Origin: Burkholderiales bacterium
GTDB lineage: Bacteria; Pseudomonadota; Gammaproteobacteria; Burkholderiales; Ga0077523
DNA: 64,000 nt
Direction: 5' to 3'
NCBI GenBank assembly: GCA_019745565.1
Contig: JAIESW010000079.1
Coordinates: forward strand, 1 to 64,000
Part shown: one piece after another, positions 1 through 64,000 of the stretch
Layout: every line of letters begins with the position of its first letter
How positions within the stretch are numbered: position 1 is the stretch's first letter
Position numbers and translations under genes: made by a program
The notes under the pieces: model-generated
The model's input: the letters and a program-made list of their open reading frames with translations, nothing else
The model's database searches: none
Told to the model about the DNA's origin: nothing

Positions 1-53
1 CGCCACGCGCTGCCATGATTCCATCGCCGCCATGCCGCGCCCGCGGCCGCCCG

Positions 54-1343
54 TCAGCCCCGCTCGTAGTCCCAGGCCACGTCGCCGCACAGCACGCGCA
101 CTTCGCCGTTGACGCGCAGGCTCATGGACAATGTCACGCACGGCCGTGCGCCGGCCAGAGACAGATAGGGGCGGGATACCTGCACGCGGCCCGGATGTTC
201 GAGGGCGCGGCGGAAATACGGTCGGCGCGACCAGTTGGCGCCGTCGGCATTGCCGAGCGGAGTGAAGCGGGCGTCGGTCATATCGGGCCGGCCGGCCGGC
301 GTCATGTTGGTTCCGAGCTGGATGCCGTTCTCGTCCAGCACGAAGCAGCGCTCGGTGTCGGGCAGTTCGAGCATGCCGTTGCATGCCACGTACGCCGGCA
401 TGCCGCTCTCCATCAGGCTGGCCGCGTAGCCGAGTGCGTTCTGATAGGGGCCGATCTCGCGCCGGTATGCGTCTACCTGCGGCCGCACGTGCGCACGGAA
501 CCCGTCCCACAGGGTCTCGAACGTCGCGTGCGATGCGGCCGGATCGGGGATCGTCGTGCCCGGCCGCCCGAACTGGTAGCCCTGCACGAAGTCCGCGTCG
601 CAATCCATCGCGAGCAGCGCTTCGTCGCGTGTCTCGACGCCTTCCATCACCACCAGTGCGCCGGCCTCGTGCAGCAGCGAAACGATGCCCGGAAGCACCC
701 GTCGCACGCCGGGATCGCGTGCGCCCTGCGACACCATGAGCCGGTCGAGCTTCACGATGTCGGGCCGCAGGCTCCACACGCGGTCGAAGTTGGAATGGCC
801 GGCGCCGAAGTCGTCGAGGGCGATCAGGCAGCCCTTCGAACGATAGAAGGCGACGGCTTCCTGCATCGCATCCTCGTCGGAAACCGACTGCTCCAGCATT
901 TCGACCACCAGCCGCCGGCTGGGGAAGCCGCGGGCGTCCAGCAGGTCGGTGATGTAGGAGCCCCGATGCGGGCCCTGGATGAAGACCTCGGGATGGACGT
1001 TGACGAACAGCCAGTCGGTCTCCCGGCCGAGGGCCTGGAAGTTTTCGAGGTGGACCGCGCACGCCAGCCGGTCGAGCAGCAGCCGCTCGGCGAAGCTGCG
1101 GGGGGTGGCCAGCAGCTGGATCGGCGGGATCGCCTCCCGGGCCGGGCCGAGTCCGCGCAGGAGGGCTTCGAAGCCCACGATTCGGCCATGGGCCAGGCTG
1201 TAGATGGGCTGGAAGTGACTCTGGAGGTCGTACCGCTGGTAGCGGCCCGTGGTCCATGAACCGTCGGTTCGGGACACCAGCCGCTCTACGGCGGCGAAAT
1301 CGCAGGTGGAAGGCCAGTCGCCTGGGATGGCGAGGTTATTCAT
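54..1343 (-). CDS. EAL-domain cyclic-di-GMP phosphodiesterase with C-terminal sensor-like domain
   Basis: This 429-residue protein probably hydrolyses cyclic di-GMP. An EAL domain fills roughly residues 45-270. The expected catalytic positions are all visible: FEALLRG for the EAL motif, FVNVHPEVF, EMLEQS, the DDFG loop, VKLDR, VMEGVET and GYQFGRP, so it should be active. No GGDEF domain is present. The last 140 residues (FVLDENGIQ, SRRPYFRRAL, RPYLS, CVTLSMSL) look like the PDC/Cache-type domain found after EAL in YkuI-like proteins and may bind a ligand. I chose the ATG at 1343; a GTG 66 bases upstream is in frame, but neither has a good ribosome site. It is divergent from typA. Confidence 0.85.
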   Translation of the reverse strand: MNNLAIPGDWPSTCDFAAVERLVSRTDGSWTTGRYQRYDLQSHFQPIYSLAHGRIVGFEALLRGLGPAREAIPPIQLLATPRSFAERLLLDRLACAVHLENFQALGRETDWLFVNVHPEVFIQGPHRGSYITDLLDARGFPSRRLVVEMLEQSVSDEDAMQEAVAFYRSKGCLIALDDFGAGHSNFDRVWSLRPDIVKLDRLMVSQGARDPGVRRVLPGIVSLLHEAGALVVMEGVETRDEALLAMDCDADFVQGYQFGRPGTTIPDPAASHATFETLWDGFRAHVRPQVDAYRREIGPYQNALGYAASLMESGMPAYVACNGMLELPDTERCFVLDENGIQLGTNMTPAGRPDMTDARFTPLGNADGANWSRRPYFRRALEHPGRVQVSRPYLSLAGARPCVTLSMSLRVNGEVRVLCGDVAWDYERG

Positions 1344-1517
1344 TTTTAGCACCACGGGCGTAACGCCGCACGGCACGCATGCAAGGAGCAGGCCGGCGGT
1401 GCCGCACACAACCCTCGGGACTCCCTAGGTTTTTCCGATGCACTGCTTCGGAGCACCCACGGGCGACCGGCCGCCAAAAAAAGCCCTTGTGCACTGCAAC
1501 GCAGGGCCGGGTTGCGG

Positions 1518-1526
1518 TGCTAGAAT
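1518..1526 (+). promoter_or_regulatory. Probable extended -10 promoter of typA
   Basis: TGCTAGAAT matches an extended -10 box (TG, one base, then TAGAAT) about 30 bases before the typA start codon. No good -35 hexamer lies at 17 bases, which fits an extended -10 promoter. Position relative to typA is the main support. Confidence 0.45.
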
Positions 1527-1556
1527 GTGAGACTTTTTTCCTCGGGAGTCCGCATC

Positions 1557-3383
<1,827 letters not shown>

Positions 3384-3409
3384 TACGGCAAGGCAAACCA
3401 AACGCTTTC

Positions 3410-3479
3410 GACACGAAGGACACGAAGAACCGCGAAGGAAAGCAAACCAAACCTTCGTGCTCTTCGTGTCCTTCGTGTT
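3410..3479. repeat. Inverted repeat of 9-nt GACACGAAG units, also a possible typA terminator
   Basis: The left arm has two units of GACACGAAG (3410-3427) and a diverged third. The right arm has three reverse-complement units CTTCGTG(CT/TC/TT) at 3453-3479. Seventeen bases (3411-3427 and 3462-3478) pair perfectly, so the RNA would form a strong hairpin between typA and rmuC. The 9-nt architecture parallels the GACGCGGCG repeats near 22.9, 28.7, 29.3 and 31.4 kb. Confidence 0.75.
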
Positions 3480-3525
3480 GAAAGAGGGTTGGTGCCGGAT
3501 GAAGGTGCCGCACCGGTAGCGGCGC

Positions 3526-3531
3526 TATACT
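3526..3531 (+). promoter_or_regulatory. Possible -10 box of rmuC (near-leaderless transcript)
   Basis: TATACT lies only 8 bases before the rmuC ATG, and no Shine-Dalgarno sequence separates them. If used, transcription would start at or within a base or two of the start codon. No convincing -35 box is seen. Confidence 0.3.
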
Positions 3532-3538
3532 GCGCCGC

Positions 3539-5083
3539 ATGAGTTTCGCATTGCCCGATCTGATACTCCTGCTCGTCGCGGGCGTGATGTTTGCCGCGGT
3601 CGTGATGCTGGTGGCGCGCATGGTCACCATCTCGCGTGCGCAGGCCGAGCTGGCGGTGCGCGTGACCGAGTTGCTCGAGGCCAAGCATCTGTCGATGCTG
3701 AAGGACCTGAACAGCGGTCTCAACACGTTGGCCGACCGGCTCTCCGGCACGGGCGGCGAAAACTCCGAGCGCATCCGCGCGGCGGTGGACCAACAGCTGC
3801 GCAGCACGCGCGAGGCGCTGGTCGCGCTGCAACTCTCGCAGAGCCAGGACATGGCGGCCAATCGGGAGCAGTTGCTCGCGCGCGTGGGCGAGATCCGCAG
3901 CGACATCCTCGAGCAGTCGCTCACGGCGTTCGCCGAGCAGGGGAAGCACCAGTCCGAAACCCTGCAGGAGAGCGTCCGGTCGCTGACCCAGCAGTTGAAC
4001 GACCAGTCGAAGAGTCAGTCCGAGGTGCTGCAGACCAGCGTCCGGACGCTCACGCAGCAGTTGAACGACCAGGCGAAGATCCAATCGGAGGTGCTGCAGG
4101 ACAGCGTGAGATCGCTCGCGCTGCAGCTCACGGGCAGCATCGAGACGCTCACACGCACGGCGGATTCGCGCCTGGCGGAGATCCAGGGCAAGGTCAACGA
4201 TCGCCTGGAAGAGGGCTTCCGCAAGACCAACGAAACCTTCGTGAGCGTGATGGAGCGCCTCGCCACCATCGACGAAGCGCAGAAGAAGATCGATGGCCTC
4301 ACCACCAACGTCGTGAGCCTGCAGGAACTGCTGGGCGACAAGCGCTCGCGCGGCGCGTTCGGTGAAGTGCAACTCGAGGCCCTGGTGCGCAACATCCTGC
4401 CGCCCTCGGCGTACGAATTTCAGGTGACCTTGTCGAACGGTAACCGGGCCGACTGCCTGTTGCGGCTGCCGGAACCCACCGGCGCCGTCGTGGTCGATTC
4501 CAAGTTCCCCCTGGAAAACTACCACCGCATGTTCGAATCGGGCTTGAACGACATCGAGCGCGTGACGATCCAGCGCCAGTTCCGCGCGGACGTGCGCAAG
4601 CACGTGGACGATATCGCCTCGCGCTATATCGTCGCCGGCGAAACGTCGGAAGGCGCGGTGATGTTCATTCCGGCCGAGGCGGTGTTCGCCGAAATCCACG
4701 CGCGCCATTCGGAGGTGGTCGACCACGCCATGCAGGAGCGGGTGTGGATCGTGTCGCCCACGACGATGATGGCCGTCCTCAACACGGCGAGGGCCGTGAT
4801 CAAGGACGTCGAGACGCGCCGCCAGGTGCACGTCATCAAGGACGAGCTCGGCAAGCTCGGCAAGGATTTCGCGCGCTTCGAGCAGCGCATGAAGAAGCTG
4901 GCGGACCACATCCGCCAGGCCCACGACGACGCGCAGCAGGTGCAGATCAGCAGCGACAAGATCGTGCGGCGCTTCACGCAGATCGAGAAGGTTGAGCTCG
5001 ATGCGCCCGCTGACATGGCGCGGCTCGAGCAGGCGATGGATGGGCCCGACTCGGAGGCGGACGTCTCATCGGCGGAGCGCTGA
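3539..5083 (+). CDS. rmuC: DNA recombination protein RmuC
   Basis: RmuC is a nuclease-superfamily protein that limits recombination at inverted repeats. This copy has 514 residues. A membrane segment covers about residues 7-29 and a long coiled coil about 30-250. The RmuC domain begins at LGDKRSRGAFGEVQLEAL (about residue 265) and includes VVVDSKFPLENY. Within the coiled coil, a unit of about 22 residues with the core SE(T/V)LQxSVRxLxxQL is repeated three times (roughly residues 138-205). The stop overlaps the mtfA start as TGATG, so the two are translationally coupled. No ribosome site precedes the ATG. Confidence 0.95.
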   Translation: MSFALPDLILLLVAGVMFAAVVMLVARMVTISRAQAELAVRVTELLEAKHLSMLKDLNSGLNTLADRLSGTGGENSERIRAAVDQQLRSTREALVALQLSQSQDMAANREQLLARVGEIRSDILEQSLTAFAEQGKHQSETLQESVRSLTQQLNDQSKSQSEVLQTSVRTLTQQLNDQAKIQSEVLQDSVRSLALQLTGSIETLTRTADSRLAEIQGKVNDRLEEGFRKTNETFVSVMERLATIDEAQKKIDGLTTNVVSLQELLGDKRSRGAFGEVQLEALVRNILPPSAYEFQVTLSNGNRADCLLRLPEPTGAVVVDSKFPLENYHRMFESGLNDIERVTIQRQFRADVRKHVDDIASRYIVAGETSEGAVMFIPAEAVFAEIHARHSEVVDHAMQERVWIVSPTTMMAVLNTARAVIKDVETRRQVHVIKDELGKLGKDFARFEQRMKKLADHIRQAHDDAQQVQISSDKIVRRFTQIEKVELDAPADMARLEQAMDGPDSEADVSSAER

Positions 5084-5862
5084 TGGCGTGGAGCTTCAAG
5101 CAATGGCGGCGCAACCGGGCGCTCGCCCGCAACCGCCTCGACGATGGGCTGTGGAGCGAAGCCGTCGAACGGTTCTCGTTCACCCGCAACCTGAAGCCCG
5201 ACGAATTGCGGCGCCTGCGCGAGGCGGTCACGCTGTTCCTCGAGGACAAGGCCTTCTCTGCCGCCGGCGGGCTGGAACTCACCGATGCGATGCGCCTCGA
5301 TGTCGCCATCCAGGCGTGCATCCTGATCCTCAACCTCGATCTCGAGTCCTACTCGAGCTGGGCTGAAGTCATCGTCTACCCGGACGAGTTCGTGCCCGGC
5401 CACAGCTTCACCGACGAGTTCGGGGTGGTCCATCACGATCGCGGTCCGCTCGCGGGCGAAGCCTGGCTGCAAGGTCCCGTGGTCCTGTCCTGGGCCGACG
5501 TGGCTCGCTCGGGCGAGGACGACGGCGTGAACGTGGTGATCCACGAGTTCGCCCACAAGCTCGACATGCTGAACGGCGATGCCAACGGCTTCCCGCCTTT
5601 GCACAAGGGCATGAATCGCGAGGACTGGAGTCTCGCGTTCGAGGCGGCGTACACGGATTTCTGCGCGCGGGTGGACGCGGACGAGCATACCGAGATCGAT
5701 CCGTATGCGTCCGAATCACCCGGTGAGTTCTTCGCGGTGCTGAGCGAAGCGTTCTTCGAAATTCCCCATGCCGTGTCCGGCAGCTATCCGGCGGTCTACG
5801 ATCAGCTGCGGCAGTTCTATCGCCAGGATCCGCTGGCGCGTCTCGACGCGCGAGCCCATTGA
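5083..5862 (+). CDS. mtfA: MtfA-like zinc metallopeptidase (M90 family)
   Basis: This 259-residue cytosolic peptidase matches MtfA (YeeI), which in E. coli binds the repressor Mlc and so affects glucose PTS expression. The zinc site HEFAH is at residues 154-158, and a downstream acidic ligand is expected around 215-222 (SPGEFFAVLSE). Length is close to the E. coli protein (265). The start codon overlaps the rmuC stop (TGATG). Whether it acts on an Mlc-like partner in this organism cannot be told from the window. Confidence 0.9.
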   Translation: MAWSFKQWRRNRALARNRLDDGLWSEAVERFSFTRNLKPDELRRLREAVTLFLEDKAFSAAGGLELTDAMRLDVAIQACILILNLDLESYSSWAEVIVYPDEFVPGHSFTDEFGVVHHDRGPLAGEAWLQGPVVLSWADVARSGEDDGVNVVIHEFAHKLDMLNGDANGFPPLHKGMNREDWSLAFEAAYTDFCARVDADEHTEIDPYASESPGEFFAVLSEAFFEIPHAVSGSYPAVYDQLRQFYRQDPLARLDARAH

Positions 5863-5873
5863 CGGAGGTTGCC

Positions 5874-6719
5874 ATGCCCCGTTTCCCCAGCATTCTCGTG
5901 GCCATCGCTGCCTTTTGGTGTGCGGTGGCGATGGCGCAGCAATCGGTGCTCAAAGTGATCGACCTCAAGTATCGCAACGCCCAGGAGGTGTTGCCGATCC
6001 TGCAGACCTTCGTGGCGAAAGACGGTTCGATCAGCGCGCTCAACAACCAGCTGATCGTCCGTACGACACCGCAGAATCTCGCGGAGCTGCACAAGATCCT
6101 CGACAGCATCGACAAGCGTCCGCGGCGGCTGGTGATCACGGTGTCCCAGGACGTCGACCTCTCCGCCAAGAAGAGCGGTGCCTCGGTGTCGGGAACCGTC
6201 GGTGGCGACAATGCTTCGGTAACCGTGCCACGCAAGCCCGGAGCGGGTGGTCAGGGCGCCAGCGTGTCCAGCGGCCGGGCCGAGGCGCGCGTGTACAACA
6301 GTCAATCCGCCGGCGCAGAGCGAGGCGGCCAGACCGTGCAAGTGCTCGAGGGCAATACGGCCTTCATCCGAGTTGGGCAGTCCGTCCCCATCACCAGCCG
6401 GCAGCGCGTGGGCCCCCTGGTAACCGAATCGACCCAGTTCCGCGATGCCACTTCGGGCTTCTACGCCCGGCCCCGTACCAACGGCGATCGAGTCACCATC
6501 GAGATCGCCGGCAATCGCGACCAGTTCACCAATCCGGCCACCGGTGCGGCGAACATCCAGCGGTTCGACACGGTCGTCTCGGGACGCCTGGGCGAATGGA
6601 TCGAACTCGGGGGCTCGACCCAGGCGCGCGAGTCCGACGAGAGCGGCATCGTGTATCGCAGTTCGGAGGCGAGACGGGATGAGCGGCGTATCTACCTCAA
6701 GGTCGAAGAGGCCCCTTGA
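5874..6719 (+). CDS. Exported protein with secretin N-domain (not a full secretin)
   Basis: This 281-residue protein has a signal peptide ending near VAMA-QQ. A secretin N1-type (KH-like) domain follows at about residues 24-90 (LKVIDLKYRNAQEVLPIL, LNNQLIVRTTPQNLAELHKIL). A glycine/serine-rich linker leads to a C-terminal stretch (TAFIRVGQSVPITSRQ, GDRVTIEIAG, GEWIELGGS) like the start of a secretin core, but no beta-barrel region or lip is present. It is probably periplasmic or attached to the outer membrane. GGAGG at 5864-5868 decides the ATG at 5874. It lies 11 bases after mtfA. The partner system is unknown. Confidence 0.7.
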   Translation: MPRFPSILVAIAAFWCAVAMAQQSVLKVIDLKYRNAQEVLPILQTFVAKDGSISALNNQLIVRTTPQNLAELHKILDSIDKRPRRLVITVSQDVDLSAKKSGASVSGTVGGDNASVTVPRKPGAGGQGASVSSGRAEARVYNSQSAGAERGGQTVQVLEGNTAFIRVGQSVPITSRQRVGPLVTESTQFRDATSGFYARPRTNGDRVTIEIAGNRDQFTNPATGAANIQRFDTVVSGRLGEWIELGGSTQARESDESGIVYRSSEARRDERRIYLKVEEAP

Positions 6720-6754
6720 AGTACGGTGGGTATCGTGATGGTTCTCTCCAGAAG

Positions 6755-6789
6755 CGCAACGGGCGGCCGATGATTCAGCCGCCCGTTGC
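6755..6789 (+). terminator. Hairpin terminator after the secretin-N gene
   Basis: A perfect 12-bp stem (GCAACGGGCGGC / GCCGCCCGTTGC) with an 11-nt loop is followed by CTTTCG. It lies 35 bases after the stop codon at 6719 and before a convergent gene, so it may serve both strands. Confidence 0.6.
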
Positions 6790-6832
6790 CTTTCGCCCGG
6801 CCGCCATGGGCAGTCGGAACGATTGATACCGT

Positions 6833-7078
6833 CTACATCACCCGCAAGTTGCGGTTGATGTCCTGATACTCGGCCAGGTGTCCGGTGCGATCCAGCATCG
6901 GTTCGAGTTCGTCGAGGATGTCGTCCAGTTCACTCTCGAGCCACATCTGGTCGGTGCGGCTGGCGTCCTGTACCCGACCCTGGCGCAGCAGGGCCACCAG
7001 ATAGGCAGCACCCTTGACGATGGCGAGCAGGCGTGCGGCGTCTTCGGTGACGGGGTCGTGGTGGGCGGCTGTGTTCAT
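6833..7078 (-). CDS. Small helical protein of unknown function (81 aa)
   Basis: I do not recognise this family. The protein is acidic and appears all-helical, with a central region rich in Ala, Leu and Val (ARLLAIVKGAAYLVALL) and a C-terminal acidic helix (LESELDDILDELEPML). It has no signal peptide or cysteines. AGGAG about 7 bases before the ATG supports translation. It is convergent with the secretin-N gene and divergent from the YjdF-like gene. Confidence 0.6.
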   Translation of the reverse strand: MNTAAHHDPVTEDAARLLAIVKGAAYLVALLRQGRVQDASRTDQMWLESELDDILDELEPMLDRTGHLAEYQDINRNLRVM

Positions 7079-7238
7079 GCATTGTCTCCTGGTTTACCGG
7101 GCGAAAAGTCGGCCGCGGGCGCATGGGATCACGCGGTCCGACTTTTGTATAGGTAAATGCGTTTGCGCCGGGTTCCCGGACGGTCGGCAAGGGCTCAGGT
7201 ATCCTCGCGATGTCCCCTTCGCCCGAAACCATCGCGCA

Positions 7239-7859
7239 TTGAACGCGGCTCGCTTCCCACTTGGATTGCTCGCCAGCTTCGCGGTAGTCCTCGCCTGGTC
7301 TGCCTGGCACCCCAGGGACGGATTCATCTGGTTCCTCGAATCCGTTCCGGCCATCGTCGGCGCGATCGTATTGGTGGCGATCTATCGCAAGACCAGGCTC
7401 ACGACGCTGGTGTACGTGCTGATCTGGCTGCACGCCATCGTGCTGGTCGTGGGTGGGCACTACACCTATGCCGAGATGCCGCTGTTCAACTGGATCCGCG
7501 ACTCGTTCGGCCTGGCCCGCAACTACTACGATCGCCTGGGCCACCTGATGCAGGGCTTCGTTCCGGCGATGATCGCGCGCGAAATCCTCCTGCGGCGCCG
7601 TGTCGTTGCCGGGCGACGCTGGCTTTTCTTCATCGTCACGTGTATTTGTCTCGCCATCAGCGCCTTCTACGAGTTCATCGAATGGTGGGTGGCAATCGCG
7701 TCGGGCGAGGCGGCGGATGCTTTTCTCGCGACCCAGGGCGACGTCTGGGATACGCAGTGGGACATGTTTCTGGCTTTCGTCGGCGCGATGGCGTCGCAGT
7801 TGCTGCTGGGTGCGTGGCACGACCGACAATTGGCAGCGCTCGGGGGGCGGCGTGAGTGA
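7239..7859 (+). CDS. YjdF/DUF2238-family inner membrane protein
   Basis: The product has about 206 residues and five or six membrane helices. It matches the DUF2238 (E. coli YjdF) family in length and in signatures such as GHYTYAEMPLFNWI, NYYDRLGHLMQGF and SAFYEFIEWW. Function is not established. The start is uncertain: the TTG at 7239 gives the family length, and the frame runs open upstream without a better codon. The stop overlaps the soxC start region by 8 bases, so it may be cotranscribed with soxCD. Confidence 0.75.
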   Translation: MNAARFPLGLLASFAVVLAWSAWHPRDGFIWFLESVPAIVGAIVLVAIYRKTRLTTLVYVLIWLHAIVLVVGGHYTYAEMPLFNWIRDSFGLARNYYDRLGHLMQGFVPAMIAREILLRRRVVAGRRWLFFIVTCICLAISAFYEFIEWWVAIASGEAADAFLATQGDVWDTQWDMFLAFVGAMASQLLLGAWHDRQLAALGGRRE

Positions 7860-9153
7860 CACGACGATGACCTGGCCGCGGTTCGCTTCGGTCACCGATG
7901 ACACGCCGGCCGCAGGGGGCGGGTTGCTGACGCGCCGGGCCTTCCTCAAGGGGGTGGCGGTGCTGGGCGCCGGGGTCGCGGTCTCCGCTGAGGCGGCGGA
8001 TGCGCATATCGCCGGCGCGCTGCCCTCGCAGAAGACGCCCGGGCGGCCGTTCAGCGGCTACGGGCAACCGTCGTCCTTCGAAAAGGACGTGCAGCGGATC
8101 ATCCTGGCGTCCCAGGGCACGAACGCACCCGGCAACGGACAGTCCTGTACGCCGCTGCACCTGCTGCGCGGGACCATCACGCCGTCCGGCCTGCATTTCG
8201 AGCGGCACCATCACGGGGTGGCCGACATCGATCCGAAGCAGCACCGGCTGTTCGTGCACGGGCTCGTGAAGCAGTCGCTCAAGTTCACCGTCGATCGCCT
8301 GATGCGCTATCCGATGGTGACCCGGACCCTGTTCCTGGAATGCGCCCGCAACAGTTCCCGCAACACCTTGCCGGAACCGGCGCAGGCCACCTGCGGCGAG
8401 ATCCACGGGCTCGTGTCGTGCAGCGAATGGACCGGCGTGCCCCTGGGACTCCTGATCGAGGAGACGGGTCTTGACCCCAAGGCGAAATGGATCGTCGCCC
8501 AGGGGGCGGATGCATCGTCCTTCATGCGGTCGATCCCGATCGATCCGGCCATGGACGACGCGATCGTCGCCCTGTGGCAGAACGGCGAACGGCTGCGACC
8601 GGAGCAGGGCTATCCGTTGCGGCTGGTGCTGCCGGGACTCGAGTCCTGTATCGGCGTGAAATGGCTGCGCCGGATCAAGGTGACCGATGCTCCCGCGTAC
8701 TCGCGCGAAGACGTGGCCGAAGGGGCCGAACTCCTGCCGGAGGGCAAGTCGCAGCTGTTCCACTTCACGATGGGCGTGAAGTCCGTCATCACCCAGCCTT
8801 CGCCCGGCTGGTCGCTGCACGGACGCGGCTTCTATGAGATTGCCGGGCTTGCGTGGTCCGGTTCGGATCGCATCGCCAAGGTGGAGATCTCGGCCGACGG
8901 CGGCAAGACCTGGGCACCGGCCGAGCTGCAGGAGCCGATCCTCTCGAAGTCGTTCACCCGTTTCCGGCTGGCGTGGAACTGGAACGGCTCGCCCGCCGTG
9001 CTGATGAGCCGCGCCACCGATCAACGCGGGCACACGCAGCCCACCCGTTCGGCCTGGCTGCAGCAGTACGGTGCGGGTCAGCGCCGCCGCTACAACGCAG
9101 TACAGGCCTGGCAGGTCGAAAGCGATGGGACGTTGCGCAATGTCTACGCGTAA
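7852..9153 (+). CDS. soxC: SoxC-like molybdopterin sulfite/sulfur dehydrogenase subunit
   Basis: This is the molybdenum subunit of a periplasmic sulfur dehydrogenase (433 residues, as in SoxC). A twin-arginine signal (LTRRAFLKG, RR at 28-29) exports the folded protein. TPLHLLRGTITPSGLHFERHHHGV is a typical SoxC block, quoted here only in part: TPLHLLRGTITPSG at 100-113. The molybdenum-ligating cysteine is Cys164 in FLECARNS, where other members have LECxGN. The C-terminal dimerisation domain has KVEISADGGKTW. GTG at 7852 was chosen; an ATG at 7867 is also possible. It overlaps soxD by 14 bases. No soxXYZAB is present in the window. Confidence 0.85.
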   Translation: MSDTTMTWPRFASVTDDTPAAGGGLLTRRAFLKGVAVLGAGVAVSAEAADAHIAGALPSQKTPGRPFSGYGQPSSFEKDVQRIILASQGTNAPGNGQSCTPLHLLRGTITPSGLHFERHHHGVADIDPKQHRLFVHGLVKQSLKFTVDRLMRYPMVTRTLFLECARNSSRNTLPEPAQATCGEIHGLVSCSEWTGVPLGLLIEETGLDPKAKWIVAQGADASSFMRSIPIDPAMDDAIVALWQNGERLRPEQGYPLRLVLPGLESCIGVKWLRRIKVTDAPAYSREDVAEGAELLPEGKSQLFHFTMGVKSVITQPSPGWSLHGRGFYEIAGLAWSGSDRIAKVEISADGGKTWAPAELQEPILSKSFTRFRLAWNWNGSPAVLMSRATDQRGHTQPTRSAWLQQYGAGQRRRYNAVQAWQVESDGTLRNVYA

Positions 9154-9670
9154 GGCTCTGCAGCTCGCGCTGATCGCGACGCTGCTGGCCGGCAGTGCGA
9201 ACGCTGCCGGCCCCAAGCTCGGCCAGACGGCCGGCGACATCGAGATGGCGGTGATCGACATCGACATCGCGCCCGATGGTGACGGACTGCCCAAGGGCAA
9301 GGGCACGGTGGCCGATGGCGTCGATGTCTACATGGAAAAATGCGCAGCCTGTCACGGTTCGCGTGGTGAAGGCGGCACCGCCGGGGCGTTGACCGGGGGC
9401 ATCGGTTCGCTCGCTACCAATGCGCCGGTCAAGACCGTGGGAAGCTACTGGCCCCATGCGACCGCGTTGTTCGACTACGTGCGCCGCGCGATGCCCTACG
9501 ACAAGCCCATGTCCCTCACCAATGACGAGACCTGGGCGGTGACCGCGTACGTGCTGTGGCTGAACGGCATCATCGGCCGCACCGACGTGATGAACGCCCA
9601 GACCCTGCCCAAGGTGCGCATGCCGAACCGGGATGGATTCAACGATGCGCGGGACGGCCGCCCGAAATAG
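9140..9670 (+). CDS. soxD: SoxD-like c-type cytochrome, electron acceptor of SoxC
   Basis: This 176-residue exported monohaem cytochrome c accepts electrons from the SoxC molybdenum site. The signal peptide ends near GSANA-AGP. The haem site is CAACH (Cys68, Cys71, His72), and AMPYDKPMSL supplies a likely axial Met. The known Paracoccus SoxD is larger and has two haems, so this is the short form, closer in size to SorB-type partners. The start lies inside the end of soxC. An ATG 15 bases upstream is also in frame. Confidence 0.8.
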   Translation: MSTRKALQLALIATLLAGSANAAGPKLGQTAGDIEMAVIDIDIAPDGDGLPKGKGTVADGVDVYMEKCAACHGSRGEGGTAGALTGGIGSLATNAPVKTVGSYWPHATALFDYVRRAMPYDKPMSLTNDETWAVTAYVLWLNGIIGRTDVMNAQTLPKVRMPNRDGFNDARDGRPK

Positions 9671-10901
9671 CGTCGTGCGGCCGGGACGGGTGGTGACGGT
9701 GCTGTTGGCGGGCCTGCTGCTGGATCACGCGGCGGCCGAGGATCGACCGACGGCCGAGCCGGTTGCGCCCCCGCGCCTGGAAGTGCTCCAGGACGGCTTC
9801 GTCGTGGAGCCCAAGGACGGCGAGTACGTCCTGGCGCGGGCGCCCTTCGTCGTGCGCGTGGCGCCCGGACATGGACGACTGTCCGTGATCGCGACGACCC
9901 ACGAAGAGGCCATCGGCAACGCGCGCGCGTTGTGGAGCGCGCCGTTGGTTGCACCGCTCGGCACCGGTTCGACCGCGATGCCGTTGTCGCTGCTGGTCAC
10001 CGAGAACAGCCTGGAGTTCTACTCCGGACTCACCCAGAGTTTCGTCGAGCAGTGGGGGCCGGTGCTCGGTGCCGCGCAACTCGGTGACTATGCGGCGCTG
10101 CGGCCGTCGCTGCCGCGCGATCCGAACCTGCTGATGACGCCGCGCCAGCAGGCGAACGTGCTGCGGCGGCGCGACGGCGTGCAGCTCCTGGCGGTGGACA
10201 AGCTCGGGGCGGAGGCCATCGGGACCTCGGCCATCGAGGCAGTGACACTGTTCCTGTTCTTCGAGCGTAACGGCGAGCCCCGGTCGTCGTGGGCGATCAT
10301 CGACAGCGTCGAACTGGCGCGCTTGCGCTTCATCCCCGTGGCCTCGCGCCGCTCGGAACCGCCGGCCGCGCGCCGCAACGTGCTCGACTGCGGCTCGAGC
10401 GGCGTAGTGCAGGCGGTGCGGCGGAACGACTTCCAGCGGCTCGAGCGCATCCTGGAGCAGGGCGTCGATCCCAATACCCGCTCGGCGCGCAACAACGTGA
10501 CGCTGTTGATGTGTGCCGTCGGCGGGCTCGACGTGCACAGCAACGCCGTGTGGGTGCTGCTGGAGGCGGGCGCCGACGTCAACGCGAAGACCGCCCATGG
10601 CGAATCCGCGTTGCTGTGGGCGGCGCGCACCGGCGATCGCGGCATCACGACGGCGAGCCGCCTGAATGCGGTCGAACAACTGATCTCGCGCGGCGCCGAC
10701 GTCAATGCCGCGGACGAGGAGGGCGAGACGCCGTTGCTCGGTGCCGTGTGGATGGGGCATGCGGAGATCGTGGCGGCGCTGCTGTCGGCTGGCGCCGATG
10801 CCCACAAGGCGAACGCGGCGGGAGAAACGCCGCAGGTGCGCGCGAAGCGGTTGGGGATGCTGGAGATCGCGGATCTCATCGGGTTGTTTACGGGGGAGTA
10901 G
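9633..10901 (+). CDS. Exported ankyrin-repeat protein
   Basis: This 422-residue protein has a short N-terminal hydrophobic segment (VVTVLLAGLLL) that could be a signal peptide. An uncharacterised region rich in beta strands covers about residues 45-245. From about residue 250 to the end there are four or five ankyrin repeats (NNVTLLMCAV, HGESALLWAAR, ISRGADVNAADEEGETPLLGAV, LLSAGADAHKAN). It overlaps the end of soxD by 38 bases, so it is probably expressed with soxCD, perhaps as a periplasmic binding partner. An ATG at 9645 is an alternative start. Confidence 0.75.
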   Translation: MDSTMRGTAARNSVVRPGRVVTVLLAGLLLDHAAAEDRPTAEPVAPPRLEVLQDGFVVEPKDGEYVLARAPFVVRVAPGHGRLSVIATTHEEAIGNARALWSAPLVAPLGTGSTAMPLSLLVTENSLEFYSGLTQSFVEQWGPVLGAAQLGDYAALRPSLPRDPNLLMTPRQQANVLRRRDGVQLLAVDKLGAEAIGTSAIEAVTLFLFFERNGEPRSSWAIIDSVELARLRFIPVASRRSEPPAARRNVLDCGSSGVVQAVRRNDFQRLERILEQGVDPNTRSARNNVTLLMCAVGGLDVHSNAVWVLLEAGADVNAKTAHGESALLWAARTGDRGITTASRLNAVEQLISRGADVNAADEEGETPLLGAVWMGHAEIVAALLSAGADAHKANAAGETPQVRAKRLGMLEIADLIGLFTGE

Positions 10902-10912
10902 TTGCCGCAGCT

Positions 10913-11003
10913 GGCCCCATCCCAGCCTTCTCCCACCGAAGGTGGGGGAAGGGGCGTACGTCCCCTCCCCCGGCTTCGCCGGGGGAGGGCTAGGGTGGGG
11001 GCC
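10913..11003. repeat. Double-hairpin palindromic repeat, copy A
   Basis: About 90 bases made of two stem-loops (CCCACC/GGTGGGGG and CCCCCGGC/GCCGGGGG) joined by a GTAC-centred linker (AAGGGGCGTACGTCCCCT). The same element occurs at 26943-27032 (inverted) and 46176-46267. It lies between the convergent ankyrin and argC genes, where it could also act as a bidirectional terminator. Confidence 0.85.
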
Positions 11004-11010
11004 AACTACC

Positions 11011-11970
11011 TCAAACCGTCAACCCACGCGCCTCATCCACCCCCAGCATCACGTTCATGCATTGAATCGCTGCGCCCGACGCGCCCTTCCCCAGGTTGTC
11101 GAAGCGGGCCGCCAGCAGCACCTGCTCGCCGTGCCCGAACACGAAGATCTCCGCCCGGTTGGTGTCGTTGCAGGCCGTGGCCGGCAGCGCGCCGTTATCG
11201 AGCACGGCAGTCGTGTCGGCGGGCATCACGCGGATGAAGTGCTCGCCGCGGTAGTAGTCCGCATAGAAAGCCTGCAGCGATTGCAGCGATACCGGCTGCG
11301 GCAGTGTGCGCGTCAACAGCGGTACCGCTACCACCATGCCCTGCGTGAAATTGCCGACGATCGGTGTGAAGAGTGGCGCATGCGCCAACCCGGAGATGGT
11401 TTTCATCTCGGGCAGATGCTTGTGCGTGAGGCCCAGCGCGTAGAAGCGCGGGCTCTTCATGCTGTCCGGCAACGACGCGGGTTGCTCGTAGGAGGCGATC
11501 ATCTCCTTGCCGCCGCCGCTGTAGCCGGTCACCGAATGGCAGCTCAACGGATGGTCGGCCGGCACGATGCCAGCGGCCACCAGCGGATGCAGCAGCATGA
11601 TGAAGCCGCTCGCGTGGCACCCCGGGATGGCGACCTTGCGCGCCGCGCGGATGCGGTCGCGTTGGCCCGGATTCAGTTCCGGCAGGCCGTAGACCCACTC
11701 CGGATTCGTGCGATGCGCGGTGCTCGCGTCGAGGAAGCGCGTCTTCGTATTGCCGGCCGCGAGCAGTGCCACTGACTCGCGCGACGCGGCGTCCGGCAGG
11801 CACAGGAACACGATGTCCGCGGCGTTGATGATCGCGGCCTTCGCGGCAGGGTCCTTGCGCTGGGCTTCGGCGATCGAAAGCACCTCGATCTCGTCACGTC
11901 CGGCGAGGCGCTCGTCGATCTTGAGGCCGGTCGTGCCGTGGCGGCCGTCGATGAAGACTTTCCAGGTCAT
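11011..11970 (-). CDS. argC: N-acetyl-gamma-glutamyl-phosphate reductase (short type)
   Basis: ArgC reduces N-acetylglutamyl phosphate to the semialdehyde with NADPH in arginine synthesis. The 319-residue length is that of the short ArgC type. The catalytic cysteine is Cys118 in AIPGCHASGF. The N-terminus has DGRHGTTGLKI in place of a classical GxSGYxG loop, as expected for this type, and HKHLPEM and SGGGKEMI are also present. It is convergent with the ankyrin gene across repeat copy A. No other arginine gene is in the window. Confidence 0.93.
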   Translation of the reverse strand: MTWKVFIDGRHGTTGLKIDERLAGRDEIEVLSIAEAQRKDPAAKAAIINAADIVFLCLPDAASRESVALLAAGNTKTRFLDASTAHRTNPEWVYGLPELNPGQRDRIRAARKVAIPGCHASGFIMLLHPLVAAGIVPADHPLSCHSVTGYSGGGKEMIASYEQPASLPDSMKSPRFYALGLTHKHLPEMKTISGLAHAPLFTPIVGNFTQGMVVAVPLLTRTLPQPVSLQSLQAFYADYYRGEHFIRVMPADTTAVLDNGALPATACNDTNRAEIFVFGHGEQVLLAARFDNLGKGASGAAIQCMNVMLGVDEARGLTV

Positions 11971-11998
11971 GGGGTGGTTTCAGGGACGTGGGCATTCG

Positions 11999-12004
11999 AT
12001 TGTA
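11999..12004 (-). promoter_or_regulatory. Possible -10 box of argC
   Basis: TACAAT on the minus strand lies 29 bases before the argC ATG, in the divergent space between argC and the NIPSNAP gene. No clear -35 box is seen. Confidence 0.3.
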
Positions 12005-12125
12005 TGTCAGTGCCGCCCGTCCGGAACGTCGCAGCCGTAGGGGAATCCCGACATGGCTGCGGTGATGCGCGGACTTCGTGCCATCATTCGCGCCCTCGAT
12101 AACAAACCATCTTTCGGAGGACTCC

Positions 12126-12449
12126 ATGCTGCTCGACGTGCGTACCTATACCTGCCGGCCCGGCACAATCAAGAAGCACCTCGCGCTGTACGAGAAGCTC
12201 GGCAAGGGCCCGCAGACCCGCCATCTCGGCCAGCCGTTCGCCTACCTCACCACCGAAACCGGCAACGTGAACCAGTACATCCACATCTGGGCCTACGAGA
12301 ACGCGGGCGATCGCGAGCGCCGCCGGGCCGCCATGTGGGCCGATCCGGAATGGATCGCGTACACGGAGGAAAGCGCCAAGCTGGGTGCGCTGGAGCAGCA
12401 GGAAAACCGCCTGATGACCCCGGTGTCATTCTTTCCGTTGTCGCGCTGA
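12126..12449 (+). CDS. NIPSNAP-family protein
   Basis: This 107-residue protein has a dimeric alpha/beta-barrel (ferredoxin-like) fold of the NIPSNAP type. It starts MLLDVRTYTCRPGTIKKHL and has the usual HIWAYENAGDRERRR and WIAYTEES blocks. GGAGG at 12116-12120 sits 5 bases before the ATG. The biochemical role of bacterial NIPSNAP proteins is poorly defined, and the neighbours give no hint. Confidence 0.8.
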   Translation: MLLDVRTYTCRPGTIKKHLALYEKLGKGPQTRHLGQPFAYLTTETGNVNQYIHIWAYENAGDRERRRAAMWADPEWIAYTEESAKLGALEQQENRLMTPVSFFPLSR

Positions 12450-12644
12450 GATCGAGGGTGAGGGCCGTGGCGGGCGCGTCCTGCGCCCCCTGCAGCCCAT
12501 GATTCTTCGGGCTTTCCGCCGGAATACAGGGACGCCCGGACCGAGCGCCGAGCCTGAAGCTCGCTCGGCGGCGGTGCTATCTAGGGGCGCGGATGGAACC
12601 GGCCCGGCGCGACGCTGTCAACTCTGGCGCAAGAGGGTGCCGCC

Positions 12645-12845
12645 ATGTACCAGGGTTCCGTCGTCGAAGTCCGTTGTCCGCGCTGCCAGTCGGTCGTCTA
12701 TCGCGTCCGGCGGCGGTGGATCGATCGTTTGACGAGCCTGTTCCGGCCGGCGCGGCGCTACCGGTGCGAGGAGTTCCGCTGCGGTTGGGAAGGCAACGTC
12801 CCCGTGGCCGAACTGCGGGCCCTGCGGGAGACGCACGGGTCCTGA
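12645..12845 (+). CDS. Small zinc-ribbon-like protein (66 aa)
   Basis: This 66-residue protein has two cysteine pairs, CPRC (11-14) and CEEFRC (41-46), spaced like a zinc ribbon. The region between them is basic (VRRRWIDRL, FRPARRYR), which could bind nucleic acid or membrane. AGAGGGTG lies before the ATG. I do not recognise the family. It stands alone between the NIPSNAP gene and a convergent methyltransferase. Confidence 0.6.
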   Translation: MYQGSVVEVRCPRCQSVVYRVRRRWIDRLTSLFRPARRYRCEEFRCGWEGNVPVAELRALRETHGS

Positions 12846-12864
12846 GGCGCCGGCGTGACGGCAG

Positions 12865-13458
12865 TCACGTCGCGGGTCTGCGGGCCCATACCTGCCAGCG
12901 TTCCCTGTCCTGGAACACGGGGATCGAGTCCGTGACCGGTTCGTCCACGATGCGCTTGAACCGTGTGCCCAGAAGAGCCTGCAGCTCGGCCTCGCTCGTA
13001 CCGAATGGCGGGCCCTTCGGGTTGTCGTCGAAGAACCAATAGCCCGCGATCACGCCATCGGGAGTCAGCAGTTCAGATGTACGGACCGCGTAATCGGCCC
13101 ACATCTTCCTCGGCAGCGCGCACAGGAAGGCACGCTCGATCATTACGTCGAACGGTGCGCCGGCATCGAATGCAAAGAAATCGGCCAGTTGCACGCGGCC
13201 GGCGCAGCGGCCCAGATTCTTCCGCGCTGCTTCGACCGCCGCAGGGCTGAAGTCGATGGCGAGCACGTCGAAGCCCGCTTCGGCCAGGAAGCCGGCTTCA
13301 TGGCCGGAGCCGCAGCCGGGGATCAGCACACGTGCGCCCGGCTTCATCTCACGCGCGTAACGCTGCAGGCGCTCGCCGATGCGGCCAGCGTCCCACGGCG
13401 TGACCTGATCGCGGTAGCGCGTCTCCCAGAAGTCCGCTCGCGAGCTGTCCTGGGCCAC
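12865..13458 (-). CDS. SAM-dependent methyltransferase, thiopurine methyltransferase-like
   Basis: This class I methyltransferase has about 197 residues. The opening FWETRYRDQVTPWDAG, motif I (VLIPGCGSGHE), VLAIDFS, FDVMIERAFLCALP and YWFFDDNPKGPPFG are typical of the TPMT-like family, which methylates thiol or other small acceptors. The GTG at 13458, six bases after the PAP2 stop, gives the family length and makes this the last gene of the six-gene cassette. The start is inferred; no Shine-Dalgarno sequence is evident. Confidence 0.8.
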   Translation of the reverse strand: MAQDSSRADFWETRYRDQVTPWDAGRIGERLQRYAREMKPGARVLIPGCGSGHEAGFLAEAGFDVLAIDFSPAAVEAARKNLGRCAGRVQLADFFAFDAGAPFDVMIERAFLCALPRKMWADYAVRTSELLTPDGVIAGYWFFDDNPKGPPFGTSEAELQALLGTRFKRIVDEPVTDSIPVFQDRERWQVWARRPAT

Positions 13459-13463
13459 GGAGG

Positions 13464-14243
13464 TCAGGAATCGCGCGGTGTCGCGTTCATGCGCGCGAAC
13501 GCCGCGAAGCAGAGACTCGCTAACGCGATGGCGCCGACCGCATGCTGGAAACCGATGACCGTGGGATAGCCGGTCTTGAGGCTCGCCAGCAGCGCCACGG
13601 CGCAGCCGGTGCCGATGAGAACGAGCAGTGCCTGCACCGCAGGGTGCAATCCGAAGGCCCATCGGCGCGCGAGCGAGGTCCCGAGGCAGGCGGCGATCCA
13701 CCCGCCGGTCATACCGGCCGCGATGTCCACCGGCCAATGCACCCCGACCACCGCGCGCGACAGACCCACCAGCACCGCAATCGCCAGCACCGGCACGCGC
13801 ACCCACGGCGACCTGAAGTGCAGCCACAGCAGCGCCGCTGCCACGAAGATGGTGGTCGTGTGTCCCGACGGAAACGAATGGGCGCGGTACGTCGCGCCGA
13901 TGATGATGATGTCTTCGGCCGACAGCACGGCCGGCGGGCGCGGTTCGTCGAAGAGCGGCTTGAACCCGTGCACGAACAGCGTCGCCAGCACGGCGCTCAC
14001 GGCCAGTGCCCACAGGATGTCCGGCCGTCGCCACGCGAACGGCAGGAACAGCGCGAGGGCCACGGCGGTATCGCCCAGCACCGTGATGAAAGGCCAGAGT
14101 TCCGGCCCCGTAATGCGGCTCCACCCGTTGATCGCGGCGAACAGGGCACGGTTGGAACCCGTGACCACGAGCACCAACAGCAACGCGACACCGACTGCCG
14201 GCACCGCCCACACCGAGGGCGAGCGCCAGGGGACGGGTGTCAC
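13464..14243 (-). CDS. PAP2-family membrane phosphatase
   Basis: This 259-residue integral membrane phosphatase carries the three PAP2 motifs: KPLFDEPRPP, SFPSGHTTT and SRAVVGVHWPVD, with five or six membrane helices. Such enzymes dephosphorylate undecaprenyl pyrophosphate or lipid A. Its place after a GT2 and an ArnT-like transferase suggests recycling of a polyprenyl carrier or lipid A dephosphorylation. The GTG start overlaps the stop of the ArnT-like gene (GTGA), and GGAGG at 14251-14255 precedes it. Confidence 0.88.
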   Translation of the reverse strand: MTPVPWRSPSVWAVPAVGVALLLVLVVTGSNRALFAAINGWSRITGPELWPFITVLGDTAVALALFLPFAWRRPDILWALAVSAVLATLFVHGFKPLFDEPRPPAVLSAEDIIIIGATYRAHSFPSGHTTTIFVAAALLWLHFRSPWVRVPVLAIAVLVGLSRAVVGVHWPVDIAAGMTGGWIAACLGTSLARRWAFGLHPAVQALLVLIGTGCAVALLASLKTGYPTVIGFQHAVGAIALASLCFAAFARMNATPRDS

Positions 14244-15805
14244 TTCCCGGCCTCCGTCACCTTCACCAGTGCGATGCCGTTCTTCTGGTACAGCGTCTCG
14301 TAGCCGGGCAGTTCGCCGAGGCGCTTCACCTTCGACAGGACGATGTCGCCGGGCACCGGATCGCGCCGTGGCGTCAGCCGGCCCGAGTACACGATGAAGC
14401 TGGGCGTGCTGACGCTCCACAGGATGACTTCGTAGCCGCGTTCGCGCGCGAGCAGGGCGGCCTCCTTGATCGGTCCCTGCTGCACGGCGCCTACGGCCGG
14501 CAGGAGGAAGAGTGCCAGCGCCGAGGCGTGCAGCACCCCGGCCGCCATCAGTTTCGCCGGCAGCGGGATGCGCTTGGCGAAGATCAGCGCGATGGTGACC
14601 GCGACGGCGGCCGCGGCGAACGTGTAGAAGCCGGGCCCGAAGGACTCGCGCACGTTGCCGACCACTTCGCGGTAGTACGGGTCCTTCACGGTGGGCGCCA
14701 TGTGTTCGAGTGCCCATGGCACCGCCGCCAGCGCGGCGAACAGCAGCAACGGCGGCAGCAACGCGAAGTACGACGAACGCAGCCGGTCGACGTTGAGCGC
14801 CATCATGATGAACACGCCGGTGTAGCCGTAGAAGGCGTAGTGCGGCAGCTTGGTGCCCGATAGCGAGAAGAACACCAGCACGAAGGCGAACCAGATCAGG
14901 CAGAAGCGCTGCAGGTCGTCGGCCCACACCGCGCGAGGATTGCGCGCGATGTTGAGCAGCGGCGTGGTGAAGGGCAGGGTGGCGACGAACAGCCACGGCA
15001 CGTAGAAGAACAGGCTGCCGTCGAAGCCGTGCATCGGCGCGCCGAAGCGCTGCACGTTGTGCTTCATGAAGAAGCCCTGGATGAACGCGTCGCCCTCCTT
15101 GAGGTACTGGGCCACGTACCAGGGTGCCGCGATCGCGACGAGCAATGCGATGCCGGCCGGATCGAGCATGGCGCGCAGCCAGCCGCGCAGATCGCGCTTC
15201 GACAGGCAATACAGGAAGGTGACCGCGCCGGGCACCAGCACCGCCACCGGCCCCTTCGCCAGCAACCCGAATCCGATGGCGATGAACGCCGCCCGCAGCC
15301 AGACCTTGTGGCCTTCGCGGAAGTAGAGGAAAGCGCTGGTGAGCGCCGCCACGATCAGCATGTTGAGCAGCGCGTCGGCGATGGCCGCGCGACCGATCAC
15401 CGTGATGCCCGCTGCGGCTGCGGTGAATCCGGCCGCTATGAACGCGAGGCGCGGTCCGCGCAGGCGCCGCACGAACAGGAAGACGAACGCGACCCACAGC
15501 GTCGCGCAAATGGCCGAGGGCAGGCGGAACGCGAACTCGTTCACGCCGAACGCCAGCACCGACACCGCCTGCAGCCAGTAGATCAGCACCGGCTTGTCGT
15601 AGCGCGGCACGCCGTTCAGGTAGGTGGAGATGTAGTCGCCGCGCTCCAGCATCTCGCGCGTGGCCTCGCTGAAGGCCCCCTCGTCCAGATCGAAGAGCGG
15701 CACATCGCCCAGGCCCACGAAGAAGCTCATCGCGATGGCGGCCACCAATAGCAGTGCGAAGCCGCGATGGGTGCGGATATCGTCGGAGAGCGAGGCGGCG
15801 ATCAT
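14240..15805 (-). CDS. ArnT/PMT-like membrane glycosyltransferase
   Basis: This 521-residue GT-C-fold transferase has many membrane helices. The family signature is in its first periplasmic loop: FDLDEGAFSEATREM (the acidic catalytic site) and YDKPVLIYWLQ. ArnT-type enzymes move a sugar from undecaprenyl phosphate to lipid A, or to protein in the case of PMTs. It overlaps the upstream flippase-like gene (ATGA) and the downstream PAP2 gene (GTGA). The acceptor is not known. Confidence 0.88.
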   Translation of the reverse strand: MIAASLSDDIRTHRGFALLLVAAIAMSFFVGLGDVPLFDLDEGAFSEATREMLERGDYISTYLNGVPRYDKPVLIYWLQAVSVLAFGVNEFAFRLPSAICATLWVAFVFLFVRRLRGPRLAFIAAGFTAAAAGITVIGRAAIADALLNMLIVAALTSAFLYFREGHKVWLRAAFIAIGFGLLAKGPVAVLVPGAVTFLYCLSKRDLRGWLRAMLDPAGIALLVAIAAPWYVAQYLKEGDAFIQGFFMKHNVQRFGAPMHGFDGSLFFYVPWLFVATLPFTTPLLNIARNPRAVWADDLQRFCLIWFAFVLVFFSLSGTKLPHYAFYGYTGVFIMMALNVDRLRSSYFALLPPLLLFAALAAVPWALEHMAPTVKDPYYREVVGNVRESFGPGFYTFAAAAVAVTIALIFAKRIPLPAKLMAAGVLHASALALFLLPAVGAVQQGPIKEAALLARERGYEVILWSVSTPSFIVYSGRLTPRRDPVPGDIVLSKVKRLGELPGYETLYQKNGIALVKVTEAGK

Positions 15806-16743
15806 GGGCGGCGCGATGGTAGCAGGAAGAGCGGCGCGGCCAGCAGGCCCTGGATTACGGCGCAGATGCCATACAGCAGGCCGGTGCCGGCGGCGATGTC
15901 GGCTGGAACCCCGGCGAGGCCGAGCACCGCCACGGCAGCGAGTTCGCGCGTGCCGAAGCCGGCCACGCCCAGCGGCAGTGCCGCCATCACGAAGATCGGC
16001 GCCGCGGCCGCCAACATGATGAGGAACGGAACCTGCGCGCCGAGCGACGCAGCGCACGCCACCAGCGCAGTCGCAGAGAGGAACTGCACCAGGATCGACA
16101 GCGTAAGCGACTTGACCAGGCGGCGTTTCAAGCCGGTCGCCGGATCGTTGAGGCGGCGCCACAGATCCGCGACGCGCTCAGCGGCCTTGAAGGGCAGGCG
16201 CCGCACCCACTCCACCGGCCAGGGGATGAACGGCATGACGACGATCGCCGCGAGCAGCGATCCGTAAGCGAGCAGCACGTGCCGCCCGGCGGCGGCGCCC
16301 GAGAGCGTGATGCCGGCAATCAGCGCGGTGCCGGCCGCGACGAACGACAGCACGCAGAGCGTCCACAGGCCGCTGAACCGGTCGAACGCGACCGACGCCG
16401 TGGACTCGAGCAGCGGATTGCCGAGCCGCGACAGTTCGTAGCTGCGCAGCAGATCGCCCGACACCGTGGCGCCGGGCAGGAGCATGTTGCTGGTCATCGC
16501 GCGTGCGTACATCGGGATCAGCCGGCCCGTGGGCGCGGTCAGCGACAGCGCGCGGGCGATGTAGGCCCAGCGCATGGCCGACACGATGTTGGAGGCGATG
16601 GCGATCGCGAGCGCGACCGCGAACCACGCAGGATCGGTGCGGGCGAGGCTCGTGAACAGGCGCTCGGCACCGACGAACCAGAAGACCAGTGCAAGCAAGG
16701 CGAGGCCGCCGGCGATGCGGGCGGCGATCGACAGCAGGCGCAC
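15802..16743 (-). CDS. LPG-synthase-TM-type membrane protein (YbhN/AglD-like)
   Basis: This 313-residue membrane protein has about eight helices and belongs to the lysylphosphatidylglycerol-synthase transmembrane family (PF03706 type). Typical blocks are WAYIARALSL, SNMLLPGATVSGDLLRSYELSR, VAFDRFSGLW and PLGVAGFGTRELAA. It lacks the aminoacyl-transfer domain of MprF. In glycosylation clusters such proteins are suspected lipid flippases. A GTG start follows the GT2 stop by 1 base, so it is tightly coupled. Confidence 0.85.
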   Translation of the reverse strand: MRLLSIAARIAGGLALLALVFWFVGAERLFTSLARTDPAWFAVALAIAIASNIVSAMRWAYIARALSLTAPTGRLIPMYARAMTSNMLLPGATVSGDLLRSYELSRLGNPLLESTASVAFDRFSGLWTLCVLSFVAAGTALIAGITLSGAAAGRHVLLAYGSLLAAIVVMPFIPWPVEWVRRLPFKAAERVADLWRRLNDPATGLKRRLVKSLTLSILVQFLSATALVACAASLGAQVPFLIMLAAAAPIFVMAALPLGVAGFGTRELAAVAVLGLAGVPADIAAGTGLLYGICAVIQGLLAAPLFLLPSRRP

Positions 16744-16744
16744 G

Positions 16745-17776
16745 TCAGCGGACCGGCTTCGCGCCGTCGGCTCTTGCGGCGGGACGCGGAGCGCTGCGCG
16801 TCATGTACTGCGCGCGGCCCTCGGGTTCGTGATAGATCCGCGTGAGCATCTCGCCCAGCACGCCGGTGGCGACGAGCTGCAGGCCGATCAGCACCATCAT
16901 CACGCCGAGCAGCAGCAGCGGCCGGCCGCCGATGTCGTGGCCCAGGGCCAGCTTGTCGAAGGTGAGCCAGGCGAGAATCAGCACGCCGATCGATCCGAAC
17001 GTGAGGCCGATGCCGCCGAACGCATGGATCGGCCGATGCAGGAAGCGCAGCAGGAACTTGATCCACAGCAGGTCGAGCAGCACGCGGAACGTGCGGTCGA
17101 TGCCGTATTTCGAAACCCCGCGCGTGCGGGCGTGATGGCGCACGGGCACCTCGATGATCTTCGCGCCCACCTCGGCTGCAAGTGCCGGAATGAAGCGATG
17201 CAGCTCGCCGTAGAGGCGCAGATCGCGGATCACGCGGCCGCGATAGAGCTTGAGGGCGCAGCCGTAGTCGTGCAGCCGGACGCCGGTCACCTTCGAGATG
17301 AGGCCGTTCGCGATCATCGAGGGCACCTTGCGCGAGATCGCAGCGTCCTGCCGGTCCTTGCGCCACCCGGAGATCACGTCGACGTCGGGGTTGGCGTCGA
17401 GATGGTCGAGCAATCGCGGGATGTCGGCCGGATCGTTCTGCAGATCACCGTCGAGCGTGACAATGTAGTCGCCCTCGGCCACGTCGAAGCCCGCCTGTAG
17501 CGCGGTAGCCTGCCCGTAGTTGCGGATCAGGTACACGGGCTTCAGCCATGAGCGCTCGGCCGCCAGGGTTTCCAGCATGCGCGCAGAACCGTCGCGCGAA
17601 CCGTCATCGACGCAGATCAGCTCGAAGCTGCGACCGGTCGGAGCGACGGCGTCGCGCACCTTGGTGACGAGGTCGGCGAGGTTTTCGGCTTCGTTGTAGA
17701 TCGGGATCACCACCGACACGTTGGGCGGTGCCGTGTCCACGGCCGCTTCGCGCGACAGCGGGACTGATTCGTTCAC
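16745..17776 (-). CDS. Family 2 glycosyltransferase, ArnC/DPM1-like
   Basis: This 343-residue enzyme has a cytosolic GT2 domain (VSVVIPIYNEAENL, VDDGSRDGS, ATALQAGFDVAEGDYIVTLDGDLQNDP) and two C-terminal membrane helices. It probably loads a sugar from a nucleotide donor onto undecaprenyl phosphate for the ArnT-like enzyme two genes on. The DGD motif is the metal and donor site. The start overlaps the cupin stop (ATGA). Its donor sugar is unknown; no Arn-type sugar-modifying genes are nearby. Confidence 0.9.
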   Translation of the reverse strand: MNESVPLSREAAVDTAPPNVSVVIPIYNEAENLADLVTKVRDAVAPTGRSFELICVDDGSRDGSARMLETLAAERSWLKPVYLIRNYGQATALQAGFDVAEGDYIVTLDGDLQNDPADIPRLLDHLDANPDVDVISGWRKDRQDAAISRKVPSMIANGLISKVTGVRLHDYGCALKLYRGRVIRDLRLYGELHRFIPALAAEVGAKIIEVPVRHHARTRGVSKYGIDRTFRVLLDLLWIKFLLRFLHRPIHAFGGIGLTFGSIGVLILAWLTFDKLALGHDIGGRPLLLLGVMMVLIGLQLVATGVLGEMLTRIYHEPEGRAQYMTRSAPRPAARADGAKPVR

Positions 17777-18132
17777 GAGGTCTCTCCGCCCTCGGGGCCG
17801 TAGAACATCACCCAGACGGCGAAGTCGTCGGAGAACGATTCGAAGCGATGGGGCACGCCGGCCGGCACGAACAGCGTGTCGCCCGTCTTGAACGCGTGCC
17901 GCGTGTCGCCATTCAGGAAGATTCCGCTGCCCTGCGCCACCACGTACAGTTCATCGCGCGTATGCGGCACCTGTGCGTCAGTGCCCTTTGGGGCATACAG
18001 CTTGACGAGGAGGGAGCCGTGTTCGAACACCGGCGAGGAAAGCGCGCCGGCGGGCGGCTTGAGCGCCCGGGCCGCTTCGAGCGGCAGGTGGCGCGGGTGA
18101 GCGTCGGCGATGTGATTGCGTTCGGCAGCCAT
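17773..18132 (-). CDS. Single-domain cupin protein
   Basis: This 119-residue protein has one double-stranded beta-helix cupin domain. Motif 1 is partly altered (PHTRDELYVVAQGSG), and motif 2 is FVPAGVPHRFESF, so a metal site of His and Glu is possible. It overlaps the GT2 gene by 4 bases and heads the glycosylation cassette. An in-frame ATG at 18180, preceded by GAGG, would add 16 residues and is a real alternative start. Confidence 0.75.
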   Translation of the reverse strand: MAAERNHIADAHPRHLPLEAARALKPPAGALSSPVFEHGSLLVKLYAPKGTDAQVPHTRDELYVVAQGSGIFLNGDTRHAFKTGDTLFVPAGVPHRFESFSDDFAVWVMFYGPEGGETS

Positions 18133-18214
18133 GGGGTGTCGGGATCGGGCCGGCGAGGCGGCCGGATGAGGGTAGCCCATCGGCCCCTCGATGTCGATTG
18201 CGCTACCAGGGCCG

Positions 18215-18802
18215 TCAGGCCGGGCGGTCGAGCTCGCGCCAGCGAAAGCAGTCCACCGTGTGATCGTTGACCATGCCGGTCGCCTGCATGAAGGCGTACA
18301 TGATGGTCGTGCCGACAAAGCGGAAGCCGCGCTTGCTAAGGTCCTTCGAAAGGGCGTCCGAGACCGGCGTGCTCGCGGGTACCTCGCGCGCCGACTTGCG
18401 GCGGTTGCGCAGCGGGGCCCCATCCACGAACCGCCAGAGGTAGGCGTCGAACGATCCGAACTCGTTCTGCACTTCGATGAAGGCGCGTGCGTTCGAAACG
18501 GTGGATGCGATCTTCAGGCGGTTGCGCACGATCGCGGGGTTCGTCATCAGTTTTTCCATCCGCGCCGGCGTGAAGCGTGCCACCTTCGCCACGTCGAACT
18601 GCGCGAACGCCGCGCGATAGCCTTCGCGCTTCTTGAGGATGGTGGACCACGAGAGGCCGGCCTGGGCGCCTTCGAGCGTCAGGAACTCGAAGAGCTTCGC
18701 GTCGTCGTGCACCGGCACGCCCCACTCGGTGTCGTGATACTGGACGTCGAGAGGCCCTCCGGAAAGGGACCAGCTGCAGCGGACCGGTTCGCGTGCAGCC
18801 AC
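18215..18802 (-). CDS. tag: DNA-3-methyladenine glycosylase I
   Basis: Tag removes 3-methyladenine from alkylated DNA. The 195-residue protein has the family opening CSWSLSGGPLDVQYHDTEWG (residues 9-28, given here as landmarks CSW and YHDTEWG), LEGAQAGLSWSTIL and the helical region GFRFVGTTIMYAFMQATG. His and Cys residues near the C-terminus (NDHTVDCFRW) are the Tag zinc ligands. It lies 10 bases after a VOC gene in the same direction. Confidence 0.93.
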   Translation of the reverse strand: MAAREPVRCSWSLSGGPLDVQYHDTEWGVPVHDDAKLFEFLTLEGAQAGLSWSTILKKREGYRAAFAQFDVAKVARFTPARMEKLMTNPAIVRNRLKIASTVSNARAFIEVQNEFGSFDAYLWRFVDGAPLRNRRKSAREVPASTPVSDALSKDLSKRGFRFVGTTIMYAFMQATGMVNDHTVDCFRWRELDRPA

Positions 18803-18812
18803 GTCGGTTGCG

Positions 18813-19557
<745 letters not shown>

Positions 19558-19576
19558 GACCCGACGCGCGGCGGTG

Positions 19577-20914
19577 CTAGCGTTGGTCCCGCGCGAGGCG
19601 GATGCCCGAGAACTGCCAGCGCGCCGAGGGCGGAAAGAAGTTGCGGTAGGTGGCCCGGATGTGCGACTGCGGCGTGGCGCACGAGCCGCCACGCAGCACG
19701 AACTGATTCACCATGAACTTGCCGTTGTATTCACCGAGGGCGCCGGCGGACGGCTTGTAGCCGGGGTAGGGCAGATAGGCGCTGTTGGTCCATTCCCAGA
19801 CGTCACCGAAGAGCTGGGCCGGACCCCAGTCCGCGCGCAGCGCCGACACGACGGAGGAGGGATGCAGCCGGGCGCTTTCCGCGAAGTTGCCGCCCTGGGC
19901 CGCATCGAGTGCCGCCACTTCCCACTCCGACTCGGTGGGCAGGCGCGACTGGTGCCACCGCGCGTAGGCGTCGGCCTCGTACCAGTTCACGTGGCACACG
20001 GGTTCGTCGAGGTCCAGCTCGCGCAGCCCCGACAGGGTGAAGACCATCCAGCGCCGGCCTTCGCGGCGCCAGTAGAGCGGCGTGGTCCAGCCACCGGCCT
20101 GCACCGCGGCCCAGCCGTCGGACATCCACAGCTCGGGGCGCTCGTAGCCGCGGTCTTCCATGAACTCGAGGTACTCGCCCGCGGTGACCAGCCGCGAGGC
20201 GATCTGGAACGGTTCGAGGAACTGCCGATGGGCCGGTGCCTCGTTGTCGAAGTGGAAGCCGTCGCCCACGTGGCCGATGCGGCGCACCCCTTCGGAGTAG
20301 GAGAACCACTGGATCGGCTTCAGCTTGACCGGGCTCGCGAACGCCTGCGGGCGGTAGGCGGGCTCGAGCGGATTGCGCGAGAGCAGGTGCTTGAGATCGG
20401 TGAGGATCAGCTCCTGGTGCTGCTGCTCGTGCTGCATCCCGAGCTCCAGCACCTCCATCGCTGCGGGCGACAGCGGCCATTGGTCCGAGAGCATCCGCAC
20501 CAGCGCGTCGTTGACGTGGCGGCGGTACGCGATGACCTCCTCCAGCGTCGGACGGGTGAGCAGGCCGCGCTCCGGGCGCGGGTGCCGCGGACCCACCGCG
20601 TCGTAGTAGGAGTTGAAGAGGTACCCGAACTCCTCACGGAAGATGCGATAGTCCGGGATGCCGGGGATCAGCAGGAAGGTCTCGAAGAACCAGGTGGTAT
20701 GCGCGAGGTGCCATTTGACCGGACTCGCGTCGGGCATCGACTGCGCCGAGCAATCCTCCGGGGTCAGGCCGGACACCAGCGCTTCGGTGGCGCCACGCAC
20801 GCCCAGGAGGCGCGATCCGATCTGGCGCGCTTCCAGGCTCAGTACGCTCGCCGGGGCCGGGCGCGGCGGCGGCAGCGACGGTCCGGAGCTCACGGGAGTG
20901 CGATCGTTGGGCAC
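19577..20914 (-). CDS. egtB: Ergothioneine biosynthesis protein EgtB (sulfoxide synthase)
   Basis: EgtB is a non-haem iron enzyme that joins hercynine to cysteine or gamma-glutamylcysteine. The product has 445 residues. The N-terminal DinB-like domain carries the iron ligands in KWHLAHTTW (His69, His72 region) and HEQQHQE (162-168). The C-terminal FGE-sulfatase domain has [23 protein letters not shown] and [10 protein letters not shown]. The GTG at 20914 follows an uncharacterised gene by 11 bases. EgtD, the histidine methyltransferase it needs, is not in this window. Confidence 0.93.
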
Positions 20915-20925
20915 GGGTCAGGCGC

Positions 20926-21372
20926 TCAAGAGGAGGCGGACAGATCCATCAACGTCAGCGCCCCGGGGGTTGCCATCCAGGTGCGTCCGCCCGGGCCGGA
21001 CAGGCGCCAGGCCTCGCCGCTCGCGCTGTCGTTCCAGATCTCCAGCACGTGACCGCCGCTGAACGCGATGGCGAGGTCGCCGCTGTTGCGCGCCGCCACC
21101 ACCGACAGCACCTGTGCCTGGATCATGAGCGTGGCGACCACCTCCACCGGATCCACCGGACTGCGCGCCGTGAACAACTGCTCGTAGTCGGTGCGGCCGA
21201 GCAGCAACTCGCCGCTGCCGCTGGAGATGCGCCAGGCGCACGACACCGCGAGGCGGTAGTGCGCGAACTCGAAAACGAATCCGTCGTCGGCACGGCGGTA
21301 GACCCGCGTGCAACGCTGTCCCCTCAGCCAGTCGAAACTCTCCAGAGCTTCGAGTGCCCGGGGATCTTCCAT
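20926..21372 (-). CDS. Uncharacterised protein, possibly DUF6188-like
   Basis: This 148-residue protein lies directly upstream of egtB. It is predicted to be mostly beta strand. WRISSGSGELLLG, a run around RSPVDPVEVV, and a C-terminal AFSGGHVLEIWNDSASGEAWRL resemble DUF6188-type proteins, but I am not sure of this. There is no signal peptide or catalytic motif. A role in ergothioneine synthesis is only suggested by position. Confidence 0.6.
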   Translation of the reverse strand: MEDPRALEALESFDWLRGQRCTRVYRRADDGFVFEFAHYRLAVSCAWRISSGSGELLLGRTDYEQLFTARSPVDPVEVVATLMIQAQVLSVVAARNSGDLAIAFSGGHVLEIWNDSASGEAWRLSGPGGRTWMATPGALTLMDLSASS

Positions 21373-21625
21373 GGGTAAGTATTGAGTACAGGCTTGGTCT
21401 CGAATGCGCTCTTTGGGTGTAGTGGCGCAATTGGTATACCGGCCCTTTACCCCCGATCACCCTCGGCCGTTGCGTGAATCTTAGGGGGTCATCTCGCCGT
21501 GCTCAACCCCAAACCTCACAAACAAAGCGATTTCGGCCCGGGAAATTTTTCGGGAATGTCGAAAATTTTTCCAACACGGCCTCTACGCCCGCTTGGGGCG
21601 AGGGGCGCACGCCCATCAGGGGATC
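21373..21625. other. Intergenic region with AT-rich direct repeats
   Basis: This 253-base gap between two minus-strand genes contains no ORF with coding character. At 21542-21551 and 21561-21571 are two near-copies of GAAATTTTTC (the second has one extra A) in an otherwise GC-rich sequence. It probably holds the promoter for the gene ending at 20926. A tRNA-like start near 21418 does not complete into a tRNA. Confidence 0.4.
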
Positions 21626-22150
21626 TCAGGCGGCGGCCTCGCCGTCAGGCAGTGACTTGAGGAAGGTCTGCTGGACGATCAGGGCGTCCACGCTCGCCCG
21701 GTGCCGCATCTGCCCGACCTCGCGGATGACGCGCTCGCGGGTGCTCTGCCAGCGCTCCACCTGGTAGTCGGACAGCAGGGAACGCAGGGATTCGAGACGG
21801 AAGTGCTGTGAAACCTCCGCCTCCTCGAACAGGCGGGCGAGCCACGAGCGATCGTGGCCCCAGGCGTCGCTGTAGACGGTCTGCCCGCGCAGGACCTGGT
21901 TGAGCGTACGCGCCACTTCGTCGACGGCGGCACCGCGGCTTTCCAGAATCTCGCGGCGGATGCCGTGGACCGCTTCGGCCTCCGGGTCCCAGTGGGTCCA
22001 CGACGGCGCCGGCTTGATAAGGTAGCAATGGGACTTGCCGTTCGGCAGCACCATGCCGACTTCGATCGGGTAGCTGCCCGCGCCGAAGCCGGAGGCCTCT
22101 ACGTCGATGACCGCGGGTACCGGATCGTGCGGAGCGCGCAGGGCGGTCAT
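21626..22150 (-). CDS. DEDD-type 3'-5' exonuclease-like protein
   Basis: This 174-residue protein has an RNase T/DnaQ fold. The first acidic pair is in VIDVEASGFG (DxE). The second acidic residue is in the SDAWGHDRSWL region, and the last motif is HRASVDALI (H plus D), which gives DEDDh catalysis. The ATG overlaps the DUF2237 stop (TGATG). Nucleic acid specificity is unknown. Confidence 0.8.
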   Translation of the reverse strand: MTALRAPHDPVPAVIDVEASGFGAGSYPIEVGMVLPNGKSHCYLIKPAPSWTHWDPEAEAVHGIRREILESRGAAVDEVARTLNQVLRGQTVYSDAWGHDRSWLARLFEEAEVSQHFRLESLRSLLSDYQVERWQSTRERVIREVGQMRHRASVDALIVQQTFLKSLPDGEAAA

Positions 22151-22521
22151 CAGACGAGATCCAGCGCGTGCCGCTTGAGCGCGTCGAACGGAACGACGTC
22201 GAGCGCCCTGCGATGGGTCGCGGCCAGGATGACGGGCGGCGCCACGCCGGCGGCATAGGCCTCGGCCCAGCGGGCGGCACACAGGCACCATTGATCGCCG
22301 GGCTTGAGACCGGGGAATGCAGCCTCCGGGACGGCGGTGACGAGGTCGTTACCGTGCGCGGCTGAGTAGTCCAGGAACTCGCGGGTGATCCGGGCACAGA
22401 CCACATGGGCGCCGCGATCCTCCGGCCCGGTCGCGCAACTGCCGGTCCGATAGAACCCCGTCAACGGATCCAGACAGCAGGGCGCCAGCGGTTCGCCGAA
22501 GACGTTGCTTGCGTCGTCCAT
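22150..22521 (-). CDS. DUF2237-family protein
   Basis: This 123-residue protein is recognised by NVFGEPLAPCCLDPLTGFYRTG (residues 6-27, landmarks NVFG and TGFYRTG), the ending of an ACARIT-like block (VCARITREFLDYS) and PGDQWCLCAARWAEA. The conserved cysteines suggest metal binding, but no function is established. It is translationally coupled to the downstream exonuclease. Confidence 0.85.
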   Translation of the reverse strand: MDDASNVFGEPLAPCCLDPLTGFYRTGSCATGPEDRGAHVVCARITREFLDYSAAHGNDLVTAVPEAAFPGLKPGDQWCLCAARWAEAYAAGVAPPVILAATHRRALDVVPFDALKRHALDLV

Positions 22522-22562
22522 GGGAGAGTCGTTCGAATTCTTGTGACGCCATCATAGCCGGT

Positions 22563-22859
22563 TCAGCGCCGCGCCGGCCTGCGATCGATGCGGTGCGCGA
22601 GCCAGGCGAAGCTGGCGGCGAGCAGGGCGGCGATCCCTGCGAGGATCAGCGCGGTGCGGTCCCCCTGGCGCCACGCATGCCACAGGCCGAAGCAACCCAC
22701 CAGAGTGAAACCGCAGGCGGCAACCGTGAACAGCGTCTTGCGCAGCGCGACGCCGAAGGCGCGGCTGCGGTTCTGCAGCTGGGAGGGATCGGGGCGGGGC
22801 GTGAGGGCGATCAGGACCAGGGCGATCACGCCGAGGATGAGGATGAGGCGGAGGATCAT
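22563..22859 (-). CDS. Small membrane protein of unknown function (98 aa)
   Basis: This 98-residue protein has an N-terminal membrane helix (MILRLILILGVIALVLIAL) and two more in the second half (LFTVAACGFTLVGCFG and TALILAGIAALLAASFAWL). I do not recognise the family. The ATG at 22859 was chosen because the upstream extension translates the 9-nt tandem repeat (PRPPRPPR) and is not real coding sequence. Confidence 0.6.
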   Translation of the reverse strand: MILRLILILGVIALVLIALTPRPDPSQLQNRSRAFGVALRKTLFTVAACGFTLVGCFGLWHAWRQGDRTALILAGIAALLAASFAWLAHRIDRRPARR

Positions 22860-22888
22860 GGCCGGGGCGACGATAGCCAAAGGCGCTT

Positions 22889-22933
22889 GACGCGGCGGAC
22901 GCGGCGGACGCGGCGGACGCGGCGGACACGGCG
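22889..22933. repeat. Tandem repeat of five 9-nt units (GACGCGGCG)
   Basis: Four perfect GACGCGGCG units and a fifth GACACGGCG lie head to tail upstream of the small membrane protein. The unit is the same as in the inverted repeats at 28717-29335 and 31358-31458. No inverted partner is seen here. Confidence 0.9.
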
Positions 22934-23025
22934 GGAACACAATACCCAATGACGGCGGGTTCGGGTTTCCGCCGCGTTGAGAGTTTCTGCCAGGTGGGAA
23001 GCAACCATCGGGATCACGGGGACGG

Positions 23026-23517
23026 TCACTTCATGCCCGACCAGGTTTCCCAATTGATATCGCGCCCGGGGAAGACGGGCTTGCGGAACGGCCAGCGCTC
23101 GCGCAGCCACTTGCGCACCGCCCGGTCCAGGCTCGCCTCCAGATCGGTGGCGCTTTCGCTGGCCCGCACCCAGAAGTAGACCGTGCAGTCGGCATCCTGC
23201 TTGAGCGAGGGCAGCAGGTAGACGCAGCCCAGCACCGCCGATTCGTCCGGCGCGACCACGGTGTAGGTGAACGAGCTGCGGATCTGGAATTCCTTCTGGT
23301 GCCAGGCGAGGTCGATCAGATCCTGCTCGAGGGTGAGCTTGCGCGTGGGCCAGCGGGCGTCGGGGCCGAAGACGCCGGCGATGTGATCGATGCTGGTCAT
23401 CACCGCGTCGTAGTCCTTCACGGCGTCGTGGATCGTGATCGGCCGCAGCACGAAGCGCCCGGACTCCAGGCGTTCGGGGACGATGAAATCGGCGGGCACC
23501 ATCACAGACTTCATCAT
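23026..23517 (-). CDS. GNAT-like acetyltransferase-fold protein
   Basis: This 163-residue protein has a GNAT-type layout: an N-terminal strand-helix (RFVLRPITIHDAVKDYDAV), a central strand pair (SFTYTVVAPDESAVLGCVYLLP) and a final helix (SLDRAVRKWLRERW). The acetyl-CoA loop is not classical, so activity is uncertain. Two ATGs in tandem directly follow the thioesterase stop, implying cotranscription. Confidence 0.65.
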   Translation of the reverse strand: MMKSVMVPADFIVPERLESGRFVLRPITIHDAVKDYDAVMTSIDHIAGVFGPDARWPTRKLTLEQDLIDLAWHQKEFQIRSSFTYTVVAPDESAVLGCVYLLPSLKQDADCTVYFWVRASESATDLEASLDRAVRKWLRERWPFRKPVFPGRDINWETWSGMK

Positions 23518-23970
23518 TCACCCTTCGATGCCGCTGTCGCGCACGGTCATCAGCGTCGCCAGCATCTGCGCCACCTGCTTGCGCTCGTCTCCGGCGCGCA
23601 TCCAGGCCTCGCCCTCGCATACCGTGACATTGCGCCCGGCGCGCAGTATCCGGCCCATGGCGATCAGCAGCTCGCCCTTGGCCGGCGACAGCAGGTTCAC
23701 TTTGAACTCGATGGTGAGCACCGCCGCGCCCGCCGGCATCAACGTGAATGCCGCGAAGCCGCAGGCGCTGTCCACCAGGGTCGTCACGACCCCGGCGTGG
23801 AGGAAGCCGTGCTGCTGCGTGAGGTCGGTGCGGAACGGCAGCTCGATGTCGATCTCGCCGGCCGCGACGTGGACGAGCCGCGCGCCCATGAGTCGCATCA
23901 CGGCCTGACGGTCGAAACTCGCGCGAGTGCGGACCGCGAAATCCGCAGTCGAGGGGGTCAACGCCATCAA
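23518..23970 (-). CDS. PaaI-type hotdog-fold thioesterase
   Basis: This 150-residue hotdog protein should hydrolyse an acyl-CoA thioester. The PaaI motif QHGFLHAGVVTTLVDSACGFAA is centred at residues 53-74 (catalytic HGFLHAG, then the DSA helix). FKVNLLSPAKGELLIAMGR is typical of the next strands. It is directly upstream of the GNAT-like gene. Tandem ATG codons at 23970 and 23967 leave the start ambiguous by one residue. Confidence 0.85.
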   Translation of the reverse strand: MMALTPSTADFAVRTRASFDRQAVMRLMGARLVHVAAGEIDIELPFRTDLTQQHGFLHAGVVTTLVDSACGFAAFTLMPAGAAVLTIEFKVNLLSPAKGELLIAMGRILRAGRNVTVCEGEAWMRAGDERKQVAQMLATLMTVRDSGIEG

Positions 23971-24036
23971 CCGCTGCCCGAGACGCGCCGAGCCTCAGCT
24001 GCCCCGGGGCGCTGCCCCATCACGGCCAGTGGCATG

Positions 24037-24417
24037 TCAGACCTCGCCGACGTCGATGTCCCCGATCCGCAGCAGCACGCCGCTCGGGTCCATCACGTGG
24101 AATTCGCGCATGCCCCAGGGTTTCACCTCCAGCGTCGACAAACGCGGGAAGCCGTCGTCGGGCAGCCCCAGTTTCGCGAACTCGTCGTGCAGTTGCTTCG
24201 CGTCCGTCACGCGCAGATAGCAGCCCGCATAGCAGGTGGTCGGATCGAGGTCGGGTGCGCCGAACAGATGAAGTTCGATGCCTTCGCGGCGGAGCAGGGC
24301 GTAATCCTCGGGGGCGGGGGCACGCCCCACCACCTCGAAGCCGAGGCTTTCGTAGAAACCCACGGACTGGTCGAGATCGCGTGCGGGAAGGATGGGGATG
24401 GCAATGTCGATCAGCAT
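24037..24417 (-). CDS. VOC-family protein, bleomycin-resistance-like
   Basis: This 126-residue VOC protein begins AIPILPARDLDQSVGFYESLGFEV (residues 6-29, landmarks PARDLDQS and FYESLGF), the usual opening of bleomycin-resistance-type members, and ends with WGMREFHVMDPSGVLLRI. One domain of this size forms a dimer that binds small ligands. A resistance role is not shown. It stands alone between the thioesterase and YhiN-like genes. Confidence 0.8.
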   Translation of the reverse strand: MLIDIAIPILPARDLDQSVGFYESLGFEVVGRAPAPEDYALLRREGIELHLFGAPDLDPTTCYAGCYLRVTDAKQLHDEFAKLGLPDDGFPRLSTLEVKPWGMREFHVMDPSGVLLRIGDIDVGEV

Positions 24418-24466
24418 GCTGATTTCCTGGTTCGATGGGCCGGGAGCTTACGGCATCCGGTGTCGG

Positions 24467-25642
24467 TCAGGCTGCGGAGCCGGCGACGAAACCGGAAGCC
24501 CACGCCCACTGGAAATTGTAGCCCCCGAGGTGGCCGGTGACGTCGACCACCTCGCCGATGAAATACAGACCCGGCACGTCGCGTGCCTCCATGGTCTTCG
24601 AGGACAGCCCCTCGGTGTCGACACCGCCCAGCGTGACCTCGGCCTTCTGATATCCCGTCGTGCCGCTCGGCTTGATCTGCCAGTCGTTGAGACCGGTTGC
24701 CAACGAGTGCAGGGCCTTGTCGGACATCTCGATCATGGGGCGGGTTGCCCCCGCTGCTTCACACCAGTGCTGGGTCAGGCGTTTCGGCAGATGTTCGCCG
24801 AGTACGGTAGCGGGCAACGCGCGGCTGCGGCGATGCGCGGCGAAGAGGTCCCCGGTGGAGACATCGGGCAGCAGATCGATGTGCAGCGGGGTACCGGGTG
24901 TCCAGTAGGACGAGATCTGCAGGATCGCCGGTCCGGACAGTCCGCGATGGGTGAACAACAGATTTTCGCGGAAGCTTCCGGCACCTGCTTTCACCTCGAC
25001 GTCCACGGACACGCCGGCCAGGTCCCCGAAGCGCGCGAGCTCGGTTGCGTCGAACGTGAGCGGCACCAGCGCCGGTCGCGGCGGCACCACGCCCAGGCCG
25101 AACTGCTCGGCCACCTTGTAGCCGAACGGCGTCGCGCCGATCTTCGGTACGGACAATCCGCCGGTGGCGATCACCAGCGCCTCGCATTCCACGGGGCCGC
25201 TCGAGGTGTCGAGCACGAACGTGCTGCCATGGCGCTCGATCCTCGTCACGCTGCACGGCGTGCGCCACGCGACGTCGGCGTCGTCGCATTCGCGCTTCAA
25301 CATGTCGATGATCTGCGTGGCGCTCTCGTCGCAGAAGAGCTGCCCGAGCTTCTTCTCGTGGTAGCGGATGCCGTGCCTCTCCACCAGGGCGATGAAGTCC
25401 TTCGGCTGATAGCGCGCCAGCGCCGAGCGGCAGAAATGCGGATTGCGCGACAGGAAGTTCTCGGGCGCGCAGCGGATGTTGGTGAAGTTGCAGCGGCCAC
25501 CGCCGGAGATGCGGATCTTCTCGCCCAGCTTGGCGGAGTGGTCGATCAGCACGACGCGGCGGCCGCGTCTGCCCGCGGTCGCGGCGCACATCATGCCGGC
25601 CGCACCGGCGCCGATCACGGCGACGTCGAACCGCGCCGTCAT
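24467..25642 (-). CDS. HI0933/YhiN-family flavoprotein (NAD(P)/FAD oxidoreductase)
   Basis: This 391-residue flavoprotein has the FAD-binding loop VAVIGAGAAGMMCA and the family signatures KISGGGRCNFTN (here RISGGGRCNFTN), FHEKKLGQLF (here YHEKKLGQLFC) and the C-terminal GLYFIGEVVDVTGHLGGYN with the closing WAWASG. These define the YhiN/HI0933 group, of unknown substrate. The ATG at 25642 overlaps the GFA stop (ATGA), so the long upstream frame is not part of the gene. Confidence 0.9.
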   Translation of the reverse strand: MTARFDVAVIGAGAAGMMCAATAGRRGRRVVLIDHSAKLGEKIRISGGGRCNFTNIRCAPENFLSRNPHFCRSALARYQPKDFIALVERHGIRYHEKKLGQLFCDESATQIIDMLKRECDDADVAWRTPCSVTRIERHGSTFVLDTSSGPVECEALVIATGGLSVPKIGATPFGYKVAEQFGLGVVPPRPALVPLTFDATELARFGDLAGVSVDVEVKAGAGSFRENLLFTHRGLSGPAILQISSYWTPGTPLHIDLLPDVSTGDLFAAHRRSRALPATVLGEHLPKRLTQHWCEAAGATRPMIEMSDKALHSLATGLNDWQIKPSGTTGYQKAEVTLGGVDTEGLSSKTMEARDVPGLYFIGEVVDVTGHLGGYNFQWAWASGFVAGSAA

Positions 25643-26022
25643 TCCTTCGAGAGGTGCGCGACCGCGCCGGCCGACTGCTCCCAGTTCCGTCCGTCGAAGG
25701 GCTTCACTCGCATGGAACGCACGGTCGACCGATCCAGGCAGCGCGCGTTCACGCTGAAGCCGTCCGGGTTCGAGCGCGGCACGTAGAACGGTTTGACGCC
25801 GCAGATCTTGCAGAACATGTGCTTCGCCACGCCGGTGTTGAACGTGTAGGTGGTGATCATGTCGGCGCCACGCAGGATGCGGAAACGGTTCCTGGGGACG
25901 ATGAGATGCAGGAAGCCGACGCGCTCGCACATGGAGCAGTTGCATTCGACGACTTCGATGTCGGCGGGCGCTTCCACTTCGGCGGCGACGGCGCCGCAAT
26001 GGCAGGTGGCGGTATGGATCAT
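25639..26022 (-). CDS. GFA (CENP-V/glutathione-dependent formaldehyde-activating) family protein
   Basis: This 127-residue protein has a GFA zinc-binding fold. Cysteine motifs are CHCGAV (residues 7-12), CNCSMC (28-33) and CKICGVKPF (about 70-78), which bind two zinc ions. Members act on glutathione adducts or other thiol substrates; this one's substrate is unknown. It is coupled to the YhiN-like gene by a 4-base overlap. Confidence 0.88.
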   Translation of the reverse strand: MIHTATCHCGAVAAEVEAPADIEVVECNCSMCERVGFLHLIVPRNRFRILRGADMITTYTFNTGVAKHMFCKICGVKPFYVPRSNPDGFSVNARCLDRSTVRSMRVKPFDGRNWEQSAGAVAHLSKE

Positions 26023-26044
26023 GGGATTCTCCGATGGGGCCGCG

Positions 26045-26506
26045 CTACTCGGCTTCCACCACGATGTCGCACTTGAGCGAGTTGGCGATGAAGCATTCGG
26101 CGTGGGCGTCGTGGTGCAGGAACGCGATCTCGTCTTCGGTGGGTTGGGCCGCGCCGCCGAAGCTCACATTGGGCTGCAGCGTGATGCGGGAGAAGGCGAG
26201 CTTGCCGTCCGCGTTCTTCTCCATGACGCCGAAGGCGTCGTCCACGTAGCTGTCGACGACGAAGCCGCGCTTCGCGGCAAGCGAGAGGAACCAGAGCATG
26301 TGGCAGCTCGACGCGGAAGCGACCAGAGCCTCCTCCGGATCGACCGCTGCGGCGACCGACCAGGGCGCCGGCACGATGGACGGCGAGGCGGAGGCCGGAA
26401 CGGTCACGCCGCCGTCGAACGACCATTCATGGCCGCGGCTGTAGCGGTTGTCCGAGAACGTGGCGCCGTTGCGGCTCCACGCGGTACGGGCGCTGTAGCG
26501 ATGCAT
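26045..26506 (-). CDS. OsmC-family peroxide-detoxifying protein
   Basis: This 153-residue OsmC/Ohr-fold protein reduces organic hydroperoxides with a two-cysteine site. The cysteines are in ASSCHMLWFLSLA and HAECFIANSLK, spaced as in the family. GHEWSFDGGVTVPASASP in the N-terminal part matches the OsmC subgroup closest to YhfA-like proteins. It begins about 22 bases after the upstream stop region and is oriented with the GFA gene. Confidence 0.85.
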   Translation of the reverse strand: MHRYSARTAWSRNGATFSDNRYSRGHEWSFDGGVTVPASASPSIVPAPWSVAAAVDPEEALVASASSCHMLWFLSLAAKRGFVVDSYVDDAFGVMEKNADGKLAFSRITLQPNVSFGGAAQPTEDEIAFLHHDAHAECFIANSLKCDIVVEAE

Positions 26507-26532
26507 TCTGGTCTCCTCCCGTTTTCCTGTCG

Positions 26533-26898
26533 TCACCTTGCCGCCGGGATTTCCTCCAGCGAGTGGTAGATCTTCTTGCCGTGTTGACGTGCGAGCGCCA
26601 CCATCTCGTCGGCGCCGGTGGACGGGCCGCCGATGCGGAGGCAGGCATCGCATTTTGCGACGAGGCGGCGCGAGATGGGATGAAAGATCTCGTCGTAGAC
26701 GGGATCGCCGATGCCGGCGGAGCCCGCGTGCTCGATGAGCGGCAGCGCGAACCACTCGCCCATGACCGGCAGATGACCGGCGCGGAAGAGCTTGAGCGAC
26801 GTGTCGGTCATGGCCTCGACATTGCGGGCGATGAGGACGGGGTCGTCGTTGGTGCCGGAGCGGTAGGGGCCGGCGACGAGAATCAAGAGGGGGTTCAC
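26533..26898 (-). CDS. DUF4406 / nucleoside 2-deoxyribosyltransferase-like protein
   Basis: This 121-residue protein has a Rossmann-like fold opening with LILVAGPYRSG, then NVEAMTDTSLKLFRAGHLPVMGEW, ISRRLVAKCDACLRIGGPSTGADEMVALA and the tail KIYHSLEEIP. This matches DUF4406 proteins, relatives of nucleoside deoxyribosyltransferases. Whether it cleaves nucleosides is not known. It uses a GTG start. Repeat copy B lies just upstream. Confidence 0.78.
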   Translation of the reverse strand: MNPLLILVAGPYRSGTNDDPVLIARNVEAMTDTSLKLFRAGHLPVMGEWFALPLIEHAGSAGIGDPVYDEIFHPISRRLVAKCDACLRIGGPSTGADEMVALARQHGKKIYHSLEEIPAAR

Positions 26899-26942
26899 GA
26901 ACGATGTCTAGACCGGGTTGGAGCACGAACAATACCGCAGGC

Positions 26943-27032
26943 GCCCCCACCCTAACCCTCCCCCACTGAAAGTGGGGGAGGGGATGTACACCCCTTCCCC
27001 CAGCTTAGCTGGGGGAAGGTTGGGATGGGGGC
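26943..27032. repeat. Double-hairpin palindromic repeat, copy B (inverted)
   Basis: This is the same 90-base element as at 10913 and 46176, in the opposite orientation. Two stem-loops (CCCCCACT/AGTGGGGG and CCCCCAGC/GCTGGGGG) flank a GTAC-centred joint (AGGGGATGTACACCCCTT). The stems carry compensating differences from the other copies. Confidence 0.85.
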
Positions 27033-27074
27033 CATTCTCCACTTCGACGATCAGCCTTTCCGATCGCCGCATTC

Positions 27075-27118
27075 CTCTCCTTCCTCGACCAACGGTGGGG
27101 GAAGGTCGGGATGGGGGC
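27075..27118. repeat. Partial, decayed copy of the double-hairpin repeat
   Basis: CCTTCCTCGACCAACGGTGG followed by GGGAAGGTCGGGATGGGGG matches one arm of the repeat, 43 bases downstream of copy B. The first stem-loop is missing and the remaining one is imperfect. Confidence 0.6.
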
Positions 27119-27123
27119 AACGC

Positions 27124-27492
27124 CTACCTACGTCGAACCCTTCTTCCTTTCGTCTTCCCCGCGCTTCTTACCGCAGCCTCGTAAGCCTTCCGTCCCCAAT
27201 CCACCATCGCCCGCCGATCGTCCATCACCGACTCCGGCACCTGCCAGTACGACATCACCATCTCCTTGTCGGGGAACGGCTTGAACTGCCCGGTACCGGC
27301 AGCTTCGTAGTCGGCCCGGTTGCCCTCGTCCACCTTGAACCACAGCGTGTCGTCCTGGATCAGTCCCGTCGGCATCTCGTCCACGTAGATGCACCACCCG
27401 CCGAACATGCGTTTCGGCCGGATGGTCCCGAGCGGTCCGAGCAGCTCGCATACGTGCTCCACGAAATCATCGTAGCGGTGATTCAGCTTCAT
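27124..27492 (-). CDS. TfoX N-terminal-domain protein
   Basis: This 122-residue protein corresponds to the TfoX/Sxy N-terminal domain alone: FVEHVCELLGPLGTIRPKRMFGGWCIYVD, covered by landmarks LLGPLG and RMFGGWCIY, then LWFKVDEGNRADYEAAG and YWQVPESVMDD. It lacks the C-terminal domain of Sxy, so a competence role is not implied. The tail is basic (KTKGRRVRRR). The start overlaps the DUF296 stop (ATGA). Confidence 0.85.
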   Translation of the reverse strand: MKLNHRYDDFVEHVCELLGPLGTIRPKRMFGGWCIYVDEMPTGLIQDDTLWFKVDEGNRADYEAAGTGQFKPFPDKEMVMSYWQVPESVMDDRRAMVDWGRKAYEAAVRSAGKTKGRRVRRR

Positions 27493-27914
27493 CGCCGCCG
27501 CCGCGTCGCCCGCAGTTCGCGATACCCGGTCGCGGCATCGAACACGCGGCGCATGCGCCAGCCGGCCAGCTCCATCAGTGCCAGTTCGCATGTCGTGTGC
27601 ACCTTGCAGCCAGGCATGAGATGCCCGCCGAGCGTCCTGCCGCCGGCGTCCGCGATCGAGAGATGCACGTGCAGCCCGTCGCACGAGACGGTGCCGGTGA
27701 TCGACACGATCTCGAACGGCCCGGCGAGCTTCGTGCCTTCCGGCCGGCCGGCGAACCGCAGATTCGCTTGCGAGAGGCTGCCGACGCCCGACAGGATGAC
27801 GGCGGCCTTCAGGCGCCGCTGTTTCGCGATGCGGATGAGCGAATGCCGCAGGTCCTCGCCCGGACGCAGCCGAACCAGCGTGGCGCCGCAGTCAGACGAA
27901 TTCCCGCAGCGCAT
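27489..27914 (-). CDS. PPC/DUF296-domain protein
   Basis: This 141-residue protein is a PPC (DUF296) domain, shared by plant AT-hook proteins and stand-alone bacterial proteins. RLRPGEDLRHSLIRIAKQ, VILSGVGSLSQANLRFAG, EIVSITGTV, and the metal-binding HVHLSIADAGGRTLGGHLMPGCKV region with histidines are all present. It overlaps the hydrolase gene by 23 bases and the TfoX-N gene by 4. The role is unknown. Confidence 0.85.
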   Translation of the reverse strand: MRCGNSSDCGATLVRLRPGEDLRHSLIRIAKQRRLKAAVILSGVGSLSQANLRFAGRPEGTKLAGPFEIVSITGTVSCDGLHVHLSIADAGGRTLGGHLMPGCKVHTTCELALMELAGWRMRRVFDAATGYRELRATRRRR

Positions 27915-28680
27915 CGAGCACTTCGTCGGGCTTCTCCGCCATCAGCGCATGTCCGGTTCCGGCGATCTCGACGACACGCTTGTCGGGCAGGGCGGCAGCG
28001 AGTTCCTTCGCGGCGCGCGGTGGTGTCATCACGTCGCGTTTGCCGACGATCAGCATGGCGGGCACCTTGACCTTGCCCGCGGCAGCGATGCCGTTCGCGT
28101 AATCGTTGCAGGCTTTGAAGTCGACATGCATGACGCCGGGTTTCTGGCGTTGCATGACCCGCAAGTTGCCGCCCATTACCCAGAAGCCCGGCCCGGGATT
28201 GCTCGGGTATTGCGCGTAGGCCGAGTGCGACCAGATGTTCACCATGTCCTGGGCGAGCGGTTCGTCGTCGCGGGTGGCGTTGAGCAGTTCGTCGGAGACC
28301 TTCATGGGAAAGGCCGTACCCACCAGCACGATCCTGGCGATGCGGTCCGGGTAGCGCGCCGCGCACTCGACGGAGATGAGCGATCCCATGCTGTGCCCGA
28401 CAAGCGTCGCGCGTTGCACCCCGGCCGCGTCGAGGAGGGCCACGACCCAGTCGGCGATGGCCTCGACGCTGTCGAGCGGCGGACCTTCGGAGCGGCCGTG
28501 GCCCGGCAGGTCCACGGCGAGCACGCCGCGCCCGTGATGGGCGAGATAGCGGCTCTGAAGCGCCCAGACGCTGTGGTCGTGCTCGGCGCCGTGGATGAAG
28601 ACGACGGTAGGGAGGGCGGGATCGAAGGTCTTGCCGCCGGTGTAGGCGTAGGCGAGCTTCTGGTTGACGGTCAGGTCCAT
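27892..28680 (-). CDS. Alpha/beta hydrolase
   Basis: This 262-residue enzyme has the oxyanion segment VVFIHGAEHDHSVW, the nucleophile elbow LVGHSMGSLIS (Ser), an acid in VGKRDVMTPP and the catalytic His in AGTGHALMAEKP. The layout is that of esterases or haloperoxidase-like hydrolases. The ATG at 28680 was chosen because the longer frame runs into the inverted repeat. The substrate is unknown. Confidence 0.87.
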   Translation of the reverse strand: MDLTVNQKLAYAYTGGKTFDPALPTVVFIHGAEHDHSVWALQSRYLAHHGRGVLAVDLPGHGRSEGPPLDSVEAIADWVVALLDAAGVQRATLVGHSMGSLISVECAARYPDRIARIVLVGTAFPMKVSDELLNATRDDEPLAQDMVNIWSHSAYAQYPSNPGPGFWVMGGNLRVMQRQKPGVMHVDFKACNDYANGIAAAGKVKVPAMLIVGKRDVMTPPRAAKELAAALPDKRVVEIAGTGHALMAEKPDEVLDALREFV

Positions 28681-28716
28681 GGGGTCACAGAGGGTGGCTG
28701 CTCGATTCGGAGAAAG

Positions 28717-28744
28717 GCGATCAACGCGGCGGACGCGGCGGAAA
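28717..28744. repeat. Left inverted repeat of the GxxExxY element
   Basis: GCGATCAA is followed by two GACGCGGCG-type units and GAAA. It is the reverse complement of most of 29300-29335, and it matches exactly the left arm at 31358-31385. Confidence 0.85.
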
Positions 28745-28815
28745 GTCAAAGGCCATAAGCAACGGATTCGGGGCGCGCAAACCAGGCCTCCGTCGTCCGC
28801 GTGAGGCTGCGGTGG

Positions 28816-29293
28816 TCATAGGCGATAGACGATGCGCTTCACCGCATCGCGCATATGAACGACATTGAAATTCAGGAGCAAACCAAGACGGCTGCCGGTC
28901 AACTTCAAGTATGTCAGCACTTGGGCTCCATGGATGAGGAGCACCCGCTCGATCGATTTTGATTTCGACAATGAGATTGTCCGCGACGAGCAAGTCGACG
29001 CGAAAGCCGCCTTCCAGCTCTACTCCGTCGTACTGCACCGGCAAGGCAACTTGCCTGCGGACGGGGATGCTCATCTTTGCGAGTTCGTGCACCAGACAGA
29101 TTTCGTAGACGCTCTCTAGAAGCCCCGGGCCGAGCGTGGAATGCACTTGGAACGCTCCGTCGATCACACGGGTCGCTAAGTGGTCGAGTTCTGCCTTGGT
29201 GAGCGCTTCGCCGCTTCCGGATTGCACGATGGTCTCCACCTTGAGCATTCCTTCGGCTGATCCGGGAACCTGGATGTACGCCGGATCAATCAT
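28816..29293 (-). pseudogene. GxxExxY-family (PD-(D/E)XK-like) protein, frameshifted
   Basis: The first 110 residues match GxxExxY proteins: GLLESVYE (the naming motif), VRRQVALPVQYDGVEL and FRVDLLVADNLIVEIK, whose D and ExK are PD-(D/E)XK nuclease-type catalytic positions. After IVEIK the frame is lost. If one A is removed from the AAAA run (28957-28960 on the other strand), translation continues SIERVLLIHGAQVLTYLKL and ends NVVHMRDAVKRIVYRL at the stop 28816-28818. This gives a normal-looking protein of 158 residues. Uncorrected, the frame runs on to 28721 as a nonsense tail. The gene sits between inverted 9-nt-unit repeats. A sequencing error in the homopolymer is possible. Confidence 0.85.
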
Positions 29294-29299
29294 AAGGGG

Positions 29300-29335
29300 T
29301 TTTCCGCCGCGTCCGCCGCGTCCGCCGCGTTAATC
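29300..29335. repeat. Right inverted repeat of the GxxExxY element
   Basis: This 36-base stretch has three reverse-complement units (CCGCCGCGT repeated) and ends TTAATC. It is inverted relative to 28717-28744, with one more unit and one mismatch at the outer end. Confidence 0.85.
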
Positions 29336-29433
29336 GGAAGTTCGACCCTCATCTGACATGCACGTGCAATTCGGCCGACGGCCCATCGGATCACCGGCAC
29401 ATTCACCGAGGTCCTCTGCGTTGAGAGCTGCAG

Positions 29434-30729
29434 TCAGGCCTTCTGAGACACTCGCAACGCCGCACCCAGGTCGTCCGTCAGATCCTGAGCATCCTCCAAC
29501 CCGATCGACAGCCGGATCGTTCCCGGCCCGATCCCTGCCGCCAATAGCGCCGCGTCGTCCATCCGGAAGTGTGTCGTGCTCGCCGGATGGATCACCAGCG
29601 ATTTCGCGTCGCCCACGTTCGCGAGGTGCGAGAAGATCTTCACGGTCTCGATCAGCTTTCGTCCTGCGGGTCGACCGCCCTTGATCGTGAAGGTGAACAC
29701 TGCTCCCGCGCCTTTCGGCAGGAGCTTCCGCGCCAATGCGTGGTCCGCATGCGAGTCGAGTTCGGGATAGCTCACCGACTCCACGGCCGGGTGCTTCGTG
29801 AGAAACTCGACCACCTTGCGCGTGTTGGCCACGTGCCGTTCCATCCGGATCGGCAATGTCTCCAGCCCCTGGAGGATGTGGAACGCGGTGGTCGGCGCCA
29901 TGCACGCGCCGAAGTCGCGCAGGCCTTCGCGCCGTGCCCGCAACGAGAACGCCCCGATCGTGGACTCCTCCTGGAAGTCCATCCCGTGGAACCCGTCGTA
30001 GGGCTCCGTCAGCTCCGGGAATTTGCCCGACGCCTCCCAGTCGAAGATCCCGCCGTCCACCAGCAGCCCGCCGATCGCGATGCCGTGGCCGCCGAGGAAC
30101 TTGGTGGCCGAATGGTAGATCAGGTCGGCACCGTGGTCGAACGGCCGCAGCAGGTACGGCGTGGTGAACGTGGAGTCCACGAACAGCGGCAGCTTCGCCG
30201 CGTGAGCGATGCTCGCCACCTCGGGGATGTTCAGCACGTCGAGGCCCGGATTTCCCAGCGTTTCGGCATAGAGCACCTTGGTGTTGGGCCGGATCGCCTT
30301 GCGCCAAGCATCGAGGTCACGCGGATCCACGAACGTGGTCTCGATGCCGAAGCGCGGCAGCGTGTAGTGCAACAGGTTGTGCGACCCGCCGTACAGCGAC
30401 CGGCTCGCCACCACGTGCGAACCGGCGCCGGCGATGGTCGCGAGACCCAGATGCAGCGCCGCCTGGCCGCTGGCGGTGGCGAGCCCGGCCACACCGCCTT
30501 CCAGCGCCGCGATACGCTCCTCCAGCACCGCGTTGGTTGGATTGGAGATCCGCGAGTACACGTGACCGGCGCGCTCCATGTTGAAAAGCGCCGCGGCATG
30601 ATCTGCATCACGGAAAACGTACGAAGTGGTCTGGTAGATTGGCGTCGCGCGCGCACCGGTGTGCGGATCGGGTTGCTGACCGGCGTGCAGGCTCAGCGTG
30701 TCGAAGTTGTAGTAGCGGGGGGCGGCCAT
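29434..30729 (-). CDS. metY: O-acetylhomoserine sulfhydrylase (aminocarboxypropyltransferase)
   Basis: This PLP enzyme makes homocysteine from O-acetylhomoserine and sulfide in methionine synthesis. The 431-residue length is that of MetY rather than the shorter MetZ/MetB. The PLP lysine is Lys210 in YHSATKFLGGHG. LSLHAGQQPDP, TPIYQTTSYVF, YSRISNPTNAVLEERIAALE and GPGTIRLSIGLEDAQDL are all typical. The ATG at 30729 is divergent from the FMN-binding gene with 77 bases between, and I see no methionine-type riboswitch there. Confidence 0.94.
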   Translation of the reverse strand: MAAPRYYNFDTLSLHAGQQPDPHTGARATPIYQTTSYVFRDADHAAALFNMERAGHVYSRISNPTNAVLEERIAALEGGVAGLATASGQAALHLGLATIAGAGSHVVASRSLYGGSHNLLHYTLPRFGIETTFVDPRDLDAWRKAIRPNTKVLYAETLGNPGLDVLNIPEVASIAHAAKLPLFVDSTFTTPYLLRPFDHGADLIYHSATKFLGGHGIAIGGLLVDGGIFDWEASGKFPELTEPYDGFHGMDFQEESTIGAFSLRARREGLRDFGACMAPTTAFHILQGLETLPIRMERHVANTRKVVEFLTKHPAVESVSYPELDSHADHALARKLLPKGAGAVFTFTIKGGRPAGRKLIETVKIFSHLANVGDAKSLVIHPASTTHFRMDDAALLAAGIGPGTIRLSIGLEDAQDLTDDLGAALRVSQKA

Positions 30730-30806
30730 GGATGGAGTCCTCGGTTGGATTGCGGGCGTGATTGTGCCTCGTGGGGCAGGCGCCGGTCACAGGGAAGGGG
30801 GAGGGG

Positions 30807-31343
30807 ATGAGTTTCGACGTGCGCTGGCTGGTGCCGGCGATGATCGTTGCGGCGGCGCAGCCGTGTGCTGCAGCGAAGTACATGAGCGTGGAGCAGGCGC
30901 GGGCGCTCATCTTTCCGACGGCCGACGAGTACGTGGTCAGACCGGTGCAGCTCACGCCCGAGCAGATGCGCGAGATCGACCAGGCGTCCGGCGTGCAGGG
31001 GCGCACCGCGCAGCCACCGGTCTGGCAGGCCCTGTCGAAGGGCAAGCCGGTCGGATGGTTCTTCGTCGATCAGGTGATCGGCAAACACGAACTCATCACC
31101 TATGCGCTCGGCATCAACGCCGACGGCAGCGTCCGCCAGATCGAGGTGATCGAATACCTGGAGGCCTACGGCTCGCAGGTGCGCTATCCGAACTGGCGCA
31201 ACCAGTTCGTCGGCAAGACGGCGGACAACCTGCTGCGGCTGGACAGCGACATCGAGAACATCAGCGGTGCGACCTTGTCGGCGCGGCACCTGACGGAAGG
31301 GATCCGGCGGCTGCTATTCGTCCACAGGGCGGTGCTGAAATAG
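30807..31343 (+). CDS. Exported FMN-binding-domain protein
   Basis: This 178-residue protein has a signal peptide (ending near PCAAA-KYM) and an FMN-binding domain like that of RnfG/NqrC. The flavin attachment-type motif is SGATLSA at residues 153-159, in which the Thr would bind FMN through a phosphoester. VGWFFVDQVIGKHELITYALGI is the preceding strand region. GGGGAGGGG immediately before the ATG at 30807 selects the start. A periplasmic electron-transfer or maturation role is inferred. Confidence 0.82.
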   Translation: MSFDVRWLVPAMIVAAAQPCAAAKYMSVEQARALIFPTADEYVVRPVQLTPEQMREIDQASGVQGRTAQPPVWQALSKGKPVGWFFVDQVIGKHELITYALGINADGSVRQIEVIEYLEAYGSQVRYPNWRNQFVGKTADNLLRLDSDIENISGATLSARHLTEGIRRLLFVHRAVLK

Positions 31344-31357
31344 CGGGAGCTGGAAGA

Positions 31358-31458
31358 GCGATCAACGCGGCGGACGCGGCGGAAAACCTTGAGACCTGAA
31401 CCCCAGGGCCTTCCTCTACAGGGTTTTGCCTTTCCGCCGCGTCCGCCGCGTTGATCGC
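31358..31458. mobile_element. Miniature inverted-repeat element (101 bp, 28-bp perfect arms)
   Basis: The arms 31358-31385 and 31431-31458 are perfect reverse complements of 28 bases, each containing two GACGCGGCG-type units and ending in GCGATC. The 45-base centre has no ORF. The left arm equals the left arm of the GxxExxY locus at 28717. It lies between the FMN-binding gene and a convergent aldolase-type gene, and could also act as a terminator. Confidence 0.75.
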
Positions 31459-31475
31459 CTTTCCCTCGAAGGCTC

Positions 31476-32597
31476 CTAGTAGAAGGCGCCCCGAGCCGCA
31501 ATAGGCCACACATCCTCCACCCGCTCGCCCCGGTAGCACACCAGCCAGTCGTACAGGTTGACCGTCGGATCGCAGTGCCCGGGGATCAGCTTCACTTTCG
31601 ATGCGAGCGGCAGATCGAAAGGGGACGCCACCTGGATCGTGCCGTGCTCGTCGGAGGCACGCAGGAAAGTCGCACCCGGAACCCCGGCTACCGACGGATT
31701 GCCCGAGTCCACCGAGTGCGCCTTCAGGCCGGCGTCCACCACGGCGCGAGTCGGCGTCGGCCGGCTCATCACGGTCGCCAGTACGAACAGGCTGTGGCGG
31801 AACGTCTGCACGGGTGTGCCGTCGGCTTCCAGATTGCGGCCGTAGTCCGCGTCCATGAAGATGTACGACCCGGGCTGGATCTCGTTGTAGATGCCGCTCG
31901 CCGCTTCGAGCAGATAAGTGCCGGTGCCGGCGCCGGTGACGATCTCGGCCTCGAGGCCATGCTTCTTCAGGGCCGCAAGCGTGTCCTTCACCTGGGCGAC
32001 CGCACTCGTGATCGCGCTCTCGCGTTCGGCGGGCGTACGCAGGTGCTGCGCGCCCCCGTGATAGGCGTGGATGCCGCGGAAGCGCAGTCCCGGCTTGCCG
32101 GCGATGTGGGCCGCCAGTACGGCCGCAGGTTCTCCAGGCAAGGTGCCGCACCGGCCCGCGCCCACGTCCACTTCCACCAGGACCTCGATGGATGCACCGG
32201 CGCCTCGCACCGCCGTCGCCAAGGCGTCCACCGCGTCCGGATGATCCGCGAGCACGCTGATGCGCGCGCGTTTCGCGAGCGCGGCGAGTTTCGCCAGCTT
32301 GCCCGCGCCCACCACCTCGTTGCTCACCATCACGTCGGTCACGCCGCCGTCCACCAGCGCTTCGGCCTCGGACACTTTCTGGCAGCACACGCCGACCGCG
32401 CCGCGCTGCATCTGGGCAAGCGCGATGCGCGGGCACTTGTGGCTCTTCGCGTGGGGACGGATGCGCACCTCCCGACCGGCGAGCGTGCGGTCCAACGTGT
32501 CGAGGTTGTGCTCGAAGGCGTCGAGGTCCAGGAGCAGGGCCGGTGTGTCGACTTCGTCGAGCGACATGCCGGTGCGGGCGGGCGGGGGCAGGGTCAT
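31476..32597 (-). CDS. DSD1-family PLP enzyme (D-threonine aldolase / 3-hydroxy-D-aspartate aldolase type)
   Basis: This 373-residue fold-III PLP enzyme has an alanine-racemase-like barrel. VDTPALLLDLDAFEHNLD opens the domain, RPHAKSHKCP carries the PLP lysine, GAGTGTYLLEAASGIYNEIQPGSY is the phosphate region, and the C-terminal PGHCDPTVNLYDW has the metal-binding His and Cys of D-threonine-aldolase-type enzymes. It probably cleaves or dehydrates a D-beta-hydroxy amino acid. ATG at 32597 or one 10 codons later is possible. An open upstream frame belongs to a different, broken gene. Confidence 0.85.
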   Translation of the reverse strand: MTLPPPARTGMSLDEVDTPALLLDLDAFEHNLDTLDRTLAGREVRIRPHAKSHKCPRIALAQMQRGAVGVCCQKVSEAEALVDGGVTDVMVSNEVVGAGKLAKLAALAKRARISVLADHPDAVDALATAVRGAGASIEVLVEVDVGAGRCGTLPGEPAAVLAAHIAGKPGLRFRGIHAYHGGAQHLRTPAERESAITSAVAQVKDTLAALKKHGLEAEIVTGAGTGTYLLEAASGIYNEIQPGSYIFMDADYGRNLEADGTPVQTFRHSLFVLATVMSRPTPTRAVVDAGLKAHSVDSGNPSVAGVPGATFLRASDEHGTIQVASPFDLPLASKVKLIPGHCDPTVNLYDWLVCYRGERVEDVWPIAARGAFY

Positions 32598-32605
32598 GGG
32601 GCCGT

Positions 32606-33014
32606 TCAATGAAGGAGAAGGGAGACGCTTTCGGACCACAGCGACGCGGCGACGATCAGTCCCGCGAGCAGCATCGCGGCACCCGCGAACGTGCGCATGG
32701 TGTAAGCGGGGAACAGATCCCGGGGCTGCAGGTTGGAGATCACGAACGCGTTCGAATCGGAAGGCGCCATGATGACATGCGTTTCGCCGGGCGGGGGTCG
32801 GCGCCCCGCGCGGCGCGCTTCCACCTGCGCGGATGCGATAGCTGCGGACGAATCTCGTTGCGCCCGCCGCTGCCACGGCAACGGCCAGGACGAAGGTGGT
32901 GCCGATGCACCAGGGGCCGGGTACGCCGCTCAGCCAGAGGCCGGCGACCACGACGCTGCAGACCAGCAGGAGCTGCGTGTCGAGGGCTGGTGCGGGCGGG
33001 CGGAGGTACGCCAT
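32606..33014 (-). pseudogene. Probable frameshifted small membrane protein gene
   Basis: Two partial frames look coding by their GC-rich third positions. Frame 1 starts with ATG at 33014 and gives MAYLRPPAPALDTQLLLVCS with two membrane segments up to about 32830. Frame 2 continues to the stop at 32606 with NAFVISNLQPRDLFPAYTMR and a third membrane segment (AAMLLAGLIVAASLW). A +1 shift near 32830-32850 would join them into one protein of about 136 residues. Alternatively only the short ORF with ATG at 32770 is used. I do not recognise the family. Confidence 0.4.
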
Positions 33015-33059
33015 CGCCGGAGACTGGGTCGGGCGATGCGTCCGGTCCTTGTCGCAGTG

Positions 33060-33374
33060 CTACTTCGGTTTGCGCCCGGTCTCGCAGTCGGTCTTCAGCA
33101 CTGCCCCCGCACTTTGCACGCCCAGGTTGCGCCCGAGGTTGCCGTAGAGGATCTCGACGACGTCGGTCAGGTTCCGCTTCTCGACCGGATCGCCGTAGGT
33201 GCGGGTGTCGAGCGCGGCCAGCGCATCTTCCTTGGAGCGCCCGCTTTTCTTGGCGGCCATGACTTCCGAGGCGAATGCGCCGATGTCGTCGCACGTCATC
33301 GTGCCGAGCGGATAGTCGGCGGCCGCCGCGGTCAGGGTGAAGGCGCACAACAGCACGCCGAAGGTGAATCGCAT
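33060..33374 (-). CDS. Small exported protein with two cysteines (104 aa)
   Basis: The 104-residue product has a signal peptide (MRFTFGVLLCAFTLTAAA) and a short mature domain with two cysteines (TMTCDDIGAF and LKTDCET) that may form a disulfide in the periplasm. GAGAGG lies before the ATG at 33374. The family is not recognised. It is divergent from the C13 peptidase gene across 125 bases. Confidence 0.7.
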   Translation of the reverse strand: MRFTFGVLLCAFTLTAAAADYPLGTMTCDDIGAFASEVMAAKKSGRSKEDALAALDTRTYGDPVEKRNLTDVVEILYGNLGRNLGVQSAGAVLKTDCETGRKPK

Positions 33375-33499
33375 GGGACGTCCTCTCGATCCGGGTTTCG
33401 GTGCCGGCCGCGTAGAATACGATCCGGCTTCACAGGGAGGCGCATTGTAGGGATGCCGCGCGATTCCCGTCACGAGCCCTTTGCCCGATTCGCGTCCGC

Positions 33500-34984
33500 A
33501 TGACCTCCCATCTGCCGCAGTACGGCGCCCCGGTGTCCCGCGGCGCGCTCGCCGATCTTGCCCGCAATCTCCTGAGCGGCCTGAAGTCGGTCGTCTTCCG
33601 GCCGCCTGCAGCGCGGCATTGGCGTCCCTTCGCCGAGCAGATCGTCCTGCTCACTCTGGTGCAGGTGGTCGTCGCGTTGGCCTTCGATCTTCTCGAAGCG
33701 GAGGGCCCGGGGTCATTCGCGATCGGCGAATTGCCGCGCACCCTGCTGGTCGTGCCGCTGGTATTCGCTGCGGCTTGGCTGGTCGCGTGGCGTGCCCGTC
33801 GCACGGCGCTGCTGCTGCCCGTAGCCACCGGATTGCTGGCGGTGTCGGTGTGGTTCCTCTGTGCTTTGCGCGTCCTCAATTACCTGCACACGATCGAGTG
33901 GGAATTCGTAGTCCGCTACCCGGGCCTGCCCCAGTACATCGGGTTGTACGTCTGGTGGGCGGTGGCGGCCGGGCTGTGCGCTGCCCGCCTCGGCGAAGCG
34001 CGCCTGCCGGGCCGGCTCGCCGACTTCGGCTGGGCGGTGGTGGTCCTGGTGGTACCGTTCTGGTGGGCACCGTATTCGCCGCTGTGGCAGGCTGAAAATC
34101 CGGAGGACGCCGAGGACACTCAGGATGCCTACGCCGTCACCCGCGAAGAGGTCTTCTACGGTCAGACGACGCTGCTGGAGGAAACACTCGACCGGCTCGC
34201 GCGCCAGCGTCCGGGCGTGGAAGATCTCTACTTCGTCGGTGCGGCCGGCTATGCGTCGGAGGACGTTTTCTTCAACGAGGTGGGGCTCGCCGCCGACCTG
34301 CTGCGCGGACGGTTCGACGCCGACCACCGATCGCTCCTCCTCGTCAGCAATCCGAAGACGCTGAACGTGCTGCCGATCGCGAGCGCGACCAGCCTGCGGC
34401 GGGCGCTCGACGCCATCGGGCGCACCATCGATCCGGAGGAGGACGTCGTGTTCCTCTTCATCACCACGCACGGTTCCCAGGATCACCACCTCGCGATGGA
34501 ATTCTGGCCGCTTCAACTGGATGACATCACGCCCACGGACTTGAAGCGCATGCTGGACGACGCCGGCATCCGCTGGCGGGTGATCGCGATCTCGGCCTGC
34601 TACTCCGGCGGCTTCATCGAGCCGCTCAAGGACGAGCGCACGCTCGTCATGACCGCGGCGGACGCCGACCACGCGTCGTTCGGGTGCGGTGCCGATTCGG
34701 ATCTCACCTACTTCGGCAAGGCGTATTTCGACGAAGCGCTGCGCGGTACCTATTCGTTCGCTCAGGCTTTCGAAGCGGCTCGTGCCGCCATCGCCCAGCG
34801 CGAGCGAGGTCTGGGACTGGCCCCGTCGAATCCGCAGATCTTCGCGGGTGCCGCGATCGCTGCGAAGCTGCAGCGCATGGAACGGCGCTTTGCCCAGACC
34901 CGCGGGCCGGTGCCGTCGGTCGAATGCACCGCGGGCGCTGCCCCGAGGTCCGCTTGTGGCGCAGACGGGAGCACGGCAAACTGA
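33500..34984 (+). CDS. Membrane-anchored C13 (legumain/caspase-like) peptidase
   Basis: This 494-residue protein has an N-terminal membrane domain with four or five helices (about residues 45-195) and a C-terminal C13 peptidase domain. The catalytic dyad is His324 in FITTHGSQD and Cys367 in AISACYSGGF, the clan CD signature. VLPIASATSLRRALDAIG lies before it. This bacterial C13 group is uncharacterised; related clan CD enzymes include GPI transamidase and legumain. The peptidase side probably faces the periplasm or cytosol depending on helix count. A HEAT/TPR gene follows after 31 bases. Confidence 0.85.
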   Translation: MTSHLPQYGAPVSRGALADLARNLLSGLKSVVFRPPAARHWRPFAEQIVLLTLVQVVVALAFDLLEAEGPGSFAIGELPRTLLVVPLVFAAAWLVAWRARRTALLLPVATGLLAVSVWFLCALRVLNYLHTIEWEFVVRYPGLPQYIGLYVWWAVAAGLCAARLGEARLPGRLADFGWAVVVLVVPFWWAPYSPLWQAENPEDAEDTQDAYAVTREEVFYGQTTLLEETLDRLARQRPGVEDLYFVGAAGYASEDVFFNEVGLAADLLRGRFDADHRSLLLVSNPKTLNVLPIASATSLRRALDAIGRTIDPEEDVVFLFITTHGSQDHHLAMEFWPLQLDDITPTDLKRMLDDAGIRWRVIAISACYSGGFIEPLKDERTLVMTAADADHASFGCGADSDLTYFGKAYFDEALRGTYSFAQAFEAARAAIAQRERGLGLAPSNPQIFAGAAIAAKLQRMERRFAQTRGPVPSVECTAGAAPRSACGADGSTAN

Positions 34985-35015
34985 GTCCTGGTGCAAGGGG
35001 CCGGAGGCGACATCC

Positions 35016-35681
35016 ATGGCATTCCAGTGGCGGGCCGTGACGAAGGTGGCAGTGTTGCTGTGCCTGGTGGGCGCATCGACGCTGGCGACGGCGGCCGGCA
35101 CGTGGGGCAAGTCCATGAGCCGCGAAGAGGCACTGCGCAAGACCGCGTCGGCCCAGGTGGAGCAGCGCCGCGCGGGCTATCTGCGTCTCGCCGAAGTGGG
35201 CACCATGGACGACACGCCGGTCCTGCTCTCGGCGCTGCAGGACGAAGAGGCGCTGATCCGCGGCGTCGCCGAACAGGCGCTCTGGGGCCTCTGGATGCGC
35301 GCGAACGACTCCACTGCGGACCCGATGTTCCAGATGGCACTCGAGCTGATGAACACGAACCAGCTGCCGGAGGCGCGCGCCAAGTTCACCGACGTGATCG
35401 ATCTCAAGCCCGACTTCGCCGAGGCCTGGCATCGGCGCGGCGAGGTGATGGTCATGATGGACGCGTGGGATGCCGCATTCCGTGATTTCGAGCACGCCCT
35501 GGAACTCAATCCGTATCACTTCGGCGCGCTGGAAGGCATGGGCCATTGCCGCATGCACGACGGCGACGCGGAGGCCGCGGCGGGCTACTTCCGGCGCGCG
35601 CTGGAACTCAATCCGAACCTCTGGGACGTGTACCCCGCGCTCGAACGCGCGCAACAGGCGGCGGAGCGCAATCGCACCTAG
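35016..35681 (+). CDS. Exported HEAT/TPR-repeat protein
   Basis: The 221-residue product has a signal peptide ending near LATAA-GTW. A HEAT-like helical pair follows (DTPVLLSALQDEEALIRGVAEQALWGLW), then three TPR units from about residue 110 (ARAKFTDVIDLKPDFAEAWH, AAFRDFEHALELNPYHFGAL, AAGYFRRALELNPNLWDVY). GGAGG at 35003-35007 selects the ATG. Placement right after the C13 peptidase suggests a periplasmic adaptor for it; this is inference. Confidence 0.82.
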   Translation: MAFQWRAVTKVAVLLCLVGASTLATAAGTWGKSMSREEALRKTASAQVEQRRAGYLRLAEVGTMDDTPVLLSALQDEEALIRGVAEQALWGLWMRANDSTADPMFQMALELMNTNQLPEARAKFTDVIDLKPDFAEAWHRRGEVMVMMDAWDAAFRDFEHALELNPYHFGALEGMGHCRMHDGDAEAAAGYFRRALELNPNLWDVYPALERAQQAAERNRT

Positions 35682-35729
35682 ATAACGGCGATCGCCGTCA
35701 CAATAAGACCAATCGACCAGGAGGAGACC

Positions 35730-37397
35730 ATGACCGACGCGCGCCGCCCGTGGCTTGCGAACTACCCGCCCGGTGTCCCCGCCGAGATCGGCCCATTGGC
35801 TTATCCGACGATTCCCGCATTGCTCGCCGGCAGCGTCGCGAAGTTCGGCAGCCGACCGGCGTTCGAGAACTTCGGCGTGCAACTCTCCTACGCCGACCTG
35901 GATCGCCTGTCGCGCGACTTCGCGGCGTATCTCCAGTCGGGGCTGGGTCTCAAGAAGGGGGACCGGGTCGCGGTGATGATGCCGAACGCGCTGCAATATC
36001 CGATCGCGCTCTTCGGCATCCTGCGCGCGGGGCTCATCGTGGTCAGCGTGAACCCGTTGTACACGGCGCGCGAACTGGAGCATCAGCTCAAGGATTCGGG
36101 CGCCGCGGCGATCGTCATCTACGAAGGCGCGGCAGCGACGCTGCAATCGATACTGCGCGCGACTCCGGTGAAGCACGTGATCGTCGCTGCGATCGGTGAC
36201 ATGCTCGGATTCCCGAAGGGCATGCTGATCAACTTCGTGCTGCGGTACGTGAAGAAGATGGTGCCCGACTGGAACATCGCGTCGGCGATACGTTTCCCGG
36301 CAGCGCTGGCGGCGGGCAAGGGTTTCGCGTTCACCGCACCGGTCGTCGACACCGAAGACCTCGCATTCCTCCAGTACACCGGCGGAACGACGGGCGTGTC
36401 GAAGGGGGCCATGCTCAAGCATCGCAACGTGCTCGCCGACGTGGCCCAGGTGCAGAGCTACTTCAAGGGGCACGTGGAAGAGGGCGTGGAAGTGGCCGTG
36501 GCGCCGTTGCCCTTCTATCACATCCTCGCGCTGGTCCTGAATTGCATGATGCACTTGGCACTCGGGAGCCGGCAGATCCTCGTCACCAATCCGCGCGACA
36601 TCCCGCGCCTGGTGAAGACGCTGGAGGGTAGCGGGTTCACGTTTTTCGTCGGCGTGAACACGCTCTACAACGCGCTCGCGCACAACGCGGAGTTCGCCAA
36701 GCTCGATTTCAGCAAGGCACGCGTATTTGGCGGCGGCGGTGCGCCGCTGCAGGTGGCGGTGGCCAAGCGATGGAAGGAGATCACGGGCAAGCCGCTGGTG
36801 GAAGGCTACGGACTCACTGAGACGTCCGGTGCCGCCACGGTCAATCCGCCCAACATTTCCGAGCACACCGGTACCACCGGGTTTCCGCTGCCCAGTACCG
36901 AGGTCGAGATCCGCGACCCGAACGGCAACGTCGTGCCTCAGGGCCAATCGGGTGAAGTGCACATCCGCGGACCGCAGGTGATGGCCGGTTACTGGAACCG
37001 TCCGGACGAGACCGCGAAGGTGATCGGCAAGGACGGCTTCTTCGCCACCGGCGACATCGGCGAGTTCACGCCCGAAGGCTATTTGAGGATCGTCGATCGC
37101 CTGAAGGACATGGTGCTGGTCTCGGGTTTCAACGTGTATCCGAACGAGATCGAGGATGTGCTCGCGGCTCACCCCGGCATTCTCGAAGCGGCCGTGATCG
37201 GCATTCCCGACGAGCAGTCGGGCGAAGCGGTAAAGGCAGTGGTGGTGCGCAAGGACCCGTCGCTCAATGCCGAGCAGGTGATCGCCCATTGCCGCGCGAG
37301 CCTGACCGGCTACAAGGTGCCGCGGCAGGTGGAGTTCAGGGATTCGTTGCCGAAGAGTCCGGTGGGGAAGATTCTGCGGCGGGAACTGCGCTCCTAG
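35730..37397 (+). CDS. fadD: Long-chain fatty-acid--CoA ligase
   Basis: This 555-residue ANL-family ligase activates a fatty or terpenoid acid to its CoA ester with ATP. Motifs are the P-loop YTGGTTGVSKGAM (about residues 213-225), GYGLTET, GYWNRPDETAKV with DGFFATGDIG, and the C-terminal lysine in KSPVGKILRREL. AGGAGGAG lies right before the ATG. Its stop shares CTAG with the stop of the convergent AtuA-related gene, so no terminator space separates them. Neighbouring AtuA genes make a branched acid a plausible substrate. Confidence 0.92.
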   Translation: MTDARRPWLANYPPGVPAEIGPLAYPTIPALLAGSVAKFGSRPAFENFGVQLSYADLDRLSRDFAAYLQSGLGLKKGDRVAVMMPNALQYPIALFGILRAGLIVVSVNPLYTARELEHQLKDSGAAAIVIYEGAAATLQSILRATPVKHVIVAAIGDMLGFPKGMLINFVLRYVKKMVPDWNIASAIRFPAALAAGKGFAFTAPVVDTEDLAFLQYTGGTTGVSKGAMLKHRNVLADVAQVQSYFKGHVEEGVEVAVAPLPFYHILALVLNCMMHLALGSRQILVTNPRDIPRLVKTLEGSGFTFFVGVNTLYNALAHNAEFAKLDFSKARVFGGGGAPLQVAVAKRWKEITGKPLVEGYGLTETSGAATVNPPNISEHTGTTGFPLPSTEVEIRDPNGNVVPQGQSGEVHIRGPQVMAGYWNRPDETAKVIGKDGFFATGDIGEFTPEGYLRIVDRLKDMVLVSGFNVYPNEIEDVLAAHPGILEAAVIGIPDEQSGEAVKAVVVRKDPSLNAEQVIAHCRASLTGYKVPRQVEFRDSLPKSPVGKILRRELRS

Positions 37398-37744
37398 TTT
37401 CGCGGACCGCGCAGTTCGCCCGCGAGGCGATCCGGAATCTCCAGCTCGAACGCCAGCACCCTGGCCGACAGTGACTTGCCGTAGTTGTCGAGGCACAGAC
37501 TGCGCGAGACGCCGCCGCCCAGCGCATCCTGCGCGACGAAGTTGAGCGCCCAGAGCCCGTCCACTTCGTAGCGCTGCACCGGCCCCTTCACCACGCCGGC
37601 GTAGTGCGCCTTGAAGCGTTCTGCCGTGAGCTGGTCGCGCAAATAGGGGTAGAGCGCCTCGCTGTAGGCGATCACGCAGATGTTCGAGGTGTTGCCCTTG
37701 TCGCCGGAGCGGGCGTGGGCCACGTGCTGCAGCATCACTTTCAT
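37394..37744 (-). CDS. AtuA-related small protein (AtuA C-terminal domain-like)
   Basis: This 116-residue protein matches the small partner usually encoded next to AtuA: HVAHARSGDKGNTSNICVIAY at its start (residues 6-27, landmarks HARSGDKGN and SNICVIAY), VVKGPVQRYEV and ALNFVAQDALGGGVSRSL. In many bacteria it is fused to the AtuA C-terminus. Here it is separate and 8 bases after AtuA. Confidence 0.85.
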   Translation of the reverse strand: MKVMLQHVAHARSGDKGNTSNICVIAYSEALYPYLRDQLTAERFKAHYAGVVKGPVQRYEVDGLWALNFVAQDALGGGVSRSLCLDNYGKSLSARVLAFELEIPDRLAGELRGPRN

Positions 37745-37752
37745 GGTGGCTC

Positions 37753-39111
37753 CTAAACTTCGTAGAACGAAAGCGAAGGAACGATCTTCTCGCGCGGCAC
37801 CAGCGACGACCATACGCCGATGATCTCGCGTGTGCGATCCTGGTGCGGCACTCTCTTCCCGGTCATGCCGATGCCGGACACGGCCATGCCGTCCACCTCG
37901 CGGCCGACCTTGATCGCTTCTTCACGCGTCCTCGTTCTCGCAGCGACGCGCACGGCGATCTCGTAGGGCTCCGGCGCGTCCGCGGGCGTCATGGCGCCGT
38001 GGATCGCGTTGAGGCCCAGGTAGTCGATGCGGACTTCCTCGGCATCGAGCTGCACGATCTTGAAGCGCTCTTCCAGGATGCGCTTCGCGAGTTGCGCGCG
38101 GCGCAAGGCGCCGGGGCCCGCGTAGAAGAACATGTCCTCGCCGATGTAGCCCTCGGTGCAGCCGATGGAGACCTTCAGCGTCGGGGTGCGCGGCTTGCCG
38201 GAGAGGTTGGTCACGCGCACGCGGTCGGGGCCGATCTGTTCGAGGCGGGCGGTGGTGAAGTCCACGACGACGTCCGGGGTCAGGTAGTTCGCCGGATCGT
38301 GCACCTCGTAGAGCATCTGCTCCTTCACCGTCTGGAGGTTCACGGCGCCGCCGGTGCCGGCCACCTTGGTCAGCACCGCGCTGCCATCGGGTGATACTTC
38401 TGCGATGGGAAACGCGAAATTCCACGGATCGGGCACGTCCTTGAATCCGGGGTCGGCGAAATACCCGCCAGTGACCTGGGCGCCGCATTCCATCAGGTGG
38501 CCGATGCCGTTGCCGGCGCCCAGTTTCATGTGGTCGAGTGCGTCCCAGCCGAACTCGTACATCATCGGCGCCATGAAGATGGAAGGGTCGGCCACGCGGC
38601 CACTTACCACGATATGCGCGCCTTGCTTCAACGCGTCGACGATGGGCTCGGCCCCCTGGTAGACCTCGGCGGACACCAGTGTGTCCCGCAGAGTCGACGT
38701 CGGCTTGCCATTCTCGAGGATGCGGTCGGTGAGTTCCAGCACCCGATCGGTGATGAGGCTGCCATCCACGGCGGCCACTTTCATGCCGCGCGGGGCACCG
38801 CATTCGCGCAGCCAGTGCACGATGCGCTCGGCCGCGCCGCGCGGATTGATCCAACCCTGGTTGGTGACGATCTTCGTGCCGCGCTTGAGGCACGCCGGCA
38901 GCACCGCGCGCATGCGATCGTCCAGGTACGTGTCGTAGCCGGGAAACGAGGGGTCGCGGCGCGATCGCACCTGTGCTGCCGAGATCGTGGCTTCGGCCAT
39001 GGTCTCGAAGCACAGGTAATCCAGATCGCCGCGCTCGGCGTTGAGTCGGGCGGGTTCGACGCGGTCGCCCCACCAGGCGGAGCCGGCGCCGATGCGGATG
39101 AGCGGCTTCAT
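37753..39111 (-). CDS. AtuA-family protein (acyclic terpene utilisation)
   Basis: This 452-residue AtuA/DUF1446-type protein starts IRIGAGSAWWGDRVEPA and continues with LDYLCFETMAEATI, NQGWINPRGAAERIV, GRVADPSIFMAPMMYEFGW and TEGYIGEDMFFYAGPGALRRA, all family blocks. In Pseudomonas, atuA lies in the citronellol/geranyl-CoA catabolic operon, but its biochemical activity is undefined. Together with fadD and the ABC transporter it suggests catabolism of an imported acid. It is divergent from the substrate-binding protein gene. Confidence 0.85.
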   Translation of the reverse strand: MKPLIRIGAGSAWWGDRVEPARLNAERGDLDYLCFETMAEATISAAQVRSRRDPSFPGYDTYLDDRMRAVLPACLKRGTKIVTNQGWINPRGAAERIVHWLRECGAPRGMKVAAVDGSLITDRVLELTDRILENGKPTSTLRDTLVSAEVYQGAEPIVDALKQGAHIVVSGRVADPSIFMAPMMYEFGWDALDHMKLGAGNGIGHLMECGAQVTGGYFADPGFKDVPDPWNFAFPIAEVSPDGSAVLTKVAGTGGAVNLQTVKEQMLYEVHDPANYLTPDVVVDFTTARLEQIGPDRVRVTNLSGKPRTPTLKVSIGCTEGYIGEDMFFYAGPGALRRAQLAKRILEERFKIVQLDAEEVRIDYLGLNAIHGAMTPADAPEPYEIAVRVAARTRTREEAIKVGREVDGMAVSGIGMTGKRVPHQDRTREIIGVWSSLVPREKIVPSLSFYEV

Positions 39112-39232
39112 GCTTCTCGATCCTCCGTGTTGTCGTTATGGCTGCTCCGGGAGTTCGATTGACAAGCCGCGACCGCCTCCACAAGATGCCGGACGATCAT
39201 AAGCGATAAGCAACACGAGGGGAGGAGAGGAG

Positions 39233-40420
39233 ATGGCGGGCGTTTCGCTCAAGCGGCGCGGTCTCGCGGCCGTGGCCGGTGCATTGCTGATGCTTCAGGC
39301 GCCGTTGTCCGTCGCAGCCGACCCGGTTCGCATCGGCTGGCTTTCGTCCCTGACGGGGCCGTTGTCGTCCGCGGCCATCGCGGAAAACCAGGGCGTGCAG
39401 TTCGCGGTGGAGGAGATCAACGCCGCCGGCGGCATCGACGGCCGCAAGATCGAACTCGTGACCTACGACACGCAAGGCGACCCGACCAAGGCGGTCAACT
39501 TCGCGCAGCGCCTCGCCTTCGTCGACAAGGTGCACTTCGTCATCGGCCCGGTGAACTCGGGCGAATCGCTCGCGACGGTGCCTATCCTCGCGAAGGCGGG
39601 CTTGCCGAACCTCATCATCGGCACCATCGACGAACTGGTGGATCCGAAGCGGTTTCCGCGCGCATTCCGCGCCATCAACACCAACCGTCAGTGGATCATG
39701 GCGGCCAACGACTACGCGCTGAAGGTGCTGAAAAAGCAGAAGATCGCCGTCATCGGTGATACGTCGGGCTACGGCACGTCAAGCGCCAAGACCGCTGCGC
39801 AGCTGCTGGAGGCGGCCGGTGTCAAACCGGTCTATTCGGTTCTGGTCGATCCGAACAAGACCGACCTCACCGACGAACTCACCAAGGCGAAGGAAGCAGG
39901 CGCCGAGGTCATCATGCCGTGGTCGGCCGCGACCGGACTGCTCGCACGCCTGCTCAACGCGCGCGGCGACATGGGCTGGAAGGTGCCGGTGGTCGGTCAC
40001 TCGGCGATGATGGCGCCGGCGATTCCGAAGCTGCTCAACAAGCCCGAGTACTGGGCCGATGCCTACGCCACCGGTTACGTGAGCACCACGTACGCCGCGG
40101 ACGGCAAGCTGCCCCCGGCGACCAAGGCGCTGCTCGACAAGATGCGCCCGCGCCTCGGCGGCAAGGAGATCGACTTCATGTTCTGGTGGGTGGCCCTGGG
40201 CTACGACACCGTGAAGATCGTCGAGCACGTAGTGAAAAAGGCGGGCGGCACGGATCCGGCCGCCATCGAGAAGGCGTTCGAGACCACGAAGGATCTCAAG
40301 GGCGTCTACGCCGATTACTCGTGGACCGTGGAGGACCGCAACGGCTTCCCGGATACCGGGGTCGTGATCAACGCCGCCAACAGCTTGAAGGACGGCTGCT
40401 TCCGCGCTGCGCCGCGCTAG
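39233..40420 (+). CDS. Branched-chain-type ABC transporter substrate-binding protein
   Basis: This 395-residue periplasmic protein (LivK-like, type 1 fold) has a signal peptide ending near SVAA-DPV. Mature sequence begins VRIGWLSSLTGPLSS and includes GVQFAVEEINAAGGIDGRKIELV, VIGPVNSGESLATVPIL and WVALGYDTVKIV. Such proteins bind amino acids, short-chain or aromatic acids and amides; the ligand here is unknown. It is the first gene of a run with an aldo/keto reductase and four transporter genes. Confidence 0.9.
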   Translation: MAGVSLKRRGLAAVAGALLMLQAPLSVAADPVRIGWLSSLTGPLSSAAIAENQGVQFAVEEINAAGGIDGRKIELVTYDTQGDPTKAVNFAQRLAFVDKVHFVIGPVNSGESLATVPILAKAGLPNLIIGTIDELVDPKRFPRAFRAINTNRQWIMAANDYALKVLKKQKIAVIGDTSGYGTSSAKTAAQLLEAAGVKPVYSVLVDPNKTDLTDELTKAKEAGAEVIMPWSAATGLLARLLNARGDMGWKVPVVGHSAMMAPAIPKLLNKPEYWADAYATGYVSTTYAADGKLPPATKALLDKMRPRLGGKEIDFMFWWVALGYDTVKIVEHVVKKAGGTDPAAIEKAFETTKDLKGVYADYSWTVEDRNGFPDTGVVINAANSLKDGCFRAAPR

Positions 40421-40429
40421 GAGGACGTC

Positions 40430-41464
40430 ATGCGCTATCGCCTGCTGGGCCGTTCCGGCCTGCTCGTTTCCGAGATCTGCCTGGGCACCATGACTTACGG
40501 CGGCAAGGGCCGCTGGCAGCCGATCGGAACGCTTGGGCTTACCGAGGTCGAAGCGCAGATCAAGACCGCCGTCGGTGCCGGTGTCAACTTCATCGATACG
40601 GCCGACGTCTACTCCGAAGGGCAATCCGAGGAGCTGGTGGGGCAGGCGCTCAAGAAGCTCGCCATCCCGCGCGACGAACTGGTCATCGCGAGCAAGGTGC
40701 GCATCCGCATGGGACCGGGCCCGAATCAGGTCGGCCTGTCGCGCGGCCACATCATGGACGGCATCCACGCGAGCTTGAGGCGCCTGCAACTCGATCACAT
40801 CGACCTGTACCAGATTCACGGGCAGGACGTCGCCACGCCGATGGAGGAGACGCTGCGGGCGCTGGAGGATCTCGTCCGGTCCGGCAAGGTCCGCTATCTC
40901 GGCATCAGCAACCACGCGGCGTGGCAGATCATGAAGGCCACGGCGATCTCGGAGCGCCGCGGCTGGAATCGCTTCGAGAGCATCCAGGCCTACTATTCGC
41001 TCGCCGGACGTGAGCTGGAACGCGAGATCGTGCCCATGGCGCTGGACCAGGGCCTGGGTGTGCTGGTGTGGAGTCCGCTCGCCGGCGGTCTGCTGTCGGG
41101 CAAGTTCTCCGAGAAGGACAAGGGGCCGGAGGGAGCGCGTCGCACCAACTTCGATTTTCCGCCGGTGGATCGGCCCCGCGCCTTCCGCTGCGTCGAGGCG
41201 ATGCGGCCGATTGCGAAGGCGCACGGCGTTTCGGTCGCGCGCATCGCGCTGGGATGGCTGTTGCACCGGCCGGCGGTGGCGAGCGTGATCATCGGTGCCA
41301 AGACCACCGAGCAACTCGCGGACAACATCGCGGCGACCGATCTGCGCCTGTCCGATGCCGAGTTGGCGGCGCTGGAGGAAGCGAGCCGGCTGCCGCCGGA
41401 GTACCCGGGCTGGATGTTCGACCGGCAGAACCGCGATCGCTTCCCCGGAGGCGCGATCACCTGA
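40430..41464 (+). CDS. Aldo/keto reductase
   Basis: This 344-residue TIM-barrel oxidoreductase uses NADPH. The catalytic tetrad is visible as FIDTADVYSEG (Asp, Tyr), IASKVRIRMG (Lys) and YQIHGQD (His). The C-terminal cofactor region is VIIGAKTTEQLADNI. YRLLGRSGLLVSEICLGTMTYG is the usual opening of the YghZ/IolS-like group. It is inserted between the binding protein and the permeases, so the imported compound may carry a carbonyl or alcohol group. Confidence 0.9.
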   Translation: MRYRLLGRSGLLVSEICLGTMTYGGKGRWQPIGTLGLTEVEAQIKTAVGAGVNFIDTADVYSEGQSEELVGQALKKLAIPRDELVIASKVRIRMGPGPNQVGLSRGHIMDGIHASLRRLQLDHIDLYQIHGQDVATPMEETLRALEDLVRSGKVRYLGISNHAAWQIMKATAISERRGWNRFESIQAYYSLAGRELEREIVPMALDQGLGVLVWSPLAGGLLSGKFSEKDKGPEGARRTNFDFPPVDRPRAFRCVEAMRPIAKAHGVSVARIALGWLLHRPAVASVIIGAKTTEQLADNIAATDLRLSDAELAALEEASRLPPEYPGWMFDRQNRDRFPGGAIT

Positions 41465-41509
41465 GCATGTCGTGCCGTTCCGCTGCCGCACCGATCGCGA
41501 ACCCCTGAA

Positions 41510-42370
41510 GTGCTGACCGCTCTCGTCACCGGCATCGCCGCCGGCGCGCTCTACGCGGCTGCGGCGCTGGTCTACAACGTGATGTTCTCCACCTCCAAGG
41601 TGCTGAGCGTCACCACCGGCCATCTGTCGATGCTGGGCGGCGTGTTCGGCGCGTGGTTGATGGCGGGGCTGGGGTGGCCGTTGCCGCTCGCGCTGCTGGG
41701 GGCGGTGCTGATCGGTGCCGCTTTCGGCATCGCGACCGAGATCATCGCGATCCGCCGGGTGCTGTCGCGCAGCGACGAGCATCTGTGGCTGCTGTCGACG
41801 CTGGCGCTCGCGACCATGCTCCAGCAGGGTGTCGCGCTGTGGTGGGGGACGGAGCCGAAGCCGTTCCCGCGCTTGCTGCCGCAGGATTTCTCCGCGGGTC
41901 TCGCTGATCAGAAATACTGGCTGCCGGTGGCGATCGCGCTGCTGCTCGCCGTCGCGCTGGAGTTGTTCTATCGACGCACGCTGTACGGCAAGCTGTTCGT
42001 CGCCATGTCGGAGGATGCGTTCGCTGCACGTGCACGAGGCATTCCGACCGATCTCATCCGTTCGCTCTCCTTCGCGCTTGCGGGCGCCATGGGTGCACTG
42101 GCAGGCTTTGCGGCCGGGCAGCTCACTTTCGCCTATTTCGCGCTCGGCCTCACGCTCACGCTGAACGGTTTCGTGGCGCTGGCGGTGGGCGGCCTCGGCA
42201 GCAACCTCGGTGCGCTGGTGGGTGGATTGCTGCTCGGCGTGATCGGTGCGTTTGCCACCTACTATCTGGGTGGCGAGTACCAGCAGACTATCGCCGTAGG
42301 TTTGCTGATGTTGGTGCTGCTCGTGAAGCCGGCCGGCCTGTTTGGTTCGGCGTCCATCCGGCCCGTCTGA
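41510..42370 (+). CDS. livH: Branched-chain-type ABC permease, LivH-like
   Basis: This 286-residue inner-membrane permease has about eight helices and the LivH-type opening ALVTGIAAGALYAAAAL, NVMFSTSKVLSVTTGHLSMLGG and the coupling region FVAMSEDAFAARARGIPTDLIR. The GTG at 41510 lies 45 bases after the reductase stop. It pairs with the LivM-like subunit downstream. Confidence 0.9.
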   Translation: MLTALVTGIAAGALYAAAALVYNVMFSTSKVLSVTTGHLSMLGGVFGAWLMAGLGWPLPLALLGAVLIGAAFGIATEIIAIRRVLSRSDEHLWLLSTLALATMLQQGVALWWGTEPKPFPRLLPQDFSAGLADQKYWLPVAIALLLAVALELFYRRTLYGKLFVAMSEDAFAARARGIPTDLIRSLSFALAGAMGALAGFAAGQLTFAYFALGLTLTLNGFVALAVGGLGSNLGALVGGLLLGVIGAFATYYLGGEYQQTIAVGLLMLVLLVKPAGLFGSASIRPV

Positions 42371-42375
42371 AGCTG

Positions 42376-43377
42376 ATGCGCGCGTCCCGGGCAGTCGTCA
42401 TGGTTGGGGGGCTGCTGGCACTTGCGACCATGCCCTGGTGGGCACGCGACCAGTATCAGCTGCACCTCGCGGCGCTGATCGGCGTGTACTGGATCCTGAT
42501 CGCCGGTCTGAACCTTATCGTGGGTTACAGCGGACAACTATCCATCGGCCACGTGGGCCTGCTCGCCATCGGCGCCTATGCGTTCGCGATCCTGACCGGA
42601 CGCTACGAATGGAGTCCGTGGATCGCCCTGATGGCGTCCGGCGGCATCGGTGCGCTTTGCGGTCTGCTGCTGGGATTGCCGTCGCTGCGTCTGCCGGGAT
42701 TCTATTTCGCGATGGCCACGCTGGCCTTCGCACTGATCGTGACCGAGATCTCGCTGGCCCAGGGCGACCTGACCGGAGGTGGCACGGGTCTTTCAGTGCC
42801 GGGATTCACCGCGCCGTTCGATACACCCGGCGGTTTCCACGCACTGATCCTGAGTGTCGCGGCGCTGATCACGTGGCTCACCTGGAACGTGGCGCGGTTC
42901 ATGTGGGGCCGGGCGCTGATCGCCGTGCGCGACAGCGTCGTGACCGCGCAGGCGGTCGGCGTGCCGGTGTTCCGCGCGAAGCTGCTGGTGTTCGTCTTCA
43001 GCGGGCTCACGGCCGGTGTGGCGGGGGCGCTGTTCGCTTCGCTGCAGAGCTACATCACGCCCGACACGTTCGTGTTCGAACTGGGGTTGTTCTTCTTCGT
43101 CTGCATCATCATCGGCGGGCGCGGCACCATCGTCGGCCCGCTGATCGGTACCGCCGTGTTGACCGCGTTACCCGAGATCGTGGCGCCGCTCGCCCGCTGG
43201 AGCACGTTCTTCTACGGGTTGTTGCTGCTCGCGGTGGTGCTGCTGGTGCCGGAGGGGATCGGCCACGTGGTGGAGATCGTGCGCGCGCGATGGAAGCCGC
43301 GCTCGCTGCAGAGCTTCGCCGTGACTCCCGACGCGGCGCGGCTCGCGCGCTGCCTGCGTGCGGACCCGGAGCGATGA
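42376..43377 (+). CDS. livM: Branched-chain-type ABC permease, LivM-like
   Basis: This 333-residue permease has about ten helices. LNLIVGYSGQLSIGHVGLLAIGAYAFA is the LivM signature (residues about 44-70), and ALIAVRDSVVTAQAVGVPVFRAKLL is the ATPase-coupling loop. The last 40 residues form a basic cytosolic tail. The start is 5 bases after livH; the stop overlaps the ATPase start by 4 bases. Confidence 0.9.
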   Translation: MRASRAVVMVGGLLALATMPWWARDQYQLHLAALIGVYWILIAGLNLIVGYSGQLSIGHVGLLAIGAYAFAILTGRYEWSPWIALMASGGIGALCGLLLGLPSLRLPGFYFAMATLAFALIVTEISLAQGDLTGGGTGLSVPGFTAPFDTPGGFHALILSVAALITWLTWNVARFMWGRALIAVRDSVVTAQAVGVPVFRAKLLVFVFSGLTAGVAGALFASLQSYITPDTFVFELGLFFFVCIIIGGRGTIVGPLIGTAVLTALPEIVAPLARWSTFFYGLLLLAVVLLVPEGIGHVVEIVRARWKPRSLQSFAVTPDAARLARCLRADPER

Positions 43378-44129
43378 TCAGTCTCGCGGCAAAGACCGTC
43401 ACCAAGGTCTTCGGCGGCCTCACCGCGTTGTCGGAGGTGTCGATCGAAGTGCGGCCCGGCGAGATCCATGGCCTCATCGGCCCCAACGGCAGCGGCAAGA
43501 CCACTTTGCTCAACGCGCTGTCCGGCTACTACCTCGCCGATGCGGGGCGCGTCACCCTGGGCGAGGCCGATCTCACGCGCGATTCCGTGCAGCGCCGTGC
43601 GTTCGCCGGCGTGGCGCGCACGTTCCAGAAGCCGCGGCTGCTGCCCACGCTTTCCGTCATCGACAACGTGATGCTGGGCGGCTGGCCCGCGGTGCGCTCC
43701 ACATTCTTCGGAACGGCGTTGTCGTGGCTGCGCGCACGGCGTGAGGAGAGGACGCTGCGCGCGAGGGCCGAGGAGTTACTGCACGGCGTCGGCCTGGCGC
43801 AGGTCATGACCCGTCGCGCGAGCCTGCTGGAACACGCCGAGCAACGCTTCGCCGAGATCGCGCGTGGCCTGATGGCCAGTCCGCGCTTCCTGTTGCTCGA
43901 CGAACCGGCGGGCGGCCTGACGCCGCACGAGATCGAGCAGCTCGGCGTCGTGATCCGCACGGTGCGCGACGCCGGCATCGGTGTGCTGCTGGTAGAACAT
44001 CACACCGACTTCGTCTTCCGCCTGAGCGATCGCGTCACCGCGCTCGACCTGGGCCGGGTGATCCGGCAGGGCACGCCGGCCGAGGTGCGGCACGACGCGG
44101 AAGTGATCCGGGTGTACCTGGGCGCATGA
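43374..44129 (+). CDS. livG: Branched-chain-type ABC ATPase, LivG-like
   Basis: This 251-residue ATPase has Walker A GPNGSGKTT and Walker B FLLLDEPAGGL, and a LivG-specific insert (LGGWPAVRSTFFGTAL). The signature motif is altered: where LivG proteins have LSxGQQR, this one has LLEHAEQRFAEIARGL, so the serine and glycine of LSGGQ are missing. The partner LivF has a normal motif. It overlaps livF by 4 bases. Confidence 0.9.
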   Translation: MISLAAKTVTKVFGGLTALSEVSIEVRPGEIHGLIGPNGSGKTTLLNALSGYYLADAGRVTLGEADLTRDSVQRRAFAGVARTFQKPRLLPTLSVIDNVMLGGWPAVRSTFFGTALSWLRARREERTLRARAEELLHGVGLAQVMTRRASLLEHAEQRFAEIARGLMASPRFLLLDEPAGGLTPHEIEQLGVVIRTVRDAGIGVLLVEHHTDFVFRLSDRVTALDLGRVIRQGTPAEVRHDAEVIRVYLGA

Positions 44130-44857
44130 ACGCGACGTCGCCGCTGCTCGAAGTCGAGGGCCTGCACGTGGCCTACGGCAAGGCCGAAGTGGTGCACGGC
44201 GTGGATTTCCGCGTGCATTCCGGCGAGTTCGTCGTGCTCCTGGGCCGCAACGGAGCAGGGAAGAGCACGATCCTGCACGCGCTGTCGGGGCTCATCCCGA
44301 AGCGAGGCGGTCGCGTGCGCTTCGGCGGTCACGACATCTCGGGTGCGACCCCGCGCGAGATCGTGCGCGCTGGCCTGGTGCAGGTGCTGGAAGGCCATCG
44401 CGTCTTCGGCACGCTGACGGTCGAGGACAACCTCGCCATCGGCACCTATGCGAGCGACCGCCGCGCCGATGCAACGCAATTCGAGCGGATGTACACGCTG
44501 TTTCCGGAGCTCGCGGAGCGGCGCCGGTTGCCGGCCTCGAAGCTCTCGGGTGGGCAGCAGCAGATCCTCGCAGTCGCGCAGGGCGTGATCGCGTCGCCGA
44601 AGCTGCTGATCCTCGACGAGCCGTCGAGCGGTCTGGCACCGCTGGTGGTCGACCGGATTCTTTCGGTGGCCGCGGACCTGTGCAGATCCGGCATGGCGGT
44701 GCTGCTGGTGGAGCAGCTGGTGGAGAAGGCGCTCCAGCACGCGCATCGCTGCTGCCTGATCGAGACCGGCCGCGTCGTTGCCGAAGGAGCGGCGGACGAG
44801 ATCCGCCGCGGCGAGGTTCTGGAGCGGGTCTACCTGGGGGACCACACGGCGAGTTGA
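44126..44857 (+). CDS. livF: Branched-chain-type ABC ATPase, LivF-like
   Basis: This 243-residue ATPase has Walker A GRNGAGKST, signature LSGGQQQILAVAQ and Walker B LLILDEPSSGLAP. FGTLTVEDNLAIGTYA is typical of LivF. It is the last transporter gene. Its stop lies only 22 bases from the convergent kinase gene, with no clear terminator. Confidence 0.92.
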   Translation: MNATSPLLEVEGLHVAYGKAEVVHGVDFRVHSGEFVVLLGRNGAGKSTILHALSGLIPKRGGRVRFGGHDISGATPREIVRAGLVQVLEGHRVFGTLTVEDNLAIGTYASDRRADATQFERMYTLFPELAERRRLPASKLSGGQQQILAVAQGVIASPKLLILDEPSSGLAPLVVDRILSVAADLCRSGMAVLLVEQLVEKALQHAHRCCLIETGRVVAEGAADEIRRGEVLERVYLGDHTAS

Positions 44858-44879
44858 GGCAAGCCGTCCGGGCCGCGCG

Positions 44880-46148
44880 CTAGCTGCTGCGGCTGATCCG
44901 CGCGTTCGAGAGCGTCAGTCGGTCCGCGAGGCTGCGCAGTAAACCCCGCACGAGCTTGAGCTGGCAGGGTGTGGACAGGGCCGCGAGGGCATTCAGTTCG
45001 AACTCGGCGACGGTGGTATCGGTGGTCGCGAGGATGGTCGCCGTACGCGGCGTGTTCTCGCCACGGATGTAGGACATTTCACCGAAGCATTCGCCGACTC
45101 TCAGGACGTTGAGCAACCGGCCGTTGGCGGTGACGGCTGCCTCGCCCTCGGTCAGCACGAAAAGACTGGTGCCGATGTCGCCCTCGCGCACGATCGCGGT
45201 CTGCGCGGGCGCGCGCCGCCAGGTGCCGGCTCGCACCAGTTCCCAGACCTCGCCGTCGGCGAAATCCTTGAGCAGATCGAGGCTGCGCAGCCGGGTGTAC
45301 TTCTCGCTGTCGGAGATGCTGCGCGTCCTGGCGCCGAGCCCGCCGACCTTCGCGAGCGCTAGGGCGAATTCGGCCCAGTCGGGGAAGCGGTCCTCCGGCG
45401 CCTTGGCGAGGGCGCGCAATACGACCGCGTCGAGTTCGGGTGCGATCCCCTGGCGGCGCGAACCGGGCGGAGGCGGTGCCTCGGTCAGGATCTTGTGGAA
45501 CAACGCTGTGGCGTTGCTCGCTTCGAACGGGCGCGTGCCGGTGAGCAGCACGTACAGGACGACGCCGAGCGAATAGATGTCGCTGCGGTAGGTGAGCTCG
45601 TCGCCGCGAATCTGCTCGGGCGATGAGTAGGAGGGCGTGCCCACGTCCATCATCTGCGTGTGCTGGGCCCCGCGGATGAATGCGGCGCCGAAGTCCGCCA
45701 CCTTGATGTCGGTGCCGCGATCCACCAGGATGTTGCTCGGCTTCAGGTCGCGGTGGACGATGCCCTGGCGATAGGCGTAGTCGAGCGCCCCGCAGCACTT
45801 GAAGCCGATCTCGATCACTTCCTCGATGGGCAGCAGCTTGTCGGGCTGGGCTTTGGCGTAGAGGCTCGTACCCGGCACGTACTCCATGGCCACATAGGTG
45901 GTGTTGCCGTCGGAGAACGCATCGAGGATCGCCGCGATGTGCGGATGCTCGAGCTTGCCGACCAGCGACGATTCGTTGAGGAACTGCGACCGCGTGAGCG
46001 ATTGCGCGTCACCCATGTCGACGTCGTAGACCTTGAGCGCGATGTCGGAGTTGAAGAACTCGTCGTACACGAGGTACACGCGCGTGTTCTCGCCCGAACC
46101 CAGCTCGCGCTTGACGACGTATTTGCCGATGCGGCCGGGGTGGGTCAT
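44880..46148 (-). CDS. Ser/Thr protein kinase fused to a cyclic-nucleotide-binding domain
   Basis: This 422-residue soluble protein joins a Hanks-type kinase (residues about 8-275) to a C-terminal cNMP-binding domain (about 300-400). The ATP lysine is in IALKV (Lys39), the catalytic loop is HRDLKPSN (132-139), the metal motif is DFG (152-154) and the activation loop ends GTPSYSSPEQ. The glycine loop GSGENTRVY is slightly unusual. The effector domain has EGDIGTSLFVLTEGEAAV and the phosphate cassette FGEMSYIRGENTPRTATI. Cyclic nucleotide may therefore control the kinase. There is no membrane segment. The ATG at 46148 starts MTHPGRIGKY. Confidence 0.92.
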   Translation of the reverse strand: MTHPGRIGKYVVKRELGSGENTRVYLVYDEFFNSDIALKVYDVDMGDAQSLTRSQFLNESSLVGKLEHPHIAAILDAFSDGNTTYVAMEYVPGTSLYAKAQPDKLLPIEEVIEIGFKCCGALDYAYRQGIVHRDLKPSNILVDRGTDIKVADFGAAFIRGAQHTQMMDVGTPSYSSPEQIRGDELTYRSDIYSLGVVLYVLLTGTRPFEASNATALFHKILTEAPPPPGSRRQGIAPELDAVVLRALAKAPEDRFPDWAEFALALAKVGGLGARTRSISDSEKYTRLRSLDLLKDFADGEVWELVRAGTWRRAPAQTAIVREGDIGTSLFVLTEGEAAVTANGRLLNVLRVGECFGEMSYIRGENTPRTATILATTDTTVAEFELNALAALSTPCQLKLVRGLLRSLADRLTLSNARISRSS

Positions 46149-46175
46149 GGGGTGTTGGTGCGAGAGGATGAAGCT

Positions 46176-46267
46176 GGCCCCCATCCCAACCTTCCCCCAC
46201 CTGCGGTGGGGGAAGGGGTGTACGTCCCCTCCCCCGGCTTTGCCGGGGGAGGGCGGAGGGTGGGGGC
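46176..46267. repeat. Double-hairpin palindromic repeat, copy C
   Basis: This 92-base copy has stem-loops CCCCCACC/GGTGGGGG and CCCCCGGC/GCCGGGGG with the joint AAGGGGTGTACGTCCCCT. It lies between the kinase start and the end of the LtnD-like gene. Its orientation is the same as copy A. Confidence 0.88.
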
Positions 46268-46286
46268 AGACGACACGCGCATGCCC

Positions 46287-47189
46287 CTACTTCTTCGCCG
46301 GCAGCTCGATCCCCGTCAGGGCCTGGAACACTTTCACCACCGCCGAGTCATCCTCCAGGCCGTGGCCGTGCGCCGCCGCGGCGAGATAGAGCTGATGGGC
46401 CGAGGCCGTGATCGGCAGCGGGAAGGGCATCTTCTTCGCCGAATCGAGCACGATGCCCAGGTCCTTCACGAAGATGTTCACGGCCGACAGCGGTGCATAG
46501 TCGCCATCCAGGATGTGCGGCACCCGGTTCTGGAACATCCACGACGCGCCCGCGCTGTTGGAGATCACCTCGTACAGAGTGCGCGGATCCACGCCGGCCT
46601 TGATGCCGAGCGCCATTGCTTCGCACGCAGCGGCGATGTGAACGCCTGCCAGGAGCTGGTTGATCATCTTCACCTTGGAGCCGGGGCCCGGCACGTCGCC
46701 CAGGCGGTAGACCTTGGTGGCGATCGCATCGAGCACGGCCTTGGCCTTGTCGAACGCTTCCGGCGCGCCGGAACCCATGATGGTCATCTCGCCCTTGGCG
46801 GCGCGGGCAGCGCCGCCCGAGACCGGGGCATCGATCATCAGGAGGCCCTTGGCGGCGAGACGCTTGCCGAGGTCGATGGCGTATTCGGGTGCCACGGTCG
46901 CGGAAGCGATGACGACGGAGCCCGGCGCCATCCTGGCGACCGCGCCTTCCGGGCCGAACAGCACCTGCTCGGTCTGATCGGCGTTCACGACCAGCGTGAT
47001 CGCGATCGGCACTGCAGCGCCCAGCACGGCCGGGCTCGCGGCTGCGACGCCGCCATCCTTCGCGAAGTTCTGCACCACTTCGGGGCGAACATCGCACGCG
47101 TGGACTTCGAATCCCTTCGCGACCAGCGTCTTCGCGACCCCGAGGCCCATCGACCCCAGGCCGATCACCCCCACCTTGGACTTCGCCAT
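46287..47189 (-). CDS. NAD-dependent beta-hydroxyacid dehydrogenase, LtnD-like
   Basis: This 300-residue enzyme of the 3-hydroxyisobutyrate dehydrogenase family has the Rossmann loop VIGLGSMGLGVA, the substrate motif DAPVSGGAARAAKGEM, the catalytic lysine in GSKVKMINQLLAG, and a C-terminal HGHGLEDDSAVVKVF that resembles L-threonate dehydrogenase LtnD. The other LtnD-pathway genes are absent, so the substrate is only suggested. Two ATGs occur in tandem; the second is better spaced from AGGAG. Confidence 0.85.
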   Translation of the reverse strand: MAKSKVGVIGLGSMGLGVAKTLVAKGFEVHACDVRPEVVQNFAKDGGVAAASPAVLGAAVPIAITLVVNADQTEQVLFGPEGAVARMAPGSVVIASATVAPEYAIDLGKRLAAKGLLMIDAPVSGGAARAAKGEMTIMGSGAPEAFDKAKAVLDAIATKVYRLGDVPGPGSKVKMINQLLAGVHIAAACEAMALGIKAGVDPRTLYEVISNSAGASWMFQNRVPHILDGDYAPLSAVNIFVKDLGIVLDSAKKMPFPLPITASAHQLYLAAAAHGHGLEDDSAVVKVFQALTGIELPAKK

Positions 47190-47299
47190 CATTCTCTCCT
47201 CTTGTTCTCTCCACGTGCGGCCATCGCCATCAGGGGCGCGCCCCAGCGCGTCCCCTGCATGGCGATCCCCAGGCACGCCGTCCCGTCACCAAGCGTTGG

Positions 47300-47305
47300 A
47301 TTATA
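47300..47305 (-). promoter_or_regulatory. Possible -10 box upstream of the LtnD-like gene
   Basis: TATAAT on the minus strand overlaps the stop codon of the hydrolase gene, about 110 bases before the dehydrogenase start. No matching -35 box is clear. Confidence 0.3.
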
Positions 47306-48083
47306 GGGGGACCAGGTCCTTCGCCATCGCAATCACTGCGGCCGCTGCCGGTTCCGGATGCTCGAACGGAAACAGATGTCCGCCGTCCACCGACGCGATC
47401 CGCAGGTACCTTCCCGAAGTGCGCAGTCCCAGGCGCGCCACGAGGTCGGACTCGGTTCCCACGATGATCCCGCCCGGTACACCGAGGCGCCGCCCGGCCC
47501 GCTGGATGTCGTGCGGAATCGTGCGGTAGATGTTGTATTCCACTTCCGTGTCGAAACGGAGCACCACCCCGTGCCCGCCGGGCTCGGTGCCGTAGCGCAC
47601 GTAGTCCGTCAGGCAGCGCGGGTCGAAGGTGCGGAACGCCGGTTTCGAGCTGAAGTGGGCCAGCGCGCTGTCCGCCGACGGCCAGGTACTGCGGCGCCCC
47701 TTGGTGGTGCCGGCCAATGTGACGCGATCGATGAAGCCGACGCGCTTCGCGAACGCCAGGGCGCTGCCCTGGAAGCGCGACATGATGGGCGCATCGAGCA
47801 GGATGACGGCGCGGAACAGGTCCGGCCGCCGCGCCGCCGCCAGGAACGAGAGATAGCCCCCGAGGGAATGCCCGACGGCGATGGCGGGCCTGCCGTGCTG
47901 TTCGACGGCGGCGATCAGCTCCGAGACGAGATGGGGCCAGCCGTCGGTCACCGGATACTTCGGGTCGTGCCCGAACTGCGGGACGTACCGGACGTCGAAG
48001 CGCTTCGCGAGCGCCGCGAGGAATGCCCGATAGCACGGCGCCGGGAAGCCGTTCGCATGGGAGAATTGCAGCAGCGGCTTCAT
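47301..48083 (-). CDS. Alpha/beta hydrolase
   Basis: This 260-residue enzyme has the opening FSHANGFPAPCY (oxyanion side), the nucleophile motif VGHSLGGYLSF (Ser), and the catalytic His in VDGGHLFPFEHPEPA. SHANGFPA marks a small subgroup of uncharacterised hydrolases. It is divergent from the MBL-fold gene, with only 47 bases between start codons. Confidence 0.87.
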   Translation of the reverse strand: MKPLLQFSHANGFPAPCYRAFLAALAKRFDVRYVPQFGHDPKYPVTDGWPHLVSELIAAVEQHGRPAIAVGHSLGGYLSFLAAARRPDLFRAVILLDAPIMSRFQGSALAFAKRVGFIDRVTLAGTTKGRRSTWPSADSALAHFSSKPAFRTFDPRCLTDYVRYGTEPGGHGVVLRFDTEVEYNIYRTIPHDIQRAGRRLGVPGGIIVGTESDLVARLGLRTSGRYLRIASVDGGHLFPFEHPEPAAAAVIAMAKDLVPL

Positions 48084-48130
48084 CGCGCGTCCGTCGCACC
48101 CACCACTCGCTTGTTCTTCGTCGCCATTCC

Positions 48131-49168
48131 ATGCGGTTTTCGATCGCAGTTGCCGTCATTGTCGCACTGACGGCCTGGCCCTCCGCCCCCGGCATGACCA
48201 CCGAACCGACCCACCATACCTCGCAGGGCTTTCGCAACAACTATCCGACCGGCTGGATCCGCGGCAGCTTCTGGAAATGGCAATGGGAGCGCTGGCGCAA
48301 GGGCCTGCCGCCCGCCTTGCCCACCGCATGGCATGCCGCTACCGTCACGCCCGACGTGGCCTGGTTGAAGAACAATCGGAGCGAACGCGCGATCACCTGG
48401 GTGGGCCACGCGACGTTCCTGCTGCAGGTGGGCGGTCTCAACGTGCTGACCGATCCGCATTTCACCGAACGCGCGTCACCCTTCGGATTCGTCGGGCCGA
48501 AGCGCCTGGTGCCGCCGCTACCGGCGCTGAAGGACCTGCCGCACATCGACGCTGTGGTCGTGTCGCACAACCACTACGATCACCTCGACGAAGGCTCGGT
48601 GCGCCATCTGGCCGCGCAGGCCGGCGGCAGCCCGCGCTTCTTCGTGCCGCTCGGGCTCAAGGCATGGTTCGCCGGCAAGGGTATCCACGACGTGGTCGAA
48701 CTGGACTGGTGGCAATCCGCCGCGCACGAAGGCGTCACGTTCACGCTGGCACCGGTGCAGCACTGGAGCGCGCGGTCGCCGTGGGACCGCAACAAGACGC
48801 TGTGGGGCGGCTGGCGCGTGGAGCGGTCGGATTTCAGCTTCTTCTTCTGCGGCGACACCGGCTACTCCGCGGACTTCGCCGACATCCAGCACCGTCTGGG
48901 GCCGGTGGACATCGCCGCCATTCCCATCGGTGCCTACGAACCGCGCTGGTTCATGCAGGTCATGCACGTGAATCCGGAGGAGGCGGTGAAGATCCACCGC
49001 GATCTCGGTGCCGCGCATTCGATCGCGATGCACTGGGGCACGTTCGTGCTGACCGACGAGCCGATCGACGAGCCGCCGCACAAGCTCGCCACCGCGTTGC
49101 GCGCGGCCGACATCCCGCACGAGCGCTTCCGGCTCATGAAGCACGGCGAGACCTGGCGGCTCGAATAG
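48131..49168 (+). CDS. Exported metallo-beta-lactamase-fold hydrolase (NAPE-PLD/UlaG-like)
   Basis: This 345-residue protein has an N-terminal hydrophobic signal (MRFSIAVAVIVALTAW). The MBL fold follows with ITWVGHATFLLQVGGLNVLTDPHF (from about residue 85), the metal motif SHNHYDHLD, a third His in PVQHWSAR, the bridging Asp in FFCGDTGYS and the last His in HWGTF. The order resembles NAPE-phospholipase-D-like and UlaG-like hydrolases, which act on phosphodiesters or lactones. The ATG at 48131 was chosen for the signal peptide. Confidence 0.87.
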   Translation: MRFSIAVAVIVALTAWPSAPGMTTEPTHHTSQGFRNNYPTGWIRGSFWKWQWERWRKGLPPALPTAWHAATVTPDVAWLKNNRSERAITWVGHATFLLQVGGLNVLTDPHFTERASPFGFVGPKRLVPPLPALKDLPHIDAVVVSHNHYDHLDEGSVRHLAAQAGGSPRFFVPLGLKAWFAGKGIHDVVELDWWQSAAHEGVTFTLAPVQHWSARSPWDRNKTLWGGWRVERSDFSFFFCGDTGYSADFADIQHRLGPVDIAAIPIGAYEPRWFMQVMHVNPEEAVKIHRDLGAAHSIAMHWGTFVLTDEPIDEPPHKLATALRAADIPHERFRLMKHGETWRLE

Positions 49169-49181
49169 CCGCCGCGGCATC

Positions 49182-49607
49182 CTACGCCTGCAGCTCGCGA
49201 ACGCCCCGGCGCAGCAGTTCGGTCAAGGTCCAGAACAGCAGGAAGCCGCTCAGCGGATGCAGCGCCGCCACGGCACCGAACGTCGGCGAGACGCGGATTC
49301 CCACGGTCGCGTACTGCAGGAAGATCAGGAAGACGCTCGCGCCCGACAGCGTCTTGAAGCCGCGCGACATGCGGCCGACGAAGGCGAGCACGACGATCAC
49401 CACGGTGAGCCAGTCGAACCAGTGCACCGTCGCGATGTGCCATGCCCACCACTCGGGGTTCACGAACACGGCGGCCCCGGCGCTCACCACCTGCCACAGG
49501 AGCGCGATCGCCAGTACGGCGCTCGCCATGACCGCCGCGCGACGGGCGATGCGCCGGTAGGGCACGAGGGCCGGGAGCGGCGCAGGGGTGGGGGATGAAT
49601 CGTTCAT
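49182..49607 (-). CDS. DUF6220-like integral membrane protein
   Basis: This 141-residue membrane protein has four helices, with WWAWHIATVHWFDWLTVVIVVLA in the middle. It begins MNDSSPTPAPLP. The histidines in the helices (HIATVHWF, ALHPLSGF) could bind haem, but this is speculative. It resembles DUF6220 proteins. It is convergent with the MBL-fold gene. Confidence 0.7.
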   Translation of the reverse strand: MNDSSPTPAPLPALVPYRRIARRAAVMASAVLAIALLWQVVSAGAAVFVNPEWWAWHIATVHWFDWLTVVIVVLAFVGRMSRGFKTLSGASVFLIFLQYATVGIRVSPTFGAVAALHPLSGFLLFWTLTELLRRGVRELQA

Positions 49608-49756
49608 GGCGGCAGCAGGAGAAACTCCCGGCGGGGACGCGAGCATCCTCCATGGTGCCACGGGGCGAGGCACGCGTAGCCTTGCCGGCGATGACCCATG
49701 GTCATCATTTCGTCTGACATTCTCGATTCGGGCCGACCGTGCGTCGGCCCTTTTTT
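49608..49756 (+). ncRNA. Candidate small RNA ending in an orphan terminator
   Basis: A strong Rho-independent terminator on the plus strand has no plus-strand gene in front of it: both flanking genes are on the minus strand. Upstream lies a small inverted repeat, GATGACC-CAT-GGTCATC (49690-49706). A short transcript of up to about 150 bases is possible. Its 5' end is not known, and the start given is just the gene boundary. Confidence 0.25.
49730..49756 (+). terminator. Rho-independent terminator, orphan on the plus strand
   Basis: A perfect 8-bp stem GGGCCGAC / GTCGGCCC with a 5-nt loop is followed by six T. The T-run is only on the plus strand. Confidence 0.75.
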
Positions 49757-49789
49757 CGGGCAGCCCTGCCTGCGCAGCGGCCGGAAACG

Positions 49790-50116
49790 TCAGTGCAGGG
49801 ACAGCACGTACCTCGCCAAGGCCAGGGCGTCGGCATCCGAGACCTGAGGCTGCGGCGGCATGACGTCCTGGCCCCAGACGCCGGTGCTGCCGGCCTTGAT
49901 CCTGGCGGCCAGCTTCTCGACGGCGCTTTCATCGTTCGCGTATTTCGCCGCCACGTCCTTCAGCTTGGGGCCGTACTTGCGTTTGTCGATGAAGTGGCAC
50001 GCAGTGCAATTGTTTTTCGTCAGGAGTTCGGTCAGCAGTTCGCGGTCGTCGGCGTGCGCATGATCGCCCACACCCGCAAGACTGGTGAGAAGAAGCAAGG
50101 TGGCAAAGCTTCGCAT
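49790..50116 (-). CDS. Small class I cytochrome c (c551/c552-like)
   Basis: This 108-residue exported monohaem cytochrome has a signal peptide ending near AHA-DDR. The haem site is CTACH at about residues 37-41. The axial Met is in GQDVMPPQPQVSD and the fold closes with ALARYVLSLH. It is likely the electron acceptor for the PQQ enzyme encoded 161 bases upstream on the same strand. Confidence 0.9.
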   Translation of the reverse strand: MRSFATLLLLTSLAGVGDHAHADDRELLTELLTKNNCTACHFIDKRKYGPKLKDVAAKYANDESAVEKLAARIKAGSTGVWGQDVMPPQPQVSDADALALARYVLSLH

Positions 50117-50277
50117 TGATGGTCTCTCGATTACGGATCTCTCGGATGCCCTGTCCCCATGCCTCCGGAGGCGTTGGCGGTGCAGTGCCGATGACCGCGT
50201 CGCGCCGTGACACTCGGTCTGATGGCGCCGGACACAAGAAAACGCGCTGCCCGGCGGCAGCGCGTTCGAGCATGGCA

Positions 50278-51555
50278 CTACTGCGGAGTCACGCGGATGA
50301 TCTTGCCCTGATCCTCCAGTGCAACGTAGAGGTTGCCATCGGGACCCAGGACCACGGAGCGGAAGCGTCCTGTCGCCGTGGGCCAGGACACCTCGGTTCG
50401 CTTCGAGGAGAGCCCGTCGGCGCTGATGCTGAGCACGTCCAGACGGTTTGCGACAGGGGTTCCATGGATGCCGATCCCGGCATAGCCGACCACCATCTGG
50501 CCGTTCCAATCCTTCCACTGGGCGCCCGTCAGGAACGCGTTGCAGAACATGCCCTGCGACAGGCCGTTGTTGTTCCAGGCCGGCTTCATGGCATTCGGAT
50601 AGGTCTTGAGGTCAGTCATCGGCATGAACGCTGCGCGTTGCTTGGGGTCCATGGCACCCATCTGGTTGGGCGAGTAACCGCAATAGTCGTCCGGGCAGTC
50701 CTTCCTGCCGCCGACGTTGGGGCGCGGGTCCCAGCCGGCATTGCCGCCATTCACCAGCGCGGTCACCTCGTCGCTGTGCCACGGACCGTTCTCCGCGGTG
50801 AAGGGGCGGTTGTCGCCAGGACGGAAGGCGATGCCCTGCGGATTGCGGTGACCGTAGGTGTACACGCGAGGATCGAAGCCAGCCGGCGGCTTGTTGCCGG
50901 GAGCCGCTTTGCCGTCCCTGTCGATACGGAGAACTTTCCCGCCGATGTACTTGGGATCCTGAGGCGCGCTGCCCTTGTGATTGTCGCCGGTGGTCACGTA
51001 GAGGAAGCCGTCGGCCGGACTGAAGCGGATGCGACCGCCGTTGTGCGCGCCGGGACCGCCGAAGGGATGGTTGGTGGCCTTGGGCTTGTAGCCGATGTCG
51101 GAGACGATGTCGGTGCGGTCCGAAACGTTGCTGAACGACTCGTCGACCTTGAACCGCATCACGCGATTCGCGAGGTTGCCATCGAGGTTCGAGCTCGAGT
51201 AGACGTATACGAAGCGGTTGCTGGCGAACTCGGGATCGATGGCAACTCCCATCACGCCGGCTTGGCCATCGCAGAAGAGGTCCTCGCTGGAGGAGGCGTA
51301 TCCGTTCGACCCGCCGATGCCGTGCAGCTTGTTGATGGAACCCGAGGGCAGCCGCACCGACAAGCCGCCGCACTTTTCGGTGAAGAACATCGTGCCGTCT
51401 TTCATGAACGCCATGTCCCACGGCGATTCGAGCTTGGCAACCACGACTTCAGTCGAAAGGGTGGGTGATGCTGCGAACGAGCTGCCGGATGCCAGCAGGC
51501 CTGCAGCCGTCAACACGGCAGTCGTCATACGGGTGGAAACATCAGTTGCTTTCAT
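50278..51555 (-). CDS. PQQ-dependent sugar (glucose/sorbosone-type) dehydrogenase
   Basis: This 425-residue exported six-bladed propeller has a signal peptide ending near GSSFA-ASP. WDMAFMKDGTMFFTEK opens the domain. The PQQ and substrate region includes GAHNGGRIRFSPADGFLYVTTGD (landmarks HNGGRIRF and TGDN) and YGHRNPQGIAFRPG, the His/Arg/calcium layout of soluble glucose dehydrogenase. AENGPWHSDEV and GGNAGWD follow. AGGAG lies 6 bases before the ATG. It is divergent from a second such enzyme at 51952. The substrate could be any aldose or alcohol. Confidence 0.88.
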   Translation of the reverse strand: MKATDVSTRMTTAVLTAAGLLASGSSFAASPTLSTEVVVAKLESPWDMAFMKDGTMFFTEKCGGLSVRLPSGSINKLHGIGGSNGYASSSEDLFCDGQAGVMGVAIDPEFASNRFVYVYSSSNLDGNLANRVMRFKVDESFSNVSDRTDIVSDIGYKPKATNHPFGGPGAHNGGRIRFSPADGFLYVTTGDNHKGSAPQDPKYIGGKVLRIDRDGKAAPGNKPPAGFDPRVYTYGHRNPQGIAFRPGDNRPFTAENGPWHSDEVTALVNGGNAGWDPRPNVGGRKDCPDDYCGYSPNQMGAMDPKQRAAFMPMTDLKTYPNAMKPAWNNNGLSQGMFCNAFLTGAQWKDWNGQMVVGYAGIGIHGTPVANRLDVLSISADGLSSKRTEVSWPTATGRFRSVVLGPDGNLYVALEDQGKIIRVTPQ

Positions 51556-51951
51556 TCTTTCTCCTCTGTGGATTAGGGGCGTTCTGCGCGTGGCGTCTTG
51601 GCGCCACCAGTTTTCCCCGAGGGCAAAATAGAAGGTCTTCCCGGCCGGCGCCTCGGAAAAACTCACGATGCGGGCGCAAAAGGCGCCCCACCGGGCCCGG
51701 GAATGCACCGGGAATCGACATTCGCGAGACGCGGGAGGGTGCGACTGCGCCTGCCATTGACGGGAGCTTCCGGCCCCCGCGACCGCGTCGACATCCCGGC
51801 GTCACCCGGAATTACTCCCTATCGAATGGCGGTTCCGCGAGCCCAGACTACGGTGTTCTTCCGGACGTCGCGAAATACCGACGGCTCCTTCCGGGGGACG
51901 ATCGCATCGAAAACGAGCCGAAGCTCGTCATTCCAACGAGGAGAAATCAGC
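51556..51951. other. Divergent intergenic region between two PQQ dehydrogenase genes
   Basis: This 396-base region holds no convincing gene. It must contain the promoters of both PQQ enzymes. Several short GC-rich hairpins occur, for example around the TGGCGCCA palindrome near 51599, but I cannot assign an operator. An open frame on the plus strand is an N-terminal extension of the 51952 gene without a ribosome site. Confidence 0.5.
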
Positions 51952-53244
51952 GTGTTCAAGAAAACGTGCTTGTGTCTGGCATTCGCGGCAGCATGCACCG
52001 CCGCGCCGTTGACCGCGTCCGCACTGGACGTGAAGCTGGAGGTGGTGGCCGAAGGGCTGACCCACCCCATGACCATGGTTTCGCCACCCGGCGATGACCG
52101 CAAGTTCATCGTCGAGCAGACCGGCACCATCAAGATCCTCGGTGCCGACGGCAAGCTGATGGACGGGGACTTCCTCAACATCAAGCACAAGCTGCCGCCG
52201 CTCAAGTGGGAGTTCGACGAGGAAGGTCTGCTGGGCCTCGCGTTCCCGCCCGACTTCAAGAAGACCGGCAAGTTCTACATCGCCTACACCGCACAACTGC
52301 GCGGCGATGCGGACCTCGGGAAGCAACTGTGGTACGCCCACACCAACGTGGTGGCCGAGTATCGCGTGTCGAAGGACGACCCGAACAAGGCCGACCAGAA
52401 CTACGAGCGCATCGTGACCGCGATCGACTGGCCTCAGTTCAACCACAACGGTCACTGGATCGGCTTCGGACCGGACGGGATGCTGTACATCTCCACCGGC
52501 GACGGCGGCTACGCCAACGACTGGGGTATCGGCCACAACGTGACCATCGGCAACGGCCAGGACACCTCGTCGCTGCTCGGCAAGATCCTGCGCATCGACG
52601 TGAAGGGCGATCCCTACACCGTTCCGAAGGACAATCCGTTCGTCGGCAACAACAAGTACGCGCCCGAGATCTGGGCCACCGGCTTTCGCAATCCGTGGCG
52701 CTGCTCGTTCGACATGGGCGGCAACAAGGATCTGATCTGCGCCGACGTGGGCCAGAACAGCTACGAGGAAGTGGACGTGGTGAAGAAGGGCGGCAACTAC
52801 GGCTGGCGCGCCATGGAAGGTTCGCACTGCTTCGACTACGTGAACCCCAACAGCCACCCCGCGAGCTGCAACAAGGCCGGGATGACCGATCCGGTCGTCG
52901 AATACAAGAACTGCTCCAACCCGGACTTCGCCGCCAAGGGCGATTGCGAGGGCATCTCGATCACCGGCGGCTATGTCTACCGCGGCCCGCACAAGCCCTG
53001 GGACGGCATTTACTTCTTCGGTGACTGGAGCAAGTCGTTCATGGTAGCCGAGGGCGTGCTGTTCGCTTCCAAGATGACGGGCAACAAGTGGTCGAAGGAA
53101 GTGGTGAACGTCACCAACATCCCCGGTTTCAAGGACTTCATCCTGGGCTTCGGTCAGGACAACCAGGGCAATGTCTACATCATGGGCACCCGAGCCCGTG
53201 GCCCGAACGGCGAACAGGACAAGATCTACAAGATCGTGCCGTGA
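51952..53244 (+). CDS. PQQ-dependent sugar (sorbosone-type) dehydrogenase
   Basis: This 430-residue exported propeller enzyme has a signal peptide ending near LTASA-LDV. Motifs are LTHPMTMVSPPGDDRKFIVEQ (opening), EEGLLGLAFPPDF, FNHNGHWIGFGPDGMLYISTGDGG (catalytic His, landmarks NHNGHW and STGDGG), GFRNPWRCSFD and GGNYGWRAMEG. It belongs to the GSDH (glucose/sorbosone) family and is only loosely similar to the divergent copy. The GTG at 51952 is supported by GAGGAGA eight bases before. A terminator and a cytochrome gene follow. Confidence 0.88.
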   Translation: MFKKTCLCLAFAAACTAAPLTASALDVKLEVVAEGLTHPMTMVSPPGDDRKFIVEQTGTIKILGADGKLMDGDFLNIKHKLPPLKWEFDEEGLLGLAFPPDFKKTGKFYIAYTAQLRGDADLGKQLWYAHTNVVAEYRVSKDDPNKADQNYERIVTAIDWPQFNHNGHWIGFGPDGMLYISTGDGGYANDWGIGHNVTIGNGQDTSSLLGKILRIDVKGDPYTVPKDNPFVGNNKYAPEIWATGFRNPWRCSFDMGGNKDLICADVGQNSYEEVDVVKKGGNYGWRAMEGSHCFDYVNPNSHPASCNKAGMTDPVVEYKNCSNPDFAAKGDCEGISITGGYVYRGPHKPWDGIYFFGDWSKSFMVAEGVLFASKMTGNKWSKEVVNVTNIPGFKDFILGFGQDNQGNVYIMGTRARGPNGEQDKIYKIVP

Positions 53245-53268
53245 TCGGTCTTAGCTAGACAGGCGGTC

Positions 53269-53296
53269 GCCGGTCGCTCAACCTCGGGCGACCGGC
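53269..53296 (+). terminator. Stem-loop after the PQQ dehydrogenase gene (first of two)
   Basis: A perfect 9-bp stem GCCGGTCGC / GCGACCGGC with a 10-nt loop lies 24 bases after the stop codon. No T-run follows; a second hairpin follows at once. Confidence 0.5.
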
Positions 53297-53298
53297 AG

Positions 53299-53330
53299 CC
53301 GGGACGCGGGGAGACCCGCGTCCCGGTTCT
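53299..53330 (+). terminator. Stem-loop terminator (second of two)
   Basis: A perfect 12-bp stem CCGGGACGCGGG / CCCGCGTCCCGG with a GAGA (GNRA-type) tetraloop, followed by TTCTTCC. It probably limits or stabilises transcription between the PQQ enzyme and the cytochrome/ebo genes. Confidence 0.65.
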
Positions 53331-53347
53331 TCCCCGAGAATGCGGAA

Positions 53348-53716
53348 ATGATGCCGGACAAGAAAAAGTTATCGATGAAGCTGGCGGCGGGCGCGTTCTG
53401 TACGCTCGCCATCCTCGGACCTTCGCAGGCTGACGATGCCGAAGAGTTGCCGCCGTTCCCGCAGGAACTGCTCGGCAATCCCGAATACGTGGCCGAGGGC
53501 AAGGAAGTCTTCGGCAAGATCTGCAAGTTTTGCCACGGGAAGTCGGCCTATCCCGGCAAGGCGCCCAAGCTGAATCCGTCACGCTATACGCCGGAGTTCG
53601 TCTTCGACCGCGTGACCAACGGGTTCCGCGGCATGCCGGCCTTCAAGGAGCAGTTCACCGAGAAGGAGCGGCAGGCCGTGGTAACCTTCATTCTTAGCAA
53701 GGATTTCTCGAACTGA
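53348..53716 (+). CDS. Monohaem c-type cytochrome
   Basis: This 122-residue exported cytochrome has a signal peptide ending near PSQA-DDA. The haem site is CKFCHG at about residues 59-64, and the axial Met is in FRGMPAFKEQ. It lies 103 bases after a PQQ dehydrogenase, its probable electron donor, and 14 bases before eboF, so it may be read as the first gene of the ebo operon. Two ATGs in tandem are possible starts. Confidence 0.88.
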   Translation: MMPDKKKLSMKLAAGAFCTLAILGPSQADDAEELPPFPQELLGNPEYVAEGKEVFGKICKFCHGKSAYPGKAPKLNPSRYTPEFVFDRVTNGFRGMPAFKEQFTEKERQAVVTFILSKDFSN

Positions 53717-53730
53717 TCTCGCCGCGCGCC

Positions 53731-55128
53731 ATGACACCGACTCTGGTGTTGAACGTGGTGGGGCTGACGCCGGCGCTGCTGGGTGCTGCGCCCAACCTGC
53801 AGGCTTTAGCGAAGCAGGGGGCGATGCGCCCGTTGCAGACCGTGCTGCCGGCCGTGACCACGACCGTACAGTCCACCATGCTGACCGGGGTATTGCCGCG
53901 CGAGCATGGCATCGTCGCCAATGGCTGGTACTTCCGTGATCTGTCGGAAGTCTGGCTGTGGCGACAGTCCAACCGGCTGGTGTCCGGCGAGAAAGTGTGG
54001 GACGCCGCGAAGCGCCGCGATCCGGCGTTCACCTGCGCGCAACTGTTCTGGTGGTACAACATGTACTCGTCCGCCGACGTGTCGATCACGCCGCGGCCCA
54101 TCTACACCGCCGACGGGCGCAAGCTGCCCGACGTCTACACCCATCCTGCTGCACTGCGGGATGAACTGCAGCAGCGTCTCGGCCAGTTCCCGCTGTTCAA
54201 GTTCTGGGGCCCCGGCGCGGGGATCGAATCGAGCCGGTGGATTGCGCACAGCGCGCTGCACGTGCTCGAGCACCAGCGCCCCACGCTGACGCTGGTCTAC
54301 CTGCCGCATCTCGACTACGACCTGCAGCGCTTCGGGCCGAATCATCCGGCGATCCCCGCCCAGGTGGCGGAGGTGGACGCCCTGTGCGGTCTGCTGATCG
54401 AGAAGGCGAGAGGCGCGGGAGCCCACGTTGTGGCGCTGTCGGAGTACGGCATCACCGAAGTGTCGCGCCCCGTGCACATCAACCGCGCGCTGCGGGAGGC
54501 CGGGTGGCTCAAGGTGCGCGTGGAGCAGGGGCGCGAACAACTGGATGCCGGGGCCTCGGATGCGTTCGCCGTGGCGGACCATCAGCTCGCGCACGTGTAC
54601 GTGGCCCGTCCGGAACTTGTTCCCGAAGTGGCCGCGTGCCTCCGCAAGCTCCCCGGCGTCGAGCAGGTGTTGGACGAAAACGGCAAGCGCGCCGCCGGCC
54701 TGGATCATCCGCGCTCGGGTGAACTGGTGGCCGTGTCGGCGGCCGACAGCTGGTTCACCTACTACCATTTCCTCGACGACCAGCATGCACCCGATTTCGC
54801 ACGCACCGTCGATATTCATCGCAAGCCAGGCTACGACCCGGTGGAGCTGCTGATCGATCCGCGCATCGCGTTGCCGAAGCTCGCCGTGGCAACCCGCCTC
54901 GCGCGGAAGCTGCTCGGCATGCGCTATCTGATGGATGTGATCTCGCTCGACGCGACCATCATCAAGGGTTCCCACGGCCGACCCACCGATCGGCCGGAGG
55001 ACGGACCGCTCTTCATCACTTCCGCGCCGGAACTGCTGTCGGAGGGCGCCGTGCCGGCGACCGCCGTGAAGCAGCTCCTGCTCGATCACATCTTCGCCGA
55101 TGCCGCCGGCATGCGGCGCGCTGCCTGA
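53731..55128 (+). CDS. eboF: Alkaline-phosphatase-superfamily phosphodiesterase (EboF-like)
   Basis: This 465-residue member of the type I phosphodiesterase/nucleotide pyrophosphatase family has the nucleophile region LPAVTTTVQSTMLTGVLPREHGI, with NGWYFRD, the metal-binding YLPHLDYDLQRFGP and ALSEYGI, and a late GSHGRPTDRPEDGPLFI. It is cytosolic, with no signal peptide. In ebo clusters such a gene accompanies eboA-E. Whether it acts on a phosphate ester intermediate is unknown. eboA starts 11 bases after it. Confidence 0.85.
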   Translation: MTPTLVLNVVGLTPALLGAAPNLQALAKQGAMRPLQTVLPAVTTTVQSTMLTGVLPREHGIVANGWYFRDLSEVWLWRQSNRLVSGEKVWDAAKRRDPAFTCAQLFWWYNMYSSADVSITPRPIYTADGRKLPDVYTHPAALRDELQQRLGQFPLFKFWGPGAGIESSRWIAHSALHVLEHQRPTLTLVYLPHLDYDLQRFGPNHPAIPAQVAEVDALCGLLIEKARGAGAHVVALSEYGITEVSRPVHINRALREAGWLKVRVEQGREQLDAGASDAFAVADHQLAHVYVARPELVPEVAACLRKLPGVEQVLDENGKRAAGLDHPRSGELVAVSAADSWFTYYHFLDDQHAPDFARTVDIHRKPGYDPVELLIDPRIALPKLAVATRLARKLLGMRYLMDVISLDATIIKGSHGRPTDRPEDGPLFITSAPELLSEGAVPATAVKQLLLDHIFADAAGMRRAA

Positions 55129-55139
55129 GGTAGGACGTC

Positions 55140-56015
55140 ATGCCTGACACCGCCGCGGCACCTGCCCAGCTCCTCCAGAAGTGGATCGCTCAGAAGGTCG
55201 ATGCGGCGGGCGCCGGCTGGCTGGCAGAGGCCGTGGCGGGCCTTGCAGGCGGTGGTTCGGACCGCGATCTCTACCGTTCGATCAGCCTCGTGTCGCGCAA
55301 GCTCGGCAAAGCGCCGCTCGCGCTGCCGCGCGCCGAGCTGTCCGCCGCCACGCGTGCCCGACCCGGATGGGATCCGTCCCAATGGACGGTGGATCAGGCC
55401 GGGCGGGTTGTTTTGCTGTTGGCGGTGGCAGGCGATGTCGATGCGTTCGTGCGTCGTCTCGATCAGCTCTGCGCCACGGCCGACATCGACGAACTGGTCG
55501 CGTTCTATCGCGGACTGCCGCTGTACCCCGAGCCGCCGCGGCATCGGCTGCGCGCCGCCGAAGGCGTGCGGACCAACATGAAAGTGGTCTTCGAAGCGGT
55601 GGCGCATCGGAATCCCTACCCGGCCGAGCAGCTTGAAGAGGACGCATGGAACCAGATGGTCCTCAAGGCGCTGTTCGTGGGCAGCGAACTGGACCCGATC
55701 GTCGGGTTGGACGGCCGGGCCAATGCCGCGCTGGCCCGGATGCTGGGCGACTACGCCCACGAACGGTGGTCCGCCGGCCGGCCTGTCAGCCCGGAGCTGT
55801 GGCGGTGCGTTGGACCTTTTGCGCAGGGGCAGCTGCTGGCCGACCTGGAACGGGTGCTTGCCACCGGCACGCCGCCCGAGCGTGCTGCGGGGGTGCTGGC
55901 GCTGCAGCGGGCACGCGATCCGGAGGCCCGCCGGCTCCTGGAGCGGTATGCTGCTATCCGTGACGCGGTGGCGGCCCAGGGCATCGACTGGAAGTCGGCC
56001 CTGCAATTCCAATAA
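55140..56015 (+). CDS. eboA: EboA-domain protein
   Basis: This 291-residue protein has EboA-type landmarks: YRSISLVSRKLGKAPLAL, WTVDQAGRVVLLLA, VAFYRGLPLYPEPPRHRLRAAEG (landmark GLPLYPEP), EGVRTNMKVVFEAVAHRNPYP, WNQMVLKALF and DPIVGLDGRANAALARML. It is all-helical with no known catalytic motif. EboA is a defining gene of the ebo cluster. It sits between eboF and eboB. Confidence 0.87.
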   Translation: MPDTAAAPAQLLQKWIAQKVDAAGAGWLAEAVAGLAGGGSDRDLYRSISLVSRKLGKAPLALPRAELSAATRARPGWDPSQWTVDQAGRVVLLLAVAGDVDAFVRRLDQLCATADIDELVAFYRGLPLYPEPPRHRLRAAEGVRTNMKVVFEAVAHRNPYPAEQLEEDAWNQMVLKALFVGSELDPIVGLDGRANAALARMLGDYAHERWSAGRPVSPELWRCVGPFAQGQLLADLERVLATGTPPERAAGVLALQRARDPEARRLLERYAAIRDAVAAQGIDWKSALQFQ

Positions 56016-56031
56016 ACGGAGGAGTTTCACC

Positions 56032-56958
56032 ATGCGATTCATCGATCCGCACATCCACATGGCGGCGCGCACCACCGACGACTATGAACGCATGGCCGCC
56101 GCCGGGATCGTCGCCGTCATCGAACCGGCCTTCTGGCTGGGCCAGCCCCGCACCAACGTCGGCACCTACATCGACTACCTCTCCAGCCTGGTGGGGTGGG
56201 AGCGCTTCCGCGCCTCGCAGTTCGGCATCCGCCACTACTGCACCATCGGCCTGAACAGCAAGGAAGCGAACAACGAGGCGCTCGCCGAGGCGGTGCTCGA
56301 CGTCCTGCCGCGCTACTTGTCCAAGGAGGGCGTGGTGGCCGTGGGCGAAATCGGCTACGACGATCAGACCCCGGTCGAGGACAAGTACTACCGCGCGCAG
56401 CTCGCGCTCGCCAAGGAATTCGACATGCTGGTGCAGGTGCACACCCCGCACCGCGACAAGAAGGCCGGCACCAGCCGCAGCATGGACGTGGCCATCGAAA
56501 TGGGTGTGGCACCCGGCCGCGTGGTCATCGACCACAACAACGAGGAAACCGTGCGCGAAGTGCTGGACCGCGGTTTCTGGGCCGCCTTCACCATCTATCC
56601 CAACACCAAGATGGGCAACGAGCGCATGGTGGAGATCGTGCGGCAGTACGGCTCCGAGCGCATCTTCATCGATTCCAGCGCCGACTGGGGCGTGTCCGAT
56701 CCGCTGGCGGTGCCGAAGACGGCGCGGCTCATGCTGGAGCGCGGTATCAAGGAGGCGGACGTGATCGCCACGTGCTACGGCAACGCGCTCGCCGCGTTCG
56801 GGCAAAGCGGCCAGATGAAGGAGTCGGATTGGTTGTCGCCCGACCCGATCGACCAGCGCACGCTGTTCGAGGGCAACTCGGTCCTGCGCGGGCAGACCCC
56901 GCGCATTGGCGAAACGCCGGCGATCGAAGCTCGCATGGAAGCGACGGTGTTCAAATAA
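56032..56958 (+). CDS. eboB: TatD-family metal-dependent hydrolase (EboB)
   Basis: This 308-residue TIM-barrel amidohydrolase has the first metal motif DPHIHM at its start, a Glu in VAVGEIGYDD, His in VQVHTPHR and DHNNEE, and the last Asp in FIDSSADWG. These are the TatD-like two-metal positions. GGAGGAG at 56018-56024 selects the ATG at 56032. The role in the ebo pathway is unknown. Confidence 0.9.
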   Translation: MRFIDPHIHMAARTTDDYERMAAAGIVAVIEPAFWLGQPRTNVGTYIDYLSSLVGWERFRASQFGIRHYCTIGLNSKEANNEALAEAVLDVLPRYLSKEGVVAVGEIGYDDQTPVEDKYYRAQLALAKEFDMLVQVHTPHRDKKAGTSRSMDVAIEMGVAPGRVVIDHNNEETVREVLDRGFWAAFTIYPNTKMGNERMVEIVRQYGSERIFIDSSADWGVSDPLAVPKTARLMLERGIKEADVIATCYGNALAAFGQSGQMKESDWLSPDPIDQRTLFEGNSVLRGQTPRIGETPAIEARMEATVFK

Positions 56959-56986
56959 GAACCGAAGGCGGGGAAGGGGGTCAGGG

Positions 56987-58198
56987 GTGAGTGCCGATGT
57001 GAAGCCGTTGCCGGGCCGTGCCGAAGAGCGGTCGGCAGCCTATCTGCAGTCGTTCTCGGTGAGCTACGAGTATCCGGTGCATTTCACCGAGCATCTGTTC
57101 GCGCACGACAATCCGATCTTCGCGGAGACGGTCGCACGACGCGAGGCCGGGAAATGCCATCGCGTCGTGGTCTTCGTGGACTCCAACGTGGCCGCTTCGT
57201 TTCCTTCGCTCGCGCACGACATCGCCGGCTATGCCGACGTGCATGCCGAGACCATGGAACTGGTGTCGCATCCGGAGATCGTGCCGGGTGGCGAGCACGT
57301 GAAGAACGATCCGGCCCTGGTCACGCGGCTGCAGCACCGCCTCGTGGAACTCGGCATCGACCGCCATGCGTTCGTGGTCGGCGTCGGCGGCGGTGCGTTC
57401 CTCGATCTCATCGGCTACGTGGCAGCCACCACCCATCGCGGCATCCGGCACATCCGGGTGCCGACCACGGTGCTCGCGCAGAACGATTCCGGCGTGGGCG
57501 TGAAGAACGGCGTCAACGCGTTCGGCATGAAGAACCTGCTGGGCAGCTTCGCGCCGCCGTTCGCCGTGCTGAACGATTCCGCCTTCCTGCGCACCTTGCA
57601 CCCGCGTGACAAGATCGCCGGCATCGCCGAGGCCGTGAAGGTGGCGCTGATCCGGGATCGCATGTTCTTCGAATGGCTGGAGGCATCCGCGGGCGCACTG
57701 CGCGACTGCGAATCCGCCGCCATGGCACGCATGATCCGCCGGTGCGCGGAACTGCACATGCGCCAGATCGCCCACGGCGGCGATCCGTTCGAGACCGGCA
57801 GCGCCCGGCCGCTGGATTACGGTCATTGGTCGGCGCACAAGCTGGAGGCGCTGACCAACCACGAACTGCGGCATGGCGAGGCCGTGGCCATCGGTCTCGC
57901 CCTGGATGCACGCTACTCGGTGCAGATCGGCATGCTGCCGGCTGGCGGCGAAGACCGGGTGCACGCGCTGCTGAAGCGCCTCGGCTTCCATCTCTGGCAC
58001 CCGGCGCTCGAGTCGCGCGACAACGAAGGCCACTGGCTGCTGCTGCGCGGCCTCGAGGAGTTCCGCGAGCACCTCGGCGGCGAACTCACCATCACCCTGC
58101 TGCGCGACCTGGGCGTGGGCGAGGAGGTGCACCACATGGACTCCGGCGAGATCCTGCACGCGCTCACCTGGCTGCGCCGGCGGGAGCTCGGCGCGTGA
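56987..58198 (+). CDS. eboD: 3-dehydroquinate-synthase-like sugar phosphate cyclase (EboD)
   Basis: This 403-residue enzyme has the dehydroquinate synthase fold: GVGGGAFLDLIGYVAATTHRG, RVPTTVLAQNDSGVGVKNGVN (landmark PTTVLAQNDSGVG), and metal ligands in GIAEAVKVALI (Glu), HGEAVAIGLALD (His) and a later His. It is longer and diverged from AroB, in line with a cyclase acting on another sugar phosphate, such as the sedoheptulose-7-phosphate cyclases. GTG at 56987 follows AAGGGGGTCAGG. It overlaps eboE by 4 bases. Confidence 0.88.
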   Translation: MSADVKPLPGRAEERSAAYLQSFSVSYEYPVHFTEHLFAHDNPIFAETVARREAGKCHRVVVFVDSNVAASFPSLAHDIAGYADVHAETMELVSHPEIVPGGEHVKNDPALVTRLQHRLVELGIDRHAFVVGVGGGAFLDLIGYVAATTHRGIRHIRVPTTVLAQNDSGVGVKNGVNAFGMKNLLGSFAPPFAVLNDSAFLRTLHPRDKIAGIAEAVKVALIRDRMFFEWLEASAGALRDCESAAMARMIRRCAELHMRQIAHGGDPFETGSARPLDYGHWSAHKLEALTNHELRHGEAVAIGLALDARYSVQIGMLPAGGEDRVHALLKRLGFHLWHPALESRDNEGHWLLLRGLEEFREHLGGELTITLLRDLGVGEEVHHMDSGEILHALTWLRRRELGA

Positions 58199-59394
58199 AT
58201 CTGGGCGCCGGGGGACATCTCACCTACTGCAGCAACATCCATCCCGGCGAGTCCTGGGCCGAGGTCCGGGCCAACCTCGATCGCTACGTCACCGCGGTAC
58301 GCGACCGGCTGAGCCCCGTGGGCGACTTCGGTGTCGGCCTGCGGTTGTCGGGGCGCGCGGCGGCAGAGCTGTCGGTGCCGGAGACGATGCGGGAGTTCCG
58401 CGACTTCCTCGCGCGAAACCGCATGTACGTCTTCACCATCAACGGCTTTCCGTACGGCACGTTCCACAACACGCGTGTCAAGGAAGACGTCTATCTGCCC
58501 GACTGGCGCGATCCGGAGCGGCTGCGCTACACCAACCAGCTCGCCGACCTGTTGGTGCAATTGCTGCCCGACGATCCGGCGATCGAAGGCAGCATCAGCA
58601 CTGTCCCCGGCGCCTACAAGCCGGCCCTGGGCGGCGCACAGGACGTCGCGCGGATGGTCGAGCATCTGCTGCAGCACGTCGCTTATCTGGTCGACGTGCG
58701 GCGGCGCACGGGACGTGTGATCGCGCTGGCTCTCGAACCGGAACCCCATTGCTTCCTCGAGACCATCGACGAAGTGCTGGGTTTCTTCCAGCAGGATCTG
58801 CACGGCGCTTCGGCGGTGCGACGCTTGAGCGACCTCACGAAGCTCGACCGGCAGGCCTCAGCGCAGGCGCTGCACGATCATCTGGGCCTGTGCCTCGATC
58901 TGTGCCATGCCGCTGTCGAGTTCGAGGATGCGTCCGCCTGCGTTGGCCGACTCGAAGCGGGGGGTATCCGCGTTCACAAGCTGCAGATCAGTGCCGGCCT
59001 GCGACTGCCGGAACTGGATGCCGGTGCGCTGGCCGCACTGCGTCGTTTCGACGACCCGGTCTATCTGCATCAGGTCATCGAGCGTGGCCCCGGAGGGCTG
59101 CGCCGCTTCAGTGATCTCCCCGAGGCCTTCGCCACGGTTAACGGCGAGGCGCGCGAGCGCGAATGGCGCGTGCATTTCCACGTGCCCATCTTCCTCGACC
59201 GCCTGGCGCCGTTCGCGTCGACCCAGCCCTTCATCCGTGAAGTGCTGGCGCAGCATCGCGCGCGGCCGTTCACCTCGCACCTGGAGGTGGAGACCTACAC
59301 CTGGGGCGTGCTGCCCGAACCGTTCCGCAGCGGTCCGGTGGACGAAGCCGTGGCGCGCGAGCTCGAGTGGGTGCGCACGGAGTTGACGGCGTGA
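58195..59394 (+). CDS. eboE: Xylose-isomerase-like TIM-barrel protein (EboE)
   Basis: This 399-residue protein has a xylose-isomerase-like barrel. Landmarks are LTYCSNIHPGESWAEV, FTINGFPYGTFHNTRVKEDVYLPDW (landmark NGFPYGTFH), ISTVPGAYKPALGG, IALALEPEPHCFLET (Glu metal ligand), LGLCLDLCHAAVEFE (Asp, His), and HFHVPIF. It matches EboE. The GTG start overlaps the eboD stop (GTGA), and the stop overlaps eboC (GTGA). Confidence 0.88.
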   Translation: MNLGAGGHLTYCSNIHPGESWAEVRANLDRYVTAVRDRLSPVGDFGVGLRLSGRAAAELSVPETMREFRDFLARNRMYVFTINGFPYGTFHNTRVKEDVYLPDWRDPERLRYTNQLADLLVQLLPDDPAIEGSISTVPGAYKPALGGAQDVARMVEHLLQHVAYLVDVRRRTGRVIALALEPEPHCFLETIDEVLGFFQQDLHGASAVRRLSDLTKLDRQASAQALHDHLGLCLDLCHAAVEFEDASACVGRLEAGGIRVHKLQISAGLRLPELDAGALAALRRFDDPVYLHQVIERGPGGLRRFSDLPEAFATVNGEAREREWRVHFHVPIFLDRLAPFASTQPFIREVLAQHRARPFTSHLEVETYTWGVLPEPFRSGPVDEAVARELEWVRTELTA

Positions 59395-60263
59395 CACTGA
59401 CACTCGCGCTGCGGCTCGGGCGCATCTCGAATCTGCCCACCGTCTGGACCAACGTCCTGGTGGGTGTCCTGCTGGCCGGCGGCGCGCTCGCCGATCCGCG
59501 CCTGCCGCTGCTCATGCTGGCGCTGTCGCTGTTCTACGTGGGCGGCATGTTCCTGAACGATGCCTTCGATCGCGAGTTCGATGCGCAGCATCGGCCCGAC
59601 CGGCCGATCCCCTCGGGTCAGGTGTCGGCGCAACGGGTCTTCACCATCGGCTTCGGTTTGCTCGCGGTCGGGACCATCCTCGTCATGATCGCGAGCCGCG
59701 GAGCGGACGGTCTGCCGGAATGGCGTGCTCTGGTAGCGGCGCTCGCGCTGTCCGCGTTCATCGTGCACTACGACGCGCATCACAAGGGCAACGTGCTGAG
59801 CCCGCTGGTCATGGGGTTGTGTCGCGTGTGCGTCTATCTCACGGCCGCGTACAGCATCGCGATCGTGCTGCCGGCCACTGTCTGGCTGGCGGCGACGGCA
59901 TTGCTGTGTCACCTGATCGGCCTCACCTACATCGCCAAACAGGAGCATCTCGATCGCATCGGTGCACTGTGGCCGCTGGGCTTTCTGGCGGTGCCGGTGG
60001 TGTACGGCGCGATGCTCGCCACGGCCACACCGGCCGCGTGGGTGCCGTGGATTCTCTACGTCGGCATGATGGCTTTCGCGTTGCAGCGGCTGCGCCGCCG
60101 CGCGCGCGGCGACGTGCCGACGGCGGTGGTCACGCTGATCGCGGGCATGTCGCTGCTCGATGCGGTTGTGCTGGCCGGGGACGGGAAGATGCTGGCGGCA
60201 GGCGTGGCCATCGTGGCGTTCGTCCTGACTCTGATGCTGCAGCGTTGGGTCGCGGGTACTTGA
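59391..60263 (+). CDS. eboC: UbiA-family prenyltransferase (EboC)
   Basis: This 290-residue membrane prenyltransferase has eight or nine helices. The first aspartate-rich motif is NDAFDREFDAQHRPDRPI (residues 56-73), with the NDxxDxxxD and RPI pattern of UbiA enzymes. The second motif region (AKQEHLDR) is weaker than in quinone enzymes, lacking a clear DxxxD, as is common in EboC-like members. It ends the ebo run. The prenyl acceptor is presumably made by EboD/E/B. Confidence 0.87.
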   Translation: MTLTLALRLGRISNLPTVWTNVLVGVLLAGGALADPRLPLLMLALSLFYVGGMFLNDAFDREFDAQHRPDRPIPSGQVSAQRVFTIGFGLLAVGTILVMIASRGADGLPEWRALVAALALSAFIVHYDAHHKGNVLSPLVMGLCRVCVYLTAAYSIAIVLPATVWLAATALLCHLIGLTYIAKQEHLDRIGALWPLGFLAVPVVYGAMLATATPAAWVPWILYVGMMAFALQRLRRRARGDVPTAVVTLIAGMSLLDAVVLAGDGKMLAAGVAIVAFVLTLMLQRWVAGT

Positions 60264-60282
60264 CCGCAATGCTGCGCAACTC

Positions 60283-60594
60283 TTGAAAGTCACCGCGCAA
60301 CGTGGTCGTCCCGAAGACTGTTCGGGCGAGGCCGGTCGCGTCGTGCCGGTCATCGACCGCAACCGCTGCGAGGCGAAGGAAGCCTGCGTGCAAGTCTGTC
60401 CGTTCGACGTGTTCGAGATTCGATCGCTCGAACCGGCAGACCGTGCCGGACTCTCGCTCATGGGCAAGCTGAAAGCGTGGGTGCACGGCAATCGCCAGGC
60501 GTACGCGGTGCACGCCGAAGCCTGTCACGCCTGCGGACTGTGTCTCAAGGCCTGTCCGGAGCAGGCGATACGCCTGGTGCCCGTCGCAGACTAG
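60283..60594 (+). CDS. Ferredoxin with one canonical and one incomplete iron-sulfur motif
   Basis: This 103-residue ferredoxin lies 19 bases after eboC. The C-terminal motif CHACGLCLKACP (Cys81, 84, 87, 91) is a standard [4Fe-4S] ligand set. The N-terminal motif is CEAKEACVQVCP: Cys29, 35 and 39 are present, but the second ligand position is Lys32. That suggests a [3Fe-4S] cluster or an altered [4Fe-4S] cluster. The TTG start is tentative. Its stop shares CTAG with the convergent HExxH gene. Confidence 0.85.
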   Translation: MKVTAQRGRPEDCSGEAGRVVPVIDRNRCEAKEACVQVCPFDVFEIRSLEPADRAGLSLMGKLKAWVHGNRQAYAVHAEACHACGLCLKACPEQAIRLVPVAD

Positions 60595-61004
60595 TCGTTT
60601 TCCGTTTCACGGATGGTCAGGCGGATGGTCGCATCCGCATCGCGCAGATAGCGCGCCTGGAACGCGTAGGCCTGTCGCTCGCGCCGGTACCAGAGCGGCG
60701 TCCCGTATTCGGCAGGACCGCTCTGCGCCTGCAACGCGTGCACGAGTTCGTGCAGCAGGATGCTGCGTCCTAGCGCAGTGGCGAGATTCACGTCGTCGCG
60801 CAGCAGCAGCCGCTCGGGAATCCGGGTGACGCCACCGTAACCGCGCGACTCCCTTGCGTAAGCGAAGAAGCCCTGACAATTGCACGGCATGCTGGCCGAC
60901 GGCACGATCTCCACGGGAGGAATGTGAGCGGGCCATGGCTGGCCGCTCCAGGCCACGATCACACGCAGGAGCGCAGCGACCAGTTCCGTGGTGGCTGCGT
61001 CCAT
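60591..61004 (-). CDS. HExxH-containing protein of unknown function (137 aa)
   Basis: This 137-residue protein has the zinc-metalloprotease-type motif HELVH (residues 85-89) in LLHELVHALQ, preceded by a CxC pair (Cys41, Cys43). It has no signal peptide from the chosen ATG. The start overlaps the upstream cytochrome stop (TGATG), so it is coupled to the PQQ dehydrogenase/cytochrome genes. It may help maturation of that system, but this is only positional inference. Confidence 0.72.
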   Translation of the reverse strand: MDAATTELVAALLRVIVAWSGQPWPAHIPPVEIVPSASMPCNCQGFFAYARESRGYGGVTRIPERLLLRDDVNLATALGRSILLHELVHALQAQSGPAEYGTPLWYRRERQAYAFQARYLRDADATIRLTIRETEND

Positions 61005-61408
61005 CAGTGGTTCGACGACTGCGCGCCGCCTCCGGCTATGGGCTCCGCGGTGCGCAGCGCGACGATGGCGGCGATCACGGTCCAGATCTCCTGCTCGGAC
61101 AGCGTGCCTTTCCACGGCGGCATCACCTTGCCGCCGCGCTTCCGGCCGAACGAGATGGTCGCGTGCAGCGAGTCGGGGCTCAGGTCGTCGCGGTTGCGCA
61201 GTCGCGGCGCCTTCAGGCCGCCGCCGCCCGTGCCGTGGCAGTAGCCGCCGCAGGTGGTGTTGAGGATCTCCATGCCCTTCGCGATCACTTCAGGGGACTG
61301 GAGGTCGACGCCTGCGGTCTTGTCCGGCGGTGGAATGTCGTCGGCGGCGACGCAGGGGAGGGCGATCGCGAGAGCGATCACCGATGATCGGATGAACGGG
61401 AGTTTCAT
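61004..61408 (-). CDS. c-type cytochrome with CX3CH haem motif, partner of PQQ dehydrogenase
   Basis: This 134-residue exported cytochrome has a signal peptide ending near CVA-ADD. The haem site reads CGGYCHG (Cys53, Cys57, His58): three residues, not two, separate the cysteines. The axial Met is in GKVMPPWKGTLSE. It is encoded 72 bases after the PQQ alcohol dehydrogenase and is its probable electron acceptor. Confidence 0.88.
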   Translation of the reverse strand: MKLPFIRSSVIALAIALPCVAADDIPPPDKTAGVDLQSPEVIAKGMEILNTTCGGYCHGTGGGGLKAPRLRNRDDLSPDSLHATISFGRKRGGKVMPPWKGTLSEQEIWTVIAAIVALRTAEPIAGGGAQSSNH

Positions 61409-61480
61409 GACGGGGGAAGCACGAAGGAGGCGTGGCCTCCCCCGTGCGGTGGTGGATCGACGAACGGGATCGACGAACGC

Positions 61481-63214
61481 CTAGCGCGGCACCTTGAAGG
61501 CGAACAGGCTCGCGCCGGCGGGGAAGTCGGCTACTTCCGGATAGATCGACGCCGTGATCGCCTGGGCCGCCGACCCGATGCCGCTCGGGACCAGGATGTA
61601 CTGTTCGCCGCCGGCCATGTAGCTGATGATGCCGCCGCGCGAACCGGAGCCCGTGTTGAAGCGCCACAGTTCCGTGCCGCTGCGGCCGTCATAGGCGTAG
61701 ACGTAGCCCTTCATGTCGGAGCTGAACACCAGCCCGCCCTTGGTGGACAGGATGCCGGAGATGCGCGGGTACTTGTCGTGCACGCTCCAGAGCTTCTTGC
61801 CGGTGAGCGGATCCCACGCGTCGATCGCGCCGTGGGCCGTGTCCCCGGGCGGGTGCACCCACTGCAGGTCGGCGCCCGCGTACCAGCCGGGCAGCGGATC
61901 GAGTGAAGGCCGCTCCGGCCGCACCTTGGCGATCTCGCAGATCTCCTGGCGCGAGTTGAACCACACGCCCATGTCGGGGTTGTAGGAGCCGGCGTTCCAG
62001 CTGCGGCCGCCCAGCATGGAGGGGCAGAACATCGCATCCTTGGAGATCGACGGCGGGTTGCGGCCGATCAGCTCGCCCGTCTTCGGATTGATCGACTTCA
62101 CGAAGGTCACGTGCTTGTTGATCGTCCAGACGTTCTCGATCTTGCCGTTGGTGCGGTCGTACACGTACACGAAGCCGCTCTTCGCCTGGTGCACCATCAG
62201 CTTGCGGTCACCGCGGTCGATCAGCACGAACTCGCCGAGCGTCGAGTCGTAGTCCCAGTCGTCGTGCGGATGTTCCTGGTGGTACCACACCAGTTCTCCC
62301 GTGTCCGGCCGCAGAGCCAGCACCGAAGAGCTGTAGAGGTTGTCCCCGGGGCGTGCGCCGATGCCGGTCTTGCGCAGATGTCCGTCGGGCCCGTCGGTGG
62401 GGGCTGCCCAGTCGAACCACGGCGACGGATTCGAGGTGCCGTAGTAGATCATGTCGAGCTTCGGGTCGTAGCTGCCCACGTGCCACGCGCCGACGCCCGC
62501 ATACTTCGCGCTCGACTCGCCGAAGTCGTTCATGCCCCAGTGCTCCTCGCCTTCCAGCACCGGATCGAAGTACCAGACCTTCTCGCCGGTCGACTGGCTC
62601 AGGCCGAAGATGCCGCCCCCGCGCGCCGGAATGCCGCCCTGGGTGGAGCCGAAGATGACCTTGTCCTTCACCGCGAGCGGCGGCGACGTGAACATGCAGC
62701 CGCACTTCAGGGTGTCGACCAACTGGGTTTCCCACACCGGCTTGCCGGTCTTCATGTCGAGCGCGATGGCGCGGCCGTCGATGGTGCCGATGTACACGCG
62801 CCCGTTCGCGACGGTCACGCCGCGTGAATACGGTCCCACCGGCAGCTTGTCCACCCCGTCCTTGATCTTGGGAAAGTAGTGCCAGATCTCCTCGCCGGTG
62901 CGGCCGTCCACGGCGAACACGCGGTTGTACGAGGCGGTGTAGTAGATGACGCCGTCTACCACAAGGGGGGTTACCTGCAGGCCCTGCGTGATTTCGCCGG
63001 CCTGATGCACCCAGGCGACGGAGAGGCGCTTCACGTTCGACTTGGTGATGCCGGTGAGCGGGCTGTAGCGATGGGCGTCGTAGGTGCGGTGGTAGCTCGG
63101 CCAGTCGCCCGGCGCGGCGTTCTCGATCTCCGGTACGCCCGCCGCAATGGCTGTCGACGCGATGGCTCCCAAGGTCGCGGCGACGAGCAGTCTCCTATCC
63201 AGGACTCCAGACAT
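61481..63214 (-). CDS. PQQ-dependent alcohol dehydrogenase, XoxF/PedH-like (DxD type)
   Basis: This 577-residue periplasmic eight-bladed propeller oxidises alcohols with PQQ. It has a signal peptide (LVAATLGAIASTAIAAG). The repeated tryptophan-docking motifs, for example AVDGRTGEEIWHYF, ALDMKTGKPVWET and AYDGRSGTELWRF, are visible. The catalytic Asp321 is followed by Asp323 (WDYD), the signature of lanthanide-dependent enzymes. The adjacent-cysteine pair normal before the second blade is missing (the equivalent region reads VGPYSRGVTV), whereas CGC occurs at residues 171-173. The electron acceptor is the CX3CH cytochrome downstream. Confidence 0.88.
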   Translation of the reverse strand: MSGVLDRRLLVAATLGAIASTAIAAGVPEIENAAPGDWPSYHRTYDAHRYSPLTGITKSNVKRLSVAWVHQAGEITQGLQVTPLVVDGVIYYTASYNRVFAVDGRTGEEIWHYFPKIKDGVDKLPVGPYSRGVTVANGRVYIGTIDGRAIALDMKTGKPVWETQLVDTLKCGCMFTSPPLAVKDKVIFGSTQGGIPARGGGIFGLSQSTGEKVWYFDPVLEGEEHWGMNDFGESSAKYAGVGAWHVGSYDPKLDMIYYGTSNPSPWFDWAAPTDGPDGHLRKTGIGARPGDNLYSSSVLALRPDTGELVWYHQEHPHDDWDYDSTLGEFVLIDRGDRKLMVHQAKSGFVYVYDRTNGKIENVWTINKHVTFVKSINPKTGELIGRNPPSISKDAMFCPSMLGGRSWNAGSYNPDMGVWFNSRQEICEIAKVRPERPSLDPLPGWYAGADLQWVHPPGDTAHGAIDAWDPLTGKKLWSVHDKYPRISGILSTKGGLVFSSDMKGYVYAYDGRSGTELWRFNTGSGSRGGIISYMAGGEQYILVPSGIGSAAQAITASIYPEVADFPAGASLFAFKVPR

Positions 63215-63516
63215 GTCGGGTTCTCCTCCAGTTCGTTGTATTGGCTTTTATGGGGTTCCGGCTGACGTCCGGCGGATCTCCCGGTCAGACCTCTGCGGAA
63301 CACCTCGGAGGGTAGGCGACGAGCAACGCGCGTCGATATGGACACGATCTCGCGGCGGATACGAAAATTTCCGGGCGTCGCGGTGAGTGCGGCTTGTGGC
63401 GGCCGTGATCGCGGCCACGCGTGCCATGGAACCCACGGGCGGGTTTCCACTTCGTTTCCCGAGGTGGTTGGTCTTGGGTCCCGGTGTCTTCGGGAATGGA
63501 TGCGAGTGCGCTCGGT
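63215..63516. other. Intergenic region between the PQQ dehydrogenase and efflux genes
   Basis: About 300 bases, downstream of the efflux gene and upstream of the PQQ dehydrogenase, both on the minus strand. I see no gene with coding character and no clear terminator hairpin. The promoter of the PQQ dehydrogenase should lie here. Confidence 0.5.
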
Positions 63517-64000
63517 TCAGCCGTCGTGGCCGGACGCCTCCTCCTCCGGATCGTTCCAGAGCACGTGCGCTTCGATCAGCAGGCGGTGACGCGACTCCTC
63601 CGCCTCGGCTCGCGCCAGCGCGGCGGACAGCGCCGATTCCACGGCGAGGCGTCGCGCGATCACCACATCGGACAACGAAGCTTCCTTGAGCTGCCAGGAG
63701 CGCACCATGCTGTCGGCATTGCGGCTCATGCCTTCGGCGGCCGCGCGCGCCCGCTGCCATGCGGCGTACGCTCCCTTGGCCTGGCCGACCATCGCGGCTA
63801 CGTCGGCGCTGATGCGCTGGACCACGGCGGCCTCCAGGTTGAGTGCCGCATCGGATTGAGCACGCACGCCTTCGGAGAAGGCGGTGCGTGCTCTCCCGGG
63901 AATCGGCACGACGATGTACACGCCGGCGATGCGGTCCGGACCACTGCGATCCGACGAGAGGCGCGCGCCGATGGCGGGGTCGGGGACGAGGTCCGCCGCG
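63517..64000 (-). CDS. Outer membrane efflux protein (TolC/CzcC-like), 3' part only
   Basis: The frame is open to the window edge, so this is the C-terminal 160 residues of a larger protein. DLVPDPAIGARLSSDRSGPD, IAGVYIVVPIPGRARTAF and the long helices after it (SDVVIARRLAVESALSAALARAEAEE) fit the second half of a TolC-type efflux channel. VYIVVPIPG is the strand entering the second hairpin. The rest of the efflux system would lie beyond 64000. Confidence 0.8.
   Translation of the reverse strand, partial: AADLVPDPAIGARLSSDRSGPDRIAGVYIVVPIPGRARTAFSEGVRAQSDAALNLEAAVVQRISADVAAMVGQAKGAYAAWQRARAAAEGMSRNADSMVRSWQLKEASLSDVVIARRLAVESALSAALARAEAEESRHRLLIEAHVLWNDPEEEASGHDG

Follow-up and report, generated by a model that had tools for sequence, protein, structure and literature searches.

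GxxExxY-family genes between inverted arms of short tandem units: an apparently undescribed class of hairpin-bounded cassettes

The window, the whole 64,000-nucleotide stretch of Burkholderiales DNA analysed here, contains a gene of the GxxExxY family enclosed by two inverted arms with a 9-nt repeat unit, GACGCGGCG (Table 1). This arrangement had been proposed in the first-pass annotation and is confirmed by the profile matches and by the complementarity of the arms. The gene scores 86.4 bits against TIGR04256 (curated cut-off 35) and 82.6 bits against PF13366 (cut-off 22), the latter being its sole match in a Pfam scan. Over 39 nt (28706-28744 against 29301-29339) the arms are 79% complementary, with 96% over the inner 25 nt and weak pairing of the outer bases of the left arm. 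The claim of a single-gene unit holds for the architecture but not for an intact gene. Two frames are needed to match the profile, one for positions 2-76 and one for positions 74-116; they overlap at 28955-28962, and a T run within this overlap is one base longer than in the sister species G001, whose 165-aa copy is intact. The break falls between the ExK and Q motifs, and the 28817 end of the gene lies in the shifted frame. The G001 copy carries GxxExxY, D, ExK and Q in one intact frame, while the window copy, frameshifted after ExK, is a pseudogene.

Table 1. Coordinates of the cassette and of the gene-less elements in the window
Feature	Position	Strand	Basis
Left inverted-repeat arm (downstream arm of gene)	28706..28744	+	Repeat search, core census; GCGATC AACGCGGCG GACGCGGCG GAAA
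GxxExxY (TIGR04256 / PF13366) nuclease gene	28817..29293	-	Profile matches, intact G001 orthologue
TTTT run (AAAA on gene strand), one extra base vs sister species	28957..28960	-	Frame matches, G001 comparison
Right inverted-repeat arm (upstream arm of gene), three 9-nt units	29300..29339	+	Repeat search
Gene-less element, arms as in cassette, perfect long hairpin	31358..31459	.	Core census, fold, orthologous-site comparison
Third gene-less element in window	22882..22984	.	Core census

The 101-bp gene-less element with the same arms, reported 2 kb from the cassette, is confirmed and forms a single long hairpin (z -10.6). The third element has an amplified left arm of about five 9-nt units and a short right arm of one; such lopsided arms suggest that the number of units changes by slippage. 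No Rfam family matched between positions 22500 and 32500 of the window. Across the genome a 20-nt arm core has 114 matches at ≤3 mismatches, compared with 8 for the reversed control, and a census based on these pattern matches gives about 50 palindromic arm elements alongside one GxxExxY gene. The element first described as an empty derivative is thus not a single one, the gene-less form being the norm. The elements share the outer consensus AAGCGCTCA-ACGCGG...CCGCGT-TGAGCGCTT, carry 1 to 5 9-nt units per arm and have unrelated loops. As copies occur genome-wide and their loops vary, an origin solely by local deletion of the window gene was rejected. Thirty-seven elements were paired automatically, with a median of 79 bp from core to core and with a within-locus arm similarity that is inflated because arms were selected by similarity; 35 were usable in later tests. 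In these 35, outer direct repeats indicative of a target-site duplication were as frequent as in mispaired controls (5.7% vs 5.0%). A 10-bp repeat at one location, site C, is tempting as a target duplication but not general. A GTAG/CGTC tag was present at 3/70 element ends, against 16/70 in the background.

In an alignment of 45 GxxExxY sequences the E of the name-giving motif, a D, E-x-K and Q-x3-Y are fully or almost fully conserved, and together they are the predicted RecB/Cas4 catalytic set (E, D, ExK, QxxxY). The structure model (pLDDT 95) has a RecB-type PD-(D/E)XK fold; a sequence homologue was not found in the PDB. Among the re-examined Foldseek matches the best is Cas4 SSO0001 (4ic1; E 4e-4, Z 10.2, 97 residues, 3.2 Å), followed by a weaker match to archaeal Hjc resolvases (1gef; Z 7.9, 84 residues, 2.9 Å), for which a Z near 8 may reflect the common fold alone. 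Fold and D...ExK...QxxxY motif set thus resemble those of Cas4 / RecB nucleases and Hjc. In contrast to Cas4, the GxxExxY protein is much shorter, lies outside CRISPR loci and lacks the set of four conserved cysteines of the Fe-S type, a single Cys being found among the invariant columns of the 45 sequences. A nuclease resembling Hjc would pair naturally with an inverted repeat that has been extruded. The Rpn / YhgA-like 'transposase_31' proteins are also PD-(D/E)XK nucleases; one report describes them as promoting RecA-independent transfer (PMC5350276), a later one as toxin-antitoxin anti-phage systems (PMC10327210). They belong to different Pfam families, and neither PF04754 nor PF12784 (Rpn / Transposase_31) was matched by the window gene in the Pfam scan, which returned PF13366 only.

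To see how general the arrangement is, flanking repeats were scored at GxxExxY genes of two collections, one of 300 order-level genomes (43 of them carriers) and one of genome contigs that represent about 20 phyla, with archaea among them, by comparing 170 nt upstream with the reverse complement of 170 nt downstream (threshold score ≥28). Inverted repeats flank 107/127 loci (84%) but 24/4394 shifted same-locus controls (0.5%; odds ratio 974), a strong enrichment that bears out the expectation of the first-pass annotation. Most of the 20 loci below the threshold have arms by eye, where spacers are longer, arms stand in tandem or the contig ends. The repeat unit, in general of 9-10 nt, measures 8-10 nt in 187/206 arms. 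Arm sequences vary between loci (for example ACCGCAGAGACGCAGAGGCGCAGAG, ACCACGAATTAACACGAATGAACACGAAT and ACCGCCAAGACGCCAAGAACGCCAAG), with (A)ACC-R-C as a common cap and a constant polarity, the purine-rich arm always lying upstream of the gene. Several copies in the order-level collection are disrupted by a frameshift or stop, as expected of a gene that is dispensable to the host. The family was found in 0/50,697 phage records, in 8 plasmid records and, in the contig scan, on one viral contig, and on these counts GxxExxY as a phage or plasmid cargo was rejected. A public MAG titled Bordetella parapertussis (L216) has a GxxExxY locus whose protein is identical to that of G080; its title is probably wrong.

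The arms match the protein that they enclose. Units ending in GAT/AAT occur in 16/16 scored members of two deep clades of the protein tree and in 3/91 others, while 88/91 members outside these clades have units ending in GAG/AAG. Protein identity correlates with arm similarity (Mantel r 0.40, 0/2000). When arms were shuffled among the copies within each genome, the match was equalled in 1/5000 cases, or 3/5000 with same-site relatives excluded; hence, the arm type is not explained by the host genome. Gene and arms thus travel as one unit across phyla, with an arm type that fits the protein clade. The gene-less copies follow the gene as well. In the window genus two species with the cognate gene have 83 and 97 arm matches, G005, whose GxxExxY gene lies between arms of another type, has 7, and nine other species have 0-3. 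In a second genus the counts are 59-157 in four carriers versus 7-36 in eight others, 3/8 of which were checked by family search. At least five generic arm motifs are present in 24/43 carriers but 8/257 non-carriers among the 300 genomes (odds ratio 39, P 3e-17; at genus level P 4e-8), a comparison in which host relatedness is partly controlled; the result within the window genus represents one event. Where the gene occurs, gene-less copies of its cognate arm type are therefore numerous, and they are rare in congeners without it.

These features recall the REP/RAYT system and REPINs, in which the gene always lies between inverted palindromic repeats, many gene-less copies are mostly intergenic, palindrome and protein co-vary, and a large target duplication is absent (PMC2817692, PMC3116915, PMC3733652). 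The GxxExxY cassettes share the position of the gene, the dispersed gene-less copies, the co-variation of arm and protein and the lack of a large target duplication. They differ in that the protein is a PD-(D/E)XK nuclease and not a Y1/HUH transposase, the Pfam scan of the window gene having shown no Y1 (HUH) domain (Y1_Tnp), and in that the arms are tandem arrays of 9-10-nt units, capped by ACC-R-C and devoid of a GTAG or CGTC tag. Although the logic is alike, membership in REP/RAYT was rejected on the enzyme (PF13366 only) and on the missing tag. Like classical IS and MITEs, the cassettes end in inverted repeats and vary between presence and absence at orthologous sites, but they lack the target-site duplication.

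On balance we favour the reading that the hairpin-bounded cassette (arm, GxxExxY gene, inverted arm) is an autonomous element of the REP-like kind, with a Cas4-like nuclease that acts on the element's own hairpin, the short gene-less hairpins being its presumed non-autonomous relatives. The minimal RecB/Cas4-type PD-(D/E)XK nuclease would recognise its own arm as a hairpin or cruciform and would cut either at the arm or at the insertion point. The element may then enter intergenic DNA as a copy that leaves no target duplication, in many cases at the stop codon that ends the upstream gene. The cassette gene probably has no promoter of its own and would be transcribed from the host operon; such reliance would lead to sense orientation, as insertions elsewhere would not last. 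Ageing copies would decay to bare hairpins, a process that the window copy appears to be undergoing. We infer that the nuclease mobilises the element from the co-variation of arm and protein and from the gene-less expansions that track the gene. The eight genomes that are rich in arm motifs and lack a GxxExxY match count against this reading. The pair of autonomous element and non-autonomous relative suggested at the outset is partly supported: the generality of the repeats and the alleles described below speak for it, while the lack of target duplication and the age of several sites do not suit a simple transposon.

Orthologous sites show occupied, gene-less and empty alleles, in agreement with the presence/absence anticipated for a mobile element, while the target duplications anticipated together with it stay at the control level. 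At the site of the window cassette, a cassette is present in G001 but missing from G005, G006, G008, G002 and G049; the gene-less element 2 kb away is present in G001 and absent at the orthologous place in G005. In the genus of G153, the exact spot between trpD and trpC (gene names taken from translations) is occupied by one cassette in three species, by a different cassette in one, by a bare hairpin in three and by a decayed hairpin in one. In two further species the spot holds a toxin-antitoxin-like module without arms (L290-L296), so inserts of several kinds are drawn to this site. For two dispersed hairpins of G153 the orthologous positions in G025 are cleanly empty, and at one site other species carry heptamer-type hairpins. 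At the intergenic sites A, D and E (L314-L337) the hairpins, of the 9-nt or the heptamer type, differ by species, and some are nested. Different hairpins at orthologous sites suggest fast turnover or insertion hot spots. On the other hand, most site groups are monophyletic in the protein tree (ribF-ileS-like, macAB-like, the Nostoc site and others), and several sites are common to different families and form clades. Many insertions are thus old and vertically kept, which argues against rampant jumping.

The shared use of one spot could also be explained by homing, in which hairpins spread by other means and reside at preferred sites, and the nuclease cuts a gene-less hairpin at its loop or base, so that recombination over the arms copies the gene into it. 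The four states between trpD and trpC within one genus, the three different hairpins in three species at site E and a gene tree that forces at least two occupancy changes at trpD/trpC fit this explanation. Homing alone leaves unexplained the approximately 50:1 excess of gene-less copies in the window genome and their scarcity in congeners without the cognate gene, and we consider it unlikely.

The cassettes are placed in a particular way within operons. With neighbouring genes called by a simple ORF finder, the GxxExxY gene is sense to co-directional neighbours in 71/83 cases and antisense in 12 (P 2e-11). At 16/60 scorable loci the start of the arm coincides exactly with the upstream stop codon (TGAACCGC, TAACCGC), and at the remaining ones mostly ≤35 nt past it. 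A known precedent is the intervening sequence (IVS) of Coxiella 23S rRNA, where an ORF for a four-helix-bundle protein lies in a 28-bp stem with heptamer repeats that is excised by RNase III (PMC4990558). Like the IVS with an S23p ORF (TIGR02436), the GxxExxY cassettes place a small ORF within the loop of a long stem built from short tandem repeats, and the two share decay of the ORF to relics and insertion in transcribed DNA. The protein family is a different one, and the cassettes occur between protein genes instead of within rRNA. Assignment of the window element to 23S IVS / S23p was rejected on its intergenic location between protein genes, its GxxExxY ORF and the lack of an Rfam match. 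TIGR02436 (S23p/IVS family) genes of the same order (L226-L255) have periodic inverted arms in 26/30 loci versus 4/394 controls, with a period of 7 or 14 in 42/52 arms, at intergenic loci mostly inside operons. These cassettes share the architecture of the GxxExxY cassettes and differ in unit length, heptamers taking the place of the 9-10-nt units. A DUF559 (PF04480) endonuclease-like gene (L313:296-730, + strand) adjoins dispersed inverted repeats of the CCCTCTCCCCAACCCTCTCCC type, as do further DUF559 loci (L305-L308, L311, L312).

The IVS precedent suggests an RNA-level explanation, in which the arms pair in the operon transcript, RNase III excises the gene and the element is tolerated on that account, its spread being a separate matter. 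The strong sense orientation in operons, the placement on or just past the upstream stop codon and the similar position of TIGR02436 genes with heptamer arms agree with it. Dependence on host promoters would equally give sense orientation, however, and excision from RNA covers tolerance and orientation but neither the matching of arm and protein nor the genome-wide gene-less expansions; as an account of the cassettes it seems improbable to us. That ordinary REP-like hairpins are moved by the host or by a REP transposase and GxxExxY hitchhikes with another role, such as defence, is very improbable: eight genomes are rich in arm motifs without a GxxExxY match and comparable hairpins surround unrelated small proteins (TIGR02436, DUF559), but within genomes the arm sequence follows the protein clade, the GTAG/CGTC tag is lacking at the element ends, and near-absence from phages and rarity on plasmids are unlike typical defence genes.

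The autonomous, nuclease-driven cassette remains our preferred reading, and the periodic arms at TIGR02436 genes indicate that hairpin cassettes may be a guild with several proteins, of which DUF559 is possibly the third family. A wider proposal, which we put forward tentatively and with the chances slightly against it, is that GxxExxY is the enzyme of a new bacterial and archaeal mobile class, a Cas4/Hjc-like nuclease that would copy hairpin cassettes of 9-10-nt units and their gene-less relatives without target duplication, within a guild of small proteins (GxxExxY, the four-helix-bundle S23p, DUF559) each owning a repeat type. GxxExxY proteins are annotated by motif only, and in the literature reached by full-text search two papers name them, one of these in passing; the arm sequences were not found by full-text search. 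The cassettes apparently are an undescribed class and look like widespread small mobile DNA with GxxExxY as its core. With cognate inverted repeats linked to it across about 20 phyla, including archaea, the GxxExxY family gains a testable function, and the link explains many dispersed repeats of the ACCACAGAGG/ACCGCAAAGG type. If the proposal is true, a new enzyme class would join the proteins that spread REP-like DNA, and the spread of orphan palindromes without a transposase becomes a directly testable question.
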